Part shown: piece after piece, positions 1 to 64,000 of the stretch
Numbering within the stretch: position 1 is the first letter of the stretch
Layout of the letters: each line of letters starts with the position of its first letter
Assembly (NCBI RefSeq): GCF_039543225.1
Contig: NZ_BAABJI010000002.1
Coordinates: forward strand, 744,001-808,000
From: Mucilaginibacter defluvii
GTDB lineage: Bacteria > Bacteroidota > Bacteroidia > Sphingobacteriales > Sphingobacteriaceae
Length of the DNA stretch: 64,000 bases
Direction of reading: 5' to 3'
Notes under the pieces: generated by a model
What the model was told of the DNA's origin: nothing
The model's input: only the letters and a program-made list of their open reading frames with translations
Database searches by the model: none
Made by a program: the position numbers and the translations under genes

Positions 1-653
<653 letters not shown>

Positions 654-693
654 TTATAAGTTTATTAATCAACGTAATTTTGATTTAACAACG

Positions 694-759
694 TAAATGT
701 ATGGCATTAAAACGTACAATCACAATCAATATATTCTATGCTAAATAGCTAAAAACTAT
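694..759 (-). promoter_or_regulatory. Candidate katG promoter with OxyR-like element
   Basis: Read on the minus strand, TTG (723-725) lies 21 nt from TACATTTA (694-701), one mismatch from the Bacteroidota -7 element TAnnTTTG. Just upstream of the -33 box is ATAG-N7-CTAT (745-759), the half-site arrangement of the OxyR consensus, in a position suited to an activator. A further CTAT at 736-739 has spacing 5 instead of 7, so the full four-element site is not present. Confidence 0.4.
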
Positions 760-810
760 TAGGATAAGTATCGACAGAAACGCTAACGAATTACCTTAAT
801 GAGAGTTGCT

Positions 811-852
811 AAAAAATAAAAGGAGCGGCTACAATGACCTCAGCCGCTCCTT
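811..852 (-). terminator. Intrinsic terminator after tlpA/tRNA-Cys
   Basis: Perfect 11-bp stem (820-830 with 842-852, AAGGAGCGGCT) around an 11-nt loop, followed on the minus strand by a T-rich tail (complement of 811-819). It would end transcription coming from tlpA and tRNA-Cys before katG. Confidence 0.8.
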
Positions 853-1043
853 GCTGCGTAGCTTTACACCCTAACACAGTTATTTGGACAGGTATACTTA
901 AGCAAAACCTGCGTTTGAGGTGCTATCGCAGCAGCTCGTCAAATAGTCAGTTAATAGTTAAAGTTTGATTTGAAGTATTGGCCCGGCGCGAGAGCGCCGG
1001 AGCCATCTTCAGCAGCACAAAGAACCACCACTTGTGCTAAGAG

Positions 1044-1114
1044 AGGTTGGGAACGGATTCGAACCGTCGTAAAAGGTTTTGCAGACCTCCGCCTCACCGC
1101 TCGGCCACCCTACC
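1044..1114 (-). tRNA. tRNA-Cys (GCA)
   Basis: The cloverleaf can be folded by eye. The anticodon loop is CTGCAAA with anticodon GCA on a five-pair stem, the T arm is GACGG-TTCGAAT-CCGTT, a D arm is present, and the discriminator base is U73, as expected for tRNA-Cys. CCA is not encoded. The acceptor stem GGTAGGG/CCCAACC has one A4-A69 mismatch. The gene begins 10 nt after the stop codon of tlpA, and no separate promoter is evident, so co-transcription with tlpA and processing is likely. Confidence 0.92.
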
Positions 1115-1124
1115 TTTGTAAAAT

Positions 1125-2288
1125 TTACTTATTACCGGCGCTTGCTGTAGTTAATGGCTTATCGGCCTTATAAATTTCAGCCAGCGTTGCTGATAGTTTA
1201 TCGCCGGTAAGATTTTTAGCTACAATCTTTCCATCCGGCCCTATTAAAAAGTTCTGCGGTATAGCGCGAACGCCGTATAATTCAGCTACCTCATTTTTCC
1301 AGTATTTAAGGTCAGATACCTGTGTCCAGACTAACTTATCATCTGCAACGGCTTTCAGCCAGGCATCGCGTTTACTGTCAAGCGATACACCCAAAATAGT
1401 GAAGTTCTTATCTTTATACTGATCATAGGCTTTTACCACGTTAGGATTTTCGTTCCGGCAAGGGCCGCACCATGATGCCCAGAAATCAACCAATACATAT
1501 TTACCTTTAAATGATGCCAGCGAAATAGGTTTTCCATCCTTGTCAGCCTGCGTAAACTGAGGAGCAATAGCGCCAAAGGCAGTCCTCTTCCAGCCGTTTA
1601 GCCATTTTTGGTATTGCAGACCAGCCTTACCGCTTTTAACCTGTTTGGACAAGCCGGTATATAACGGCTCCACGTCGGCTGCTTCGGGAAAATAGCCACC
1701 ATAGGTTTTTAGGGCTTCAAGTGCTATCAGTGAGTTAGGATGCGATTTTATGAACGGCACCAATACGGCTTTCTGTTCGTTCTCAATTGCATCTACCCTC
1801 TTTTCGAGCTCGGCTTCGGCCTGGCTGGTTTGCTGATGCTTTGGCAAGCTGCCATAAGCACGGTATTCTGCACGCAATCGTTCGTTATAAGGTTTTAGCA
1901 CTGCGGTCAATTCAACATTATCTTTATTAAGTTGTCCCGCATTTACAGTTGCCTTAGCTATTGAATCTGCTGCCTGTAAATTGACATTACCGTTTTCGAG
2001 ATAAAATGCTAACCGGTCGGCGTTACGCTTCTGCTGAAAGTTTTCGTTATCACGGGTAATAGTTAAGGTAGCTTTGGTTGCTTCAGGCAATTTACCTTTA
2101 AAAGCAAAACCTCCTTGCTGAACTTCGGCAGAGTCTACAACGGTACCGGCATCGGTACGGTATTGCAGATACGCCTTACCGCCGCTGTTAAAATTTTTAA
2201 TACTGCCCTTTAAATTATAATCAATTTGCTGCGCAAATAAAACAGAAGGCAGCACTAAACCCGCCGTCAGTAAAGTATATTTTTTCAT
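1125..2288 (-). CDS. Secreted TlpA-like thiol-disulfide oxidoreductase (DUF4369 + thioredoxin fold)
   Basis: 387 residues from the ATG at 2286-2288. An in-frame upstream extension to 2360 is possible, but the shorter start places a clean signal peptide (MKKYTLLTAGLVLPSVLFA, cut before QQ) at the N terminus. Residues about 20-110 resemble the DUF4369 beta domain, then a helical linker, then a thioredoxin-like domain with WCGPC (Cys274, Cys277). Bacteroidota carry many such periplasmic TlpA/ResA-like reductants; the substrate cannot be told from sequence. Candidate -7 box TATATTTG at 2446-2453 would give a leader of about 150 nt that contains a terminator-like hairpin. tRNA-Cys follows 10 nt downstream. 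Confidence 0.9.
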   Translation of the reverse strand: MKKYTLLTAGLVLPSVLFAQQIDYNLKGSIKNFNSGGKAYLQYRTDAGTVVDSAEVQQGGFAFKGKLPEATKATLTITRDNENFQQKRNADRLAFYLENGNVNLQAADSIAKATVNAGQLNKDNVELTAVLKPYNERLRAEYRAYGSLPKHQQTSQAEAELEKRVDAIENEQKAVLVPFIKSHPNSLIALEALKTYGGYFPEAADVEPLYTGLSKQVKSGKAGLQYQKWLNGWKRTAFGAIAPQFTQADKDGKPISLASFKGKYVLVDFWASWCGPCRNENPNVVKAYDQYKDKNFTILGVSLDSKRDAWLKAVADDKLVWTQVSDLKYWKNEVAELYGVRAIPQNFLIGPDGKIVAKNLTGDKLSATLAEIYKADKPLTTASAGNK

Positions 2289-2362
2289 GGTAATTATGTT
2301 GTTGATAAAAGAATGATTAGTAAGTATGGAAGATGCTCTCTCTGTAATAACCATCAACAACA

Positions 2363-2390
2363 GTAAAAAAAAGCCTTAAGTAAATGGCTT
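2363..2390 (-). terminator. Weak terminator-like hairpin in the tlpA leader
   Basis: On the minus strand a 5-bp stem (AAGCC/GGCTT, loop 10 nt) is followed by eight T residues. It lies downstream of the fructosamine-kinase-like gene and also downstream of the candidate tlpA promoter, so it is either the terminator of the former or an attenuator-like element for tlpA. The stem is short. Confidence 0.45.
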
Positions 2391-2445
2391 AGTTGAGGAC
2401 TAAAGTAGATGTAGGTCGTATTCATCATTTGTTCTATTGACGAAA

Positions 2446-2453
2446 CAAATATA
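2446..2453 (-). promoter_or_regulatory. Candidate tlpA -7 element
   Basis: TATATTTG on the minus strand is an exact match to TAnnTTTG. No TTG lies at the usual 19-22 nt upstream, which lowers confidence. Confidence 0.35.
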
Positions 2454-2534
2454 CTACTAAATCTATAGATTTTATATAAAAATACAATTTTACAATTAAT
2501 ACATTGATTTTCAATTATTTATTTTATTAAGACA

Positions 2535-3392
2535 TTAAAGATAGCCTTTTAAACTACTTATTAATTGCTGCTTATACGTTACACCAAACAAATCTAAATG
2601 AACCAGCAGCGGATAAATATTCCAAAGGTTTAAGCGTTGTCGCCAATCTTTTGTTAGTGGAAAAGCATCCTGGTAAGCATCATAAAACTCATTACCAAAA
2701 CCACTGAACAAAGTCGTCATCGCGATATCGAACTCCCGGTGGCCATAGCTTACCGCAGGGTCAATTAAATATGGTTTGCCCCTACTGCCGATCAGGTAAT
2801 TACCACCCCATAAATCACCATGAATAAGGCTCGGGGGCTCTTCGTCAAACAGCGCGGCAAGCCGGTTGTATAACCGCCCAAACAAAGCTACGTCGCCAGC
2901 ATCAAGCAGTTTCTTGCCTCTCGCCATACTTATCATGGGCATCAGTCGCTCATTAACAAAAAACTCAGTCCAGGTAGAATGCTGCCTGTTACTTTGCGTT
3001 AATGACCCCATATAGTTATTATACGGCAGCCCGAAATATTCTGCGCTTACACGATGCATATCGGCAAGTTGCCTACCCAACTCTCGCATATCAACGGCGG
3101 CGGCGCTTTTTGTATCGAGCCATTCCAACAGCAAATAGCTGTCATCCCCTGCATCGCCCTGCATAACTATTTGAGGTACTGCTATCGTATTGGTTGATGC
3201 TATTAAGTTCAATCCTTTAGCCTCTGCATCAAACATACCCCGGAACTTATTTTTATTGTTGACCTTGACGAAATAGGTCATACTAACTGTATCTATACGA
3301 TATGCTCTATTAATATCGCCGCCGCTTACAGGTTGATAGCCTTGTACGAACTCATTAAGCTGCTGTTCAATAGCCTTTAATACTGCTTCCAT
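2535..3392 (-). CDS. Fructosamine kinase-family protein
   Basis: 285 residues, the usual length for ketosamine/fructosamine-3-kinases, which phosphorylate sugar adducts on amines so they decompose (deglycation). Visible kinase-like features are Lys43 in FVKV, the catalytic loop HGDLWGGN (Asp193, Asn198) and a metal-binding DPA (Asp211). HGDLWGGN and YGHREFDIA are characteristic of the family and separate it from aminoglycoside phosphotransferases. Cytoplasmic, no signal peptide. It is divergent from lepA with an 81-bp spacer. Substrate is inferred from family only. Confidence 0.9.
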   Translation of the reverse strand: MEAVLKAIEQQLNEFVQGYQPVSGGDINRAYRIDTVSMTYFVKVNNKNKFRGMFDAEAKGLNLIASTNTIAVPQIVMQGDAGDDSYLLLEWLDTKSAAAVDMRELGRQLADMHRVSAEYFGLPYNNYMGSLTQSNRQHSTWTEFFVNERLMPMISMARGKKLLDAGDVALFGRLYNRLAALFDEEPPSLIHGDLWGGNYLIGSRGKPYLIDPAVSYGHREFDIAMTTLFSGFGNEFYDAYQDAFPLTKDWRQRLNLWNIYPLLVHLDLFGVTYKQQLISSLKGYL

Positions 3393-3431
3393 ACTACTTA
3401 ATATAACATTAACTAAATATCCGCAAGGTGC

Positions 3432-3465
3432 TTTGCAAATTTATCAAGGCAAAAAGCTATTTTTG
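3432..3465 (+). promoter_or_regulatory. lepA promoter
   Basis: TTTG (3432-3435), 22-nt spacer, TATTTTTG (3458-3465): a full Bacteroidota promoter. The lepA ATG follows 8 nt after the -7 box, implying a leader of only a few nucleotides. Confidence 0.7.
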
Positions 3466-3473
3466 CGGTTCTG

Positions 3474-5261
3474 ATGAAGCATATTCGTAACTTTTGTATT
3501 ATAGCACACATTGACCACGGCAAAAGCACTTTAGCCGATAGGTTACTTGAATACACCAACACCATTACCCAGCGCGAAAGCCAGGCCCAGTTGCTTGACG
3601 ATATGGACCTTGAACGCGAGCGCGGTATCACCATTAAAAGCCATGCCATACAAATGGATTACGAGCTTGATGGTCAAAAATATACGCTCAACCTGATTGA
3701 TACGCCCGGGCACGTGGATTTCTCGTACGAGGTATCACGCTCAATTGCCGCCTGCGAAGGTGCCTTATTGATTGTTGATGCCGCACAAGGTATACAGGCG
3801 CAAACCATATCAAACCTGTACCTGGCATTGGAGAATGACCTGGAGATTATCCCGGTGCTGAACAAAATGGACCTGCCCGGCGCTATGCCCGAGGAAGTAA
3901 AAGACCAGATTGTTGACCTGATAGGTTGTAAGCGTGAGGATATTTTAGCTGCATCCGGCAAAACCGGTATGGGCGTACACGATATTTTACGCGCCATTGT
4001 TGAGCGTGTGCCGGCACCTGTCGGCGATCCTGACGCACCTTTGCAGGCATTAATCTTCGATTCGGTCTTCAATTCCTTCCGCGGTATTATCGCCTACTTT
4101 AAGGTGGTTAACGGCGAGATCCGTAAAAACGACAAGGTAAAATTCGTAGCTACCGAAAAGCAATACCTGGCTGACGAGGTTGGAACATTAAAGCTTCGTC
4201 CGCTGGCTAAGGATGTTATCAAAACCGGCGACGTGGGGTATATAATATCCGGCATTAAGGAAGCGCGTGAGGTTAAGGTTGGCGATACCATTACCCAGGT
4301 TGACCGCCCATGCGCCGAAGGCATACAGGGTTTTGAAGAAGTAAAGCCCATGGTATTCGCGGGCATTTACCCGGTAGATACCGAGGATTATGAGGAACTG
4401 CGCGAATCAATGGCCAAACTGCAATTGAATGATGCTTCGCTTGTTTTTGAGCCGGAATCATCAGCGGCTTTAGGCTTCGGTTTCCGTTGCGGTTTCCTGG
4501 GCATGCTGCACATGGAGATCATCCAGGAACGTTTGGAGCGTGAATTCAACATGACGGTGATCACAACCGTTCCCAACGTATCATACATAGCCTATACCAC
4601 TAAGGGCGATAGCATGCTGGTAAACAATCCATCTGACTTACCTGATCCAAGCAAGATTGATTTTGTTGAGGAACCATATATTAAGGCTACCATCATCACC
4701 AAGTCTGATTTCGTAGGTCCTGTGATGTCGCTATGTATCAACAAACGTGGTATCATTGTTAACCAATCGTACCTTACATCAGACCGTGTAGAGCTTGTAT
4801 TTGAGATGCCTATGGGCGAGATCGTGTTCGATTTTTACGATAAGCTGAAAACCATCTCAAAAGGCTACGCTTCATTTGATTATCATCAGATCGGTTATCG
4901 CCAGTCTGACCTGGTAAAACTGGATATCCGTTTGAACAGTGAGCCTGTAGATGCCTTATCATCACTGATACACCGCAGCAACTCGTACGATTTTGGTAAA
5001 AAGATATGCGAGAAGCTGAAAGAGCTTTTACCACGTCAGCAGTTCGAGATCGTGATACAGGCATCCATAGGTGCCAAGATCATCGCCCGCGAAACGGTAA
5101 AAGCCATGCGTAAAGACGTTACGGCCAAATGCTACGGTGGTGACATCTCGCGTAAGCGTAAATTGTTAGAAAAGCAAAAGGCAGGTAAAAAACGCATGCG
5201 CCAGGTAGGTAACGTTGAGATACCACAATCGGCGTTTATGGCGGTGCTTAAATTAGATTAG
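3474..5261 (+). CDS. lepA: Elongation factor 4 (LepA)
   Basis: Ribosome-associated GTPase that acts on stalled or mis-translocated ribosomes. At 595 residues it is full length. G1 is AHIDHGKST (11-19), G3 DTPGH, G4 NKMDLP, and the LepA-specific C-terminal domain ends in the basic [22 protein letters not shown] region conserved in EF4. The start is fixed by alignment of [16 protein letters not shown] and by the promoter 8 nt upstream. The stop codon is the first part of a palindromic repeat leading to folD; whether folD is co-transcribed is open. Confidence 0.98.
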
Positions 5262-5363
5262 CCCCCCTGCCCCCTAAAGGGGGTGTTGTAAACGGCTGTA
5301 TATTGCTTCTCTTTAGGGGATTGAGGAGTTAAACTTTTATTCCCCTTTAGGGGGTTAGGGGGC
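5260..5363. repeat. C/G-rich palindromic repeat filling the lepA-folD spacer
   Basis: The left arm (about 5261-5282) reads GCCCCCCTGCCCCCTAAAGG and the right arm (5342-5363) is its reverse complement with three mismatches over 22 positions. A degenerate third copy of the CTTTAGGGGATTGAGG type lies between them (about 5308-5328). The arms touch the lepA stop and end 3 nt before the folD ATG. Such CCCCCTAAAGGGG palindromes are frequent between genes in Bacteroidota; in RNA this would be a long hairpin directly before folD. Confidence 0.8.
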
Positions 5364-5366
5364 TAA

Positions 5367-6248
5367 ATGAATTTATTAGACGGAAAATACGTATCAGAAA
5401 AACTCAAGGTAGAGATAGCCGAGCAAGCAGCGGTTATATTAGAAAAAACCGGCCGTAAGCCGCACCTGGTGGCAGTACTGGTTGGGCACGATGGTGGCAG
5501 CGAAACCTATGTAGCCAGCAAGATGAAGAACTGCGAAAAGGTAGGCTTTAAATCGACACTGGTACGTTATGAGGATACTGTTACCGAGGAAGAACTGCTG
5601 AAAAAAGTTGAGGAGCTTAATGCCGATGCTGATATTGACGGTATTATTGTTCAGCTACCCTTACCAAAACACATCGACCCGGAAAAAGTAACCGAGCGTA
5701 TTGACCACCGTAAGGATGTTGATGGTTTTCATCCAGTAAATCTGGGCCGCATGCAGCGTAACCTGCCATCGTTCATCCCGGCTACGCCTTATGGCATTAC
5801 GCTGATGCTAAAGGAATATGGTATTGAAACCGCAGGTAAGCATTGCGTGGTAGTTGGCCGCAGTAATATTGTTGGTTCTCCAATGAGCATACTGATGGCG
5901 CGTAACACCCAGCCGGGCAACTGTACCGTAACCATTTGCCACAGCCGTACACCGGATATTAAGAAATTTACGCTGGATGCTGATATACTTATTGTTGCCA
6001 TCGGTAAAAAGAATTTTATTACGGCCGATATGGTCAAGGATGGCGTGGTAGTGATTGACGTGGGTATGAACCGCGAAACATCAGCCACCACAAAATCGGG
6101 CTATAAATTATATGGCGATGTTGATTTTGAGAACGTTGCGCCGAAGGCATCATGGATAACCCCGGTACCCGGCGGTGTAGGTTTAATGACCATCGTTGGC
6201 TTGCTTAAAAACACCTTGGCATCAGCCAATAAAGAGGTTTATCAGTAA
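5367..6248 (+). CDS. folD: Bifunctional methylenetetrahydrofolate dehydrogenase/cyclohydrolase FolD
   Basis: Converts 5,10-methylene-THF through methenyl-THF to 10-formyl-THF using NADP, feeding purine and formyl-Met synthesis. 293 residues. The catalytic pair Tyr48/Lys52 sits in YVASKMKNC, the cyclohydrolase segment is [10 protein letters not shown], the Rossmann motif is [11 protein letters not shown], and the C-terminal signature is [10 protein letters not shown]. No Shine-Dalgarno is seen, and the start lies 3 nt after a large palindromic repeat arm that could sequester or shape the initiation region. A strong terminator follows. Confidence 0.98.
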
Positions 6249-6251
6249 CGA

Positions 6252-6288
6252 AAATGGCTCGCTTGATTAGCGAGCCATTTTTATTTAT
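6252..6288. terminator. Bidirectional terminator between folD and the GT2 gene
   Basis: Perfect 11-bp stem AAATGGCTCGC (6252-6262) with 6270-6280, 7-nt loop, T-rich tail on the plus strand and a short A/T tail on the other, placed between convergent genes. Confidence 0.85.
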
Positions 6289-6299
6289 AACAATAGCTC

Positions 6300-7337
6300 C
6301 TACTTGTAAAAGAATTCCGGAGATATATCAGTAAACCTGTGTTTTTTCCCCACAAAAAATGCTGATACTATACTGCCTTTATACATGCCGGTAAGAGATT
6401 TAACACTCCCCTTCTTTTCTCCTTTATGGTTAGATGATCTAAATAGCTGCCGCACAAAATTTTGATGCGCTTTGCTTACCGCCCAAGCGTCCTTACGTTT
6501 ACCCTCGCCTAAAAACCGGAAAAGCGCCAACAGGTCAAGCCAAAAACGCAGGCCAATTACAAATGTTGCCCGGCCAAACGGCAGGTTATTTTTTAACAGC
6601 AACAGGTTGTTGCGGAAGTTAAGATAAGTTTTAAAAGGGTTTTCAGCATTTAAAGTGCCGCCGCCGACATGGTAAACGGTTGATTCGGCACAGTACATTA
6701 CTTTATAACCCATATTTTTCAAACGCCAGCAAAGATCAATCTCTTCCATGTGGGCAAAAAAGCGCTCATCAAACCCGCCGGATTCCCGCCAGCACTTTCT
6801 CTTGATAAACAGTGCCGCACCGGATGCCCAGAACACCTCACCTGATTGATCGTACTGTCCCCTATCCTCTTCTATCTCGTAAAATATTCGTCCGCGGCAA
6901 AACGGGTAACCAAAATGGTCAATAAAACCGCCGGCCGCCCCGGCATGTTCAAACATCTTTTTATCGGCATACGAAAGTATTTTCGGCGCCGCCGCGGCAA
7001 TAAGTTCATCGCTTTCCATTAAAGCTATTACAGGCTCTATCCAGCCAGGCTGCACTTCAATGTCCGAATTCAGGAGTATAAAATAATCGGCGTCTACTTT
7101 TTCTAAAACGCGGTTATAACCACCGGTAAAGCCATAGTTTTCTTCATTCCGGATTATGGTTACTGACGGATAAACGCTTGCTACCCATTCAACCGAACCA
7201 TCGGTTGAGCCATTGTCGCCCAGTACTATTTCAAGATTCTGCCATGTAGAGGCCATTACCGAAGGCAAAAATTGCTGTATATGCGCAAGGCCGTTCCAGT
7301 TTAAAATAACAGCGGCAACTTTAGGTATATAATTCAT
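6300..7337 (-). CDS. Family 2 glycosyltransferase
   Basis: 345 residues with a GT-A fold. The nucleotide-sugar region is VILNWNG (10-16) and DNGSTDGS (41-48), the metal site NSD (90-92) in LLNSDIEV, and the acceptor region HMEEIDLCWRLK. This pattern is that of rhamnosyltransferase-like GT2 enzymes acting on surface polysaccharides; donor and acceptor are not identifiable. The start overlaps the stop of the upstream acyltransferase by one base (TAATG), so the two are translationally coupled, consistent with a shared role in envelope lipid or glycan assembly. Confidence 0.92.
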   Translation of the reverse strand: MNYIPKVAAVILNWNGLAHIQQFLPSVMASTWQNLEIVLGDNGSTDGSVEWVASVYPSVTIIRNEENYGFTGGYNRVLEKVDADYFILLNSDIEVQPGWIEPVIALMESDELIAAAAPKILSYADKKMFEHAGAAGGFIDHFGYPFCRGRIFYEIEEDRGQYDQSGEVFWASGAALFIKRKCWRESGGFDERFFAHMEEIDLCWRLKNMGYKVMYCAESTVYHVGGGTLNAENPFKTYLNFRNNLLLLKNNLPFGRATFVIGLRFWLDLLALFRFLGEGKRKDAWAVSKAHQNFVRQLFRSSNHKGEKKGSVKSLTGMYKGSIVSAFFVGKKHRFTDISPEFFYK

Positions 7338-8218
7338 TAATGCTTATCCTCCGGCTTAAATTTCCAGCGCCTGTGCGTCCAAAGCCAGTATTGCGGCTGT
7401 TGCCTTATCATGTTCTCTAAATATTTTACGTGAAGTTCAGTAACCTCATATTCTGCCGTTTGTTTGGGATGTTCGGCAAGTGGCACAAAGGTACAAGTAT
7501 AATACCCTCTTTTCACCCGCTTTATATCACAAAAAACCACTACGGCGTCCATCATTTTCGACAGCTTTTCAACGCCTAAAAAAACGGCCGTTGGCTGGTT
7601 TAAAAAGGTGGTAAAGTACTGCGCCTCGTGCTGCACGGGTGTTTGATCGGCCACTAAAACCGTTATTGAAACTTGCCTGCGCATCTCACTCAGTTTGCGC
7701 AGGGTATTTTTCATCGCCACCAGCGTAGCTCCAAACCTCGACCGTACATGAATAAAAAACCGTTCAAAAATTTTGTTGCTCAATGGCTTATAAACAATCA
7801 GCCGGGGTTTATCCGTAATTACCCCCAGGCTCAAGGCCGACATTTCCCAATTACCATAATGCCCCACTGCTCCTATCACGTTTCGTCCCTGCTCAAAGTA
7901 ACTGTTGATCAGGTTTACATTTAAAATTTTAATACGCTTATTAATTTGCCGTTCTGAAAGGGTGATGCCCTTGATGATCTCAACGATCAGATCAGCAAAA
8001 TAGCGAAAAAAATCACGCTCTATTTTACACCGCTCCTCATCACTCTTCTCGGGGAAAGCGTTCCGTAAATTTTGCTGCACCACCTTGCGCCTGTACCCTG
8101 TAATATAGTATATTACTACAAAAAGCACATCGGCAATAAGATACAAAAACCAAAAAGGCAATAACGATACCAGGTATAAAAAACCGATACCGATATATGA
8201 AAGCCCTTTGTTTATCAT
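7337..8218 (-). CDS. LpxL/HtrB-like lysophospholipid acyltransferase
   Basis: 293 residues. An N-terminal hydrophobic segment (about 10-38) anchors it in the inner membrane; the HX4E catalytic motif is HYGNWE with His120 and Glu125. LpxL-family enzymes transfer a secondary acyl chain to the lipid A precursor, and this is the likely role, but related enzymes acylate other lipids. Coupled to the downstream GT2 gene by a TAATG overlap and divergent from a WbqC-family gene, together forming a small surface-glycolipid locus. Confidence 0.88.
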   Translation of the reverse strand: MINKGLSYIGIGFLYLVSLLPFWFLYLIADVLFVVIYYITGYRRKVVQQNLRNAFPEKSDEERCKIERDFFRYFADLIVEIIKGITLSERQINKRIKILNVNLINSYFEQGRNVIGAVGHYGNWEMSALSLGVITDKPRLIVYKPLSNKIFERFFIHVRSRFGATLVAMKNTLRKLSEMRRQVSITVLVADQTPVQHEAQYFTTFLNQPTAVFLGVEKLSKMMDAVVVFCDIKRVKRGYYTCTFVPLAEHPKQTAEYEVTELHVKYLENMIRQQPQYWLWTHRRWKFKPEDKH

Positions 8219-8254
8219 TTATTTCTGCGAAATTTGAGCACAAACATAAAATAT

Positions 8255-8866
8255 ATGATCGATAAAGGCGCAGTTCTTCCCTTGTTTTATCTACCACCGG
8301 TATCATACTTTACCCAACTTAATAAGCATAAACCCGATGTATGGATGGAACGTGAGGAGCATTTCCCTAAGCAAACCTACCGTAACCGCGCTAATATATA
8401 TTCGCCTGATGGTATTTTGAGTCTGGTAGTGCCTGTTATTAAAGGGTCAAAAAATCACACAAAAATAAAGGATGTACGCATCAGCTACGATTTTAACTGG
8501 CAGCGCTTGCACTGGATGAGCCTGCAAGCCTGTTACCGCCGCTCAGCTTATTTTGAATTTTATGAGGATGATTTCGCGCCGTTTTACGAGAAAAAAGTTG
8601 ATTATTTATTTGATTATAATCAGCAAGTATTGGAGTTGCTGTTGAAGCTGGTCAAAATAAAAACCGCTCTGAAATTCACTGAAAGCTACGAAGCACAATA
8701 TCCGGGTGTTGCTGACGTGCGTGAAAGCATTCATCCTAAAAAAGGATTGATTACCGATAATAAACCCTACTTTCAGGTTTTTGAAGAACGTAAAGGCTTT
8801 ATGCCGGATTTAAGTATCGTCGATCTGCTATTTAATCAGGGGCCACAGGCACAGTTTTATATTTAA
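8255..8866 (+). CDS. WbqC-family protein
   Basis: 203 residues from the ATG at 8255; an in-frame ATG at 8234 would add seven residues. The sequence LPLFYLPPVSYFTQLN, followed by QTYRNRANI and NWQRLHW, matches the WbqC family. WbqC-like proteins occur in O-antigen and glycolipid loci of Gram-negative bacteria; the biochemical reaction is not firmly established. No signal peptide or membrane segment. Position next to an acyltransferase and a glycosyltransferase fits a surface polysaccharide role. Confidence 0.85.
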   Translation: MIDKGAVLPLFYLPPVSYFTQLNKHKPDVWMEREEHFPKQTYRNRANIYSPDGILSLVVPVIKGSKNHTKIKDVRISYDFNWQRLHWMSLQACYRRSAYFEFYEDDFAPFYEKKVDYLFDYNQQVLELLLKLVKIKTALKFTESYEAQYPGVADVRESIHPKKGLITDNKPYFQVFEERKGFMPDLSIVDLLFNQGPQAQFYI

Positions 8867-8954
8867 TGTTTCATTAAAAACGTGAAAGTATCAGCCTTTT
8901 GCGCTAAAACAACTTAAACATAAAGCTGTTAAGCCTTAGTTACAGAGCAATACC

Positions 8955-9902
8955 TTGAAAACTAAGCTGATACTTCTTATTATATTCTTCCCGTTTTTTT
9001 CGGCGATTGCCCGCCCCGTTCCCGATACGGTGCGCACCGGTATTTATATAACCAGCATTCACGATATCAACTTTAAGGATAAGGAGTATACCGTGAACCT
9101 TTGGTTGTGGATGAAATACAAGAATAAGGATTTTGATTTTGAGCGGAACCTGGAAGTGCCATTGGCCAAAACAGTCGAAAAATCATTCTCAACTGTCGAT
9201 TCCTCGGACGGGCGTATATACCTGATGATGAAGCTCCAATGTGTGATGAAAGATACCTGGACCATTAATAATTTTCCGTTTGATAAGCAGACGCTCCGCT
9301 TTTCCATTGAAAACTCGCAATTTGATTCGGATGCGCTGGTTTTCGCTGCTGATACTGTCGGGCAACACTTTGATCCGCGGTTGACACTCCGTGGATGGAA
9401 TATTGACAGTGTTGAAATTGCCACCGGAATTAAAAAATATGAAACCGGCTTTGGCGACGAAACTCTTAAAAAGCCGCATACCGAATACAGCAGCTTTAAA
9501 ACTAAATTAGTTATTCATCGCAACGCGATGGGGCTTTTCTGGAAAATGTTTTTGGGTATGTATGTTGCTTTTTTGATTGCCTACATGTGCTTTTACATAC
9601 ATGCGGATAGTATCGACTCCCGCTTCGGACTTAGTGTGGGCGCATTATTCGCGGTAATTGGTAATAAGTATATTATAGATGCCTCGCTACCCGATTCAAC
9701 CACGTTTACACTGGTAGATACGCTTCACGGCCTTACTTTACTATGCATACTTACGGTAATTATATGCACTGCTTATACCCTAACGCTTATAAAACAAGGT
9801 AAGATTAATGAATCGCGCCTATTTGACATACGCAGCGGCCGGATAGTACTGGCTTTCTACATCCTGTTTAATACTTACTTTATATTGAATGCGAGCATTT
9901 AA
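8955..9902 (+). CDS. Predicted pentameric ligand-gated ion channel homologue (Cys-loop superfamily fold)
   Basis: 315 residues. A signal peptide (1-19) is followed by a beta-rich extracellular domain (about 20-190) containing NNFPFDKQTLRF (FPFD at 107-110), the counterpart of the PFD motif of prokaryotic channels such as GLIC. Four hydrophobic segments follow: about 195-216, 223-241, 256-280 and 297-313. The loop between segments 2 and 3 carries IDASLPDS, matching the Leu-Pro of channel M2-M3 linkers. Both the order and the spacing of these elements fit the family. There is no disulfide-forming Cys loop, as in other bacterial members. Ligand and ion selectivity are unknown. Monocistronic, with a plus-strand terminator at 10043-10080. 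Confidence 0.7.
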   Translation: MKTKLILLIIFFPFFSAIARPVPDTVRTGIYITSIHDINFKDKEYTVNLWLWMKYKNKDFDFERNLEVPLAKTVEKSFSTVDSSDGRIYLMMKLQCVMKDTWTINNFPFDKQTLRFSIENSQFDSDALVFAADTVGQHFDPRLTLRGWNIDSVEIATGIKKYETGFGDETLKKPHTEYSSFKTKLVIHRNAMGLFWKMFLGMYVAFLIAYMCFYIHADSIDSRFGLSVGALFAVIGNKYIIDASLPDSTTFTLVDTLHGLTLLCILTVIICTAYTLTLIKQGKINESRLFDIRSGRIVLAFYILFNTYFILNASI

Positions 9903-10042
9903 ACATTGCTTAAATCATATAATATCAGTTAAGCTGCATTAAAATTCCATTAGAAATTACAAAACCACTAACGCCAATGGATATTTTGCCGTACTATTGT
10001 ATCGCAGGCACCTGCCTGCTATGTGATAAGGTTTAGGTTTGA

Positions 10043-10080
10043 AGGCCCCGGCAGCGAGTGCACGGGGCTTTCTATTTTTT
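10043..10080 (+). terminator. Terminator of the channel gene
   Basis: Stem AGGCCCCG (10043-10050) with CGGGGCTT (10063-10070), then a T-rich tract to 10080 that runs into the stop codon of the convergent histidine kinase gene. Confidence 0.75.
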
Positions 10081-11296
10081 ACGACACCTTGCCCTGCGGA
10101 ATCTTAACACTAAAAACGCTGCCACTGCCCGGTGTAGAAGTAATATCCAGCGAGCCTTTCAGGCTGTCAATTAAATGTTTTACAAGCGATAGGCCAAAAC
10201 CGTAGCCTTGCTCGCCGGCAGTACCGTGTGTGGTTTCACCCTCGCCGGATAGTATGGACGCGATTTTTTCAGGCTGCATACCTACCCCGTTATCGGCCAC
10301 GGTAAATAACAAGGTGTTTTGATTGGTGCCTAATTGCAAACCAAAACTTACCGAAACCCCGCCACCACGAGGCGTAAACTTTATAGCGTTTGAGATGATA
10401 TTGCCTATGATCTGCAAAAGCTTATTCTTAGAAAAAGGAACAGCTTCAGTCCCCGAGTCTGTAGTTATGGTAAGGTGAATACCTTTGTTAAGTGCTTGAG
10501 GCGCATATAATTTCTCCAGCTTGTCCTTAAGCATTAGTTGGTTATATTCATTGGCTCCTAGGGCTTTAGCTGACGTAGGCAAGTCATTACTAAGAATTTC
10601 ATCCGCCAGTTCGAGTATGGAGTTTCCGCTCTTATAAATGAGGTTGATAAACTCCAGAACCTCTTCCATATTGTTTTCGTTTCCCTGCTCGCTAATCACG
10701 CGGGCTAAGCCGATGATTCCGCCAACAGGCCCGCGTATATCATGCGCTACCCGCTTTTTGCTTTCCAGCGCCTCGTTGGCGTTTTGTTTAAGTTCCTGCA
10801 AGGTTTTATAAACCTGCAAACGGTTAACTATTTCACCCGCGATAATTTTCAGCATTTCAATCTTTTCCGGACTAAGCTGTCTCGTTTCGGCATCCATCAG
10901 ACATAAAGCACCAAGGTTGTTTCCATTGGCTGTTCTCAACGGCACTCCAAAATAGTACTTCAAATTAGGTGCGCCGCTAACGTATGATTTATTTTTAAAA
11001 CGATCGTCCTCAGTAAGGTTAGTTATTTCGAAATTATCATCACCCGAGATGGTATACTGGCATACTGTTTCTTCGCGGGGTAACTGCTCCACCGGTAGTC
11101 CGTGCCTTGCAATTGTCCACGAAGTGTATGAATCGATCAGGTTTACTAACGAAACTTCCGTCCCGGCAATCTTAGCAGCCAGGGTGGTTAAGTCTTTAAA
11201 CTGTTCTTGCATCGCTCCGTAATCAATATCATATTCAGAAAGTTCAATAACCCTCTCCATTTCATTCGCAGGTACCGGTAACTTTTGAGCTTGCAT
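10079..11296 (-). CDS. GAF-domain sensor histidine kinase
   Basis: 405 residues, soluble, no membrane segment. Residues about 25-165 form a GAF domain (NLGALCLMDAETRQL is typical). A coiled linker leads to the HisKA helix with phospho-acceptor His185 in AHDIRGP, then the ATPase domain with N box NIISNAIKFTPRGG, G1 DNGVGM and G2 GYGFGLSLVKHL. The cytoplasmic GAF suggests sensing of a small molecule or redox state; the cue is not readable. No response regulator lies beside it, so it is an orphan kinase. Next gene on the other side is ruvB, divergent. Confidence 0.92.
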   Translation of the reverse strand: MQAQKLPVPANEMERVIELSEYDIDYGAMQEQFKDLTTLAAKIAGTEVSLVNLIDSYTSWTIARHGLPVEQLPREETVCQYTISGDDNFEITNLTEDDRFKNKSYVSGAPNLKYYFGVPLRTANGNNLGALCLMDAETRQLSPEKIEMLKIIAGEIVNRLQVYKTLQELKQNANEALESKKRVAHDIRGPVGGIIGLARVISEQGNENNMEEVLEFINLIYKSGNSILELADEILSNDLPTSAKALGANEYNQLMLKDKLEKLYAPQALNKGIHLTITTDSGTEAVPFSKNKLLQIIGNIISNAIKFTPRGGGVSVSFGLQLGTNQNTLLFTVADNGVGMQPEKIASILSGEGETTHGTAGEQGYGFGLSLVKHLIDSLKGSLDITSTPGSGSVFSVKIPQGKVS

Positions 11297-11551
11297 AGTT
11301 TATGAATTAGTTCAGCAATACTGTTTTTACGATTTATCAATTAACATGTTGCAATGAAAAGGGTTTCCAAAAACGAAAATCTTTATATTTTAGTTAACTA
11401 AACGAGAGAAAGATGTCACCAAGGTAATGATAACAATTGTAATTGTCTGTTTATCAAACGTAACGTTATAAATCATTGAGTGATAATCCACAGAAAAAAT
11501 GCAGTTGAATAAAACTAAGCTACTCGCAAAAAATTACTAATTTCGTTGGCA

Positions 11552-12574
11552 ATGAACGAGAATCTTGACCCGGCACGAGAGCGTTTAAGTCCGGCGGAGC
11601 GTGATATTGAAAAAGTGTTACGCCCGCAGGTATTTGAAGATTTTACCGGCCAGCATAAAATATTAGCCAATTTAAAAATATTTGTACAGGCGGCCCGCCA
11701 GCGCGGCGAGGCGCTTGACCATGTTTTGCTGCACGGCCCACCGGGATTAGGTAAAACTACTCTATCGCACATCATTGCTAACGAAATGGGCGTTGGCATC
11801 AAAATAACTTCGGGCCCCGTGCTTGATAAACCGGGCGACCTGGCCGGGTTACTTACGAACCTTGAAACCGGGGATATTTTGTTTATTGATGAAATACACC
11901 GGCTCAGTCCGCTTGTTGAGGAGTATCTCTACTCGGCAATGGAAGATTTTAAGATTGACATTATGCTGGAAAGTGGCCCCAATGCGCGATCGGTACAAAT
12001 ATCACTTAATCCTTTTACGCTTGTCGGAGCTACTACGCGTTCAGGCTTGCTTACCGCGCCGTTGAGAGCAAGGTTTGGAATAAACGCCCGCCTTGAATAT
12101 TACGATGCCAAGCTATTAACCACTATCCTGATGCGCTCGTCATCTATTTTGCGTACCGAGATTACCGAAACCGGTGCTTATGAAATAGCGCGCCGTAGCC
12201 GCGGTACCCCACGTATAGCTAACGCGCTGCTACGGCGCACGCGTGACTTTGCGCAAATAAAAGGCAACGGTAACATAGATACCGAGATCGCCCGCTACGC
12301 GCTAAATGCGCTTAATGTTGACGAACATGGCCTTGACGAAATGGACAACAAAATACTGGCAACAATTATCGATAAATTTAAAGGCGGCCCCGTAGGAGTA
12401 AAAACAATTGCTACCGCAGTTGGTGAAGATGAGGGCACCATCGAGGAGGTTTATGAGCCCTTTTTAATACAGGAAGGATTTTTAATGCGCACAACTCGTG
12501 GGCGTGAAGTAACAGAAACAGCTTACAAACATCTCGGCAAAATTAAGCCTGGTGGCACACCATCGTTATTCTAA
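11552..12574 (+). CDS. ruvB: Holliday junction branch migration ATPase RuvB
   Basis: Hexameric AAA+ motor that drives branch migration with RuvA and RuvC. 340 residues from the ATG at 11552; a TTG six bases upstream is less likely. Walker [10 protein letters not shown], Walker B DEIHRL, sensor/arginine-finger region GATTRSG, and the C-terminal winged helix ending [13 protein letters not shown] are all present. The downstream oxidoreductase begins 15 nt after the stop and may be co-transcribed. Confidence 0.98.
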
Positions 12575-12589
12575 ATTTATTTCTACTTT

Positions 12590-13684
12590 ATGAAATCAAT
12601 AAAATTAACCTTCCTGTTTTTAATTGTTTTGCTGCTCGGAATCAGGAATGATATTAGCGCACAACAACACAAACTGAACGTGGTTGTGGCAGGCCTGTCT
12701 CATGACCATGTGCACAACATCATGAATCAGTACCGCAAGGGCGAAGTAGAGATCAGCGCCATAGCGGAGCCTGACAAAAAGCTTTGGCAAAAATATCGCA
12801 AGCTTTACAACCTGCCCGAAAACATTTTTTATAGCGACCTGAAGCAGGCGCTAAGCAACCGTAAACCGGATGCTGTTCTGGGTTATAACCCGGTTGCGCA
12901 GCATGTTGACGTTGTAGAAATTTGCGCGCCGATGCATATTCCGGTTATGGTTGAGAAGCCTTTGGCAGCAAACCTCGCGCAGGCACAACGTATCAAATTA
13001 CTTGCCGACAAGTACAAAATAAAAGTACTTACCAATTATGAAACAACTTGGTATAACTCATTTAAAGAGGTATACGATCTGGCAAAAAAAGACAGCCTGG
13101 GTATCATACGTAAAATGGTGGTACATGATGGGCATAAAGGCCCGCGCGAAATAGGCTGTAGTGAGGAGTTTTTGAGCTGGCTTACTGACCCTGTTCTTAA
13201 CGGCGCGGGTGCGCTTAATGATTTTGGATGCTATGGCGCCAACTTGATGACCTGGATCATGAATGGCCAAAAACCCATAGCGGTAACAGCCGTTGCCCGG
13301 CATTATAAGCCTGATGTATATCCTAAGGTTGAGGATGATGCTACTATTTTGGTGGAGTACCCAAACGCCGTAGGGCAAATAGAAGCCTCATGGAACTGGC
13401 CTTTTAACATTAAGGACTGGGAGATATTTGGCAGTACCGGCTATGTGCATGCTTTCGACGGTGATAAACTACAGGTGCGCTTGAGCGAAAATAAAAACAG
13501 CAACCGCAAAGCTACTCCGTTAGCATCGCCCTATAACGATCCGCTGGTATACCTGGCCGCGGTGCTTGATGGAAAAATTGATGATTCGCACGATCAGGCA
13601 TCGCTGACATATAATATGATTGTAATGCAGATACTTGACGCTGCAAAGCGATCAATAAGCCAGGGAGAACGAATTATTTTGTAG
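12590..13684 (+). CDS. Secreted Gfo/Idh/MocA-family oxidoreductase
   Basis: 364 residues. The N terminus MKSIKLTFLFLIVLLLGI to ISA is a signal peptide, then a Rossmann NAD(P) domain (VVVAGLSHDH, 30-40) and the conserved EKP (VMVEKPLA) of this family, then an alpha/beta substrate domain. These enzymes oxidise or epimerise sugars and inositols with tightly bound cofactor. Export without a Tat-type RR motif is notable because the cofactor would have to be acquired outside. The gene lies 15 nt after ruvB with no terminator between them. Confidence 0.87.
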   Translation: MKSIKLTFLFLIVLLLGIRNDISAQQHKLNVVVAGLSHDHVHNIMNQYRKGEVEISAIAEPDKKLWQKYRKLYNLPENIFYSDLKQALSNRKPDAVLGYNPVAQHVDVVEICAPMHIPVMVEKPLAANLAQAQRIKLLADKYKIKVLTNYETTWYNSFKEVYDLAKKDSLGIIRKMVVHDGHKGPREIGCSEEFLSWLTDPVLNGAGALNDFGCYGANLMTWIMNGQKPIAVTAVARHYKPDVYPKVEDDATILVEYPNAVGQIEASWNWPFNIKDWEIFGSTGYVHAFDGDKLQVRLSENKNSNRKATPLASPYNDPLVYLAAVLDGKIDDSHDQASLTYNMIVMQILDAAKRSISQGERIIL

Positions 13685-13758
13685 CAATTTATATTTTTGC
13701 GTAAAACTAACAGCGGATTTACAATCCGCCGGAATACTCTTTAACACGATATACTTAT

Positions 13759-14610
13759 ATGCTTAAGCAATTTATTGCTATCACCTGTTTTGCCGGTTTG
13801 GGGCTTATGGCCTGCCAGTCGGTATCTAATAATAACCTGACTGCGGACAGTACGTCTAAAAACGATACTGCCGCTACTGATACCATTAAAGCGGTGCATG
13901 CTAAGGCAGCCGACGCCGCTACTATACTTTCAAGGCCGCAGGTACCTATCATTTGTTATCACCAGATCAGAAACTGGCGCCCGCGCGATTCAAAAACCGC
14001 CAAGGATTACATTGTTGAACCGGAAAACTTTAAGTCGCATATAAAAATGCTGGCTGACAGCGGTTACCACACTGTATTGCCAGATCAGCTTTATGATTAC
14101 CTGGTTTATGGCAAAGCATTACCCTCAAAACCGGTGATGCTCACGTTTGACGATACTGACCTTGATCAGTTCACTATTGCCGCACCCGAGCTTAAAAAGT
14201 ATGGTTACAAAGCGGTATACTTTATCATGACGGTATCAATAGGTCGGCCGAACTACATGAACAGCCAGCAAATAAAGGAACTTTCAGACGCGGGTAACGT
14301 AATTGGCAGCCATACATGGGATCACCACAATTTTAAAAAGTTGAAGGGCGAAGATTGGCTTATCCAGCTCGACAAACCAACAAAACGGCTGGAAGAAATA
14401 ACCGGGCGTAAAATTGAATACTTCGCTTATCCTTTCGGACTATGGAACAAAGAGGGTTTGCCTGAATTAAAAAGCCGCGGTTTTAAACTGGCGTTTCAGC
14501 TTGCCGAAAAACGCGACCAGGAAGACCCTTTGTACACCGTTCGCCGTATATTAGGCAGTGGCTACTGGAGCGCTAAAACACTGCACAACAGCATGAAGAA
14601 TAGCTTTTAA
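13759..14610 (+). CDS. Polysaccharide deacetylase-family lipoprotein
   Basis: 283 residues. The lipobox LMAC puts the lipidated Cys at position 19, followed by a Ser/Thr/Asp-rich linker (about 20-55), so it is an envelope lipoprotein. The NodB domain shows TFDD (motif 1, catalytic Asp pair) and SHTWDHHNF (motif 2, HxxxH metal ligands), with AYPFG as motif 3. Such enzymes remove N-acetyl groups from amino-sugar polymers. A 7-bp hairpin (13712-13728) and a strong terminator (14611-14652) flank the gene, which looks monocistronic. Confidence 0.9.
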   Translation: MLKQFIAITCFAGLGLMACQSVSNNNLTADSTSKNDTAATDTIKAVHAKAADAATILSRPQVPIICYHQIRNWRPRDSKTAKDYIVEPENFKSHIKMLADSGYHTVLPDQLYDYLVYGKALPSKPVMLTFDDTDLDQFTIAAPELKKYGYKAVYFIMTVSIGRPNYMNSQQIKELSDAGNVIGSHTWDHHNFKKLKGEDWLIQLDKPTKRLEEITGRKIEYFAYPFGLWNKEGLPELKSRGFKLAFQLAEKRDQEDPLYTVRRILGSGYWSAKTLHNSMKNSF

Positions 14611-14652
14611 CATTAACGGCCTGATTTACAAAGCAGGCCGTTAATGTTTTTG
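14611..14652 (+). terminator. Terminator of the deacetylase gene
   Basis: Perfect 13-bp stem CATTAACGGCCTG (14611-14623) with 14634-14646, 10-nt loop, followed by TTTTT. The convergent acidic-protein gene ends just beyond. Confidence 0.9.
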
Positions 14653-14663
14653 ATCAATTTAAG

Positions 14664-14864
14664 TTATTGATCATCCTCGTCTTGCTCTTCAGCCGGCGGA
14701 CCAGGAATTCCGCTATCGTTATCAGGTGCTACCGTGTGCACTAAATCGTCGTCGGGTTTCTTCTGCTCGGTAGGCTGGTTGCCTTTTGTTAAATCATGCC
14801 CCTGCTGTTCGGATGATTGCTTAACGTTTTCATCATCCCGATGTTCTTGTTTTTCTGTATTCAT
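14664..14864 (-). CDS. Small acidic hydrophilic protein
   Basis: 66 residues from ATG 14862-14864 (MNTEKQEHRDDE); a longer in-frame start at 14900 would overlap the upstream gene and is less likely. The protein is rich in Glu, Asp, Gln, Lys and Pro and ends in EEQDEDDQ, with no hydrophobic core, so it is probably disordered. It resembles the small stress-type or hypothetical proteins often seen in this family but has no recognisable domain. It starts 11 nt after the stop of the SpoIIAA-like gene and is probably in its operon. Confidence 0.6.
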   Translation of the reverse strand: MNTEKQEHRDDENVKQSSEQQGHDLTKGNQPTEQKKPDDDLVHTVAPDNDSGIPGPPAEEQDEDDQ

Positions 14865-14875
14865 AGTAGTAATTT

Positions 14876-15247
14876 TTAATGATCCTTTTTTGCTATCCAT
14901 TGAATGGCCTTATCCATCTGTTTAAATTGAAATCGTTTTGAAACTCCCGGGATCAGAAAGCGAAACACTGCTGTAAACATCTGTACTCCCTTGTCGTCAG
15001 CTACCACCGCCACCTTATTCCATTTGGTGTAGTACTTAATAATCAAAAACAGATAAGCGAACATGGCGCCTGTAGTATAATCCCAAATACTACTTTCGGC
15101 TAATAAAATATAATTTAAGCCACCGTAAATCTTCACAAAGTTGTCAACAGCGGGCTCCAATACTGTTTTAATGTCCCGCCTGGTGACACATCCCTTTGCA
15201 TGCACACCAAGTACATGGCCGGGCAACTCGTCTATCTGTTTTAACAT
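14876..15247 (-). CDS. SpoIIAA-like (STAS-superfamily) protein
   Basis: 123 residues. The arrangement of MLKQIDELPGHVLGVHAKG, an acidic middle with ESSIWDYTTGA, a hydrophobic helix and the KVAVVADDKGVQ strand fits the SpoIIAA-like family of short single-domain proteins. These bind lipids or partner proteins in some cases; the function is mostly unknown. No kinase or phosphatase partner is adjacent. The small acidic protein follows 11 nt downstream. Confidence 0.72.
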   Translation of the reverse strand: MLKQIDELPGHVLGVHAKGCVTRRDIKTVLEPAVDNFVKIYGGLNYILLAESSIWDYTTGAMFAYLFLIIKYYTKWNKVAVVADDKGVQMFTAVFRFLIPGVSKRFQFKQMDKAIQWIAKKDH

Positions 15248-15370
15248 CGCTATCGGCTAATACTATGTGCAACTTCATAAATTTTTTAACCTATGGGCAA
15301 ATCACATACCATTTGCATATCTAAACCGACTTTGGTTTATTAAAACGAAGTTTTTAGTACAACTTAGTGG

Positions 15371-16840
15371 TCAGTTGTCCAATTTTTCAGAAATGTTTTT
15401 TATAGCTGTGTCCAGGCTTGTTGCAGAATCATCAAGCATGTTAATGATGCGATCCTGTTCTTTCTCATCAGTTATATTTTTTTGTTTAACAAGCGACACC
15501 AAACCCAGTATGTTTGACAGGTGCCGCCTTACTTCATGGGAGTTTATAAACGCCAGTTCCTGATGTTTAGCTTTATGCAGAAGCTGTTCGTAATAATGCC
15601 TTTGCTTAACTCCGCGATAAAATATTATAGTGATAACGATGAGGAGCACAGAAACCACGATTATGAATATAAGAACCAGGCGCTGCCGCTTATAAGCTTC
15701 CTCTTTATGAATAAAATCGGCGGCGATCTGGTCTATTTTCATCTCTGAAGATATATTGGCTACCTGCACCATATGGCCGGTATATGTTTGAAGATTTGCC
15801 AGGGCAATTTTAAATTTTTTAGAAGCTTCAACTGAATCGCCGTCTTTCATATCAATCTCACCCAGCATATTGTATAAATGATACCTTAAGAAGGGGTTAT
15901 CGTTGTGTGGCGACGTATTAACGACGTGATCGATGGTCTTTTTTGCCGAATCGTTTATACCCGCCTTATAATACGTGTCAGCCAGGTAAATCAGGTCTTC
16001 ATCACTTAAAGGGTATTTTTCGTCTGACCGAAGAGTGTTGATCTGATCAATAGCTTTGCGGTGATGCTTTTTAGCTATTGACCATAAATAGGACGCGCGC
16101 TTTTTAAACTCATATATCCCGGCCGTTTTCTTGTCACGTTTTGATAAAAGATCTTTGTATTTTCTCAATGAGTCGAGCCGGTTTTGCCTGAAATATATTT
16201 CTACCTTATTAAAGTAAATAAAGTTTTCGTGCTGAAAGTTAGATGAACGGCGCGCCCCGGCCATGGCCTGCGCCTGATCCAGGTATTGTACAGCCTGCCT
16301 GAAAAGGTTGTTTTTATAGTACAGGTCAGAAATATTAATAGCAAGCAATATATGGCGGTCGATGTCATCCAGTAAGGACGCTTGTTTTTGCGCAAGCCGG
16401 TATCTTACCATGGCTTCGGCGCTGTTACCAACAGCAGCTTCAATAAATGCCTGGTTGGTTTGCAGGGCATATAACAAAAAATGATTGCGTGATTTTTCAG
16501 CCATTGTTATAGCCCTATCAAAGTCAACACGTGCTTTCGAATATTTAAAAAAACGCTTTTGTATGATACCATTTACAAACAGCTTAAATGCGACACCTTC
16601 GTTGGCACGATATCGCTTTATATAAGTAAAAACCCGTTGCCTGGAGTTGTCTATCCGGCTTTTTGGTACTTTAACGAAAAATGTATTAAGATATCTGGCC
16701 AGATCGCCGTCGTTAACACCGGGTAAATTGTGTTGCAACGCCCGGGTAACAAACACAGAGTCAAGCTCCGAAGCACGTACATGAACCATCGCACTACACA
16801 ATAAAACAGCAAAAAGGCAGAATTTAAGGCAATAACTCAT
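15371..16840 (-). CDS. TPR membrane protein with a lone HisKA-like dimerisation helix
   Basis: 489 residues. A signal peptide (about 1-23) is followed by helical tetratricopeptide-like repeats (about 80-380, outside the inner membrane), one membrane segment (about 384-406), then a short cytoplasmic tail. The tail contains INSHEVRRHLSNILGL, a clear HisKA phospho-acceptor helix with His435, but the protein ends 54 residues later at EKLDN, so no ATPase domain exists. The Pro usually found in HEVRRP is replaced by His. The frame closes with a clean TGA and nothing downstream restores an ATPase, so this is either a truncated kinase or a dimerisation/phosphotransfer module. Family members with a full kinase are common in Bacteroidota. 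Confidence 0.8.
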   Translation of the reverse strand: MSYCLKFCLFAVLLCSAMVHVRASELDSVFVTRALQHNLPGVNDGDLARYLNTFFVKVPKSRIDNSRQRVFTYIKRYRANEGVAFKLFVNGIIQKRFFKYSKARVDFDRAITMAEKSRNHFLLYALQTNQAFIEAAVGNSAEAMVRYRLAQKQASLLDDIDRHILLAINISDLYYKNNLFRQAVQYLDQAQAMAGARRSSNFQHENFIYFNKVEIYFRQNRLDSLRKYKDLLSKRDKKTAGIYEFKKRASYLWSIAKKHHRKAIDQINTLRSDEKYPLSDEDLIYLADTYYKAGINDSAKKTIDHVVNTSPHNDNPFLRYHLYNMLGEIDMKDGDSVEASKKFKIALANLQTYTGHMVQVANISSEMKIDQIAADFIHKEEAYKRQRLVLIFIIVVSVLLIVITIIFYRGVKQRHYYEQLLHKAKHQELAFINSHEVRRHLSNILGLVSLVKQKNITDEKEQDRIINMLDDSATSLDTAIKNISEKLDN

Positions 16841-16951
16841 ATACTGTCAATAGCTCAATTGTCAGCTAAATATAAAAATATGCCGCTATTAACCGATAAT
16901 ATCATTTACTTATTAAAGAATTCCGGTTAACTATTCATACAATAAGTTTAA

Positions 16952-16959
16952 TATTTTTG
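16952..16959 (+). promoter_or_regulatory. queG -7 element
   Basis: TATTTTTG, exact match to TAnnTTTG, 24 nt before the queG ATG. The -33 TTG is not clear. Confidence 0.45.
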
Positions 16960-16983
16960 TAAAACGAAGCGCTTATTTACAGC

Positions 16984-17943
16984 ATGATATCGGCTAATAA
17001 AGACACATACAGCAAACTGATAAAAGATGAAGCTCATCGTTTGGGCTTTTTGTTTTGCGGTATCTCCAAAGCAGATTTCCTGGAAGAAGAAGCGCACCGG
17101 CTTGAAAGATGGCTCAATAACAATATGCACGGTGAAATGCAGTATATGGAAAACCATTTTGATAAGCGGCTCGACCCCCGTTTACTGGTTGACGGTGCTA
17201 AATCAGTTATTTCATTGGGTTTAAGTTATTATACTGATCAAACACAATCAGACCCGACAGCGCCAAAAATATCCAAATATGCATACGGTACTGATTATCA
17301 TCATGTTATTAAGGATAAGCTGAAACATTTATTACATTTCATTCAGCAACACATTGGTGATGTAGGCGGCCGGGCTTTTGTTGACTCTGCGCCCGTATTA
17401 GATAAAGCCTGGGCAAAAAAAGCAGGTTTAGGCTGGATTGGAAAAAACAGCAACCTGATTAACAAAAAAACAGGTTCGTTTTATTTTTTGGCAGAACTGA
17501 TTATTGACCTCGAATTGCAATATGACGTTGCGCCCACTGCAGACCATTGCGGTACCTGTACCCGTTGCATTGATGCCTGCCCCACTGAGGCTATAGTTGC
17601 GCCTTACGTAGTAGACGGAAGCCGATGCATATCTTACCTGACCATCGAACTAAAAAATGAAATTCCATCATCATTTACAGACAAGATGGACGGCTGGATG
17701 TTCGGTTGCGACGTTTGCCAGGACGTTTGCCCCTGGAATAAGTTTTCGGTTCTGCACACAGAGCCTGCTTTTAACCCTCACCCGGATTTGCTTGGCTTAA
17801 AGTTGGCCGACTGGACGGAACTGACAGAAGAAACGTTTAAAAAAGTCTTCCAAAAATCAGCCGTAAAACGTGCAAAGTATACCGGGCTGGAGCGGAATAT
17901 CAAATTCTTACAAGATGGCAGTCCGGCGTCAAAAGAAACATAG
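16984..17943 (+). CDS. queG: Epoxyqueuosine reductase QueG
   Basis: Cobalamin- and iron-sulfur-dependent enzyme that reduces epoxyqueuosine to queuosine in tRNA, the last step of Q synthesis. 319 residues, shorter than the E. coli enzyme (about 379) as in many species. Two [4Fe-4S] clusters are supplied by [12 protein letters not shown] and CDVCQDVCP. The cobalamin pocket includes [10 protein letters not shown] and [10 protein letters not shown]. Cytoplasmic. Divergent from the TPR gene, and separated from proB by an AT-rich spacer. Confidence 0.97.
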
Positions 17944-18079
17944 ATTCGACTTTTTTTTCAATATAAATAAGCATTATATAAAAAAAGTACACCTTTTATT
18001 GATTTTCCGACAAGTGAGCCTAAAAACCACACATTAACACTTATATTTTGACTAAATTGCCCAAAAATCATTTAAGTTG

Positions 18080-19150
18080 ATGAAATATAAGCGAATAATT
18101 ATAAAAATAGGCTCAAACGTACTTACGCAAAGCAATGGCCTTATAGATGAGCAGCGGATAGCGCACCTAACCAATCAGATCACGAAATTAAAAAATGGCG
18201 GTGTCGAGGTTATACTGGTTTCATCGGGAGCGGTGGCCTCGGGGCGTGGATTAATACGCGTTGCCGACCGTTGTGACGCGGTTGCAGCCCGGCAGTTGAT
18301 GGCTTCGGTGGGCCAAGTAAAATTGATTAATATCTACGCTGATTCGTTTGCAAAGTCGGCGCAGCTATGTTCACAGGTTTTGGTTACCAAAGAAGATTTC
18401 AGAGACCGGACGCATTACCTTAATATAAAAAACTGCCTGGAAATATTGCTGCAACACAGTGTAATTCCTATCGTAAATGAAAATGATGTGGTTTCGGTAA
18501 CAGAACTTATGTTTACCGATAACGATGAGCTGGCCGGGCTTATCGCTTCGATGCTTAACGCGCAGGCATTGATAATACTTACTAATGTTGACGGTATATT
18601 CAATGGCAACCCGGCGCTTGAGTCCTCTCAGGTTATCCGGGAAGTAAATGGCAAAGGCGTTGATCTGTCTGCTTTTGTTATGCAGGGTAAATCTCAATTT
18701 GGCCGTGGCGGCATGATTACCAAAACCCACATGGCGCAAAAGGTAGCGCAACTAGGTATAACCGTGCATATTGCCAATGGTACCCGGCAAAACATTCTGC
18801 AGGATATTTTAGCTGGAAATGTACCGCACACCCGCTTTTTGCCGCAAAAAATTACATCCGGCCGCAAAAAATGGCTGGCGCATTCAGAAACGGCAGCTAC
18901 CGGCTTGGTAGAGTTAAACGATGGTGCTAAACAGGCGCTATCATCGGATAAAGCGATCAGTTTGCTGCCGGTCGGAATACATGCTGTCAAATCAGATTTC
19001 AGAAAGGGCGATATCATTAAATTGATTGACAGCACAGGCAACATTATTGGCGTTGGCCGTGCGGAATACGGGGCTGATAAAGCACGCGAACGCATGGGCC
19101 AGAAAAATCAGAAGCCGCTGGTACATTACGATTATCTTTACCTACAATAA
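18080..19150 (+). CDS. proB: Glutamate 5-kinase ProB
   Basis: First step of proline synthesis: ATP-dependent phosphorylation of glutamate. 356 residues from ATG 18080 (the TTG three bases earlier is not needed). The amino-acid kinase domain shows IIIKIGSNVLT, LVSSGAVASG and the NENDVV segment; the C-terminal PUA domain begins near GRKKWLAHS. ProA follows after 3 nt, so proBA is an operon. Feedback inhibition by proline is expected from the family. Confidence 0.97.
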   Translation: MKYKRIIIKIGSNVLTQSNGLIDEQRIAHLTNQITKLKNGGVEVILVSSGAVASGRGLIRVADRCDAVAARQLMASVGQVKLINIYADSFAKSAQLCSQVLVTKEDFRDRTHYLNIKNCLEILLQHSVIPIVNENDVVSVTELMFTDNDELAGLIASMLNAQALIILTNVDGIFNGNPALESSQVIREVNGKGVDLSAFVMQGKSQFGRGGMITKTHMAQKVAQLGITVHIANGTRQNILQDILAGNVPHTRFLPQKITSGRKKWLAHSETAATGLVELNDGAKQALSSDKAISLLPVGIHAVKSDFRKGDIIKLIDSTGNIIGVGRAEYGADKARERMGQKNQKPLVHYDYLYLQ

Positions 19151-19153
19151 TCA

Positions 19154-20416
19154 ATGGAGGATATAACAACTTACAATTTTTATTTTGATAACGCTGTCGC
19201 GGCAAGCCGTAAAATGGCCGGCTTATCCGCAGACGTTATAAATAAAGTACTCCATGAGGTGGCTGCCGCTGCCGTTGATCATACGGAGTTTATTATCGGC
19301 GAAAACAAAAAAGATCTCGCCCTGATGCCCGCCGATGATCCGAAGTATGACAGGCTGAAAATGACCGCCGAGCGCATTCAAAGTATCGCGAATGATATTG
19401 TTGCAGTGAGTAAGCTACAATCGCCGTTAGGAAAAGTATTGGAAGAACGTGTTCTTGAAAACGGACTACAGTTAAAAAAACTTTCGGTACCGCTTGGCGT
19501 AATCGGCGTTATTTATGAGGCGCGGCCTAATGTTACTTTCGATGTATTCGCGCTTTGTTTTAAAACCGGCAATGTAGCCGTTTTAAAGGGGGGTAGTGAT
19601 GCCGATCATTCCAACAGGTGCATTGCGGGAATTATCCGGCAGGTATTGGAGAAAAACAATCTCGACAAAAATATCCTCACCCTGCTCCCCGCCCAACGCG
19701 AGGCTACCCATGCCCTGCTAAACGCTACAGGTAAGGTTGATGTGCTTATTCCACGCGGAAGTCAGGGCTTGATTGATTATGTACGTGATAACAGCAAAGT
19801 ACCTGTTATTGAAACCGGTGCCGGTATTGTACACACCTATATCGCGCCTTCAGCCGAAGTTGTAAAATCACAGGATATAGTGCTTAACGCCAAAACACGA
19901 CGTGTAAGTGTTTGTAACGCTTTAGATTGTTTACTTGTGCACTCATCGCAATTGACAAATCTCGCGGCTATTGTTGCCCCACTTGCCGAAAAGAACGTAA
20001 TTATTTATGCGGATAATCCTGCTTATCATCAACTAAAAAACCATTACCTGCATAGTTTACTACAACATGCTGAGGATAAACATTTTGGTATAGAATTTCT
20101 AGATTATAAACTGGCGATAAAAACTGTTGACAGTATGGATAGCGCGCTAAACCATATCGCCATACATAGCTCAAAACACAGCGAGGCCATATTAACAGAA
20201 AACGAGGATGAAGCCAACCGCTTTAGCGCAGAAGTTGATGCCGCAGCCGTTTATGTTAATGCCTCTACCGCGTTTACTGATGGCGCCCAGTTTGGTTTAG
20301 GGGCCGAGATAGGCATCAGTACACAAAAGCTACATGCCCGTGGCCCGATGGCGCTCAACGAATTAACAAGTTACAAATGGGTAATTAGGGGAACAGGGCA
20401 AATCAGGACAACCTGA
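19154..20416 (+). CDS. proA: Gamma-glutamyl phosphate reductase ProA
   Basis: Second step of proline synthesis, NADPH-dependent reduction to glutamate semialdehyde. 420 residues. Catalytic Cys254 sits in [20 protein letters not shown] and [12 protein letters not shown] are ALDH-family ProA signatures. It forms the proBA operon. A minus-strand terminator downstream belongs to the small peptide gene; no plus-strand T-run is visible after proA. Confidence 0.97.
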
Positions 20417-20433
20417 TTTAACATACGCGTAAA

Positions 20434-20468
20434 CAAAAAGCGGGACCCTTACATGCCAGGGTCCCGCT
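20434..20468 (-). terminator. Terminator of the 31-residue peptide gene
   Basis: Perfect 11-bp stem AGCGGGACCCT (20439-20449) with 20458-20468, 8-nt loop, T5 then GTTT on the minus strand. There is no T-tail on the plus strand, so it serves the small gene at 20490-20585. Confidence 0.8.
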
Positions 20469-20489
20469 GAAAAATCATGCCGGGGGTAA

Positions 20490-20585
20490 TCAGAAAAAAT
20501 AATAATTCACCGCCACTGCTAAGCCCACAACTGCAAGTATCACGCCTTGCAGCTTTTGCTCGAAAGTTAAGTTAACAGCATTCAT
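20490..20585 (-). CDS. 31-residue single-span membrane peptide
   Basis: A short frame on the minus strand starting ATG at 20583-20585 and ending TGA at 20490-20492. The N terminus is MNAVNLTFEQKLQG, followed by one hydrophobic segment VILAVVGLAVAVNYYFF, so a small inner-membrane peptide with a cytoplasmic or periplasmic amphipathic head is predicted. Support for a real gene is the exact promoter TAGATTTG (20608-20615) with TTG 19 nt upstream (20635-20637), a 22-nt leader, and a matched strong terminator 22 nt after the stop. No function is recognisable; small membrane peptides often modulate membrane complexes. Confidence 0.65.
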   Translation of the reverse strand: MNAVNLTFEQKLQGVILAVVGLAVAVNYYFF

Positions 20586-20607
20586 ATCTTTATAAATTAG
20601 GGTATTA

Positions 20608-20637
20608 CAAATCTATAAGGTGTTATCATTTTTGCAA
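20608..20637 (-). promoter_or_regulatory. Promoter of the 31-residue peptide gene
   Basis: Minus strand: TTG (20635-20637), 19-nt spacer, TAGATTTG (20608-20615), exact TAnnTTTG. Confidence 0.7.
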
Positions 20638-21224
20638 TAGCGACTATCACTTTTGTTATTTTTTTAACAAAATGGCAATTACGATTTTATCATGTTTAAA
20701 CACAAGTCACTTTTGTATGAAATATTTCAAAAAAGTGCTCGTATGATATTAAAACATCGATTGCTATAGTATGCTTAACCCGGAATTTACAGCAGCATAA
20801 TTTAAAAAAAACATTGAGAATGGACAATCCTACCGCAACTCGTTAAAAAACGGTGGCATATTCTAATGGTCTCTTCATGTATTTTTCAAAAGTGAGCGCG
20901 GCATACTCTGCATAAAGGCGAACAAGCAGGTTTAAAATCAAATTAGCCGACGTTTGTCGGCTAAATGCCAAAATCCGGCAGAAATAACGATGTTTAGTAT
21001 ACAATAACTTCACTTATTAAACCATCGGCTATTGGCGAATAAAGAAATCCAGTTATTAGGTTTATGCAAGTAACGCGCTCAAATAATTGAAACACAAAGC
21101 ACATTAACTCAAAAGCAACTACATGCTGAAAGCCTTTACAGATGTTTTCTGTATGATTTTTGATAAATGTTATCACTAAATCGTCAAAATAAACCACGCA
21201 TATAAGTGTCTGTAAAACATTGCT

Positions 21225-21232
21225 TACTTTTG
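21225..21232 (+). promoter_or_regulatory. mnmA -7 element, implying a leaderless mRNA
   Basis: TACTTTTG, exact TAnnTTTG match, ends 8 nt before the mnmA ATG, so transcription should begin within about 0-5 nt of the start codon. The -33 element is weak. Confidence 0.6.
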
Positions 21233-21240
21233 CAGCTAAT

Positions 21241-22329
21241 ATGAGCAAGCACGGTAGAATATTGGTGGCCATGAGTGGTGGTGTAGATAGTTCGGTAGCG
21301 GCAGTAATGCTGCACGAGCAAGGTTACGAGGTTATTGGCCTCACCATGAAAACCTGGGATTACGCGTCATCCGGCGGCAGCTCTAAAGAAACCGGCTGCT
21401 GTAGCCTGGATAGTATTAACGATGCGCGCGCGTTGGCAGTGAGTTACGGCTTTCCGCATTATATACTTGATATTCGTAACGAATTTGGCGACTTTGTTAT
21501 AGACAACTTTGTTGATGAATACCTTGCGGGCCGTACCCCTAACCCATGTGTACTATGCAATACCCATATTAAATGGGAAGCCTTACTGAAACGTGCCGAT
21601 AAGCTGGATTGTGAGTTTATAGCTACCGGGCATTATGCTAATATAAGGGTACATGATAATGGTCGCTACGTAATTTCAAAAGGTAAGGATGTAAACAAAG
21701 ACCAATCTTACGTACTGTGGGGCGTATCGCAAAAAAACCTGGCACGTACTAAATTTCCTTTAGGAAGCTTTTCAAAGCCGGAGATCAGGCAGATGGCGCT
21801 GGATATGGGCCAGATGGAGCTTGCAGGCAAGAGCGAGAGTTACGAGATATGCTTCGTGCCGGATAATGATTACCGATCGTTTCTGCGCCATAAGGTTGAA
21901 GATTTAGATGAACGGGTTGGTAAAGGCAATTATGTACTTACTGACGGAACCGTTGTAGGGCAGCATGAGGGGTATCCCTTTTACACCGTAGGCCAGCGCA
22001 AGGGCTTGGGAATAGCTTTAGGTAAGCCTATGTTTGTTACTGCTATACAGCCCGATACAAATACTGTAGTATTGGGCACAGCCGAAGAATTGGAACGTAA
22101 AGAAGCCTGGGTAAAAAATTTAAACCTGATAAAATACGAAACGATTACTGAGCCTATTGAAGCAGTTACAAAGATCCGATACAAAGACGCAGGCACGTTA
22201 AGCAACATTGTACAAATGGGCGAACACATGAAAGTTGATTTCCACCATGCGGTTTCCGGCATAGCCCCTGGTCAATCTGCCGTGTTTTACGAAGGCAATG
22301 ATCTTCTTGGCGGAGGTTTTCTGATCTAA
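21241..22329 (+). CDS. mnmA: tRNA 2-thiouridylase MnmA
   Basis: ATP-dependent transfer of sulfur to U34 of tRNA Lys, Glu and Gln. 362 residues from ATG 21241; an upstream in-frame start lies in the promoter. The PP-loop is MSGGVDSSVAA (11-21). Catalytic Cys106 is in NPCVLCNTHI and the persulfide-carrying Cys204 in SYEICFVPDND. Start assignment agrees with the near-leaderless promoter at 21225. A hairpin (22361-22400) follows, with no clear T-run. Confidence 0.97.
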   Translation: MSKHGRILVAMSGGVDSSVAAVMLHEQGYEVIGLTMKTWDYASSGGSSKETGCCSLDSINDARALAVSYGFPHYILDIRNEFGDFVIDNFVDEYLAGRTPNPCVLCNTHIKWEALLKRADKLDCEFIATGHYANIRVHDNGRYVISKGKDVNKDQSYVLWGVSQKNLARTKFPLGSFSKPEIRQMALDMGQMELAGKSESYEICFVPDNDYRSFLRHKVEDLDERVGKGNYVLTDGTVVGQHEGYPFYTVGQRKGLGIALGKPMFVTAIQPDTNTVVLGTAEELERKEAWVKNLNLIKYETITEPIEAVTKIRYKDAGTLSNIVQMGEHMKVDFHHAVSGIAPGQSAVFYEGNDLLGGGFLI

Positions 22330-22360
22330 ACAATTAATTATTAATACAAAATAATGAAAT

Positions 22361-22400
22361 ACGCCCGATTTAAATGCCATAAAGCGTTTATATCGGGCGT
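22361..22400. other. Hairpin between mnmA and topA
   Basis: ACGCCCGAT (22361-22369) pairs with ATCGGGCGT (22392-22400), with an inner TAAA/TTTA extension. No T-run on the plus strand, so it is a possible transcript 3' end or processing site for mnmA without being a classic terminator. Confidence 0.4.
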
Positions 22401-22533
22401 TATACGTTGAATGCACTTCATAAAATAACTGGACTGTTTTGCACTGTTCTCAGAAATCTTAGGAGAATTAAAACTAAAACAAATTTGCGTTTAGCGTTCT
22501 TTATATTTTATTTGCAGAAAATTTGAACTGTTA

Positions 22534-24864
22534 ATGGCTAAAAACTTACTCATAGTAGAATCACCCGCGAAGGCAAAAACCATCGAGGGTTACCTTGGCA
22601 AAGACTTCACCGTAAAATCGAGCTACGGGCATATCCGCGATCTGGTGAAATCCGAGGATGCTATTGACATAGCCAATAATTTTCAACAAAAATATGAAGT
22701 ACCGGCAGATAAAAAGCAGGTAGTTAGCGAGTTAAAAAAGTTAGCTAAGGAGGCCGAAACGGTATGGCTGGCATCCGATGAGGACCGCGAGGGAGAAGCT
22801 ATATCATGGCACTTATTTGATACGCTCAATTTAAAAGAAGATAAAACTAAGCGCATTGTATTTCACGAGATTACCAAACCAGCTATATTAAAAGCAATTG
22901 ATAATCCTCGTACTATAGATTATAACCTGGTAAATGCACAACAGGCCCGCCGGGTGTTAGACAGGCTGGTGGGGTTTGAACTTTCCCCTGTTCTCTGGAA
23001 AAAGGTAAAGCCATCTTTATCCGCCGGCCGTGTACAATCAGTAGCTGTAAGGTTAATTGTTGAACGCGAACGTGAGATCAACAAATTCCAAACCGAAGCG
23101 GCCTTTAAAATTGTAGCGATTTTTGGCAAGGGTAAAAACGCTTTTAAGGCTGAACTGCCGCAACGGTTTGCCCAACAGGCAGATGCCGAGAAGTTTTTGC
23201 AGGACTGTATAGGCGCCGATTTTACGGTTGATTCGCTTGAAACAAAGCCTGCAAAACGCTCACCGGCAGCCCCTTTTACAACATCAACCCTGCAACAGGA
23301 AGCAAGTCGCAAATTGGGTTATTCCGTTTCTCGTACCATGTCATTAGCGCAACGGCTTTATGAGTCGGGTAATATTACCTATATGCGTACGGACTCGGTA
23401 AACCTGTCAGACATGGCTTTGAATGCCGCGGCGCAGGAAATCCGAAGCGCTTATGGGGAGCAATACCATCAGCAACGAAAATATAAAACCAAAAGCGCAA
23501 GCGCCCAGGAAGCACACGAGGCGATCAGGCCCACTTATTTTGACAGGCATACCATTGATGGCGATAACGCTGAGAAGCGTTTATATGAATTGATCTGGAA
23601 ACGTGCAATAGCGTCGCAAATGAGTGAAGCGCAGTTTGAGAAAACCACTGCAAAGATTGGTATATCAACGCGTAATGAGGACTTAATTGCCAGTGGCGAG
23701 GTGATGAAATTCGACGGTTTCTTGAAAGTGTACCTCGAAAGCAACGACGATGAGGAAGACAATCAACAGGATGGTGACAACGCCATGCTGCCGCCGCTGC
23801 AAAAGGGCCAGCAACTGGATTTACAGGAGCTTTCCGCAACGGAGCGCTTCTCTCGTCCACCCGCACGTTACACAGAGGCAAGTTTGGTGAAAAAATTAGA
23901 GGAATTGGGTATTGGTCGTCCGTCAACCTACGCTCCTACCATTTCTACTATACAAAACCGTGGTTATGTTGTTAAGGAAGATCGTGATGGAAAAGCACGT
24001 AATTACCGTGTATTAACCTTAAAGGAAGGCTCAATCTCCAAGCAGGAAAAATCGGAGAATACCGGTGCCGAGCGCGGTAAGCTTTTTCCTACTGATATTG
24101 GCGCGGTGGTAAATGATTTCCTGGTACAGCACTTTAACGGCATTGTTGATTTCAACTTTACCGCGAGCGTTGAGAAGCAATTTGACGAAATAGCCCAGGG
24201 GATGAAAGAATGGACGGACATGATCCGTAAATTTTATGCGCCTTTCCATAAAGATGTTGAGAACACCATCGAAACAGCCGACAAAGCACGCGGCGAACGT
24301 GAGTTAGGCGTACATCCGGAATCCGGCAAAAAAATATCGGTACGTATTGGTCGCTATGGCCCCTTTGTACAGGTTGGGGATAACGACGATGCCGACAACA
24401 AACCATTATATGCGAGTTTACGCACCGGCCAAAGCATTGAAACCATTTCACTTGAAGAAGCACTTGAATTGTTTAAGCTTCCGAAAAAAGTTGGCGTATT
24501 TGAGGATAAGGAAATGACCGTAGCTATCGGTAAGTTTGGCCCTTACATCCGTCATAGCAGCGCTTTTTACTCGCTGCCAAAAGGTATTGATCCATTGGAC
24601 GTAAGCACAGAGCAGGCGATTGAGATCATCAACGAAAAGCGAAAAAAGGACGCAGAGAAGCTGATTAAAGTATTTGATGAAGACCCGGAAGCAAAAATAC
24701 TCAACGGACGCTGGGGTCCTTATATAGAATACGGTAAACAGAACATCAAGATACCTAAGGATAAAGACCCTAACACCATTACTTTTGAGGATGTAAAGGC
24801 ATTAGCCGGTGAAGCTGGTAAAGAGCCAAAAAAGGGTGCTAAGAAGTTCGCCAAGAAGAAGTAA
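22534..24864 (+). CDS. topA: DNA topoisomerase I
   Basis: Type IA enzyme that relaxes negative supercoils. 776 residues. The Toprim domain starts NLLIVESPAKAKTIEGYLG; active Tyr283 lies in ITYMRTDSVNL; GRPSTYAPTI follows. In place of Cys zinc ribbons, the C-terminal part carries repeats of the form G-R/K-aromatic-G-P (GRYGPFVQVG, GKFGPYIRHS, GRWGPYIEYG). The tail is Lys/Ala rich (KKGAKKFAKKK). Cytoplasmic. A small gene of unknown function follows after 34 nt. Confidence 0.97.
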   Translation: MAKNLLIVESPAKAKTIEGYLGKDFTVKSSYGHIRDLVKSEDAIDIANNFQQKYEVPADKKQVVSELKKLAKEAETVWLASDEDREGEAISWHLFDTLNLKEDKTKRIVFHEITKPAILKAIDNPRTIDYNLVNAQQARRVLDRLVGFELSPVLWKKVKPSLSAGRVQSVAVRLIVEREREINKFQTEAAFKIVAIFGKGKNAFKAELPQRFAQQADAEKFLQDCIGADFTVDSLETKPAKRSPAAPFTTSTLQQEASRKLGYSVSRTMSLAQRLYESGNITYMRTDSVNLSDMALNAAAQEIRSAYGEQYHQQRKYKTKSASAQEAHEAIRPTYFDRHTIDGDNAEKRLYELIWKRAIASQMSEAQFEKTTAKIGISTRNEDLIASGEVMKFDGFLKVYLESNDDEEDNQQDGDNAMLPPLQKGQQLDLQELSATERFSRPPARYTEASLVKKLEELGIGRPSTYAPTISTIQNRGYVVKEDRDGKARNYRVLTLKEGSISKQEKSENTGAERGKLFPTDIGAVVNDFLVQHFNGIVDFNFTASVEKQFDEIAQGMKEWTDMIRKFYAPFHKDVENTIETADKARGERELGVHPESGKKISVRIGRYGPFVQVGDNDDADNKPLYASLRTGQSIETISLEEALELFKLPKKVGVFEDKEMTVAIGKFGPYIRHSSAFYSLPKGIDPLDVSTEQAIEIINEKRKKDAEKLIKVFDEDPEAKILNGRWGPYIEYGKQNIKIPKDKDPNTITFEDVKALAGEAGKEPKKGAKKFAKKK

Positions 24865-24898
24865 CAGCCGGTTAATTACCTGAAATAAGAAGTAGATA

Positions 24899-25303
24899 AT
24901 GATTAAAGACCTTCCCGATAATACAGTTCAGGATATAGCGATAGCAGTAGCTTTAGAGGGCGAAACTGTTGAGGGAAAAACCTGGTATGTGTACATCATC
25001 AATTTAAAAGATGAGCCGATAGAAAACATACTTATAACCTCAAAAGGTTACGGCGAAAAGGATGGTGAACAGGTAAAAACCTCTACCCTTCGCCACATGA
25101 TACCCAGCCTGTCGTCAAAAACTTCGGCCATCATTGAGCCGATAGACGAGCAAACATTTGGCTTAAACAACGAATACTGGTTGAGCTATTACATCGGCAA
25201 TACTATTTACGATAAGAAATTCATCTTTCTGCCCGAAAGTATCGTGGACATGAACCTGATTAAACTGCCCATAGTAAATAAACCCGGTGTAATGATAAAA
25301 TAA
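24899..25303 (+). CDS. Conserved hypothetical protein
   Basis: 134 residues, acidic, with alternating strands (WYVYIINLKDEPIENILITSKGYG, trimmed here) and no signal peptide or membrane segment. It looks like a single beta-rich cytoplasmic domain. I do not recognise a family. It begins 34 nt after topA with no terminator between, so co-transcription is likely. The stop is followed by the alpha-2-macroglobulin gene 63 nt later. Confidence 0.75.
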   Translation: MIKDLPDNTVQDIAIAVALEGETVEGKTWYVYIINLKDEPIENILITSKGYGEKDGEQVKTSTLRHMIPSLSSKTSAIIEPIDEQTFGLNNEYWLSYYIGNTIYDKKFIFLPESIVDMNLIKLPIVNKPGVMIK

Positions 25304-25366
25304 CCCGGGCGTTATTTGCTTAATATGATAAGAGATTTATATTTACTCAAAATATAAACCTTTATT

Positions 25367-28300
25367 ATGCCAGGCGAGAACAGTTTGTTTAATCACCCGA
25401 AGCGATTAGCCACAATCGGGGTAGCTGTATTATTGATATTCATCGTCAGCTTTTTTTTTATTCACAGGCCTAAGCGCCCGCCGGTTGATCCGGTTTTCAG
25501 TAAATATATTGAGGCCTATACTACGGGCATTATATCAAAAAAAGGCACTGTTCGCATCAAACTATCCGGCGAGGTACAGGTGGCACATCAGCAGGATGGC
25601 GAGCTTGATAACGGCTTGTTTGAATTCTCACCTTCTGTTAAAGGTAAAGCCCGCTGGATTGACGCACGTACCATAGAATTTACACCTGACGAGTCTTTAG
25701 AACCCGGCGAAAACTATTCTGCCGATTTTGATCTTAGCAAAGTTGTTGATGTGCCTAAAGACTATCAACACTTTAGTTTTGATTTTCAGATTATCAAGCC
25801 CGATTTCACGGTAAGCTTTACCGGGCTGCGTACAGCTACAAATACCTCGATTGATAAGATGAAACTTGGCGGATGCATTCAAACCGCCGATATCGAAGAT
25901 GATAAAGCGGTTGAAAAAATATTAGCCGTAAACTATTCTACATCAGCCAAAGTAAGCTGGCAGCATAACGCGGCAACTAAAACACATACTTTCACGGTAA
26001 ATAATCTCGCCCGTGCAGCAAACGGCGCTACACCGTTAACCGTGGAATGGAACGGCAGTAGTCTCGATGTGGAGAAAAACGGAAGCCAGGAATTTGTGGT
26101 ACCCGCCATTGGCGATTTCAGGGTATTGGCCGTGCGTGCCGTACAAAATACCGACGAGTATGCCGAAGTTCAATTTTCGGACGCGATAATGGTTGGCCAG
26201 GAGCTTAACGGCCTCATCAGCATTAACAACATTGGCGACGCTGCTTATACCATTGACGGCAGCGTAGTAAAAGTATATGCCCCCGAAAGGCTGGAAGGAA
26301 ACTATACCGTTACGGTTAACCCGGGTATCGAAAACATCTCTAATAAAAAACTTACCAAACCATATACTGCAAATATTTTCTTTGAGAACCGGTTGCCGGC
26401 TGTAACCATACCGGGTAAAGGTGTTATTCTGCCTGATTCGGGCCACCTGATGATGCCTTTTGAAGCCGTAAACCTTAACGCGGTGGATGTTACGATTATC
26501 AAGGTCTACGAAAATAATGTGCCGCAATATTTTCAGAACAATGGCTTTGACGGCGGTGCCGAGCTACGCCAGGTGGGTAAACCGGTAGTGCAAAAAACCA
26601 TCCGGCTGGATACGGATAAAGGGCTGAACCTTGGCAAAAAGAACCGCTTTATGCTGGACATCGACCAGCTTTTACGTACCGAACCGGGGGCGATTTACCG
26701 TGTGGTGATCGGCTTCAGAAAAGAGTACTCACTATACAACTGCCGCGCCGGGTCTCCGGCTAACGTGAACAACGAGGACGATGATTACGGCGGCGATTAT
26801 GATTATAGCAACAATACAGGGAAGGTAAACGATGAAGATGACGATTTTTGGCAGCGTTATGATAACTACTACCCTGATGATTACCGCTGGGATGAGCGTA
26901 ACGATCCGTGTACTAACTCCTACTTTACCAAGCAGCGCTGGGCCACGCGCAATATCATGGCCTCAAACATTGGTTTAATAGCCAAGCGTGGTAGTGATAA
27001 CAGCATGCTGATTGCCGTAACCAACTTACTTACGGCACAACCTATGAGCGGTGTCGAATTGCAATTACTCGATTACCAGAAACAGGTTATATTCAATACC
27101 ACTTCAGATGGTGAAGGCCTTGCCAAGTTTGATTTGAAACGAAAACCATATCTGTTGCTGGCCAAATACAACAACGAACGAGGCTACCTAAAACTTGATG
27201 ACGGCAGCTCGCTCCCACTCACTCGCTTTGACGTTAGCGGTGAGCAGGTACAAAAAGGGTTAAAGGGCTTCATTTACGGTGAACGAGGTGTATGGCGTCC
27301 GGGTGATAACATTTATCTCACCTTTGTTTTAGAGGACAAACTGAAAACGCTCCCACCCGATCATCCGGTAGAATTTGAACTTTACAATCCACAGGGTCAG
27401 GTTTATAAGCGTATTACGCAAAACAAATCCATTGATGGTTTTTACAGCTTCCATACCGCTACCGAAACATCTTCACCTACAGGTAACTGGCTGGCGCGTG
27501 TTAAAGTTGGGGGCGCGGTGTTCGAGAAGAACATCAAAGTGGAAACCATAATGCCAAACAGGCTTAAACTGAACCTGTCATTCGGCGGTGCAGAGGAATT
27601 AACTAAAGGCGCGGGTGAAAATGGCACCTTATCTGCACAATGGTTATTTGGCGGCGCGGCACAAAACTTAAAAGCTAAGGTGGATGCCTTCCTTTCGGCT
27701 CAAACAACCACATTTAAAGGTTTTGACGATTATGTGTTTGATGACCCTACCCTTGCCTTTAATACGCAAACGCAAACCGTGTTTGATGGCCGCTTAAACG
27801 CCAACGGCACAACACCGGTAAGTGCAGACATTAATGTAGAACGCCAGGCACCGGGCCGTTTAAGGGCAAACTTTGTAGTAAAGGTGTTTGAGCCGGGTGG
27901 CAACTTCAGCATTAATCAGGTGGCTTTGCCTTACAACGTTTATCCGGCCTACGTAGGTATTAAAACACCAAAAGGCAGCGAGCTTTCGGGCATGCTGGTT
28001 ACCGGTAAAGATCATGTGATTGACATTGCCGACGTAGACACTAAAGGTAAACTATTACCAGGCAGCCGTTCTGTCGAAGTTGAACTATACAAAATTCAAT
28101 GGCGCTGGTGGTGGGATGACACCGGCGACGAGTTAAGCAATTTTACGCAGGACAGGTATAATAAGCTGATAAAAACAGAAACTGTTAACCTGAATAACGG
28201 CCGGGGTAAATGGATGATGCGTGTTGCGCAAGCAGATTGGGGACGTTACCTGATCAAGGTAAAGGACCCGCAAACCGGCCATTCAACAGGTAAAATAATT

Positions 28301-30961
28301 TATGTGGACTGGCCAAACTGGTCGGAACGGTTACAGCAGGATAACCCTACGGAAGCGGCAATGCTATCTTTTACCTCTGATAAAGCAAGTTACAAAGTTG
28401 GCGAAGATGCAACGCTGACGATACCAACCAGCAATGATGGCCGCGCGCTTATCAGTTTTGAAAATGGCAGCAAAGTGCTTAAAACGGTTTGGATTGATAC
28501 TAAAAAAGGGCAAACCCGCTACAGCTTTAAGGTTGACGAAAGTATGGCGCCTAACGTTTTTGTGAACGTTACCCTGCTTCAGCGCCATGCGCAAACCATT
28601 AATGATCTACCTATCCGCATGTATGGCGCTATAGGCTTGCAGGTTGAGGATCCGGAAACGATACTGAAACCGCTGATCTCGATGCCTGATAAGATACGGC
28701 CGGAGACACAATCGGCCATTACTGTATCCGAAGCGTCGGGTAAGGAAATGACCTACACGGTAGCCATTGTAGATGAAGGCTTGCTGGATATTACGGGCTT
28801 TAAAACCCCTGATCCGCATAGCGCATTTTATGCTAAAGAGGCATTAGGTGTAAAAACATGGGATCTGTTCGATTATGTGATAGGCGCTTTTGGCGGTGGC
28901 CTCGAACGTATACTCAGCATTGGTGGTGACGGCACCGGTTCCGTAAATAAAAATGTATCGGTAAACCGCTTTAAGCCGGTGGTAAAATTTCTCGGCCCAT
29001 TCCATTTAAATGCAGGCGAAAAACAAACACAGCGCTTCACGCTTCCGCAATACATAGGCTCTGTACGCGCGATGGTAATTGCCGGTCATGCGGGCGGTTA
29101 TGGTTTTGCCGAAAAAGCGGTTGCGGTTAAAAAACCGTTAATGATTATGGCTACCCTGCCCCGCGTATTAGCGCCGCAAGAACAAATACAGTTGCCGGTT
29201 ACGGTATTTGCCCTGGAGAAGAACATCAAGAACGTGAGCGTTCAGGTACAGTCTAACGCGTTTAGTAACCTTGGCAGCAACAACACGCGTAACCTCACCT
29301 TCACCAAAATAGGCGATCAGTTAGTCACCTTTAACCTGAATGTTAAAGACTTTGTAGGCGTAGGCAAAGTAAGGATCATAGCTAAAAGCGGAAGTGAAAC
29401 AGCGGCCTATGATGTTGAATTAAATGTGCGTAATCCTAATCCGCCGGTTACTAAAATTATGGAAGCGGAGTTAGCGCCGGGTAAATCATGGGCTGCGCCT
29501 TACGCGGCCTTGGGCATGGCAGGTACTAATAAAGCGACACTCGAAGTTTCGGCCATACCAGCGCTTAACCTGTCAAAACGGTTAAGTTATTTGATACAAT
29601 ATCCGCATGGTTGTGTTGAACAAACCACATCAGCGGTGTTCCCGCAGCTGTATTTAAGTCAACTGCAGGATTTAACAGATCGCCAGAAGGCTGAGGTTGA
29701 TCGAAACATCAAATCGGGCATAAGCAGGCTCAATGGCTTCAGGATAAATAACGGTGGATTAAGCTATTGGCCGGGGTACGGCGAGGCTGATGACTGGGGA
29801 ACCAACTACGCCGGTCATTTCATGCTTGCTGCCCAGGCTAAAGGATATGCGCTACCTGTTGGATTTATAGAGCAATGGAAGAGATTCCAAAAGCAAAGGG
29901 CACTTGCCTGGGCGCCGGACACGCGCAGTTTTTACGGTGCCGATCTGGTACAAGCCTATCGTTTATACTTGCTTGCCTTGGCTCGTTCACCTGAATTAGG
30001 TGCCATGAACCGCTTACGTGAGTTCCAATACATCAGCGTAGAGGCCAAATGGCGCCTGGCAGCGGCTTATAAGCTGGCCGGCCAAACTGAAGTAGCTTTG
30101 AACCTGATCAAGGGATTGCCAACCACAATAAAACCTTACACTTCAATGTTTGGCACCTATGGTTCTGATCTGCGCGATCAGGCTATGATACTGGAGACCT
30201 TGACCTTGTTGGGCCAGCAACAACGCGCATCCGGAGTAATGCGCACTGTAGCTGCCCGTCTATCGCAGGATAGCTGGTATAGTACGCAAACCACCGCCTA
30301 CTCCCTAATCGCAATAGCGCAATATTGCGGCGTAAACAAAAATGGCGGTAAAATGGCTTTCGCTTACCAAGCAGCCGGTAAAGGTACTATTAATGCCAAC
30401 TCATATATATGGCAGGGCGATGCCGCACCAAACGGCGGTAAGGTTTTTGTAAAGAACAACGGCACTAACAAGCTTTATGTTCGTTTAATACAAAAAGGGC
30501 AGCCATCATCGGCAGATAACGTGGTAACCTACGTCAACCCGGATGTGCTCAACATGCGGATAGCTTACTTTACACTTGGCGGTAAACCTGTTGATCCGTC
30601 GAAACTTAAACAGGGTACTGACTTTGTTTCACAGGTAACTTTGCGTAACCCCGGTAAACAAGGCCGTTATGACAACCTTGCATTAACGCAGATATTCCCT
30701 TCGGGATGGGAAATTTTAAACAGCAGGATGCTGAATAACGATGAAGCGTTTAAATCATCCCCATCTGATTATCGTGACATTCGCGACGACAGGGTAAACA
30801 CCTACTTTGGCTTAGCCGAAGGCCAGGAAGTAACTTACTACGTAATGCTGAACGCAGCTTACGCGGGTAAATATTACCTGCCTGCCACTTACTGCGAGGC
30901 GATGTACAACTCATCCATAAACGCTTTAATAAAAGGGCAATGGGTTGAGGTTTATAAATGA
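25367..30961 (+). CDS. Alpha-2-macroglobulin family protein
   Basis: 1864 residues. A single N-terminal membrane anchor (about 15-32) tethers it to the inner membrane. A chain of beta-sandwich macroglobulin domains follows, with MG2-type sequence and the GLKGFIYGERGVWRPGD segment typical of bacterial homologues. The thioester CVEQ is intact (Cys1416) in YPHGCVEQTTSA, then the alpha-toroid complement-like domain. An Asp-rich insert (EDDDYGGDYDY, about residues 468-500) is unusual. Bacterial A2Ms trap attacking proteases in the periplasm. The partner PBP1C gene usually linked to E. coli-type A2M is absent here. A bidirectional terminator follows. Confidence 0.93.
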   Translation: MPGENSLFNHPKRLATIGVAVLLIFIVSFFFIHRPKRPPVDPVFSKYIEAYTTGIISKKGTVRIKLSGEVQVAHQQDGELDNGLFEFSPSVKGKARWIDARTIEFTPDESLEPGENYSADFDLSKVVDVPKDYQHFSFDFQIIKPDFTVSFTGLRTATNTSIDKMKLGGCIQTADIEDDKAVEKILAVNYSTSAKVSWQHNAATKTHTFTVNNLARAANGATPLTVEWNGSSLDVEKNGSQEFVVPAIGDFRVLAVRAVQNTDEYAEVQFSDAIMVGQELNGLISINNIGDAAYTIDGSVVKVYAPERLEGNYTVTVNPGIENISNKKLTKPYTANIFFENRLPAVTIPGKGVILPDSGHLMMPFEAVNLNAVDVTIIKVYENNVPQYFQNNGFDGGAELRQVGKPVVQKTIRLDTDKGLNLGKKNRFMLDIDQLLRTEPGAIYRVVIGFRKEYSLYNCRAGSPANVNNEDDDYGGDYDYSNNTGKVNDEDDDFWQRYDNYYPDDYRWDERNDPCTNSYFTKQRWATRNIMASNIGLIAKRGSDNSMLIAVTNLLTAQPMSGVELQLLDYQKQVIFNTTSDGEGLAKFDLKRKPYLLLAKYNNERGYLKLDDGSSLPLTRFDVSGEQVQKGLKGFIYGERGVWRPGDNIYLTFVLEDKLKTLPPDHPVEFELYNPQGQVYKRITQNKSIDGFYSFHTATETSSPTGNWLARVKVGGAVFEKNIKVETIMPNRLKLNLSFGGAEELTKGAGENGTLSAQWLFGGAAQNLKAKVDAFLSAQTTTFKGFDDYVFDDPTLAFNTQTQTVFDGRLNANGTTPVSADINVERQAPGRLRANFVVKVFEPGGNFSINQVALPYNVYPAYVGIKTPKGSELSGMLVTGKDHVIDIADVDTKGKLLPGSRSVEVELYKIQWRWWWDDTGDELSNFTQDRYNKLIKTETVNLNNGRGKWMMRVAQADWGRYLIKVKDPQTGHSTGKIIYVDWPNWSERLQQDNPTEAAMLSFTSDKASYKVGEDATLTIPTSNDGRALISFENGSKVLKTVWIDTKKGQTRYSFKVDESMAPNVFVNVTLLQRHAQTINDLPIRMYGAIGLQVEDPETILKPLISMPDKIRPETQSAITVSEASGKEMTYTVAIVDEGLLDITGFKTPDPHSAFYAKEALGVKTWDLFDYVIGAFGGGLERILSIGGDGTGSVNKNVSVNRFKPVVKFLGPFHLNAGEKQTQRFTLPQYIGSVRAMVIAGHAGGYGFAEKAVAVKKPLMIMATLPRVLAPQEQIQLPVTVFALEKNIKNVSVQVQSNAFSNLGSNNTRNLTFTKIGDQLVTFNLNVKDFVGVGKVRIIAKSGSETAAYDVELNVRNPNPPVTKIMEAELAPGKSWAAPYAALGMAGTNKATLEVSAIPALNLSKRLSYLIQYPHGCVEQTTSAVFPQLYLSQLQDLTDRQKAEVDRNIKSGISRLNGFRINNGGLSYWPGYGEADDWGTNYAGHFMLAAQAKGYALPVGFIEQWKRFQKQRALAWAPDTRSFYGADLVQAYRLYLLALARSPELGAMNRLREFQYISVEAKWRLAAAYKLAGQTEVALNLIKGLPTTIKPYTSMFGTYGSDLRDQAMILETLTLLGQQQRASGVMRTVAARLSQDSWYSTQTTAYSLIAIAQYCGVNKNGGKMAFAYQAAGKGTINANSYIWQGDAAPNGGKVFVKNNGTNKLYVRLIQKGQPSSADNVVTYVNPDVLNMRIAYFTLGGKPVDPSKLKQGTDFVSQVTLRNPGKQGRYDNLALTQIFPSGWEILNSRMLNNDEAFKSSPSDYRDIRDDRVNTYFGLAEGQEVTYYVMLNAAYAGKYYLPATYCEAMYNSSINALIKGQWVEVYK

Positions 30962-30979
30962 TAATAGATAAACCATAAT

Positions 30980-31018
30980 AAACACACAAGGCTGCTAATT
31001 AGCAGCCTTGTGTGTTTA
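30980..31018. terminator. Bidirectional terminator between the macroglobulin gene and dinB
   Basis: Perfect 17-bp stem (30980-30996 with 31001-31017) around AATT, with A/T-rich flanks on both strands. It lies between convergent genes. Confidence 0.85.
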
Positions 31019-32203
31019 TTATCCTTTTAAAAACGGATTAAAGTTGCGCGTTCCTATCTCCATGCCGGCGGCACGGCAAACGGTTTTATCGCCAAACTTA
31101 AAGTTGATGCTATCCATGGCCTGGTACAGTCGAATCCGTTCCTCGTTATCCTCAAACAGGTTGATCTGATAGCGGCCCGTTGCCAGGTTGCTCAATCTAA
31201 CACCAATCAATCTTACCGGTCTATGCCCGTTCCAGGCTTTTTTAAGTAGATTTTTAATGCCGGGAATTAATATATGTTCTGCCGCGGTAAGCGGTATTTT
31301 TTGTTGTAAGGTATGTGTTTCAAAATTCGAGTAACGCACTTTTACTGCAAGGCACGAAGCAAGTTTATCTTCCTTCCGGAGTTTGTACGATAGCTCTTCG
31401 GTCATGCTTACTAAAATCGTTTCCAGGGTACGCCGGTCGGCAACGTCGTTGTGAAAAGTATGTTCGCTTGAAATTGACTTTCTGTCTGAATGCGGTACAA
31501 TTTCGCTGTGATCAATACCTCTTGCTTTCTCCCAAATAAACAAGCCCGCCTTACCAAATACCGTTTGTAAAAAGCGTAATTCTACTTTTTGCAGATCACC
31601 AATTTTTTCGATACCATATTCGTAAAGCTTTTTACAGGTACTCTCGCCAAGCATCGGTATTTTACTGATGGGTAACGGTGCCAAAAAGGCCATTTCGCCA
31701 CCGTGCGGTACCAGGAGTTGCCCGTTGGGTTTGGCTTGGTTGGTAGCCATTTTGGCTACGGTTTTACTGGATGCCATGCCGAAGGATATGGGTAAACCTG
31801 TGTCACGCATTATTTTTTGCCGTAGATCTGACGCTATCTGATACGGATCATAAAAACGATCCATACCTGTGAGATCAATATAAAATTCGTCGACAGAAGT
31901 TTTTTGATAAAGCGGAATCGCGTTGTCAATGATCTCTGTAACCTCCCGCGATGCCTCTGAATAACGACCGTGCGTACCGTGAATAACAATGGCATGCGGG
32001 CAAAGCTTCAAAGCCTGCCGTGTAGGCATAGCCGAATGAATGCCATACTTACGTGCCTCATAACTACATGATGCTACAACTCCCCTGTCTGCCGAGCCGC
32101 CTATGAGCACCGGCTTACCAATAAGCTCAGGATTGAACTTACGCTCCACTGAAACGAAGAACGAATCAAGATCAATATGCACTATGTACCGCTTGTTGGA
32201 CAT
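31019..32203 (-). CDS. dinB: DNA polymerase IV (DinB)
   Basis: Y-family translesion polymerase. 394 residues from ATG 32201-32203; the longer frame to 32230 adds a hydrophobic stretch not typical of the family. Catalytic acids are Asp in HIDLDSFFVSVERK and the Asp-Glu of SVDEFYIDL; the little-finger domain has the usual FGKAGLFIWEKARGID region. The end, ATGRYQINLFEDN, contains QINLF, a beta-clamp-type motif. Divergent from the 2H phosphoesterase with a short shared promoter region. Confidence 0.96.
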   Translation of the reverse strand: MSNKRYIVHIDLDSFFVSVERKFNPELIGKPVLIGGSADRGVVASCSYEARKYGIHSAMPTRQALKLCPHAIVIHGTHGRYSEASREVTEIIDNAIPLYQKTSVDEFYIDLTGMDRFYDPYQIASDLRQKIMRDTGLPISFGMASSKTVAKMATNQAKPNGQLLVPHGGEMAFLAPLPISKIPMLGESTCKKLYEYGIEKIGDLQKVELRFLQTVFGKAGLFIWEKARGIDHSEIVPHSDRKSISSEHTFHNDVADRRTLETILVSMTEELSYKLRKEDKLASCLAVKVRYSNFETHTLQQKIPLTAAEHILIPGIKNLLKKAWNGHRPVRLIGVRLSNLATGRYQINLFEDNEERIRLYQAMDSINFKFGDKTVCRAAGMEIGTRNFNPFLKG

Positions 32204-32279
32204 AGCACAAATATCATAAATAATTTGCAAATACTAAAAATATTAGCAAATATTGCGAGGTAAGAATCAAATCATACTT

Positions 32280-32831
32280 ATGCATTACGCCGATTATATG
32301 ATGCTTTTAGCACCACCCGAACAAGTGAACACAGAGATCAAAAGATATAAACTGGCCTCGGCTAAGCATATCGGTAATTTTGATAGCATGCATTCGAAAG
32401 CGCATATCAGTATTTGCGGAGCCGACCGTCAAAAGACATTCATCATAGAACCATCGTTACAGCGCATGGCGCAAAAATTAAGTACCATACCGCCTATCGT
32501 ATTACACATAAAAGGGTTTGACTTTTTTAAACATGGAGATAAAGGATTGACCATTTACGCACGTATTGAGCAAACCGACGCTGTAAAAAGATGGTTCAAG
32601 CTTTTACTATTAAAAATGAACTTGAAAATGAGCATTACGCCACACATTACGATTGTGCGCAATATACCGGGTCATCAATTTGAGCAGTTATGGCCCCATT
32701 TCGCTAAGGCACAATATCATGATGTGTTTAAGATTGATGGATTAACCATACTTAAAAGGGACACTTTTGAGCCGCACCAAAACTGGCAGCAACACCGTTT
32801 ACTACCATTTAATAACAGTTTTTTTAGCTAA
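32280..32831 (+). CDS. 2H phosphoesterase / 2'-5' RNA ligase-like protein
   Basis: 183 residues from the ATG at 32280; a TTG 27 bases upstream is less likely. Two HxT/S motifs, AHISI (His42) and PHITI, mark the 2H superfamily, whose members act on 2',3'-cyclic phosphates or RNA ends. The exact substrate is not known. Divergent from dinB, with 76 bp between starts. The SRP RNA gene follows at 32931. Confidence 0.87.
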   Translation: MHYADYMMLLAPPEQVNTEIKRYKLASAKHIGNFDSMHSKAHISICGADRQKTFIIEPSLQRMAQKLSTIPPIVLHIKGFDFFKHGDKGLTIYARIEQTDAVKRWFKLLLLKMNLKMSITPHITIVRNIPGHQFEQLWPHFAKAQYHDVFKIDGLTILKRDTFEPHQNWQQHRLLPFNNSFFS

Positions 32832-32920
32832 AGTTTAGCACCCTCGATAATTATTCTGACTGATTATAAGTGTGTTAAATACACAAACACTATTTTTTAC
32901 GCTGAAGACAAAATGTTTGC

Positions 32921-32928
32921 TATATTTG
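32921..32928 (+). promoter_or_regulatory. SRP RNA -7 element
   Basis: TATATTTG, exact TAnnTTTG, ends 2 nt before the RNA 5' region. A T-rich -33 region lies about 22 nt upstream. Confidence 0.6.
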
Positions 32929-32930
32929 CG

Positions 32931-33038
32931 GTGGGTAAGTCTTTTACGACCAGCTCCTCTTGAACTCCCCCAGGGTGGGAACGCAGCAAGGGTAGAGGGT
33001 TGTAGCGGTGCGATAAAAGTAGCTTACCCATTTTTTTT
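32931..33038 (+). ncRNA. ffs: Signal recognition particle RNA (4.5S type)
   Basis: Small SRP RNA of about 100 nt that binds Ffh and directs nascent membrane proteins to the translocon. The conserved Ffh-binding hairpin is visible as AGGGTGGGAACGCAGCAAGG with the matching GGTAGAGGGT strand. The ends pair (TGGGTAAG 32932-32939 with CTTACCCA 33023-33030), followed directly by T8 (33031-33038). A frame that spans it is not a protein gene. Exact 5' end is uncertain by a few nucleotides. Confidence 0.95.
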
Positions 33039-33122
33039 AACTCGACCTGCATTACCTGAGCCGTCCGATAACCTGCGCGGGTAATTACTTTGTTTTGTTA
33101 TTCAACAAAATCATCATATAAA

Positions 33123-33782
33123 ATGAAATTTTTTATTGATACTGCAAATCTTGCACAAATCAAGGAAGCACACGAAATGGGTGTTTTAGATGGCGTTACT
33201 ACCAACCCATCACTAATGGCTAAAGAAGGTATTACCGGCCAGGAAAATGTAATTAACCACTATAAAGCAATATGCGAAATTACTGATGGCGATGTAAGCG
33301 CCGAGGTTATTTCAACCACTTTTGACGAGATGGTAGCTGAAGGCGAAGCCCTTGCTAAACTGCACGAGCAAATCGTAGTAAAAGTACCGATGATTAAGGA
33401 TGGCGTAAAAGCTATAAAATACTTTACCTCAAAAGGCATCCGTACTAATTGTACTTTGGTATTTTCTGCCGGTCAGGCTTTATTAGCTGCTAAGGCAGGC
33501 GCTACTTACGTATCTCCTTTTGTTGGCCGTTTAGATGATGTATCAACTGACGGTATGCAACTGATTGAGGATATCCGTTTAATTTATGACAACTACGGTT
33601 ACGAAACGCAAATATTAGCAGCATCAGTACGCCATGCTATGCACATTATTCAATGCGCTAAAATTGGTGCTGATGTAATTACCGCTCCACTAAGCGCTAT
33701 TGCTTCATTATTGAAACACCCGCTTACAGATAACGGCCTTGCTCAATTCCTGGCTGACCATGCTAAGGCAGCAGGTAAATAA
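33123..33782 (+). CDS. Transaldolase / fructose-6-phosphate aldolase-like
   Basis: 219 residues from ATG 33123 ([10 protein letters not shown]); an upstream extension at 33090 is ignored because it adds non-homologous sequence. The Schiff-base Lys is Lys87 in QIVVKVPMI, and VTTNPSL is the family signature. Length and motif place it in the short transaldolase subfamily that includes E. coli FsaA; whether it is a transaldolase in the pentose phosphate pathway or a fructose-6-phosphate aldolase cannot be decided from sequence. A terminator follows. Confidence 0.95.
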
Positions 33783-33802
33783 TTATCAAAGCTAAAGTAT
33801 AC

Positions 33803-33836
33803 TAAAAGCCATCTTATAGATGGCTTTTTTGTTTTA
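33803..33836 (+). terminator. Terminator of the transaldolase gene
   Basis: AAGCCATC stem (33806-33813) with GATGGCTT (33819-33826), 5-nt loop, T-rich tail. Confidence 0.85.
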
Positions 33837-33932
33837 TGGCCGTTGTTTTTTGGTCACTTATACGTAAGTAACCATCAATATATAGCAGTTAGCTCCTCCT
33901 ATTATTTATATTAGCAACATATATTTTACCTG

Positions 33933-34895
33933 ATGCTTGATCTGTTAATTATCGGTGGCGGCCCTATCGGGCTGGCGTGTGGTTTAGAGGCTCAAAAGGC
34001 TGGCCTGTCATTCAAAATCATTGAAAAAGGCTGCCTTGTAAATTCGTTGTACAATTATCCTTACACCATGACTTTCTTCTCTACTTCGGATAGGTTGGAA
34101 ATTGGCGGCATACCTTTCGTTACCATCAATAACAAACCTAACCGCACGGAGGCGCTGGAATATTATCGCCGGGTAGCGTTATCAAACCAGTTGCCCATAA
34201 ATTTATTTGAGGAAGTTAAGGAGGTAAGCCGTAATAGAGATTATTATAACATAACCACCTGCAAGGCGGCGTATCAGGCTAAGTACGTAGTGCTTGCTAC
34301 CGGATTTTATGATATAGCAGTAAACCTAAACATCCCGGGCGAAGACCTGCCCAAAGTAAAACACTATTATAAAGATCCACATTACTACGCCATGCAAAAA
34401 GTGATAGTGGTTGGCGCGAGCAATTCGGCCATTGATGTGGCTTTGGAGACCTATCGCAAGGGTGCTGAGGTTACTTTAGTAGTTCGGGGCAGCGAAGTAA
34501 GCAGCCGGGTAAAATATTGGGTAAGGCCGGATATCATCAACCGTATTGAGGAAGGCAGCATTAAAGCTTACTTTAACTCTGAATTAGCTGCGGTAAGGGA
34601 GCATGAGGCGGATATCAAAACTCCGGACGGTATTGTAACCATCCCGAATGATTTTGTTATGGCAATGACCGGCTATAAGCCCAATTTTAACTTCCTTAAA
34701 AAATTAGGCATCGAACTGACTGAAGACAAATTTATCCCGCATTATAATCAGGAAACCATGGAGACAAACCAACCGGGCATGTACCTTGCCGGTGTAGTTT
34801 GCGGTGGGTTAGACACTCATTTATGGTTTATTGAAAACTCGCGTGTACACGCCGAAATGATAATTGCTGATATAATGCGGAAACGGGCCGTTTAA
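33933..34895 (+). CDS. ypdA: YpdA-family FAD-dependent putative bacillithiol disulfide reductase
   Basis: 320 residues. FAD site GGGPIGLACG near the N terminus, and NADPH site VGASNSAIDVALE around residue 165. The conserved MTFFSTSDRLEIGG is typical of YpdA/Bdr. In Firmicutes and some Bacteroidota this enzyme reduces bacillithiol disulfide with NADPH; the presence of bacillithiol here is inferred from this gene only. No catalytic CXXC, which is expected for the family. It ends 7 nt from the convergent rnz stop. Confidence 0.85.
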   Translation: MLDLLIIGGGPIGLACGLEAQKAGLSFKIIEKGCLVNSLYNYPYTMTFFSTSDRLEIGGIPFVTINNKPNRTEALEYYRRVALSNQLPINLFEEVKEVSRNRDYYNITTCKAAYQAKYVVLATGFYDIAVNLNIPGEDLPKVKHYYKDPHYYAMQKVIVVGASNSAIDVALETYRKGAEVTLVVRGSEVSSRVKYWVRPDIINRIEEGSIKAYFNSELAAVREHEADIKTPDGIVTIPNDFVMAMTGYKPNFNFLKKLGIELTEDKFIPHYNQETMETNQPGMYLAGVVCGGLDTHLWFIENSRVHAEMIIADIMRKRAV

Positions 34896-34902
34896 AGCAA
34901 GC

Positions 34903-35820
34903 CTATTCGTCAATAATAAACGTCTTCCCTTCCGTTGCCAGTTCTGTTTCCGGGAATACAGTCCGCGCTTCGTCGAGCAGATCATTCAATGTTTTATAGC
35001 GTGCCGAGAAATGCCCGATAAGCAACCGTTCCGCTCCGGTCTTTATTGCTACGTCGGCAGCTTGTAAGGCGGTGGTATGATAGGTATCTCGGGCTCGCTC
35101 AATCATGTCATGCATAAAGGTTGCCTCGTGGTAAAGCAACGTTGCCCCTTTAATTTGCTCAAAGTAATGTGCACTGTAAAGCGTGTCCGAACAATAGGCA
35201 TAGGTCTTGGGCTCAGGCGGCGGTATCGTTAGGCTGTCATTGGCATACACCGTACCATCCGGCGCAGTATAATCACGTCCTGCCTTTATCGCACTAAAAT
35301 AAGCCACCGGCACCTGCAATTCATCAATACGCTCCTTTATCAGTTTACGGGTACGCTTCTTCCCCCTGAATATAAAACCGGTACAGGCTATGCGATGCAG
35401 CAGCGGAATGGTCTCTACCGTAAAATCGTAATTTTCAAATATCTGTTCAGGCTTTTCGGCATTGGTTGCCTTAAAAATCAGCGGGTATTGCAGTGTAGTT
35501 TCGGAATATTTAAGCTGCATCTCAATGATCTCGATAAGCGGTGCAGGCCCAAACAAGTTCATGGGCTTTTTACGGCCGTTAAGATGCAGCGAGGAAAGCA
35601 AGCCAACCAAACCAAGGTAATGGTCGCCATGCAGGTGGCTGATAAAAATGCAATCGATGCGGCTTGCTTTAATTTCAAACCGCATCATTTGCTGCTGACT
35701 GCCTTCGCCGCAGTCAACCATATATAAATGCTCGTTAATGTTAAGTACCTGGGCGGTTGGGTTACGGTTGTAAATAGGTGTTGCCGAACTGCTTCCAAGT
35801 ATAGTAACTTCAAACTTCAT
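34903..35820 (-). CDS. rnz: Ribonuclease Z
   Basis: 3' endonuclease that trims tRNA precursors lacking CCA. 305 residues. The metallo-beta-lactamase metal motif is SHLHGDHYLGL, followed by the RNase Z-type LYHEATF and IGHFSARY. Because tRNA-Cys in this window has no encoded CCA, an enzyme of this type would be needed for its 3' end. The STAS gene lies 21 bp upstream on the same strand, perhaps in the same transcript. Confidence 0.95.
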   Translation of the reverse strand: MKFEVTILGSSSATPIYNRNPTAQVLNINEHLYMVDCGEGSQQQMMRFEIKASRIDCIFISHLHGDHYLGLVGLLSSLHLNGRKKPMNLFGPAPLIEIIEMQLKYSETTLQYPLIFKATNAEKPEQIFENYDFTVETIPLLHRIACTGFIFRGKKRTRKLIKERIDELQVPVAYFSAIKAGRDYTAPDGTVYANDSLTIPPPEPKTYAYCSDTLYSAHYFEQIKGATLLYHEATFMHDMIERARDTYHTTALQAADVAIKTGAERLLIGHFSARYKTLNDLLDEARTVFPETELATEGKTFIIDE

Positions 35821-35841
35821 ACCCGGAAAACAATAAAAGCA

Positions 35842-36219
35842 CTACTTTAGTTCGCGTTTAAGCTCTTTTTCTATCTCTTCCATAAAAATCAGGTCGATAG
35901 CTTCCTCGCAGGTCGGCACAATGCTTAATACATTCTCCAATTGCGATATGGTTACCAAACGGTTAACCGCATCGTTCAGTCCGCAAAGAATAAACACGCC
36001 ATCTGCATTTTTACAAAGGCGATGACCAACCAGCAAGCTGCTAAGGCCTGATGAATCAGCAAATTTAACCTGCGAAAGATCAAGAATGATATTGCGCTGG
36101 CCTTCGGTGTTGATCAGGATAAGCTCTGATTTAAGTTGAGGAGTTACCAATGAATTTAACTTTGATTCATTCAGCTTCACCAATATATACTTCTCGTGTT
36201 TGTCAACAGTAAATTTCAT
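35842..36219 (-). CDS. STAS-domain anti-sigma factor antagonist-like
   Basis: 125 residues. The STAS signature is DLSQVKFADSSGLSSLL, with Ser56 or Ser57 as the expected phosphorylation site of the SpoIIAA/RsbV class. No anti-sigma kinase or PP2C phosphatase gene is nearby, so the partner is elsewhere or absent. Upstream of rnz on the same strand, and downstream of purC. Confidence 0.9.
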   Translation of the reverse strand: MKFTVDKHEKYILVKLNESKLNSLVTPQLKSELILINTEGQRNIILDLSQVKFADSSGLSSLLVGHRLCKNADGVFILCGLNDAVNRLVTISQLENVLSIVPTCEEAIDLIFMEEIEKELKRELK

Positions 36220-36266
36220 TGTTAAAATTATATAAAGCTAATATAGCAATTTTTTATATATACAAC

Positions 36267-37211
36267 TTATAAGGCAGTCAGCGCTTGTTTTACGTTCGCC
36301 TCTACCCTTTTTAAAATATCATCGCTTGCTGAACGTACAAAAGGCTCTCCTGTTATCTTTTCATAAAGCTCGATGTAACGATCAGATATCGACCGGATTT
36401 TTTCTTCAGTCATTTCTGGCACTGTCTGTCCGTCTTTACCTTGAAATCCGTTCTCGATAAGCCACTTTCTAACAAATTCTTTTGAAAGCTGTTTTTGCGG
36501 CTCATTATTTTTCTGACGCTCCTCGTAACCTTCGCTATAAAAATAGCGGGAAGAGTCAGGGGTGTGTATTTCGTCAATCAGGTAAATTACCCCATCAGCC
36601 TTGCCAAACTCGTACTTGGTATCTACCAGGATCAAACCTTGCTCAGCAGCTATTTCGGTACCGCGAGCATACAAAGCCTGGGTGTAAGCTTCCAATTTTT
36701 CGTAATCTTCCGGAGATACTATGCCCCGGGCAAGTATCTGCTCTTTTGATATATCCTCGTCATGCCCTACAGAAGCTTTTGTTGTAGGGGTAATTATAGG
36801 TTGAGGCAGTTTATCATTTTCTTTTAAACCTTCTGGCAGCGCTACACCGCAAACCTCTTTACGGCCGGCACTGTACTCGCGCCAGGCATGGCCAGCCAGA
36901 TAGCCACGTATTACCATTTCAACTTTGAACGGCTCACATATACGACCTATGGTAACGCTTGGATCAGGTACGCTGATTACCCAGTTATGTACAATATCTT
37001 CGGTGGCTTTTAAAAATTTAGCGGCTATTTGGTTAAGCACCTGCCCTTTAAACGGAATTGGCTCCGGCAACACCACATCAAAAGCGGATATGCGGTCGGT
37101 AACCACCATGGCCAGGTATTTATCTTTTATAGTATACACATCGCGCACCTTGCCCTTGTAAAAAGCAGTTTGTCCGTCAAAATTAAAATGAGTTTCTTTT
37201 ATTGCGTCCAT
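36267..37211 (-). CDS. purC: Phosphoribosylaminoimidazole-succinocarboxamide synthase PurC
   Basis: ATP-dependent condensation of CAIR with aspartate in purine synthesis. 314 residues, the long form (E. coli about 237). Signatures include [29 protein letters not shown] (partial) and [15 protein letters not shown]. Start MDAIKETHF at 37209-37211. Its upstream spacer contains a heptamer-phased inverted repeat shared with phoH. Confidence 0.97.
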
Positions 37212-37218
37212 TATTTTA

Positions 37219-37337
37219 GATGTGAGTAGTGAGATGTGAGTAGTGAGATCACCACCCTAAATCCAAACTCTTAAATATTGTTATCTTGATTGTTAGACAG
37301 GTATCTAATATCTCAAATCTAACATCTCAAATCTCAA
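37219..37337. repeat. Heptamer-phased inverted repeat between purC and phoH
   Basis: The left arm (about 37221-37250) is built from 7-base units TGAGTAG, TGAGATG, TGAGTAG, TGAGATC. The right arm (about 37301-37337) reads on the other strand as TGAGATT, TGAGATG, TTAGATT, TGAGATA. The two arms are inverted copies and flank a 50-bp A/T-rich centre. The arms sit directly after the phoH stop and just before purC. Confidence 0.75.
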
Positions 37338-38297
37338 TTACTGTATATCCCCGTAAGCTTCCAGTATGCGTTTTACCAGTTTGTGGCGCACCACGTCCTC
37401 ACCGCTCAGGTATATGATATCGATACCTTTGATGTCCGTCAGAATTCTTAAGGCAGTATGCAAACCGGATTGTTGTTTTTTAGGCAGGTCAATCTGTGTT
37501 ACGTCGCCGGTTACAATAAACTTTGCGGTTGGCCCCATGCGCGTTAAGAACATCTTCAACTGCATATCGGTAGCGTTCTGCGCCTCATCCAATATCACAA
37601 AACAATTATCGAGCGTACGGCCGCGCATAAACGCCAAAGGAGCAATCTCGATAGTACGGTTCTCCAGGTAAGTTTTTAGCTTTTCAGGTGGAATCATGTC
37701 ATCCAGCGCATCATACAATGGGCGCAGGTAAGGGTCAATTTTTTCCTTCAAGTCTCCCGGCAGAAAGCCCAGGTTCTCCCCTGCCTCAACTGCCGGCCGG
37801 GTTAATATGATCCTTTTTATTTCTTTATTCTTTAACGCCCGTACAGCTAAAGCAACCGCTGTATAGGTTTTACCGGTACCTGCGGGCCCTATGGCAAACA
37901 ACACATCGTTTTTAATGATGCTATCAACCATACGGCGCTGGTTGGCTGTGCGGGCCTTTACCATAATGCCGTTATGGCCAAAAACAATCACCTCGCCGGT
38001 AGTAGATTTATCTGCAGGACTATCAGCCGCTGGTGTATGCGTTACTTTTGAGCCCAGTATGCGCTCTATATCCGTTATATTTAAGTTGTCGTACTTCTCA
38101 ACATGCTGAAGCAAAACCCCGAATTTCTCATTAAAAACCGACAGTTCATGCTCATCGCCCAATACCTTTACCTCACTGCCCCGTGCAACTATTTTTAACT
38201 TCGGGTATTGCTTTTTAATGATCTCAAAATGATCGTTATTAGGCCCCCAAAGCACCGCAGGATTGATGTTTTCGATAGATAGTTTTAGCTCGTTCAA
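37338..38297 (-). CDS. PhoH-family ATPase (YbeZ-like)
   Basis: 319 residues. Start is a TTG (38295-38297); no ATG is available in frame nearby, and MNELKLSIENI is a normal start for this family. Walker A is GPAGTGKT, Walker B FVILDEAQN, with the family's GFLPGDLKEKI region. PhoH/YbeZ proteins are RNA-associated ATPases linked to ribosome maturation or RNA quality control through YbeY. The N-terminal third includes a variable segment (about residues 80-110) rich in Asp, Ala and Ser. No YbeY gene is adjacent. Confidence 0.92.
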   Translation of the reverse strand: MNELKLSIENINPAVLWGPNNDHFEIIKKQYPKLKIVARGSEVKVLGDEHELSVFNEKFGVLLQHVEKYDNLNITDIERILGSKVTHTPAADSPADKSTTGEVIVFGHNGIMVKARTANQRRMVDSIIKNDVLFAIGPAGTGKTYTAVALAVRALKNKEIKRIILTRPAVEAGENLGFLPGDLKEKIDPYLRPLYDALDDMIPPEKLKTYLENRTIEIAPLAFMRGRTLDNCFVILDEAQNATDMQLKMFLTRMGPTAKFIVTGDVTQIDLPKKQQSGLHTALRILTDIKGIDIIYLSGEDVVRHKLVKRILEAYGDIQ

Positions 38298-38398
38298 TAC
38301 AAAATTGATTTTTAGTTGCTGATTTTTATGAATTAAAAATTGAATATTTGTAGCGCTTATCGCTTGTACAAGATTAGCAATAAATATTTAAATAATTA

Positions 38399-39175
38399 AT
38401 GGCAATAATAACTTTAACTACCGACCTTGGCGATAAGGATATATACCTTGCAGCACTCAAGGGCAGTATTTTAAAATTGTTGCCTGATGTAAATATTGTT
38501 GATATTACCAACAGCGTATCAACCTTTAACATACAGCAAGCTGCCTTTATTTTAAAGAACAGTTACCACTACTTTCCGGACAATACGGTACACCTGATAG
38601 GTATTGATACGGTGTACAATTCCTTTACTAAATACTTGGCTATCTATTATAAAAACCATTTTTTTGTCGGTGCCGATAACGGTATATTCTCCCTAATGTT
38701 TGATGATGAACCTGAAGAGGTTTACGAGATCAACATTATGCAGGACCTAAAATTTTTGCACTTCCCGCTGGCTGATATTTTTGTTAAGGCAGCCTGTCAT
38801 TTGGCCAACGGCGGCAGGATTGACGAAATTGGCTTGCGCATCAGCGGTATTGAGAAAAAAATGAACCTGCAACCGGTAGTAGAGCGCAACCTGATTAAAG
38901 GCGCGGTAATATATATCGACTCCTTCCAAAACGTGATTACCAATATTACCAAAGAATTTTTCAATACCATACAGCAGGGCCGCAGGTTTACGTTATATTT
39001 TAAACGTAATGAAACTATTAACCACCTGAGCTGGCATTACAACGAGGTACCCGAAGGTGAAAAGCTTTGCCTGTTTGGCATCAGCGATCATTTAGAGATC
39101 GCCATAAACAAAGGTAACGCCAGCGGTTTGTTAGGCCTTAACCTGGGCGACAGCGTGATTATTGAGTTTGAATAA
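38399..39175 (+). CDS. SAM hydrolase / hydroxide adenosyltransferase (DUF62)
   Basis: 258 residues. The opening IITLTTDLGDKDIYLA and DITNSVSTFNIQQAAFIL match the DUF62 family, which includes chlorinases, fluorinases and SAM hydroxide adenosyltransferases. The most common member hydrolyses SAM to adenosine and methionine. The halogenase-type loop is not apparent, so the hydrolase is favoured. Divergent from phoH. Confidence 0.85.
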   Translation: MAIITLTTDLGDKDIYLAALKGSILKLLPDVNIVDITNSVSTFNIQQAAFILKNSYHYFPDNTVHLIGIDTVYNSFTKYLAIYYKNHFFVGADNGIFSLMFDDEPEEVYEINIMQDLKFLHFPLADIFVKAACHLANGGRIDEIGLRISGIEKKMNLQPVVERNLIKGAVIYIDSFQNVITNITKEFFNTIQQGRRFTLYFKRNETINHLSWHYNEVPEGEKLCLFGISDHLEIAINKGNASGLLGLNLGDSVIIEFE

Positions 39176-39226
39176 CAGCCGCCTGTAACATTTATTTTAT
39201 TAAACCATAAACAAAACGTTTTAAGT

Positions 39227-39234
39227 TAACTTTG
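39227..39234 (+). promoter_or_regulatory. -7 element of the beta-CASP nuclease gene
   Basis: TAACTTTG, exact TAnnTTTG, giving a leader of about 55 nt. The gene before it ends at 39175. Confidence 0.45.
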
Positions 39235-39295
39235 CTGTAGTGTAAGGTTTTACCTGACCGTGCCTGCCATACAGGCTGCAAACAGAGGATATTTG

Positions 39296-40693
39296 ATGAA
39301 ATTAACTATACATGGCGCAGCCCGCCAGGTTACCGGGAGCATGCATTTACTCGAGGTAAACAATTATAAAATACTGGTTGACTGTGGTTTGGACTATGAG
39401 CGCGATAGACAGCTGCACACCAACGAAGATTTCCCTTTTAACCCCGCGGATATTGACGTAGTGATACTTACCCATGCGCATATTGATCACTCGGGCAACC
39501 TGCCCACACTTGTACGACTGGGTTATGAAGGACAGATATTAAGCACCGCCCCCACTGCTGACCTGACTGAATTACTGCTGCTTGATTCGGTTAGCATATT
39601 TATGAATAAAGCCCACAAAGGGCGTAAGCACAGCCGAAACCGTGGCAAACACAGTAACGCACAGCAGCCCTTATATCTGCAAAAGCATGTAATGGATACC
39701 ATGGAACGTTTTGTTACTATTGGCTTTAATAAACCGTTCAGGCTTACGGGCGATGTGGAGCTTACTTTTATACCCGCCGGTCATTTGCTTGGTGCTGCAG
39801 CAGCGGTATTAAAAATAAACGACAATGGCGAAGAAAAAACCATCGCTTTTACCGGTGACATAGGACGAAAAAACTACCCGGTATTAAACGACCCCGAACC
39901 TTTACCGCCGGCAGATTACCTGGTAAGTGAGGCTACTTATGGCGGCCGCTATCATACCAAAGGCAAAACCGTTGAGGCTGCTTTGGTAGAAACTATTGAG
40001 AAAGCTTGTATAAAAGAGCAGGGCCGACTGATCATTCCGGCGTTCAGCATCGGGCGTACACAATCGTTAGTTTTTGCGCTTAACAAAATATTCAGCAGTG
40101 GGTTACTGCCGCCGGTTAAAGTATTTGTTGATAGCCCCATGGCTACCATGGCTACCCGGGTGTTTCGCAAATATCATTATCTTGTTAATGATGAAGCGCA
40201 GGAATTTTACAATAAGCAGGGCGATGAATTTGAGTTTGATAATCTAACGTATGTAGAAACTTTGAAGGATAGCCGGCAGGTGTCTAATTACTTTGAGCCC
40301 TGCATCATTATATCTTCCGCCGGTATGCTGGAAGGCGGCCGCATTCAGGATCACCTGTTTTATAACATTCAAAATTATTACTGCACCATTCTGTTCATCG
40401 GCTATTGCGCTAAAGGCACATTAGGCCACCGCCTGCTGCGGGGTGATTCTATTGTACATATTAAAGACCGCGATTTAGCTGTTTACGCCACTGTCAAGCA
40501 AACCGATGTATTAAGCGCACACGGAGATCATGATGACCTGATGGCTAATGTACTATCTCAGGCTAAGGGTAAGCTCAAAAAGGTATTTCTGGTTCACGGT
40601 GAAACTTCGAGTATGGATGCTTTAGCTGTTGCTATTGAGGAAGCCGGTTACCAAGCTATAGTGCCTGAAAAGGGTGTGGCTTATTTATTATAA
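39296..40693 (+). CDS. Metallo-beta-lactamase fold beta-CASP RNA nuclease
   Basis: 465 residues from ATG 39296; a GTG start at 39260 would add 12 residues. Metal ligands HAHIDH (His60, His62, Asp64, His65), then a beta-CASP domain, and an RNA-specificity C terminus with SAHGDHDDL and FLVHGETSSMDAL. The family includes CPSF73-like exonucleases/endonucleases that process or decay RNA. A basic insert HKGRKHSRNRGKHSN (about 115-130) could aid RNA binding. No signal peptide. Confidence 0.93.
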   Translation: MKLTIHGAARQVTGSMHLLEVNNYKILVDCGLDYERDRQLHTNEDFPFNPADIDVVILTHAHIDHSGNLPTLVRLGYEGQILSTAPTADLTELLLLDSVSIFMNKAHKGRKHSRNRGKHSNAQQPLYLQKHVMDTMERFVTIGFNKPFRLTGDVELTFIPAGHLLGAAAAVLKINDNGEEKTIAFTGDIGRKNYPVLNDPEPLPPADYLVSEATYGGRYHTKGKTVEAALVETIEKACIKEQGRLIIPAFSIGRTQSLVFALNKIFSSGLLPPVKVFVDSPMATMATRVFRKYHYLVNDEAQEFYNKQGDEFEFDNLTYVETLKDSRQVSNYFEPCIIISSAGMLEGGRIQDHLFYNIQNYYCTILFIGYCAKGTLGHRLLRGDSIVHIKDRDLAVYATVKQTDVLSAHGDHDDLMANVLSQAKGKLKKVFLVHGETSSMDALAVAIEEAGYQAIVPEKGVAYLL

Positions 40694-40710
40694 TCTAGAG
40701 CGATATATTC

Positions 40711-40800
40711 AATTTGTCATTTCGAAGCGACAGGGAGAAACTTACCTATGTTCATAATTAAGCGAAAAGATTTCTCCTCGTACCTCGTTCGAAATGACAA
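40711..40800. repeat. Interspersed palindromic repeat (TTGTCATTTCGAA type)
   Basis: TTGTCATTTCGAA (about 40714-40726) is perfectly inverted as TTCGAAATGACAA (40788-40800). Inside, GGGAGAAA and GATTTCTCC are also inverted. This layout matches an abundant intergenic repeat known to me from Bacteroidota genomes. It is located downstream of the beta-CASP gene and before the convergent serA. Confidence 0.75.
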
Positions 40801-40849
40801 TCTGCTTTTTTAGAGTAATCCCTCATGGGAGAATCAGAAAGTGTCTAAC

Positions 40850-40884
40850 AAAAAAAGTCCATAAGCATTATTGCTCATGGACTT
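40850..40884 (-). terminator. Terminator of serA
   Basis: AAGTCCATAAGCA (40855-40867) pairs with TGCTCATGGACTT (40872-40884), one mismatch. A T7 run follows on the minus strand. Confidence 0.85.
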
Positions 40885-40909
40885 AGAATATCTAATCGGA
40901 TAAAAATTA

Positions 40910-41857
40910 TTACTTCTTGAAATGATCGATGATCAGGCTGGCCAGCTCTACACCTATCCGCTCCTGCGCTTCATTAGTTGCCGCGCCAATGTGCGGAGTT
41001 AACGTAATTTTAGGGTGAGAAAGAATTTCCGGACGAGGAGTTGGTTCATTGTCGAATACATCCAATGCCGCGAATGAAACTTTACCACTGTCTAGCGCCG
41101 CTATTAAAGCGGTTTCGTCGATCAGGCCGCCACGGGAGCAGTTAATCAGGCCGACACCTTTTTTAAGCGTTTCCAGTTCAGCTTCGCCAATTAAAGCCTT
41201 GTCAACAAAAGGTGTATGTAATGTGATAAAGTCCGACTGTTTAAGCACTTCTTCAACTGAAGCAGACTTTACCGGAACATTTACTTTAGTACCACCGCCT
41301 AAAACAATCTCCAGTTCAGGGTTGAATGGGAATAAATCGTAAGCTAAAACTTCCATACCTACACCAATAGCAATTTTGGCCACTTCACGACCGATACGGC
41401 CAAAGCCCAGGATACCTAACGTTTTGCCACGCAATTCCACACCTTTAGCATAAGCTTTTTTTAGTCCGTTAAAGTTGTTAGTGCCTTCAACCGGCATTTT
41501 ACGGTTGCTATCATACAAAAAACGTACGCCACCATACAGGTGTGCGAACACCAATTCCGCTACAGATAATGATGACGATGCGGGCGTATTATAAACGGCT
41601 ACACCTTTTTCTTTGGCATAGTCAACATCAATGTTGTCAACGCCAACGCCACCGCGGCCTATCAGTTTAATGTTAGGACAGGCATCAATAAGCGCTTTAC
41701 GTACTTTTGTAGCGCTGCGCACGGTAATGGCGTCGTATTCGTTCAAACGTGCAGGCAATTCTTCCTGCGGTATATTGGTGGTATCAACGGTAAAGCCGGC
41801 TTCTTCAAGCATTTGCTTACCTACCGGATCGATACCGTCGTTAGCTAATATCTTCAT
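40910..41857 (-). CDS. serA: D-3-phosphoglycerate dehydrogenase SerA (ACT-less)
   Basis: NAD-dependent first step of serine synthesis. 315 residues from ATG 41855-41857; the frame could extend to 41887 into a repeat. NAD motif LGFGRIGREVA, catalytic Arg in NCSRGGLID, catalytic His in PHIGAATNEAQ. The protein ends before the ACT or ASB regulatory domain of long-form enzymes, so serine feedback control through ACT is absent. serC lies upstream on the same strand, separated by a heptamer-phased repeat. Confidence 0.95.
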   Translation of the reverse strand: MKILANDGIDPVGKQMLEEAGFTVDTTNIPQEELPARLNEYDAITVRSATKVRKALIDACPNIKLIGRGGVGVDNIDVDYAKEKGVAVYNTPASSSLSVAELVFAHLYGGVRFLYDSNRKMPVEGTNNFNGLKKAYAKGVELRGKTLGILGFGRIGREVAKIAIGVGMEVLAYDLFPFNPELEIVLGGGTKVNVPVKSASVEEVLKQSDFITLHTPFVDKALIGEAELETLKKGVGLINCSRGGLIDETALIAALDSGKVSFAALDVFDNEPTPRPEILSHPKITLTPHIGAATNEAQERIGVELASLIIDHFKK

Positions 41858-41871
41858 TTTGTAATTAGTAA

Positions 41872-41938
41872 TTATGTCATTTGTCATTGCTCAACTATCA
41901 TTCTGTCTAATGACTACTGACCAATGACCATTGACTAT
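41872..41938. repeat. Heptamer-phased inverted repeat between serC and serA
   Basis: The right arm is a run of 7-base units TGTCTAA, TGACTAC, TGACCAA, TGACCAT, TGACTAT; the left arm (41876-41889) reads GTCATTTGTCATTG, the inverse of units CAATGAC and AAATGAC. It fills the 82-bp spacer of the serC-serA pair, the same 7-base periodicity seen between purC and phoH with different bases. Confidence 0.7.
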
Positions 41939-41939
41939 A

Positions 41940-43007
41940 TTATTTATTTTTTTCGGCAAACTCCTGCATGGCTTCAATAAGCACATGTACGCTGGTTATT
42001 GGCAGCGCATTGTAAATTGATGCCCTGAAACCACCTACACTCCTGTGTCCTTTTATTCCTACTATGCCTTTTTCATCGCACAGTTTAAGGAAAGGTTTTT
42101 CGTGCTCCGGATTTTCGGCTACAAAGCAAACGTTCATGTGCGAGCGGTCTTCGGTAGCGGCCACACCTTTAAATAACGGGTTACGATCAATCTCGGCATA
42201 TAATGCTTTTGATTTAGCCTGGTTTTCCTGTTCTATAGCGTCAACACCACCCTTTGCCTTAACCCAGTTAAGGGTAAGCATGGATACGTAAATGGCGAAT
42301 ACCGGCGGAGTATTGTACATTGAGCCGCCTTCAATTTGCGTTTGATAGTTGAGCATGGCCGGTATAGCACGACCAGTTTTACCTAAAATTTCGTCCTTAA
42401 CAATAACCAAAGTAACGCCTGCAGGGCCCATATTTTTCTGCGCACCAGCGTAGATCAAACCGAAATCGGCAACATTTATCTTGCGGCTGAATATATCTGA
42501 CGACATATCGCAAACAACAGGCACCGGCGACGAGAAAAAGTTTTGCAACTGCGTACCGTAAATGGTATTGTTTGATGTTATATGAAAATAAGCTGCATCA
42601 GCAGGTATTTCAAAATCCTTAGGGATAAAAGTAAAATTACTCTCTTTAGATGAAGCCACTATTGATACTTCTCCAAAGTATTTAGCCTCTTTTAAAGCCT
42701 TGTTAGCCCACACGCCTGATTCAAGGTATGCGGCTTTACTTCCGTCAGGCAACAAGTTGTAAGGCACCATTGCAAACTGTGTGCTTGCACCGCCCTGTAA
42801 AAACAATACCGAGTAACCTTCGGGAACGCTGAATAACTCTTTAACCAAACGTACAGCTTCGTCCAAAACAGCTTCAAACTCTTTTGACCTGTGCGAGATT
42901 TCCAGGATTGATAAACCTGTACCATTAAAATCAATAACAGCCTGAGCGGCCTGCTTGAAAACCTCCTGGGGTAATATGCCCGGCCCGGCACCAAAATTAT
43001 GTTTCAT
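41940..43007 (-). CDS. serC: Phosphoserine aminotransferase SerC
   Basis: PLP enzyme of the second step of serine synthesis (and of the pyridoxal pathway in some bacteria). 355 residues. The PLP Lys is in [25 protein letters not shown] at the start and [15 protein letters not shown] near the end are family signatures. serA follows downstream on the same strand and is likely part of the same transcript. Confidence 0.97.
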
Positions 43008-43155
43008 ATAATTTGTTGAAATGTAAACGCTAATAAAACTTTTGGTCAGTTAGTATATTAACGCTCCGAAGTTAATTATTTTGACAAAGTATATAGAGAT
43101 TATTTGCTTTTTGTTGAAAAAAAGCGACACTTTATTAACAATCAGATCAATAAGC

Positions 43156-43824
43156 TCAGGCGTGTTTTAAAGGCTGGGCATTTTTTAACGCGGAGATGGC
43201 TGCTAACTGATTATCAGCAGAGAATACTGAACTGCCGGCTACCAGTACGTTAGCCCCGGCTTCAATAAGTTTTGATGCGTTGCTTACATCTACCCCACCA
43301 TCAATTTCAATAAACAGATTGGGGTTATGCAATTCAGCAAGGGTGCGTAGTTCCCTGATTTTTTTATAGGTATTGGATATGAATTTCTGTCCGCCGAAGC
43401 CCGGGTTCACCGACATGATACATACCTGTTCAACATCGGCAATAACATCCTCAAGCAAGCGCACGTTAGTATGCGGATTTAAAGCAACGCCCGCGCGGCA
43501 ACCTAAATCTTTGATAACCTGTATGGTGCGGTGTAAATGGGTACACGCTTCATAATGTACCATTATACCATCTGCGCCGGCATCTTTAAAAGCCTTTAGG
43601 TAACGGTCAGGGTCAACGATCATCAGGTGTACGTCCAGTGGTTTAGTAGCGTATTTTTTAACCGCGCTGATCACCGGAAAACCGAAGGAGATGTTCGGAA
43701 CGAAAACGCCGTCCATTACATCAACATGTATCCAATCCGCTTCACTGTTATTAAGCATTTCGATATCGCGCTGCATATTGGCAAAATCCGCCGCGAGAAT
43801 AGAGGGGGCAACTAAAGGCTTCAT
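43156..43824 (-). CDS. rpe: Ribulose-phosphate 3-epimerase
   Basis: Interconverts ribulose-5-P and xylulose-5-P in the pentose phosphate pathway. 222 residues from ATG 43822-43824 (MKPLVAPSILAADFAN). HVDVMDGVFVPNISFG carries catalytic Asp and His positions, and MSVNPGFGGQKF is the conserved phosphate-site motif. The short reading before the start (43825-43842) is not needed. Confidence 0.97.
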   Translation of the reverse strand: MKPLVAPSILAADFANMQRDIEMLNNSEADWIHVDVMDGVFVPNISFGFPVISAVKKYATKPLDVHLMIVDPDRYLKAFKDAGADGIMVHYEACTHLHRTIQVIKDLGCRAGVALNPHTNVRLLEDVIADVEQVCIMSVNPGFGGQKFISNTYKKIRELRTLAELHNPNLFIEIDGGVDVSNASKLIEAGANVLVAGSSVFSADNQLAAISALKNAQPLKHA

Positions 43825-43885
43825 GGCGGTAAATATAGGCATTGGTGTGGCGCTGATGTATTATTTCACAAAAAATGACTCTGCT

Positions 43886-44158
43886 TTAATCGCAGTTTAG
43901 CAATAAGTCATAGTATTTTTTCATTAAAACCGTGTCGTAATTAACAAGTGAACTGTAAGCTTCGGACACAAGCTCGTTCAGTATGGAAGCACCCAACTGT
44001 CCTGCTCCGTTAGGTATAGATTCATAATACTTAATAATATCCTTTACCCGAATGATCTCATAAAGCAGCAGTTGCACCAGGTCAGCCTGCGCGTCTGACT
44101 TAACCCCCTGCGGGTTCTTGCTAAGAAAATCTAAAGGATCAAGGGGTGTAAAATTCAT
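43886..44158 (-). CDS. Small conserved hypothetical protein
   Basis: 90 residues from ATG 44156-44158 (MNFTPLDPLDFLSKNP); the extension to 44188 lacks support. Mostly alpha-helical with an acidic middle and no signal or membrane segment. I do not recognise a domain. It is located between rpe and pnp with A/T-rich spacers on both sides. Confidence 0.65.
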   Translation of the reverse strand: MNFTPLDPLDFLSKNPQGVKSDAQADLVQLLLYEIIRVKDIIKYYESIPNGAGQLGASILNELVSEAYSSLVNYDTVLMKKYYDLLLNCD

Positions 44159-44283
44159 GTTTTTAAAGCACCGGATATAACTTATCAATTACCTAAGCAA
44201 TACAAATAATGATTACTGTTGTTTTAAGAACAATGGCATTGTATCAATTATGTTACACAATTATAAAACGGCTGTTAAATAAT

Positions 44284-44312
44284 AAAACCCTCGCTTTTAG
44301 GGAGGGTTTTAT
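44284..44312 (-). terminator. Terminator of pnp
   Basis: AAAACCCTC (44284-44292) pairs with GAGGGTTTT (44302-44310). On the minus strand it is followed by a T-rich tail. Confidence 0.75.
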
Positions 44313-44330
44313 AACGCAATTATAATAAAT

Positions 44331-46472
44331 TTATTTGCTTTCCTGCGCAGGTTTCTCAGGTTTTGGCAACAGGGCTTTTCTTGATAATTTCAATTTTCCT
44401 TGTTTATCAACGTCGAGCAGTTTAACACGCACTTCATCTCCAACCTGGAAAATGCCGTCCATGGTTTCAAAACGCTTGTGGTCAATCTCCGAAATGTGCA
44501 GCAAACCATCTTTACCCGGCATTATTTCAACAAATGCACCAAACGGCATGATCGATTTAACTTTACCCTCGTAAATTTCGCCAACCTCTGGTTTAGCGGC
44601 AATATTACGTATACGGGTAACTGCCTGGTCAATAGATGCTTTATTATCAGCAAATATTTGTACGATACCTTGGTTGTTAACTTCTTCGATAGAGATGGTT
44701 GCACCGGTTTCGCGTTGCATTTCCTGAATAATTTTACCACCCGGGCCGATAACCGCACCAATAAATTCTTTATCGATTTTTATGGTGATAATACGCGGAG
44801 CGTGTGGTTTGTAATCTTCACGAGGTGCAGCGATGGTCTTCTTCATCTCGTTCAGGATCTGTAAACGGCCTTCTTTAGCCTGATGTAGAGCCTTAGCCAA
44901 TACTTCGTATGAAAGACCGTTGATCTTCAGGTCCATTTGGCAGGCAACAATACCATTTTCAGTACCGGTTACCTTAAAGTCCATATCACCCAGGTGATCC
45001 TCGTCGCCAAGGATATCAGATAATACAGCATATTTAGTACCCTCAGGGTTGGTGATCAAGCCCATGGCAATACCGGATACCGGAGCCTGAATTTTAATAC
45101 CGGCATCCATTAATGCCAAAGTACCTGCGCACACCGTAGCCATTGATGATGAACCGTTTGACTCCAGGATATCAGATACTACACGGATAGTGTAAGGATT
45201 TTCATCGGCAACAGGCAATACTTGTTTTAATGAACGCATTGCCAAGTTACCATGACCGATCTCACGACGGCCGGCTCCCCTGTTCGGGCGAACTTCGCCG
45301 GTTGAGAAACCCGGGAAATTATAGTGCAAAATGAATTTTTGGTAACCGTTGATGAAAGCGCCGTCAATCATCTGCTCATCATCCTTAGCACCCAGGGTAA
45401 CTGTGGTTAACGCCTGGGTTTCGCCACGGGTAAATACCGCTGAACCGTGGGCTGCCGGCAGGTAGCCTACTTCGCTCCAGATCGGGCGTATTTGTTTTGA
45501 GTTACGGCCATCTAAACGCAGATCCTCATCCAGAATCAGGTTACGTACGGCATCATACTCTACATCGTGGAAATATTTTTTGATCAGGCTCTCAGTAACC
45601 GCGTCAATCTCGATACCTAAAGTAGCGATGAAAATATCGCGTATCTCGCGCAGTTTTAAATGGCGCTCATGTTTGCCTGCACCTGATTTGGCTACTTCGT
45701 AAACTTTATCATAAGTAGCGGCGTAAACTTGTTTCTTCAGCTCTTCGTTGCTGTGTTCGTGGCTGTAGATACGCTTTTCAGTTTTACCAACCGCGGCAGC
45801 AAGCTCTTTCTGAACCTGAACCTGTACTTTGATAGCCTCGTGAGCGAACTTAATAGCTTCAACAAGTTCTTCTTCCTGAATCTCTTTTGATTCGCCCTCA
45901 ACCATGTTGATGTCGAACTCCGATCCGGCTACGATGAACTCTAAAGTTGCGCGTTCCAGATCGCTCAGGGTTGGGTTTATAACCAGCTGGCCATCAATTT
46001 TAGCTACACGAACCTCTGATATCGGGCCGTTGAACGGAATATCAGAAACAGCTAATGCCGCTGATGCCGCCAAACCGGCAAGGCAATCGGGCATAATATT
46101 TTTATCTGCCGAAATCAAAGAGATCATTACCTGTGTATCGGCATGGTAATCCTCCGGAAAAAGCGGACGTAAAGCGCGGTCAACCAAACGAGAGATCAAA
46201 ACCTCGTAATCTGACAAACGTGCCTCACGGCGTAAAAAACCGCCCGGTATACGGCCAGTTGATGCGTATTTTTCCTGATAGTCAACCGAAAGCGGTAAAA
46301 AGTCAACACCTTCTTTTGCTTCAGGAGATGATACTACGGTAGCAAGCAACATGGTGTCGCCTTGTTTTACTACCACAGAGCCATCGGCTTGTTTAGCCAG
46401 TTTTCCTGTTTCGATCTCAACGATGCGGCCGTCACCTAAATCGAAAGTTTTTTTAATTGCATTATAACTCAT
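44331..46472 (-). CDS. pnp: Polynucleotide phosphorylase
   Basis: 3'-5' exoribonuclease of mRNA decay that uses phosphate. 713 residues with two RNase PH domains (GRRDSRQI-type segment [12 protein letters not shown] at about 320, [10 protein letters not shown] in the second), then a KH domain ([12 protein letters not shown]) and an S1 domain ([21 protein letters not shown]). The rpsO gene is upstream, the classic bacterial order. Promoter at 46545-46552, right at the T-run of the rpsO terminator. Confidence 0.98.
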
Positions 46473-46544
46473 TTTGTGTTTATTAAGATGCGCTTTTCAT
46501 CTTTAGGAGCGCACCGGTTTTGTTTGTGTTTTAAAACTTGCGTA

Positions 46545-46552
46545 CAAAAGTA
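46545..46552 (-). promoter_or_regulatory. pnp -7 element
   Basis: TACTTTTG on the minus strand, exact TAnnTTTG, 72 nt before the pnp ATG. It overlaps the T-run of the rpsO terminator. Confidence 0.5.
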
Positions 46553-46584
46553 AAAAAGCCATTCGCATTTGACGAACGGCTTTC
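46551..46584 (-). terminator. Terminator of rpsO
   Basis: AAGCCGTTCG/CGAATGGCTT stem with a G-T pair (46556-46565 with 46573-46582), loop 7 nt, then T6 on the minus strand. Confidence 0.8.
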
Positions 46585-46603
46585 TTAAAAATACTGTTGA
46601 AAA

Positions 46604-46882
46604 TTACTTGATAATATCCCTTAGCTGTAAAGCTTTGATGATAGCACGGTATCTTTCAATATCTTTGTTGTATAGGTAAGCCAATAAGGCACGGCGTTTA
46701 CCTACAAGCTTTTGCAATGATAATTGCGTTGCAAAATCCTTTTTGTTTTTTTTCAGGTGACCGGTTAAGTGCGCAATACGTGTTGTGAACAACGCTACCT
46801 GACCTTCTGCTGAACCTGTATCGGCAGCACCCTTACCATGTTTTGCGAAAATCTCTTGTTTCGCTTCTTTACTTAAATACAT
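46604..46882 (-). CDS. rpsO: 30S ribosomal protein S15
   Basis: 92 residues, full length. Typical S15 sequence: FAKHGKGAADTGSAEGQVALFT at the start, LVGKRRALLAYLYNKDIERY at the core. It binds 16S rRNA in the central domain. It has its own promoter (46929-46960) and terminator. Confidence 0.98.
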   Translation of the reverse strand: MYLSKEAKQEIFAKHGKGAADTGSAEGQVALFTTRIAHLTGHLKKNKKDFATQLSLQKLVGKRRALLAYLYNKDIERYRAIIKALQLRDIIK

Positions 46883-46928
46883 TGCTTGAATAATATTAAA
46901 GCTGTAAATACTTTGTTAATTGTGGCTG

Positions 46929-46960
46929 CAAAGATATACTTATTAATTGTGATATACAAT
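46929..46960 (-). promoter_or_regulatory. rpsO promoter
   Basis: Minus strand: TTG (46958-46960), 21-nt spacer, TATCTTTG (46929-46936), exact TAnnTTTG. Leader about 45 nt, long enough for the S15 autoregulatory site known in other bacteria, but no such fold was traced. Confidence 0.65.
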
Positions 46961-47006
46961 AGCTATATAATTATATAAGGCACTGTGTCATAGCATCCTC
47001 TGCAAA

Positions 47007-47040
47007 ACATAAAAGGCCACCTTGCGGCAGCCTTTTATGT
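47007..47040 (-). terminator. Terminator of rplU-rpmA
   Basis: ACATAAAAGGC stem (47007-47017 with 47030-47040, 11 bp) followed by a TTTTG tail on the minus strand. Confidence 0.8.
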
Positions 47041-47060
47041 GGTAATGTTATTTACTGAAA

Positions 47061-47450
47061 TTACTCAGCTATAGCAGCATCTTCAGTACCTTCAGTTGCC
47101 GGAGCTACAGGAGCTTCTTCAACTTTAGCGGTTTTTGCTTTGCTTGCAGCTTTCGCTTTTGGAGCCGGTGCAGCTACTTCAGCTACGGCTTCAGTTTCAA
47201 AAGGAATTACTGATACGTATGAACGGTTATCAGCTTTCTTTTTGAAAACTACCTGACCATCAACAAGTGCGAATAAAGTATGATCTTTACCGATACCTAC
47301 GTTTTGACCTGGGTTGTGCGGGGTACCACGCTGACGAACGATGATGTTACCAGCAATTGCAGGCTGACCACCGAATATTTTGATACCTAAGCGTTTGCTA
47401 TGCGATTCACGACCGTTTTTGGAACTACCGGCCCCTTTTTTGTGTGCCAT
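47061..47450 (-). CDS. rpmA: 50S ribosomal protein L27 with long C-terminal tail
   Basis: 129 residues, against about 85 for typical L27. The core ([22 protein letters not shown] and [18 protein letters not shown]) is canonical and ends near residue 85. The remaining ~45 residues are Ala/Glu/Lys/Pro-rich and low in complexity. There is no N-terminal extension before MAHKKG, unlike Firmicute L27 proteins cleaved by Prp. Co-transcribed with rplU (48 bp upstream). Confidence 0.96.
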
Positions 47451-47498
47451 TTCTTTTATCTTTTATGAAGGATAAACACCTTCGGGATTAAACAATAA

Positions 47499-47807
47499 TT
47501 ACAGAGCGATACCTGTGATCTCGATTTTGGTAAATTGCTGACGGTGACCGTTTTTCTTTTTGTAACCTTTTCTTCTTTTCTTTTTGAAGATGATCACTTT
47601 ATCACCTTTAACGTGCGACAAGATCTTAGCTGATACTTTAGCGCCTTTCAAATCAGTACCTAATTTGAATTTACCTTCGTTTTCTGCTAACAATACTGTG
47701 TCAAATTCAATACTAGCGCCTTCATCTCCCTGTAAGCGGTGTACAAAGAGCTGCTGGTCTTTTGCAACTTTAAATTGCTGTCCGGCTATACTTACTATTG
47801 CGTACAT
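47499..47807 (-). CDS. rplU: 50S ribosomal protein L21
   Basis: 102 residues, full length. MYAIVSIAGQQFKVAKDQ, and KRRKGYKKKNGHRQQFT at the end are standard L21. First gene of the rplU-rpmA operon, with a promoter at 47843-47873 and a short leader. Confidence 0.98.
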   Translation of the reverse strand: MYAIVSIAGQQFKVAKDQQLFVHRLQGDEGASIEFDTVLLAENEGKFKLGTDLKGAKVSAKILSHVKGDKVIIFKKKRRKGYKKKNGHRQQFTKIEITGIAL

Positions 47808-47842
47808 TGTTATTTATAATTATGTTTTAAAATTTCGAGGTG

Positions 47843-47873
47843 CAAATATAGATATTAATCTATCAAATACCAA
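47843..47873 (-). promoter_or_regulatory. rplU-rpmA promoter
   Basis: Minus strand: TTG (47871-47873), 20-nt spacer, TATATTTG (47843-47850), exact TAnnTTTG. Confidence 0.7.
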
Positions 47874-47880
47874 TAAGCAG

Positions 47881-48381
47881 TTATTTTTTATTTCGCTGCT
47901 CGGCATCGCGCAATACGCGCTGTATTTCTTTGATCAGGCGCTGGTTGGCATCTATCAGCTTCTCATTACCCTGGTAGTTTGCCTGAAACAATACGCTTTT
48001 GCTCTTACGCAAATAATTAAACTGAATCAAGTAATACGGCACCTTCGGGTCGCGCTTAGCGCTGTTTACTTCTTGCTCCGGGAAATCCCAGAAACCCAGG
48101 TCGGCAGCTTTGCGGTGCAGGTATAACAAATCATCTTTATTTAACTTCAAGGAAGTTTTAACTACTGAATCGCGGCTATCTACATATTGATAATGATGCG
48201 TTTTAGAGTTGTATTTATTTAGCAAGCTATCACCATTGCCATACTCGAACACCATATATTGAAACTCATTGAACTTATAAGGCGCATTCTTCACCATCAT
48301 GCCATAATAGTAAAAGCAATACAATAAAAATGGCACAGCGACACTGGCAGCAAGGAATATCTTTTTATTTCTTAAAGTCAT
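47881..48381 (-). CDS. Membrane-anchored hypothetical protein
   Basis: 166 residues with one N-terminal membrane segment (about 8-27) and a soluble domain rich in charged and aromatic residues, mostly strands then C-terminal helices. The C terminus is basic. No family is recognised. It sits upstream of the rplU promoter on the same strand, separated by only a few bases from the -33 element, so its 3' end overlaps the rplU promoter. Confidence 0.75.
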   Translation of the reverse strand: MTLRNKKIFLAASVAVPFLLYCFYYYGMMVKNAPYKFNEFQYMVFEYGNGDSLLNKYNSKTHHYQYVDSRDSVVKTSLKLNKDDLLYLHRKAADLGFWDFPEQEVNSAKRDPKVPYYLIQFNYLRKSKSVLFQANYQGNEKLIDANQRLIKEIQRVLRDAEQRNKK

Positions 48382-48493
48382 TATATACTTTTATTACACA
48401 GACTATTGATTGATTTCACCGACCATCAGCAAATCAGGAGCGAAAATCGTTATTGAATTGCATAGTTTGAAATTGATTAATCGAAAATTACAT

Positions 48494-49864
48494 TTAATCA
48501 ATCTCTTTCTCCCACTTGCTCACAACCGCTGTTGCCATCGCATTGCCTAAAACGTTGGTTGCTGAGCGGCCCATATCAAGTAATGGATCGATACCGATTA
48601 GTAAGGCTAAACCCGCCTCCGGGATATTGAACATGGCTATAGTGCCGGCAATTACCACCAGCGACGCGCGCGGCACACCCGCGATACCTTTACTGGTAAG
48701 CATCAGTACTAATAGCATTGACAGCTGTTGTTCAAATGAAAGATGGATGTTATAAGATTGCGCCAAAAAAAGCGAAGCGAAGGTCATGTACATCATGGAA
48801 CCATCCAGGTTAAACGAGTAGCCCAGCGGTAGCACAAAACTCACGATCTTGTTATTACAGCCAAAGCGTTCCAGTTCCATTAAAACTTTGGGGTAAGCAG
48901 CTTCGCTGGTTGAGGTGCTGAATGCTACCAGCATAGCATCCTTAATGTTGTTTACCAGCGTTAGGGCACGCTTACCTAAAACAAAATATCCAGCCAGTAT
49001 AATCACCAGCCATAATACTACCAACGAAAAATAGAACTCACTAATAAATATGGCATAAGTAGACAAAATACCCAGCCCCTGCTTTGCAATGATAGCCGTT
49101 ATGGCGCCAAAAACGGCAAGCGGTGCAGCCTTCATTACATAACCGGTAATTTTCAGGATCACGTGCGCAATGGCGTCCATTGCCTTGATCACCACCTCAC
49201 CTTTTTCGCCAATGGCGGCGGTTGCTACACCAAAAAACAGGGAGAATACCACTATCTGCAATATCTCATTATTAGCCATCGACTCAATAATACTCTTTGG
49301 AAATACGTGGCCGATAAAATCCCTTAACGAAAGAGCTGCTTTTTGTACGCCTGTATTGATGTGGCTATCCGGCAGCGGCAAGTGCATGGCCTTGCCTGGT
49401 TCAAAAAAGTTAACCAACACCATACCTAATAATAACGACACCAGCGTAGCGCTTAAAAACCACAGCAGGGTTTTACCCCCAATACGTCCAACGGCCTTAA
49501 TATCGCCAACCTTAGCTACGCCCACCACCAACGTAGTGAACACCAATGGCGCTACAATCATTTTTATCAGCCGTAAAAATATATCACTCAGCACATTAAA
49601 GCCGACGAGCTTATCCTCACGGGCAGTATCATTGGCTTTACGTATGGTTACCTGCTCGGTACGTTGTAGTTTGAGTTCTTTGTAGCCTGCAGCGGTGGTA
49701 TCGGTAATGGTAAGCAGGCGCGCATCGATAGCTTTTATCTGCGCATCGGCAGTGGCTATTTTGGTATTAATTTCGTTAATAACAAGGGTATTATAAAAAT
49801 ACCCTGTTATTACGCCCACAACAAGGGCTATAAATATGTAAAGTGTAAGTTTACTACGGCGCAT
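48494..49864 (-). CDS. Dicarboxylate/amino acid:cation symporter (DAACS family)
   Basis: 456 residues. Family signature around AFSTSTSEAAYPKVL, with the serine-rich substrate loop, and the conserved helices of GltP/DctA-like transporters. A ~60-residue hydrophilic, coiled-coil-like insert (about 30-95) between the first two membrane segments is longer than in E. coli GltP. Substrate (glutamate, aspartate or C4-dicarboxylates) cannot be chosen. A -7 element TAGCTTTG is at 49882-49889. Confidence 0.92.
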   Translation of the reverse strand: MRRSKLTLYIFIALVVGVITGYFYNTLVINEINTKIATADAQIKAIDARLLTITDTTAAGYKELKLQRTEQVTIRKANDTAREDKLVGFNVLSDIFLRLIKMIVAPLVFTTLVVGVAKVGDIKAVGRIGGKTLLWFLSATLVSLLLGMVLVNFFEPGKAMHLPLPDSHINTGVQKAALSLRDFIGHVFPKSIIESMANNEILQIVVFSLFFGVATAAIGEKGEVVIKAMDAIAHVILKITGYVMKAAPLAVFGAITAIIAKQGLGILSTYAIFISEFYFSLVVLWLVIILAGYFVLGKRALTLVNNIKDAMLVAFSTSTSEAAYPKVLMELERFGCNNKIVSFVLPLGYSFNLDGSMMYMTFASLFLAQSYNIHLSFEQQLSMLLVLMLTSKGIAGVPRASLVVIAGTIAMFNIPEAGLALLIGIDPLLDMGRSATNVLGNAMATAVVSKWEKEID

Positions 49865-49881
49865 GCAAGTCAGTTAAACCC

Positions 49882-49889
49882 CAAAGCTA
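49882..49889 (-). promoter_or_regulatory. -7 element of the DAACS gene
   Basis: TAGCTTTG on the minus strand, exact TAnnTTTG, 17 nt before the start. No clear -33 box. Confidence 0.4.
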
Positions 49890-49933
49890 CAAATTTACAC
49901 CGTTAATTAAAGCAGGCGTTGAAAACGCCGGTT

Positions 49934-50260
49934 CTACAGGTCAACCTTACTTACTTTTACCGCGGTACCGTAAGCAAGCACTTCGGTAACGCCCTGCATA
50001 ACCTCATTGGCATCATAGCGCATGTTGATAACGGCTGTTGCACCAACTTCCTGCGCGTGCAGTATCATCAGGTTATATGCTTCCTGGCGGGCTTGCTCAC
50101 AAAGCTCAGTATAAATACTGTTACGCCCACCAAATATGGTTTGTAAACCGCCTAAAAAATTACCGCCTACTCCGCGTGAGCGTACTGTAATACCACGGAT
50201 AACGCCTAAATGTTCGGTTACTTTGTACCCTTCTAAATGTGTGCTGGTTGTTACTATCAT
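49934..50260 (-). CDS. YbjQ/UPF0145 family protein
   Basis: 108 residues from ATG 50258-50260 (MIVTTSTHLEGYKV). The sequence VTTSTHLEGYKVTEHLGVIRGITVRS and ARQEAYNLMILHAQEVGATAVINMRY (shown in part) are typical of this pentamer-forming domain of unknown function, sometimes called a heavy-metal-binding domain. No direct evidence of metal binding. Confidence 0.9.
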   Translation of the reverse strand: MIVTTSTHLEGYKVTEHLGVIRGITVRSRGVGGNFLGGLQTIFGGRNSIYTELCEQARQEAYNLMILHAQEVGATAVINMRYDANEVMQGVTEVLAYGTAVKVSKVDL

Positions 50261-50353
50261 AGTTATAAATGTATTGTTTAACTCAAACATAACTTATATC
50301 CTCAATATTTAAATGAATAATAGAACTTTGTTGTGTTACACGATTTAACTGCT

Positions 50354-50881
50354 ATGAGTATAACTACCTACGGACTCCAAAATATAAAAAAGGAACTGCA
50401 GCACATGCCCCCTGCCCAAATGGCCGAACTGTTGCTGCGCCTTGCCCGCTATAAAAAAGAAAATAAGGAGCTGTTAGCTTACCTGATGTTCGAGGCGCAT
50501 GACGAAGCGGCCTTTGTTACCCAGGTTAAAAGTGAAATAGGTTTTATGTTTAGTCAGCTACCTTCACAAAGTTATTTTGCCGCTAAAGCACTGCGTAAAA
50601 TTTTAAGATTGATAGCCAAATATGTTAAGTTCATCGCATCAAAAACCGCTGAGATTGACCTACTGATAAATTTCGGTGAGAACTACCTGCAATATGCAGA
50701 CCGCAAAACGTCCTACAAACCACTGCGTGTAATATTTATAAAGCAGCTGGAAAAAATCCGCAACAACATTAATAAACTGCACGAGGACGTAAGGCATGAT
50801 TATTCGCCTGATTATGAACAGTTACTGAGCGATGCAGATAAAAAATTGCAGTGGTTAAATATTATTGATTACCAGTTGTAA
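50354..50881 (+). CDS. Helical hypothetical protein
   Basis: 175 residues from ATG 50354 (MSITTYGLQNIKKELQ); a TTG/ATG upstream gives little. All-helical, hydrophilic, with no signal. I do not recognise a family. It precedes the ECF sigma factor by 48 bp, and the sigma gene's own promoter lies in that gap. Confidence 0.8.
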   Translation: MSITTYGLQNIKKELQHMPPAQMAELLLRLARYKKENKELLAYLMFEAHDEAAFVTQVKSEIGFMFSQLPSQSYFAAKALRKILRLIAKYVKFIASKTAEIDLLINFGENYLQYADRKTSYKPLRVIFIKQLEKIRNNINKLHEDVRHDYSPDYEQLLSDADKKLQWLNIIDYQL

Positions 50882-50897
50882 CATATTAATAACTTTG
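50865..50897 (+). promoter_or_regulatory. Promoter of the ECF sigma factor gene
   Basis: TTG (50865-50867), 22-nt spacer, TAACTTTG (50890-50897), exact TAnnTTTG. The -33 lies in the 3' end of the preceding gene. Confidence 0.6.
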
Positions 50898-50929
50898 CAC
50901 TCTAAACTGTATAACAATTAACTGCAAGC

Positions 50930-51427
50930 GTGCCCGGTAAAGAAGCAGCCTTTAAACAAATTTTTGAAGCCAACTCAAAAAAAATATTCCACCTGTGTTA
51001 CGGTTACACAGGGGATGATGACGCGGCACATGATCTGTTGCAGGAAACCTTTTTAAAGGTTTGGCAAAACCTGGATAAATTCCGCAACCAGGCCATGATC
51101 TCTACCTGGATATACCGCATTGCCGTAAACACCTGCCTTACTTACCTGCGCTCTGAAAAACGCCAGGCTAAGGACGAACTGACCCCGCAGATTGCGGAAA
51201 CCAAACGCGAAGAACTATCTGAGAAGAACGAGCAGGTGGCATTATTATATAAATGTATCTCCAAGCTCGAAGAGTCGGAAAGAATTATTATAACCATGGT
51301 GCTTGATGAAATGCCCTACCCTGAAATTGCTGAGATCTCAGGGATATCCGAAGGCAATCTGCGGGTAAAAATTCATCGTATAAAACAAAAGTTAACAGAA
51401 TTATACAACCAGTATGAAAGACTTTGA
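50930..51427 (+). CDS. ECF-type RNA polymerase sigma factor
   Basis: 165 residues with a GTG start. Region 2 (about 20-60) contains GDDDAAHDLLQETFLKVWQNL; region 4 (about 115-160) contains MPYPEIAEISGISEGNLRVKIHRIKQKL (in part). No region 1 or 3, so ECF class. The next gene overlaps by 14 nt and encodes a four-span membrane protein, most likely its regulator. Target promoters are not identifiable. Confidence 0.93.
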   Translation: MPGKEAAFKQIFEANSKKIFHLCYGYTGDDDAAHDLLQETFLKVWQNLDKFRNQAMISTWIYRIAVNTCLTYLRSEKRQAKDELTPQIAETKREELSEKNEQVALLYKCISKLEESERIIITMVLDEMPYPEIAEISGISEGNLRVKIHRIKQKLTELYNQYERL

Positions 51428-52004
51428 TCATATAATGTCGGTTTGGCAAGAGCAGCCAAAACGCGATCAGCTTTCGGTAGACGAGGCGCTGAAGCAGGTG
51501 AAACGTGGAGTGGGAAGCCTTAATAAAAGGTTGTTGCGTGGTATTGTAAGCATGGCCATAGGTGCAGGCGCGGTATTAATGGTATTGTTGTTCCTGGTAT
51601 TTCAATCATGGGTTACGTATGCAGGCATTAGCATAATACTTTGTACCATGCTGCTATATATGTTTGTAATGATCAAAGATTACAAACTCGTATCAAAGGA
51701 AGATGTCACTATCCATCCGGCGGAATATTTGCAGGGTTTAAAAGAATATCAGCGCCGCCGCGCAGACCTCTACGGATGGCTATATTACCTTTATCTGTTA
51801 TTAATTACTATTGGCTTATCTCTGTACCTGTTTGAGGTGCTTGAGCATTCATCACAGATATTTCGCTTCTCGTTTTATGGCTTTACCGTGGTATGGCTGC
51901 TTTATGTGGCTTTTTACCTTAAAGACCGCATTTTCAAGCTTGAACAGGAAAAACTCAACCTGATTATTGAGCGGTTGGAACGGTTGCAAAATCAGTTCGA
52001 CTAA
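51414..52004 (+). CDS. Four-span membrane protein overlapping the sigma factor; putative anti-sigma factor
   Basis: 196 residues, start inside the last codons of the sigma gene (14-nt overlap). The N-terminal ~40 residues (MKDFDHIMSVWQEQ) are cytoplasmic, followed by membrane segments at about 42-64, 66-88, 119-141 and 150-169, and a coiled tail. The soluble N-terminal piece would be the sigma-binding part if this is the anti-sigma factor. No zinc-binding motif (HxxxCxxC) is present, so it is not a classic ZAS anti-sigma. Role inferred from coupling. Confidence 0.7.
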   Translation: MKDFDHIMSVWQEQPKRDQLSVDEALKQVKRGVGSLNKRLLRGIVSMAIGAGAVLMVLLFLVFQSWVTYAGISIILCTMLLYMFVMIKDYKLVSKEDVTIHPAEYLQGLKEYQRRRADLYGWLYYLYLLLITIGLSLYLFEVLEHSSQIFRFSFYGFTVVWLLYVAFYLKDRIFKLEQEKLNLIIERLERLQNQFD

Positions 52005-52087
52005 ATTCCATCACTTTAAGGCGGTTGTTTAATGTATTTATTACATCGGCATAACGATGGTGCTACCTTTTTTATTAATATTTGCGA

Positions 52088-52699
52088 ATGACTGAGACCG
52101 AACAGCTGAAGCTCCAGAAACTCACCGGGCTATCAACCGGCTATAAAGCTTTTTTGTACGATTGCGATGGCACACTTGCCGATAACATGCCCGCGCACAA
52201 AGCCGCCTACATTAAAGTGGCTGCTGACGGCGGCCTGGTGTTTGACGGCGCCATTGTTGACGAACTGGCCGGCTGGCCGGTTAAAAATGTAGTTGAAGAA
52301 ATAAACAAGCGTTATAACAGCGCTTTTGACCCGGCCGTGTTCGCCGAAAAACGCTACCAGGTTTTTTTTGACGAATACCTGGAAAATACTCAGCCCATAA
52401 ATTATGTTGTTGAACATTTAAAAGCGCACGTGGGCAAAGTGCGTATCGCCGTCGTATCGGGCAGCGGACGCAAAGCTGTCGAAAAGACATTGACGCTACT
52501 TGGTTTAATTGATTACGTTGAAGTATTGGTATGCGCAGGTGAAACCAAACACGGCAAACCCTACCCCGATCCTTTTTTAGCTGCGGCTGAAAAGCTTGGC
52601 GTTTCTCCCGCCGACTGCCTGGTATTTGAAGATGGCGAAGCCGGCACAACCGCTGCCACCGCAGCGGGTATGAAATGGGTACGTATTGATAAACTCTAA
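52088..52699 (+). CDS. HAD-family phosphatase (beta-phosphoglucomutase-like)
   Basis: 203 residues from ATG 52088. Motif I DCDGTLA (Asp25, Asp27), cap domain after it, motif II VVSGSG, Lys in GETKHGKPYPD (motif III), motif IV VFEDGEAG. These are the subfamily IA phosphatases and phosphoglucomutases. Substrate not identifiable. Confidence 0.93.
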   Translation: MTETEQLKLQKLTGLSTGYKAFLYDCDGTLADNMPAHKAAYIKVAADGGLVFDGAIVDELAGWPVKNVVEEINKRYNSAFDPAVFAEKRYQVFFDEYLENTQPINYVVEHLKAHVGKVRIAVVSGSGRKAVEKTLTLLGLIDYVEVLVCAGETKHGKPYPDPFLAAAEKLGVSPADCLVFEDGEAGTTAATAAGMKWVRIDKL

Positions 52700-52700
52700 C

Positions 52701-53387
52701 TTATTGCTGCTGCCGCGATGCTTTAACCTTCTCAAAGTATTCTATCAGTTTATCAATATTATTCAAGTTGAATTTATTTTGGCGGATGAGGTTAACCACT
52801 TCCGGCTCATCGCCCATAATGTCGCACATAATGTCGTTAAAGTTTATGGGGGTTAGCAGCATCATTTCGGCCGTGTTGGCGCCAAAGTAATAAGCCGTTT
52901 TTTGCCTGTCGCCATTGCCGTTGCCCCCTAACGATATACCAACACCACCGCCTACTCCGCCATAGCCGCCGCTACCCAAACCAAAACCACCCGATAGGCC
53001 CGGCCTGATACCAAAACCGGACTTACCCTTGCCGCCTTTTCCGGTATATAACTTAATCTCCTCGTTAAGTACAACCCGTACAAAATCAAACTCCTTACCT
53101 GCCCACATCGTATTCCCCGGCGCATGGGCCACTACAAAACTATCCCGGCCGATGGTAAAAGAACGTAACTCACCCGCGCTCAATTTTATAGGGTTCATTT
53201 TATCATCGAGCTTATACTCAATAAACGCTTCCTCTTTTACAGGCCCTTTCCCTTTAGGGTTCGGATTAATAAAACCGGTTTGCCTGATGCCCTTCGTATC
53301 AGTAAAACTTCCGGCTTGCCATTTTTGAGCGTACGCAGTAACCGTCGAAATTATAAATATTAGTATAGCTGTACAGCAGTTCTTCAT
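52701..53387 (-). CDS. Secreted Gly-rich protein (paralogue A)
   Basis: 228 residues. Signal peptide (about 1-20), then a domain starting KWQAGSFTD with a G-rich central segment (GKSGFGIRPGLSGGFGLGSG, about 120-160) and a helical C terminus ending EYFEKVKASRQQQ. The gene downstream on the same strand order (53397-54008) is a diverged copy. Function unknown; probably periplasmic or surface-associated. Confidence 0.75.
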   Translation of the reverse strand: MKNCCTAILIFIISTVTAYAQKWQAGSFTDTKGIRQTGFINPNPKGKGPVKEEAFIEYKLDDKMNPIKLSAGELRSFTIGRDSFVVAHAPGNTMWAGKEFDFVRVVLNEEIKLYTGKGGKGKSGFGIRPGLSGGFGLGSGGYGGVGGGVGISLGGNGNGDRQKTAYYFGANTAEMMLLTPINFNDIMCDIMGDEPEVVNLIRQNKFNLNNIDKLIEYFEKVKASRQQQ

Positions 53388-53396
53388 TGTTCAAGT

Positions 53397-54008
53397 TTAA
53401 TCAATTAGCGACGGTTGCTTACCTGTGTTGTAAAATACTATCAGCTCGTCCATATCGCCATAACGAAATGTTTTATCCTTTATTTTGGCGGTAACCTTCG
53501 GCTTATCGGCCATAATGCTCGCCGTAATCTCCTCAAAGTTCTGCATGGTTATTGTGGCCAGTGAATTTTCATCCTGCCCGTAATAATAACCATGGTAACT
53601 CCTAAGCGCATCAGCATGGCCACCTATTTCGGCACCGGTATCGCCGCCAAGCAATCCTCCTATAATTGATCCGCGGCTAAACTTTTTAGGCCGGGGCCTT
53701 GCAACGTATATCTTAGTCGGTCCATTTGTAAGCACCTGTACAAATACCGGTTGCCCGAATACCGGCGCGTGCGAAACCCTGAAGCTGTCCTTTTCTATAA
53801 CGAAGGCGTTCATATCTGCAGCAGTTAACTTCAGTTCGTCGGCTCTTTTCGAGGGCTTATATAATAAGTGTTGTTCATCCGCTTTAATCAATCCGGCATG
53901 GCGGGCGTTGTTCAAATCGTAATAGCATCCCTTTTTCCACTGCGCGGACGCGGTTAAAGTAATTGCGGATGTAAATAAAACTAAAGCGGCTTTGTATAAT
54001 AATTGCAT
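53397..54008 (-). CDS. Secreted protein (paralogue B)
   Basis: 203 residues with a signal peptide (about 1-22). The body opens QWKKGCYYDLNNARHAGLI, comparable with KWQAGSFTDTKGIRQTGFI of the neighbour: W--G, D and R-x-G positions coincide, and both end in a helix with LI-F. Central GGLLGGDTGAEIGG replaces the long Gly run. Only 9 bp separate it from paralogue A downstream. Tandem duplication is likely; function unknown. Confidence 0.75.
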   Translation of the reverse strand: MQLLYKAALVLFTSAITLTASAQWKKGCYYDLNNARHAGLIKADEQHLLYKPSKRADELKLTAADMNAFVIEKDSFRVSHAPVFGQPVFVQVLTNGPTKIYVARPRPKKFSRGSIIGGLLGGDTGAEIGGHADALRSYHGYYYGQDENSLATITMQNFEEITASIMADKPKVTAKIKDKTFRYGDMDELIVFYNTGKQPSLID

Positions 54009-54108
54009 AAGTCAGGATTTTTTGTGGATGGACTTCCTTAATCGCGCTTGGTTTAATTTCAAATGTAAAATATGCTGTACGCCTAAAGCAACTTTGATCA
54101 GCATAACT

Positions 54109-54116
54109 TAGTTTTG
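54109..54116 (+). promoter_or_regulatory. -7 element of the threonine aldolase gene
   Basis: TAGTTTTG, exact TAnnTTTG, 30 nt before the ATG at 54146. No clear -33 box. Confidence 0.45.
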
Positions 54117-54145
54117 CACTAAATATACCATCTAAATTACAGTTG

Positions 54146-55165
54146 ATGCAAATTACAGTTGATCTGCGTAGCGATACCGTTACCAAACCCACGCCTGCCA
54201 TGTTAGAGGCCATGATGAACGCTAAAATTGGCGACGACGTTTTTGGCGAGGATGAAAGTGTTGCAGAGCTGGAGCAGAAGGCTGCGGCTATGTTTGGCAT
54301 GGAGGCCGGTTTGTTTTGCCCCTCAGGCACCATGACCAACCAGATCGCCATTAAATGTTTCACCCAGCCGATGGATGAACTGATTGCCGACCAAACGGCC
54401 CACGTTTACCGTTATGAGGGCGGCGGAATTGCTTTTAATTCCGGCGTATCAACACGACTATTGAACGGCTACCGCGGCATACTGACCGCCGAAATGATTG
54501 AGCCGGAAATAAACGCCGAAAACATACATTATCCGCACACAAGTTTGGTTGTGCTTGAAAATACAGTAAACAAAGGAGGCGGCAGCTGCTACACGCTTGA
54601 GCAAATAAAGCCCATTGCCGAGCTATGTAAAGAACGTGGACTTAAATTGCACCTGGATGGCGCGCGGATATTTAACGCGCTTATGCACACGGGCGATAAA
54701 GCTATCGACTACGAGAAATATTTTGACGGAATTTCGGTTTGTTTATCCAAAGGGCTTGGTACACCTGTTGGCTCTGTTTTATTGGCTGATAAGGAAACTA
54801 TACACAAAGCGCGCCGCATACGCAAAGTATTGGGTGGCGGCATGCGGCAAGCAGGATTTTTAGCCGCTGCAGGCATTTATGCGCTCGACCACCATGTAGA
54901 GCGGTTGAAAATTGATCATCAGCACGCACTATTGTTAGCTAATGAGCTAAGCAAGTGTAATTGGGTAAGCCAAGTACTACCGGTTGAGACTAATATCATG
55001 TTATTTGACACCTTCGAACCGGCTGATTTAATAGTAAATAAACTTGCTGAGCATGGAATCAAGTGCGGATCTACAGACAAAAACAGAATTCGTTTTGTAA
55101 CACATCTGGATATACAACCTCATCACGTAGAATATGCAATGAAAATTATGAAGAATTTAAATTAA
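54146..55165 (+). CDS. Low-specificity L-threonine aldolase-like
   Basis: PLP enzyme that cleaves threonine or allo-threonine to glycine and acetaldehyde. 339 residues from ATG 54146 (the TTG three bases upstream is not used). PLP Lys202 is in ISVCLSKGLGTPVGS; VDLRSDTVTKPT and LHLDGARIFNA are typical signatures. Monocistronic with a short leader, followed by an inverted repeat and the Crp/Fnr gene. Confidence 0.93.
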   Translation: MQITVDLRSDTVTKPTPAMLEAMMNAKIGDDVFGEDESVAELEQKAAAMFGMEAGLFCPSGTMTNQIAIKCFTQPMDELIADQTAHVYRYEGGGIAFNSGVSTRLLNGYRGILTAEMIEPEINAENIHYPHTSLVVLENTVNKGGGSCYTLEQIKPIAELCKERGLKLHLDGARIFNALMHTGDKAIDYEKYFDGISVCLSKGLGTPVGSVLLADKETIHKARRIRKVLGGGMRQAGFLAAAGIYALDHHVERLKIDHQHALLLANELSKCNWVSQVLPVETNIMLFDTFEPADLIVNKLAEHGIKCGSTDKNRIRFVTHLDIQPHHVEYAMKIMKNLN

Positions 55166-55182
55166 GACTTTTGCCCGGAATA

Positions 55183-55199
55183 TTTGATTATTAATCAAA
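55183..55199. promoter_or_regulatory. FNR-box-like palindrome upstream of the Crp/Fnr gene
   Basis: TTTGATTA-T-TAATCAAA, a perfect 8-bp inverted repeat. It contains TTGAT-N5-ATCAA, close to the FNR site TTGAT-N4-ATCAA with one extra spacer base. It lies 120 bp before the Crp/Fnr start, between threonine aldolase and that gene. Confidence 0.4.
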
Positions 55200-55287
55200 A
55201 ACCATATCTACAATAATTTAAATTCTTTAAAAACCAGCTCGTTTAAATAAAATTCTCAAACATATTTCACTTATTCATTAAAAATTA

Positions 55288-55299
55288 CTCAAATTTGAG
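55288..55299. promoter_or_regulatory. CTCAAATTTGAG palindrome near the Crp/Fnr start
   Basis: Perfect 12-bp palindrome 20 bp before the ATG, with a half copy (CTCAAAT) at 55310-55316. A possible operator of the adjacent regulator; short and A/T-rich, so chance is possible. Confidence 0.3.
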
Positions 55300-55318
55300 A
55301 TGTATATCCCTCAAATGA

Positions 55319-56023
55319 ATGGCAAAAAAGAATTTGATAGGCGAAACTTGCAATTGTTTTTTATGCAAATACAGTCTAAAGGAGTGGCAGGCAGCCATTA
55401 ACACAAATAAAAAGAGCTTTAAAGTAAAAAAAGGCGAAAAAATATTTAAAGAAGGCGATCCGGTAACAGGAGTTTACTTTGTTCACTCCGGAACTGTTAA
55501 AGTTTACAAACGGTGGGATGCTGAAAAGGAATTGATTATACGCTTCGCTAAGGACGGAGCCATACTGGGCCACCGTGGCCTTGGTGGCGATGCCATTTAT
55601 CCCGTATCAGCGGCAGCTTTGGAGCCCGGCGTTGTTTGCTATATTGATATGGATTTTTTTGAGGCGAGCCTGAAGGTAAACCCCGAATTATCATACCAGT
55701 TACTAATGTTCTTCTCCCAAGAGTTGCGCGAATCCGAAAAAAAGATGCGCAACCTGGCGCATATGCCGGTTAAAGGCCGCGTGGCAGAAGCGCTGATTCT
55801 ATTGCATAAACAATTTGGCACAACGCCCGAAGGCTACATAAGCCTCGACCTAAGCAGGCAGGATCTCGCCTCATTCGCTGGCGCTACGTATGAGACCGTT
55901 TTTCGTGTAATTAATGAGTTGGTGGCCGAAAAATTAATTACACTGTCGGGCAAAAGTATTGCTATCGCCAATTACGACGGGTTGCTACAATTAACCCAGG
56001 AAGGGCTGGCATTTTTAGTGTAG
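55319..56023 (+). CDS. Crp/Fnr-family transcription regulator with N-terminal Cys cluster
   Basis: 234 residues. The cyclic-nucleotide-binding fold includes GEKIFKEGDPVTGVYFVHSG, followed by a dimer helix and a winged helix-turn-helix SRQDLASFAGATYETVFRVI. The N terminus has Cys11, Cys13 and Cys16 (CNCFLC), an arrangement that could hold an iron-sulfur cluster in FNR-type sensors or zinc; the spacing differs from E. coli FNR. Effector (cAMP or O2) is not decided by sequence. It lies next to a receiver-cyclase operon. Confidence 0.9.
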   Translation: MAKKNLIGETCNCFLCKYSLKEWQAAINTNKKSFKVKKGEKIFKEGDPVTGVYFVHSGTVKVYKRWDAEKELIIRFAKDGAILGHRGLGGDAIYPVSAAALEPGVVCYIDMDFFEASLKVNPELSYQLLMFFSQELRESEKKMRNLAHMPVKGRVAEALILLHKQFGTTPEGYISLDLSRQDLASFAGATYETVFRVINELVAEKLITLSGKSIAIANYDGLLQLTQEGLAFLV

Positions 56024-56152
56024 ATTACTTTTATCAAGGTCGAATTGTTAAGACGAGTTGATCTTTGTGTTATATTTTCTGTTCGGCCTATCCGTTAGGA
56101 AACAAATAGTGATAATTGCGCGTTATTACTAATACCAATCTGATAGACTGAA

Positions 56153-56533
56153 ATGGTGAAGAATATTTTGATCATTGATGACCAGCCGGAGATGCTGGAA
56201 TTAATGACTGACGTGCTGACCCCTGAAGGGTTTACCGTTACCGCATTATTGTATACCGATAACATTGTACAAACCGTAAATATATACCAGCCTGACATTG
56301 TACTGCTTGATCATTTGCTGGCCGGTGTAAACGGCGGAGAGCTATGCCGTGAAATTAAAACGCATCCGTTAACCTCATCCCTGCCGGTGTTACTATTATC
56401 AGGCTATCCGCGCTTGCTCGAAGCGTTTGGCGATTATGGTTGCGACGCCTTTATATCCAAACCGTTTGATCTTGACGAACTGATCACTACCATCAAAAGC
56501 TGCCTGGACAAAAGCGCGTATGCGCACGCTTAA
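56153..56533 (+). CDS. Single-domain response regulator
   Basis: 126 residues, receiver domain only. Acidic pocket Asp9/Asp10, phospho-acceptor Asp53 in IVLLDHLL, and Lys in FISKPFDLDEL. No output domain, so it acts as a phosphorelay intermediate or by binding. It follows the Crp/Fnr gene by 129 bp and converges on the cyclase operon with a shared hairpin. Confidence 0.92.
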   Translation: MVKNILIIDDQPEMLELMTDVLTPEGFTVTALLYTDNIVQTVNIYQPDIVLLDHLLAGVNGGELCREIKTHPLTSSLPVLLLSGYPRLLEAFGDYGCDAFISKPFDLDELITTIKSCLDKSAYAHA

Positions 56534-56542
56534 ATAAGGTAT

Positions 56543-56574
56543 TATACGAGGTGTTTATTCAAGCACCTCGTATA
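56543..56574. terminator. Hairpin at the convergent receiver/cyclase ends
   Basis: TATACGAGGTG (56543-56553) pairs with CACCTCGTATA (56564-56574), 11 bp. It overlaps the 3' end of the cyclase gene. There is no clear T-run on either strand. Confidence 0.4.
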
Positions 56575-57598
56575 TAGTTACCGGTTTAGCCTTATTTTTC
56601 AAAACCACATCACCTATTTTTTCGCAATTGAAGGATTCCTTCGCCTTTTCGTAAGTGGCTTCATTTATCAATATCTGCCCCTCTTTGGCGGTGGATTGTA
56701 AGCGCTGAGCGACATTAACGATATCACCTATTACCGTATAATCGAGCCTTTTGAGCGATGCAGAACCGATATTGCCCGACACTACTTCTCCTGAATTAAT
56801 ACCTACAGAAACACCTGGCTTATACTTACGTTCGCCAGCGTCAATTTCTTCTGCCGACCGTATCTGATCGCGAACGGTTATCGCGGCATCAATGGCTCGA
56901 TCAAGGTGGTAATTACCTCTGAAAACAGCCATAACCGCATCACCCATAAATTTATCTACATGGCCACCCTGCGCAATTATCTCTTTCACAATCTTATCAA
57001 ACAATCCGTTCAACAGGTTGATAACCGTGTTTGGCGGTACCTGTTCAGTAAGCGCGGTAAAGCCACATATGTCAATAAACATCACGGTTGCATCAACCTG
57101 CTCATTGGTTAATAAGCTATTTTCAAACTCTTTGTGCGTCATAAAGTTGAGCACATTTTCGTCAACATACATTTTAAGTATGTTATTCTCTTTAATAGCC
57201 TTTATGGTTTCCTGCAGCTGCTTAACATGTTGTATGGTTTTTTGCATGGTTAAGTCCAGGTCGTCAAAATCAACCGGCTTACAAACAAAATCAAACGCCC
57301 CACGATTCATTGCCGTACGGATGTTTTGCATGTCTCCGTAAGCAGATACCACAACGGCCTTTAGCGTTGGGTTAGCCTCGGGCAAATGCGAAAGCAGCGT
57401 AAGCCCATCCATTACAGGCATATTAATATCGCTTAAAATAATGTCAAGGTCAGGGTGTTCCTTCACTTTTTCAAGCGCCTCGGCACCATTTTGCGCGAAA
57501 ACAAACTCGTAGATATTCTCTCTTATCTTGCGGCGAAACTTTTGTTTTACCAGTAGTTCCAAATCCGCTTCATCGTCAACTACCAGAATTTTGGCCAT
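56555..57598 (-). CDS. Response regulator with class III adenylyl cyclase domain
   Basis: 347 residues. Receiver (1-120) with Asp57 in ILSDINMP, a coiled linker (about 120-165), then a class III cyclase domain. Metal Asp176 (FIDICGF) and Asp220 (FMGDAVMAVF), adenine-selecting Lys216 and Thr288 (in YTVIGD), and transition-state Asn295 and Arg299 (VNVAQR) are present. The Lys/Thr pair predicts ATP as substrate and cAMP as product, as in CyaC-type cyclases. Its ATG overlaps the stop of the preceding receiver gene by one base, so synthesis is coupled. Confidence 0.93.
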   Translation of the reverse strand: MAKILVVDDEADLELLVKQKFRRKIRENIYEFVFAQNGAEALEKVKEHPDLDIILSDINMPVMDGLTLLSHLPEANPTLKAVVVSAYGDMQNIRTAMNRGAFDFVCKPVDFDDLDLTMQKTIQHVKQLQETIKAIKENNILKMYVDENVLNFMTHKEFENSLLTNEQVDATVMFIDICGFTALTEQVPPNTVINLLNGLFDKIVKEIIAQGGHVDKFMGDAVMAVFRGNYHLDRAIDAAITVRDQIRSAEEIDAGERKYKPGVSVGINSGEVVSGNIGSASLKRLDYTVIGDIVNVAQRLQSTAKEGQILINEATYEKAKESFNCEKIGDVVLKNKAKPVTIYEVLE

Positions 57599-57981
57599 TA
57601 TTCAGCAAGGTTTTTAAGTTTTTGTTTAAGCAGATCAAAATCAAGCGGCTTGGTTAAAAAATCATCGGCGCCTTTGTCCATTGCCTGCCTGTAATTTTCC
57701 TCATCGCCATAAGCGGTTACCATCATTACAACGGGTGGTGGCGGCGGGTCGCCAAAATCTTCACGTATATGGCCCAGCAATTCAATACCGCTCATGCCGG
57801 GCATATTAATATCCGAAAGGATAAGCACCACTTCCGAATGTTTATCTTCCAGATATTTTAATGCATCTTCTCCCGAAAGGGCAAAATCAAACTCAACTTC
57901 CTGGTTACGTATCTCTTTGCGGAAGCGCTGCAAGAAAAGCGGTTGTACGTCCGCTTCATCATCAACAACCAATATTTTCAT
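57598..57981 (-). CDS. Single-domain response regulator
   Basis: 127 residues. Asp8/Asp9 in VVDDEA, phospho-acceptor Asp57 in ILSDINMPG, and Lys in FLTKPLD. Similar to the receiver part of the next gene (both ILSDINMP), suggesting duplication. A Pro-rich stretch DPPPPPVV lies in the beta4 region. It is 14 bp after the histidine kinase and overlaps the cyclase gene by one base. Confidence 0.92.
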   Translation of the reverse strand: MKILVVDDEADVQPLFLQRFRKEIRNQEVEFDFALSGEDALKYLEDKHSEVVLILSDINMPGMSGIELLGHIREDFGDPPPPPVVMMVTAYGDEENYRQAMDKGADDFLTKPLDFDLLKQKLKNLAE

Positions 57982-57995
57982 AAGAAGCTATAAAA

Positions 57996-59315
57996 TTAAC
58001 TATTTTTTGCTGATAGCGGTAAACTGATCATGAACTCGGTGTATTCGCCTTCTTTACTTTGCACGTCAATTTTACCGTTATGGCCCTTTACTATGATATC
58101 ATAGCTTAAAGATAAGCCCAGCCCCGTACCCTCGCCTGTTGGCTTGGTAGTAAAAAACGGCTGCATAATTTTATCCTTTATATGCTCGGGAATGCCGGTA
58201 CCGTTATCACGCACAAAAATCTCTATCATGCCGCGCTTCAACAACGTCGCTACCTCAACAACCGGTTTATATTTGGGATCGCCTTGCTTAACTTTTTGCT
58301 GTGTGGCGTAAAAAGCATTGGTAAATAAATTCAGCAATACGCGGCCAACATCCTGCGGTACAACTTCAACCGTAGGCAGGTTTTCGCTGAAACGGGTGAG
58401 AAGTTCGGCGTTGAATGATTTATCTTTGGCGCGTAATCCGTGGTAGGCCAGGCGCAGATATTCATCGGCCAGCTTATTAACGTCTGTAGCCTCTTTAATA
58501 TTGGTACTTTGTCGGCTATGCTGTAACATGCCCTTCACAATACCATCAGCGCGTTTACCGTGGTGGCGTATCTTTTCCAGGTTTTGCTTGATATCAGCTG
58601 CTATGGCAAGCGCTTCGTCCTTATCTCCTTTGGCAAGTTCTTCTTCCATCTCCTCGATCAGCTCTGCGCTTACTTCCGAGAAATTATTGACGAAGTTGAG
58701 GGGATTCTGTATCTCGTGAGCAATACCCGCGGTAAGTTCACCCAGAGATGCCATTTTTTCTGATTGAATTAACTGTGCCTGCGTGGCCTTCAATTCCTTA
58801 ACCAAATCCTGTAGTTCATTACGCTGATTGGTAAGCTCAGATGTACGTTCGGCCACAATGGCTTCCAGTTCATCCTTTTTTACCGACATCATACGTAGTT
58901 CTTGCTGTTGTTTCTTGGTGCTTGCCCAGCGCGCGAATATCCACACAAAGGCCAGCAATACGCCTATCTGAAAATAATCTTCATAATCACCATAAAATTC
59001 TGGCGCTACCAGGTCTAAAAAAGCATCCAGAAAACCCATTACAACCAGCGGTATGTGGGTATTGATGAACCCACGCAGCGGTTGAAAGTCGGGCTCTTTA
59101 AGTGTGTATGCCACAATAGCGCCCAAAATAAACGGCCCCAGGAAAGGCGTCACAACATCCGGCATAATTCTGCCAAAAACAAAAAATGAAATTACCACAC
59201 CGATGGCTGACCATCGAAGCAACGCATTCCATTTATCAAACAGCTCGGTAAATTTTACGGAGGTGCGTAAACGAGTTAAGAGCAAAAAAGCGCCCAGGTA
59301 AACAAAAAAATACAT
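57996..59315 (-). CDS. Membrane sensor histidine kinase
   Basis: 439 residues. Several hydrophobic N-terminal segments (about 1-18, 35-50, 55-75, 88-105, 113-132) with almost no extracellular loop, a coiled coil (about 135-190), HisKA with His200 in GIAHEIQNPLNF, and an ATPase domain with NLFTNAFYA (N box), DNGTGIP (G1) and GTGLGLSLSYDI (G2). First gene of the kinase-receiver-receiver-cyclase operon. The sensory cue is probably membrane-related, but not readable. Confidence 0.93.
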   Translation of the reverse strand: MYFFVYLGAFLLLTRLRTSVKFTELFDKWNALLRWSAIGVVISFFVFGRIMPDVVTPFLGPFILGAIVAYTLKEPDFQPLRGFINTHIPLVVMGFLDAFLDLVAPEFYGDYEDYFQIGVLLAFVWIFARWASTKKQQQELRMMSVKKDELEAIVAERTSELTNQRNELQDLVKELKATQAQLIQSEKMASLGELTAGIAHEIQNPLNFVNNFSEVSAELIEEMEEELAKGDKDEALAIAADIKQNLEKIRHHGKRADGIVKGMLQHSRQSTNIKEATDVNKLADEYLRLAYHGLRAKDKSFNAELLTRFSENLPTVEVVPQDVGRVLLNLFTNAFYATQQKVKQGDPKYKPVVEVATLLKRGMIEIFVRDNGTGIPEHIKDKIMQPFFTTKPTGEGTGLGLSLSYDIIVKGHNGKIDVQSKEGEYTEFMISLPLSAKNS

Positions 59316-59498
59316 ATCGAAATAAAGCAGGCCGGTTAATGATCATGGCTGGCTACCAAATATAACATTTCCGTTTATTAAACCATTACAGCCTATAAAT
59401 AGAAACATTTGAATATATTAGCCTTGAATTTGAAGTATTGCTATTAAACCTTGTTTTGGGGGATTTGCAATGCGAATTTATAAGTACACATTTTACAG

Positions 59499-60362
59499 AT
59501 GAAGAACCTGCCACGTTGGTTAATTGACACGGTTTACACAGTTTTAGGTATATTATTTTGCGGTTTCGCGCTCAAAAGCTTTATGATACCCAATAAGTTT
59601 TTTGATGGCGGGGTAACCGGCATGGCGCTGCTTATACATGAGCTTTACCACTTAAATATAGCCTATGTAATTGTGCTGGCCAACGTACCTTTCATTATAA
59701 TGGGTATGTACCAGGTAAACCGTGTGTTCGCTTTCCGTACGGTGGCGGCTATACTTGGTTTGGGGTTGTGTTTGCTTTACGTTCCGTACGAGCCTATAAC
59801 CTCAGACAAATTGCTGGTTTCCATTTTTGGCGGGGTGTTTATGGGTATAGGCGTGGGTTTGGCTATACGTGGCGGATGCGCGCTGGACGGTATTGAAGTG
59901 TTGGCCCTATACACCGGGAAACGCATCAGCTTTACTATCAGCGAAATCATCCTCGGCATCAACATCGTGATTTTCCTGATCGCGGCTATTGAGGTAACGC
60001 TGCCAACAGCTTTATATTCGATACTAACCTACTACACCGCATCGCGAACCATCAACTTTGTTATAGAAGGTTTGGAGGAATATACCGGCGTAACCATTAT
60101 ATCGTCGGAAAGTGAAGAGGTGAAGCGTCGTTTGGTGATGGAATTAGGCCGTGGTATCACCGTTTACAAAGGCGAACGCGGCTTTTTGAAGGAAAGCTTT
60201 GATGTAAGCCACCCGGTTGATATTGTTTATACCGTAGTTACCCGCCTTGAAGTTAGGCGACTGCGCAACCTGGTGCATGATATTGACTCAAAGGCGTTTG
60301 TATTTACCAGTACCATTAAAGAGGCTGCCGGCGGCGTGCTTAAACGCCGGGCAAGGCACTAA
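59499..60362 (+). CDS. YitT-family membrane protein (DUF2179)
   Basis: 287 residues. Membrane segments cover about 10-200, starting IDTVYTVLGILFCGFALKSF, with FFDGGVTGMALLI. The C-terminal DUF2179 domain (about 205-275) contains VKRRLVMELGRGITVYKGERG. Function in most species is unknown, though homologues have been linked to membrane transport. It ends in a 4-base overlap with the convergent gene at 60359. Confidence 0.9.
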   Translation: MKNLPRWLIDTVYTVLGILFCGFALKSFMIPNKFFDGGVTGMALLIHELYHLNIAYVIVLANVPFIIMGMYQVNRVFAFRTVAAILGLGLCLLYVPYEPITSDKLLVSIFGGVFMGIGVGLAIRGGCALDGIEVLALYTGKRISFTISEIILGINIVIFLIAAIEVTLPTALYSILTYYTASRTINFVIEGLEEYTGVTIISSESEEVKRRLVMELGRGITVYKGERGFLKESFDVSHPVDIVYTVVTRLEVRRLRNLVHDIDSKAFVFTSTIKEAAGGVLKRRARH

Positions 60363-60685
60363 GCGTGATTAACAATAAACCCTGCTATCTGCTGTTGCTC
60401 GTGCTCGGTTAACAAATCGCCTTTGAATGTCCAGCTACCATCAATAAAAGTAATTTTACCCAGATAATCCGGATTAAGTTCATCAGGTATATCCGTGTTA
60501 CTTTCGGTAGTTTCCAGCGGTTCGGTAAACAAAAAACTTTCGTTATCGGTTGCGTTTTTCAGCAAGCGGTAAACGCCGGTATCGGTAAGCTCGCCGCTAT
60601 CATCGCGCTTTAATATAGGCTCAATAATTATTTTTCTGACAGTTCCGTTATCTGCGGATGTTTTGAATGCTACGGGGTTGATCAT
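60359..60685 (-). CDS. Conserved hypothetical protein
   Basis: 108 residues, acidic, rich in Thr/Glu/Asp, with DELNPDYLGKITFIDGSWTF as the only distinctive segment. No signal peptide. Not recognised. It lies 52 bp after the molybdopterin oxidoreductase and may belong to its transcript. Confidence 0.75.
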   Translation of the reverse strand: MINPVAFKTSADNGTVRKIIIEPILKRDDSGELTDTGVYRLLKNATDNESFLFTEPLETTESNTDIPDELNPDYLGKITFIDGSWTFKGDLLTEHEQQQIAGFIVNHA

Positions 60686-60737
60686 GATTAGTCTGTTTAA
60701 TTTATTAACCGCAAATACCGGCCATCTGTTTTAACAG

Positions 60738-61433
60738 TTAATCACTGTAACGATCATTGCGCCAAGGATAAGCCGTGTTTGAATAGCCCCGCTCCTCCCA
60801 AAAACCTAATTTGTCGGCAGATAAAAACTCAATGCGCTTTATCCATTTCGCGCCCTTCCAGGCGTAAAGCTGGGGGGTGATCATGCGTACCGGGCCACCA
60901 TGCTCATGCGGCAGCGGCTGACCTTCGTAGGTATGTACTAATAATACATCCGGCTTCAAAGCTTCCTGTAATGATACATTGGTGGTATAGGTATCATAAC
61001 CATAGCACATAATATGTGTTGCCGTTTCTTTTGGATGAACTAACGCAGCCAGATCAAGCAGGCTTACGCCTTTCCAGTGCATGTTGAGTTTTGACCAGGT
61101 AGTTACACAATGAAAGTCAGATGTATCCCTGGTTTGCGGCAGATCCATAAACTGTTTCCACGTTAACCGCACCGGATTTTCTACCTCACCATCAATAGTT
61201 AAACGCCACCTGTCTAAAGGAACATTAGGTTGATAACCGAGGTCAAGCACCGGCCATTTTGAGGTTGCTGTTTGCCCTATCGGGATCACGGGCATACCGT
61301 GCCTGTTGGGTTCGCCCGAGCCTTTGGGTTTATCGTCGGCAACGGATGGTGTGTTGCGCATCTGTTCCTCAAAACGCGCTTTCAGTTTCATGCGGGCCTC
61401 AATTATGCGGTTAAGCTTATCCTGATCTTCCAT
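60738..61433 (-). CDS. Sulfite oxidase-like molybdopterin oxidoreductase
   Basis: 231 residues. The molybdopterin domain of the sulfite oxidase/YedY family: DRWRLTIDGEVENPVRLTW, Cys109 in DFHCVTTWS as the molybdenum ligand, and GGPVRMITPQLYAWKGAKWI. There is no Tat signal, unlike YedY (MsrP), so it is cytoplasmic. Substrate unknown. The gene starts 11 bp after a Crp/Fnr-type regulator. Confidence 0.88.
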   Translation of the reverse strand: MEDQDKLNRIIEARMKLKARFEEQMRNTPSVADDKPKGSGEPNRHGMPVIPIGQTATSKWPVLDLGYQPNVPLDRWRLTIDGEVENPVRLTWKQFMDLPQTRDTSDFHCVTTWSKLNMHWKGVSLLDLAALVHPKETATHIMCYGYDTYTTNVSLQEALKPDVLLVHTYEGQPLPHEHGGPVRMITPQLYAWKGAKWIKRIEFLSADKLGFWEERGYSNTAYPWRNDRYSD

Positions 61434-61444
61434 AGCGATTGTTT

Positions 61445-62032
61445 TTACTTCTCTGCCCGCAAAAGTTTTGCCATCATCCGGCTAAAAAACTCCGGTGTAA
61501 CGCCTATGTAGGCGGCGATATCCTTTTTTGGTAATTGATGTATTAACGTTGGGTACCTGCGGCAAAAGTTATTGTAACGCTCTTCGGCCGGTAAACTCAA
61601 GTTATCCATCAATCTTTGCTGGTAAGCTACCAGTGAATTTTCGGTTATAATTCTGAAAAACCGTTCAAATTTAGGCACTTCGTGATATAAAAGTTCCTGC
61701 TTTACTTTGGAGAGCAGTAATATTTCGGTAGGCTCAATGGCATCGATATTTAAAGTACCGGGCTTTTGGCTAAGCAAACTGTACATATCGGCTATCCACC
61801 AACCCGCGGGGGCAAAATTCATTACATGCTCCAGCCCGTTCTCATCAACCGTATAGCCCCGCAGGCAGCCGCTGTTCACAAAAGCTGAATATTTGCAAAC
61901 CTCAAATTCCTTCAATAAAAACTGCTTGCGTGTAAGCTCCTTTGGATGCAGCAGGCTTAAAAAATACTCCCTTTCTTCATCGGTAAGGCCAATGTATTTG
62001 CCAATGCTTTTCAGTATCAGATCGGTTGACAT
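61445..62032 (-). CDS. Crp/Fnr-family transcription regulator
   Basis: 195 residues. Cyclic-nucleotide-binding domain (about 20-115) with the pattern GLTDEEREYFLSLL, a short helix, and an HTH near AAYIGVTPEFFSRMMAKL. This is the common Bacteroidota Crp-like type that regulates nearby genes and often lacks a canonical cAMP pocket. It has no N-terminal Cys cluster. It stands at the head of a two- or three-gene operon with the molybdopterin enzyme. Confidence 0.88.
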   Translation of the reverse strand: MSTDLILKSIGKYIGLTDEEREYFLSLLHPKELTRKQFLLKEFEVCKYSAFVNSGCLRGYTVDENGLEHVMNFAPAGWWIADMYSLLSQKPGTLNIDAIEPTEILLLSKVKQELLYHEVPKFERFFRIITENSLVAYQQRLMDNLSLPAEERYNNFCRRYPTLIHQLPKKDIAAYIGVTPEFFSRMMAKLLRAEK

Positions 62033-62085
62033 AGATAGTAATCGCGATAAAAACGCAATATACCACTAAAAGCGCCTCCGTTGAT

Positions 62086-62442
62086 CTAAAAAATAATGAA
62101 CAGCGAACTACGTACCTGCGCTTTCAAGTTGCGGCTGCGGTGGCCTTTGCCCTCGGTATCTTCCATCAGCAACACCTCCCCTGCCGCAAACTGCCGCTTT
62201 TCGCCGGTTGATGTCTCGATTTCCACACCGCCATCAAGCAGCACAACGTACTGCCTTTGCGGTGCAGCATGAAAATCATCATAAGTGGGTACTACTTTAC
62301 GGAAGATCAGCTCCTTTACCCCCACCTTTTCCGAGAAATAACCTATCGGCCCGCCCTCATGCAACGGATAATATACTTCATCAAAACGGCTGTCGCCATT
62401 TTCATCGGCATAAACCCGGGTTACTTTAAATGCTTCCATCAT
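62086..62442 (-). CDS. Cupin-like protein
   Basis: 118 residues from MMEAFKVTR at about 62442; a start at 62457 adds five residues. The cupin fold is suggested by RQYVVLLDGGVEIETSTGEKRQF and GEVLLMEDTEGKGHRS, although the usual His/Glu metal ligands are only partly present. Probably a small metal- or ligand-binding protein. It lies between the Crp/Fnr operon and the hydrolase. Confidence 0.72.
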   Translation of the reverse strand: MMEAFKVTRVYADENGDSRFDEVYYPLHEGGPIGYFSEKVGVKELIFRKVVPTYDDFHAAPQRQYVVLLDGGVEIETSTGEKRQFAAGEVLLMEDTEGKGHRSRNLKAQVRSSLFIIF

Positions 62443-62510
62443 TTTAATATTTATCATACTTACGAAACTGCATCGATGTACAAAATGCCAGCAGCCTGTC
62501 GCGCAATCTT

Positions 62511-63134
62511 TTAATGAAACACATATTGATTAGCCAGATCAATTTCCTGCTGAATAATGGTATGCGGACGGCCTTTGAATATCGTCACATTCACATCAGC
62601 ATTTAGTTTTTTCAGCAGTTCCACACTTTCCTCAACCCTGGTTAAGGGTACATGCGGGTCAGGGTCGCCGGTGGTTATCAGTATTGGAGTTCCGTTAAAA
62701 CTGCCAGTATATTTGCCTGCATCAAACTGCGGGCCTATCAAGCCGCCGGTAAAAGCTACCGCGCCACCATATTTTTTGGCATTAAGGGCGATATACTCCA
62801 AGGTTAAACACGCCCCTTGCGAGAATCCTGCGAAATAAATTTTTTCGGCAGGGATGCCTTTACTGATGATCTCGTCAACCAGTTCACCAATCACCTCAAT
62901 GGCCGAGTTAAGCGCGGGCTGGTTTTGCTCGTCAGCCGCCATAAAACTGTATGGGTACCAGCTATGGTTGCTGGCCTGCGGCGCGTAAATGGCCAGATCT
63001 TCTGTATTTAATTCATCAGCCAGACTGATGATATTTTCTGCCGAGCCGCCCCTGCCATGTATCATGATCAGGGCACCGCCGGCTTCGGCAATTGGTTTGC
63101 CGGCGGTGATATATTGTTTATGATGTGTGTACAT
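62511..63134 (-). CDS. Alpha/beta hydrolase, phospholipase/carboxylesterase type (MhqD-like)
   Basis: 207 residues. Oxyanion region IHGRGG, nucleophile Ser105 in GFSQGA, catalytic Asp in TTGDPDPHVPL and His in GRPHTII. It resembles the short hydrolase MhqD of Bacillus, which sits with a glyoxalase-fold dioxygenase and protects against quinones. It starts 3 nt after the glyoxalase-family gene, matching that pairing. Confidence 0.87.
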   Translation of the reverse strand: MYTHHKQYITAGKPIAEAGGALIMIHGRGGSAENIISLADELNTEDLAIYAPQASNHSWYPYSFMAADEQNQPALNSAIEVIGELVDEIISKGIPAEKIYFAGFSQGACLTLEYIALNAKKYGGAVAFTGGLIGPQFDAGKYTGSFNGTPILITTGDPDPHVPLTRVEESVELLKKLNADVNVTIFKGRPHTIIQQEIDLANQYVFH

Positions 63135-63137
63135 TAC

Positions 63138-64000
63138 TTAAGCTAATTTTGGTAAGGTAGTTTCTAAACTTGCACGGTATTGCTCGTATTGTGCAGGCAA
63201 TTTAAGGTGCTGACCTAATTCTTCAACCGGTTCGTCAACAGCAAAACCCGGGTTATCAGTAGCTATCTCGAACAATACGCCCCCCGGTTCGCGGAAATAC
63301 AGTGAGTAGAAATAGTTACGGTCTATCTTCTCGGTAATATGTAAACCAAGAGATGCTATTTTATCGCGATACTGCATCAGCACTTCCTCATTTTTTACAC
63401 GGAACGCTACGTGGTGTACTGAACCGCCTGCTACATGTCCGGCAACCTCTCCCGGTACTTCAACCAGGTCAACAATGTTGGCATTATCAACCGCGTCGGT
63501 AACAAAACGGAAGCGGTTAACATGCTGCTCCAGTAGTTTATAACCGAAAACGTTAGTCAGAATATCGGCAGTTGGCTGCATTTTGTTGGTGGTGATGGTG
63601 ATGTTATGAAAACCTTTGGTCGCGTTTTCAGCCTTGATCTCGTCAGTTTCCCATGGCAAACGGTTGTCGGCTGTTTTAGATACGATCAACTCCAGTTTCA
63701 ACCCGTCTGGATCAAGGAAGGTTAAATACTGCTCGCCAAATTTCTCGGCCACTTTGTTATAAATCACATTATGATCTTCAAAGCGTTTTTGCCAAAAATC
63801 CAAACTGCCTTCGGGTACTGAGTAACCGATCTCGGTTGCCTGACGTGAGCCGCGCCTGCCAGTCATGATATTTTCCCAAGGGAAGAAGGTCAGGATAGTA
63901 CCCGGCGTACCTTCCTTATCGCCATAATATAAATGGTACGTTTCAGGATCATCAAAATTCACGGTTTTTTTAACCATGCGTAAGCCTAAAGTTTTGGTAT
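63138..64000 (-). CDS. Glyoxalase-fold ring-cleaving dioxygenase-like (MhqO-like), N terminus outside the window
   Basis: At least 287 residues in frame; the reading continues past 64000 (TKTLGLRMVKKTVNFDDPETYH), so only the first ~25 residues are missing. Two vicinal-oxygen-chelate modules are seen: HLYYGDKEGTPG and LEFL/FLDPDGLKLEL in the first, HHVAFRV and YFREPGGVLFEI in the second, with His and Glu ligands. The family includes MhqO and related ring-cleaving dioxygenases; the actual substrate is inferred from the neighbour MhqD-like gene. Confidence 0.88.
   Translation of the reverse strand, partial: TKTLGLRMVKKTVNFDDPETYHLYYGDKEGTPGTILTFFPWENIMTGRRGSRQATEIGYSVPEGSLDFWQKRFEDHNVIYNKVAEKFGEQYLTFLDPDGLKLELIVSKTADNRLPWETDEIKAENATKGFHNITITTNKMQPTADILTNVFGYKLLEQHVNRFRFVTDAVDNANIVDLVEVPGEVAGHVAGGSVHHVAFRVKNEEVLMQYRDKIASLGLHITEKIDRNYFYSLYFREPGGVLFEIATDNPGFAVDEPVEELGQHLKLPAQYEQYRASLETTLPKLA

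Follow-up and report, generated by a model that had tools for sequence, protein, structure and literature searches.

Does the gap downstream of proA in Mucilaginibacter defluvii hold a gene for an overlooked small membrane protein, as a preliminary description made from the sequence alone had proposed, or a small RNA? Within the 64,000-nucleotide stretch analyzed here (the window), a minus-strand frame at 20585-20490 runs for 31 codons from ATG to TGA and encodes MNAVNLTFEQKLQGVILAVVGLAVAVNYYFF. It is convergent with proA (19154-20416, plus strand), so that its placement downstream of that gene is correct, and its divergent upstream neighbor is mnmA (21241-22329, plus strand, start inferred at the ATG at 21241). 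Both flanking signals that had been described were recovered: a TTG at 20637-20635 separated by a 19-nt spacer from the box TAGATTTG at 20615-20608, and a strong intrinsic terminator (20434-20468, minus strand) in which a hairpin at 20468-20439 with an 11-pair stem (8 G-C) and an 8-nt loop is followed by the T-rich tail TTTTTGTTT. Consensus matches of this kind are near chance at a single locus: terminator-like sites in the window number 3 versus 2.6 expected. One locus alone is therefore unconvincing, and it is the comparison with relatives that decides. The 0.6-kb gap between the promoter of the small gene and mnmA also contains a perfect 9-bp hairpin, TTAGCCGACAAACGTCGGCTAA (20943-20964), which is terminator-like on the minus strand and has no obvious gene ending there.

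When 100 related genomes were first searched with the peptide, it was detected in more than half of those of the same genus, with a best E-value outside its own genome of 5.6e-10. Using profiles built from 24 and later 43 peptides, exactly one intact homologue, free of internal stops, was found in 78 of 150 Mucilaginibacter genomes, the E-value in each genome being about 1e-11 to 1e-17; the peptide of M. roseus (L121) is identical to MNAVNLTFEQKLQGVILAVVGLAVAVNYYFF. The same profiles gave no significant match in the rest of the family (400 genomes, Mucilaginibacter included) or elsewhere in the order (300 genomes) or phylum (392 genomes) sampled, and the best family-level matches outside the genus (G334 and G429) proved to be unrelated frames lacking both the promoter and the LTxEQKLQ head of the peptide. 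Scanning a degenerate codon pattern across the whole sequence collection added two vaguely named MAG contigs (Lichen Sphingobacteriaceae MAG and Bacteroidetes MAG) that carry true family members, the remaining non-Mucilaginibacter matches lying inside larger ORFs or in unrelated frames. Thus, the conservation expected among Sphingobacteriaceae holds at the level of the genus but not of the family. On a proA tree the presence of the gene is clustered, requiring 5 changes for 63 rows versus 20.8 in shuffled labels, which marks it as an old gene of the genus subject to clade-wise gain or loss; inheritance has been mostly vertical. Because it is absent from about half of the genus, the small gene is not essential. 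No match was found in plasmids or phages, and an origin from either was rejected on that ground.

The reading frame is conserved at these loci. In an alignment of 25 codons from 58 non-redundant loci, the entropies at codon positions 1, 2 and 3 are 0.77, 0.34 and 1.38 bits. For the 600 pairs in which dS is usable the median dN/dS is about 0.14; many of the others are saturated. These values indicate that the protein is what is selected. The frame is open in every significant homologue, substitutions are overwhelmingly synonymous, and the promoter, leader, ORF and terminator occur together and are conserved as one unit. A non-coding small RNA with an accidental open frame would account for a short transcript bounded by a matching promoter and terminator, and for a promoter that resembles those of stable RNAs, but it is strongly contradicted by the intact frame, the dominance of third-position variation and the low dN/dS, and its probability is close to negligible. 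Loss of the frame with retention of the promoter-terminator pair had been named in advance as the mark of such an RNA; the opposite was found, as 28 genomes of the genus without the ORF have neither a homologous frame nor a matching promoter adjoining proA in the 1.5 kb downstream of that gene.

The transcript could still have a second role, in which the peptide is made and the RNA of about 170 nt also acts as a base-pairing sRNA. The tight promoter-terminator unit would suit such a molecule, and the transcript folds better than shuffled sequences (z -3.3), the terminator supplying much of that difference. A hairpin with a T-run is present in 53 of the 58 homologous loci, but the sequences of the 3' UTR and terminator vary freely among relatives and conservation is concentrated in the codons and the promoter, so a dual function seems quite improbable.

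Gene order at the homologous loci is variable: in the flanks examined, proA is convergent in most, the upstream neighbor is either mnmA or an aldehyde-dehydrogenase-like gene, and some clades have other downstream genes. The small gene is thus an autonomous unit outside any operon, neither an operon member nor a leader peptide. A role as leader peptide or attenuator is further ruled out by the terminator, which directly follows the ORF, and by the convergent orientation of the next gene, proA, which leaves no co-directional target. The locus is best explained as an independent, monocistronic gene for a small protein, restricted to Mucilaginibacter.

Short hydrophobic peptides from intergenic transcripts are also characteristic of type I toxin-antitoxin pairs (toxins of the TisB and Hok kind), in which a hydrophobic toxin is silenced by an antisense RNA. 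The size and hydrophobicity of the peptide fit this description, and for Bacteroides thetaiotaomicron some sORFs have been put forward as parts of candidate type I pairs (PMC7366714). However, a consensus opposite-strand promoter lies near the gene in only 1 of 58 loci, consensus promoters alone having been scored, and none is conserved. Unlike such toxin genes, the small gene is always single copy, vertically inherited and strongly conserved; it is absent from plasmids, phages and PADLOC models, and its strong, constitutive-looking promoter has no visible control. We consider a toxin very unlikely.

The promoter itself carries further information. Aligned on the final G of TAnnTTTG, the homologous promoters have their information concentrated in four elements: TTG, TA..TTTG, AAAARTG at -46 to -40 and TTAAAWWW at -59 to -51, the two tracts being about 11 bp apart. 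Among non-redundant homologues, the -7 box (20608-20615, minus strand) is nearly invariant as TA..TTTG, and the spacer to the -33 element TTG (20635-20637, minus strand) is conserved: of the 52 promoters that could be scored, 45 keep it at exactly 19 nt. Farther upstream on the same strand lie a proximal UP-element-like box, AAAAGTG (20648-20654), whose AAAA is 94-100% conserved with up to 2.0 bits of information, and a distal conserved A-tract, TTAAAAAAAT (20658-20667), about 11 bp or one helical turn beyond it. The composite pattern with the proximal box, AAAARTG-N8-14-TTG-N18-20-TAnnTTTG, occurs 3 times in the genome of the window versus once for the reversed control. According to the flavobacterial rule the box spans -12 to -5 (PMC9723704), which would place the transcription start at about 20603. 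The 22 nt earlier given as the leader are therefore the distance from box to ATG, whereas the leader itself is probably about 18 nt (20586-20603, minus strand). This predicted leader is AT-rich with a conserved CCCTAATT and has no Shine-Dalgarno sequence, which is usual for this phylum (PMC6847099).

A sequence-only model of the promoter region (R1) was run on 22 genomes. In most of the carriers searched, its best match was the promoter of the small gene itself; the exceptions include G111, G034 and one clade whose promoter is displaced. Nine of 33 inspected high-ranking sites other than the gene's own were directly upstream of tRNAs on the same strand: the tRNA-Gly(GCC)-Leu(UAA) operon in 7 genomes, one tRNA-Pro and one tRNA-His. 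Since 7 of the 9 represent one orthologous operon the independent count is small; we estimate chance closeness to a tRNA at well below 1% per site. In the genome of the window, the two next-best inspected matches were not tRNA promoters. No second protein-coding gene with the whole signature stood out in this regulon search, which returned tRNA operons instead. Because the next-best relatives of the promoter are often tRNA promoters, the comparison suggests a strong promoter of the stable-RNA type and, with it, strong expression.

Several loci add observations of their own. In Mucilaginibacter tRNA-Gly(GCC)-Leu(UAA) operons (L183, L193, L195, L189, L191, L213 and L217), phased A-tracts lie upstream of TTGCAGAATATTC...TATATTTG, a shape common to the small gene, and a systematic survey of UP-element-like activation in Bacteroidota may be worthwhile. 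In one clade (L028, L074 and L126) the peptide is conserved but the promoter is not the usual one: it lies about 45 nt ahead of the ATG and lacks the A-tracts, a natural promoter replacement. Elsewhere in the window, a Bacteroidales-type small SRP RNA (RF04183, 32926-33033) has a TATATTTG box closely upstream, and a minus-strand tRNA gene (Rfam RF00005, 1044-1114) follows a longer frame at a short distance and seems to lack its own promoter.

The 43 distinct peptides of the family range from 28 to 33 residues and share the pattern xxLTxEQKLQGVILxIICxVAxxNYxI, in which L6, E9, Q10, K11 and Q13 are invariant and T7, I16 and Y28 are conserved at 90% or more. AlphaFold2 predicts a single helix over residues 8-30 (mean pLDDT 94), alignment columns 14-26 are hydrophobic throughout, and the hydrophobic stretch is short, at about 17 residues. 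T7 followed by x-E-Q resembles an N-cap, small residues prevail at positions 14 (G), 21 (C/G/S) and 24 (A) to give a heptad-like stripe, and the conserved N27-Y28 pair lies at the far end of the helix. K11 and the frequently basic N-termini suggest an N-inside orientation by the positive-inside rule. A short conserved ORF under purifying selection and one hydrophobic helix are two hallmarks of bacterial small membrane proteins (at most 50 residues, one span), and the proposal of an overlooked protein of this class is supported, its translation and membrane location being predicted. No match above threshold was found in Pfam, NCBIfam, PHROGs, PADLOC or PDB sequences, and a search of the literature on Mucilaginibacter small proteins found nothing relevant. 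The family thus appears to be new and genus-restricted, though of a known kind.

The function most consistent with these features, to which we assign a probability of roughly 55%, is that of a highly expressed, genus-specific, single-span inner-membrane accessory protein acting with a partner membrane protein or complex. Transcription by the housekeeping sigma factor, with upstream A-tracts like those of stable-RNA promoters, would yield an abundant mRNA whose AT-rich leader would be translated without a Shine-Dalgarno sequence. The product would insert into the inner membrane as one helix, N-capped at T7 and reaching to about residue 30, with the invariant LTxEQKLQ end most likely cytoplasmic. 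The stripe at positions 14, 21 and 24, which we read from the alignment as a packing surface, would pack together with N27-Y28 at the far interface against the partner, and the small protein would stabilize or tune that partner as AcrZ does AcrB. AcrZ, a small transmembrane helper of the E. coli AcrB efflux pump, offers a precedent for this mode of action (PMC7267776), being likewise a separately encoded, single-helix inner-membrane protein that packs on a larger membrane protein, as proposed here. The two have no detectable sequence relation in Pfam, NCBIfam or PDB.

Cytochrome bd and the Kdp ATPase are known complexes with single-span subunits of about 30 residues, CydX and KdpF, and CydA and KdpA are each present in 136 of 150 genomes of the genus; a dedicated subunit of either complex was therefore considered. 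However, the 99% complete genome G037 (matching Mucilaginibacter hurinus) has the small gene and neither CydA nor KdpA, so the gene is not an obligate CydX or KdpF analogue. CydX occurs only with CydA and usually in its operon, whereas the small gene occurs without CydA in G037 and has proA, mnmA, an aldehyde-dehydrogenase-like gene and others as neighbors across its loci; KdpF occurs with KdpA in kdpFABC, whereas G409, like G037, has the small gene and no KdpA match. Of the species that have these complexes, about half are without the small gene, and no cyd or kdp neighbor was recognized in the flanks examined. Either complex is thus largely refuted as an obligate partner, a dedicated role in one of them is highly improbable, and the partner of the proposed accessory protein would not obligately be cytochrome bd or Kdp. 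As a separate observation, CydA proteins of Mucilaginibacter (G000, G001, G034, G060 and others) fall into two score classes, about 525-548 bits (model positions 1-418) and about 454-494 bits, which suggests that the genus has two subtypes of cytochrome bd. Most genomes with the high-scoring class also have the small gene, although common descent alone may explain this.

The main rival to a partner-bound accessory protein is a peptide that acts on the lipid bilayer itself, affecting membrane potential, fluidity or stress survival rather than one partner. The 27-residue E. coli YohP, of similar length and likewise a single hydrophobic helix, changes the composition and potential of the membrane and has no enzyme known as its partner (PMC12719787). 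However, the LTxEQKLQ head, where four of the five invariant residues are polar, and the conserved N-Y pair represent more specificity than a bilayer-active helix needs. YohP is linked to starvation and stress (PMC12719787), whereas the strong, housekeeping-type and tRNA-like promoter of the small gene suggests constitutive rather than stress expression, and no sequence relation between the two was found. Direct action on the bilayer is therefore unlikely.

Beyond the accessory role favored here, the gene may, more speculatively, encode a genus-specific, abundant and possibly growth-rate-coupled small membrane protein under a stable-RNA-type promoter, invented within the lineage as a regulator or subunit for a core inner-membrane complex in which no such component had been known; this we put forward only tentatively. 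For the study of small proteins, the locus shows cleanly how a protein family can fall below the size that standard gene finders handle: it is intact in 78 species-level genomes, is under strong purifying selection and has no match in the family libraries searched. Soil Bacteroidota have few characterized small membrane proteins, and the family could be a ready test case for small-protein discovery in these bacteria. Promoter work in the phylum has so far centered on the -7 and -33 boxes, and the two helically phased A-tracts common to this gene and tRNA promoters point to UP-element-like activation.
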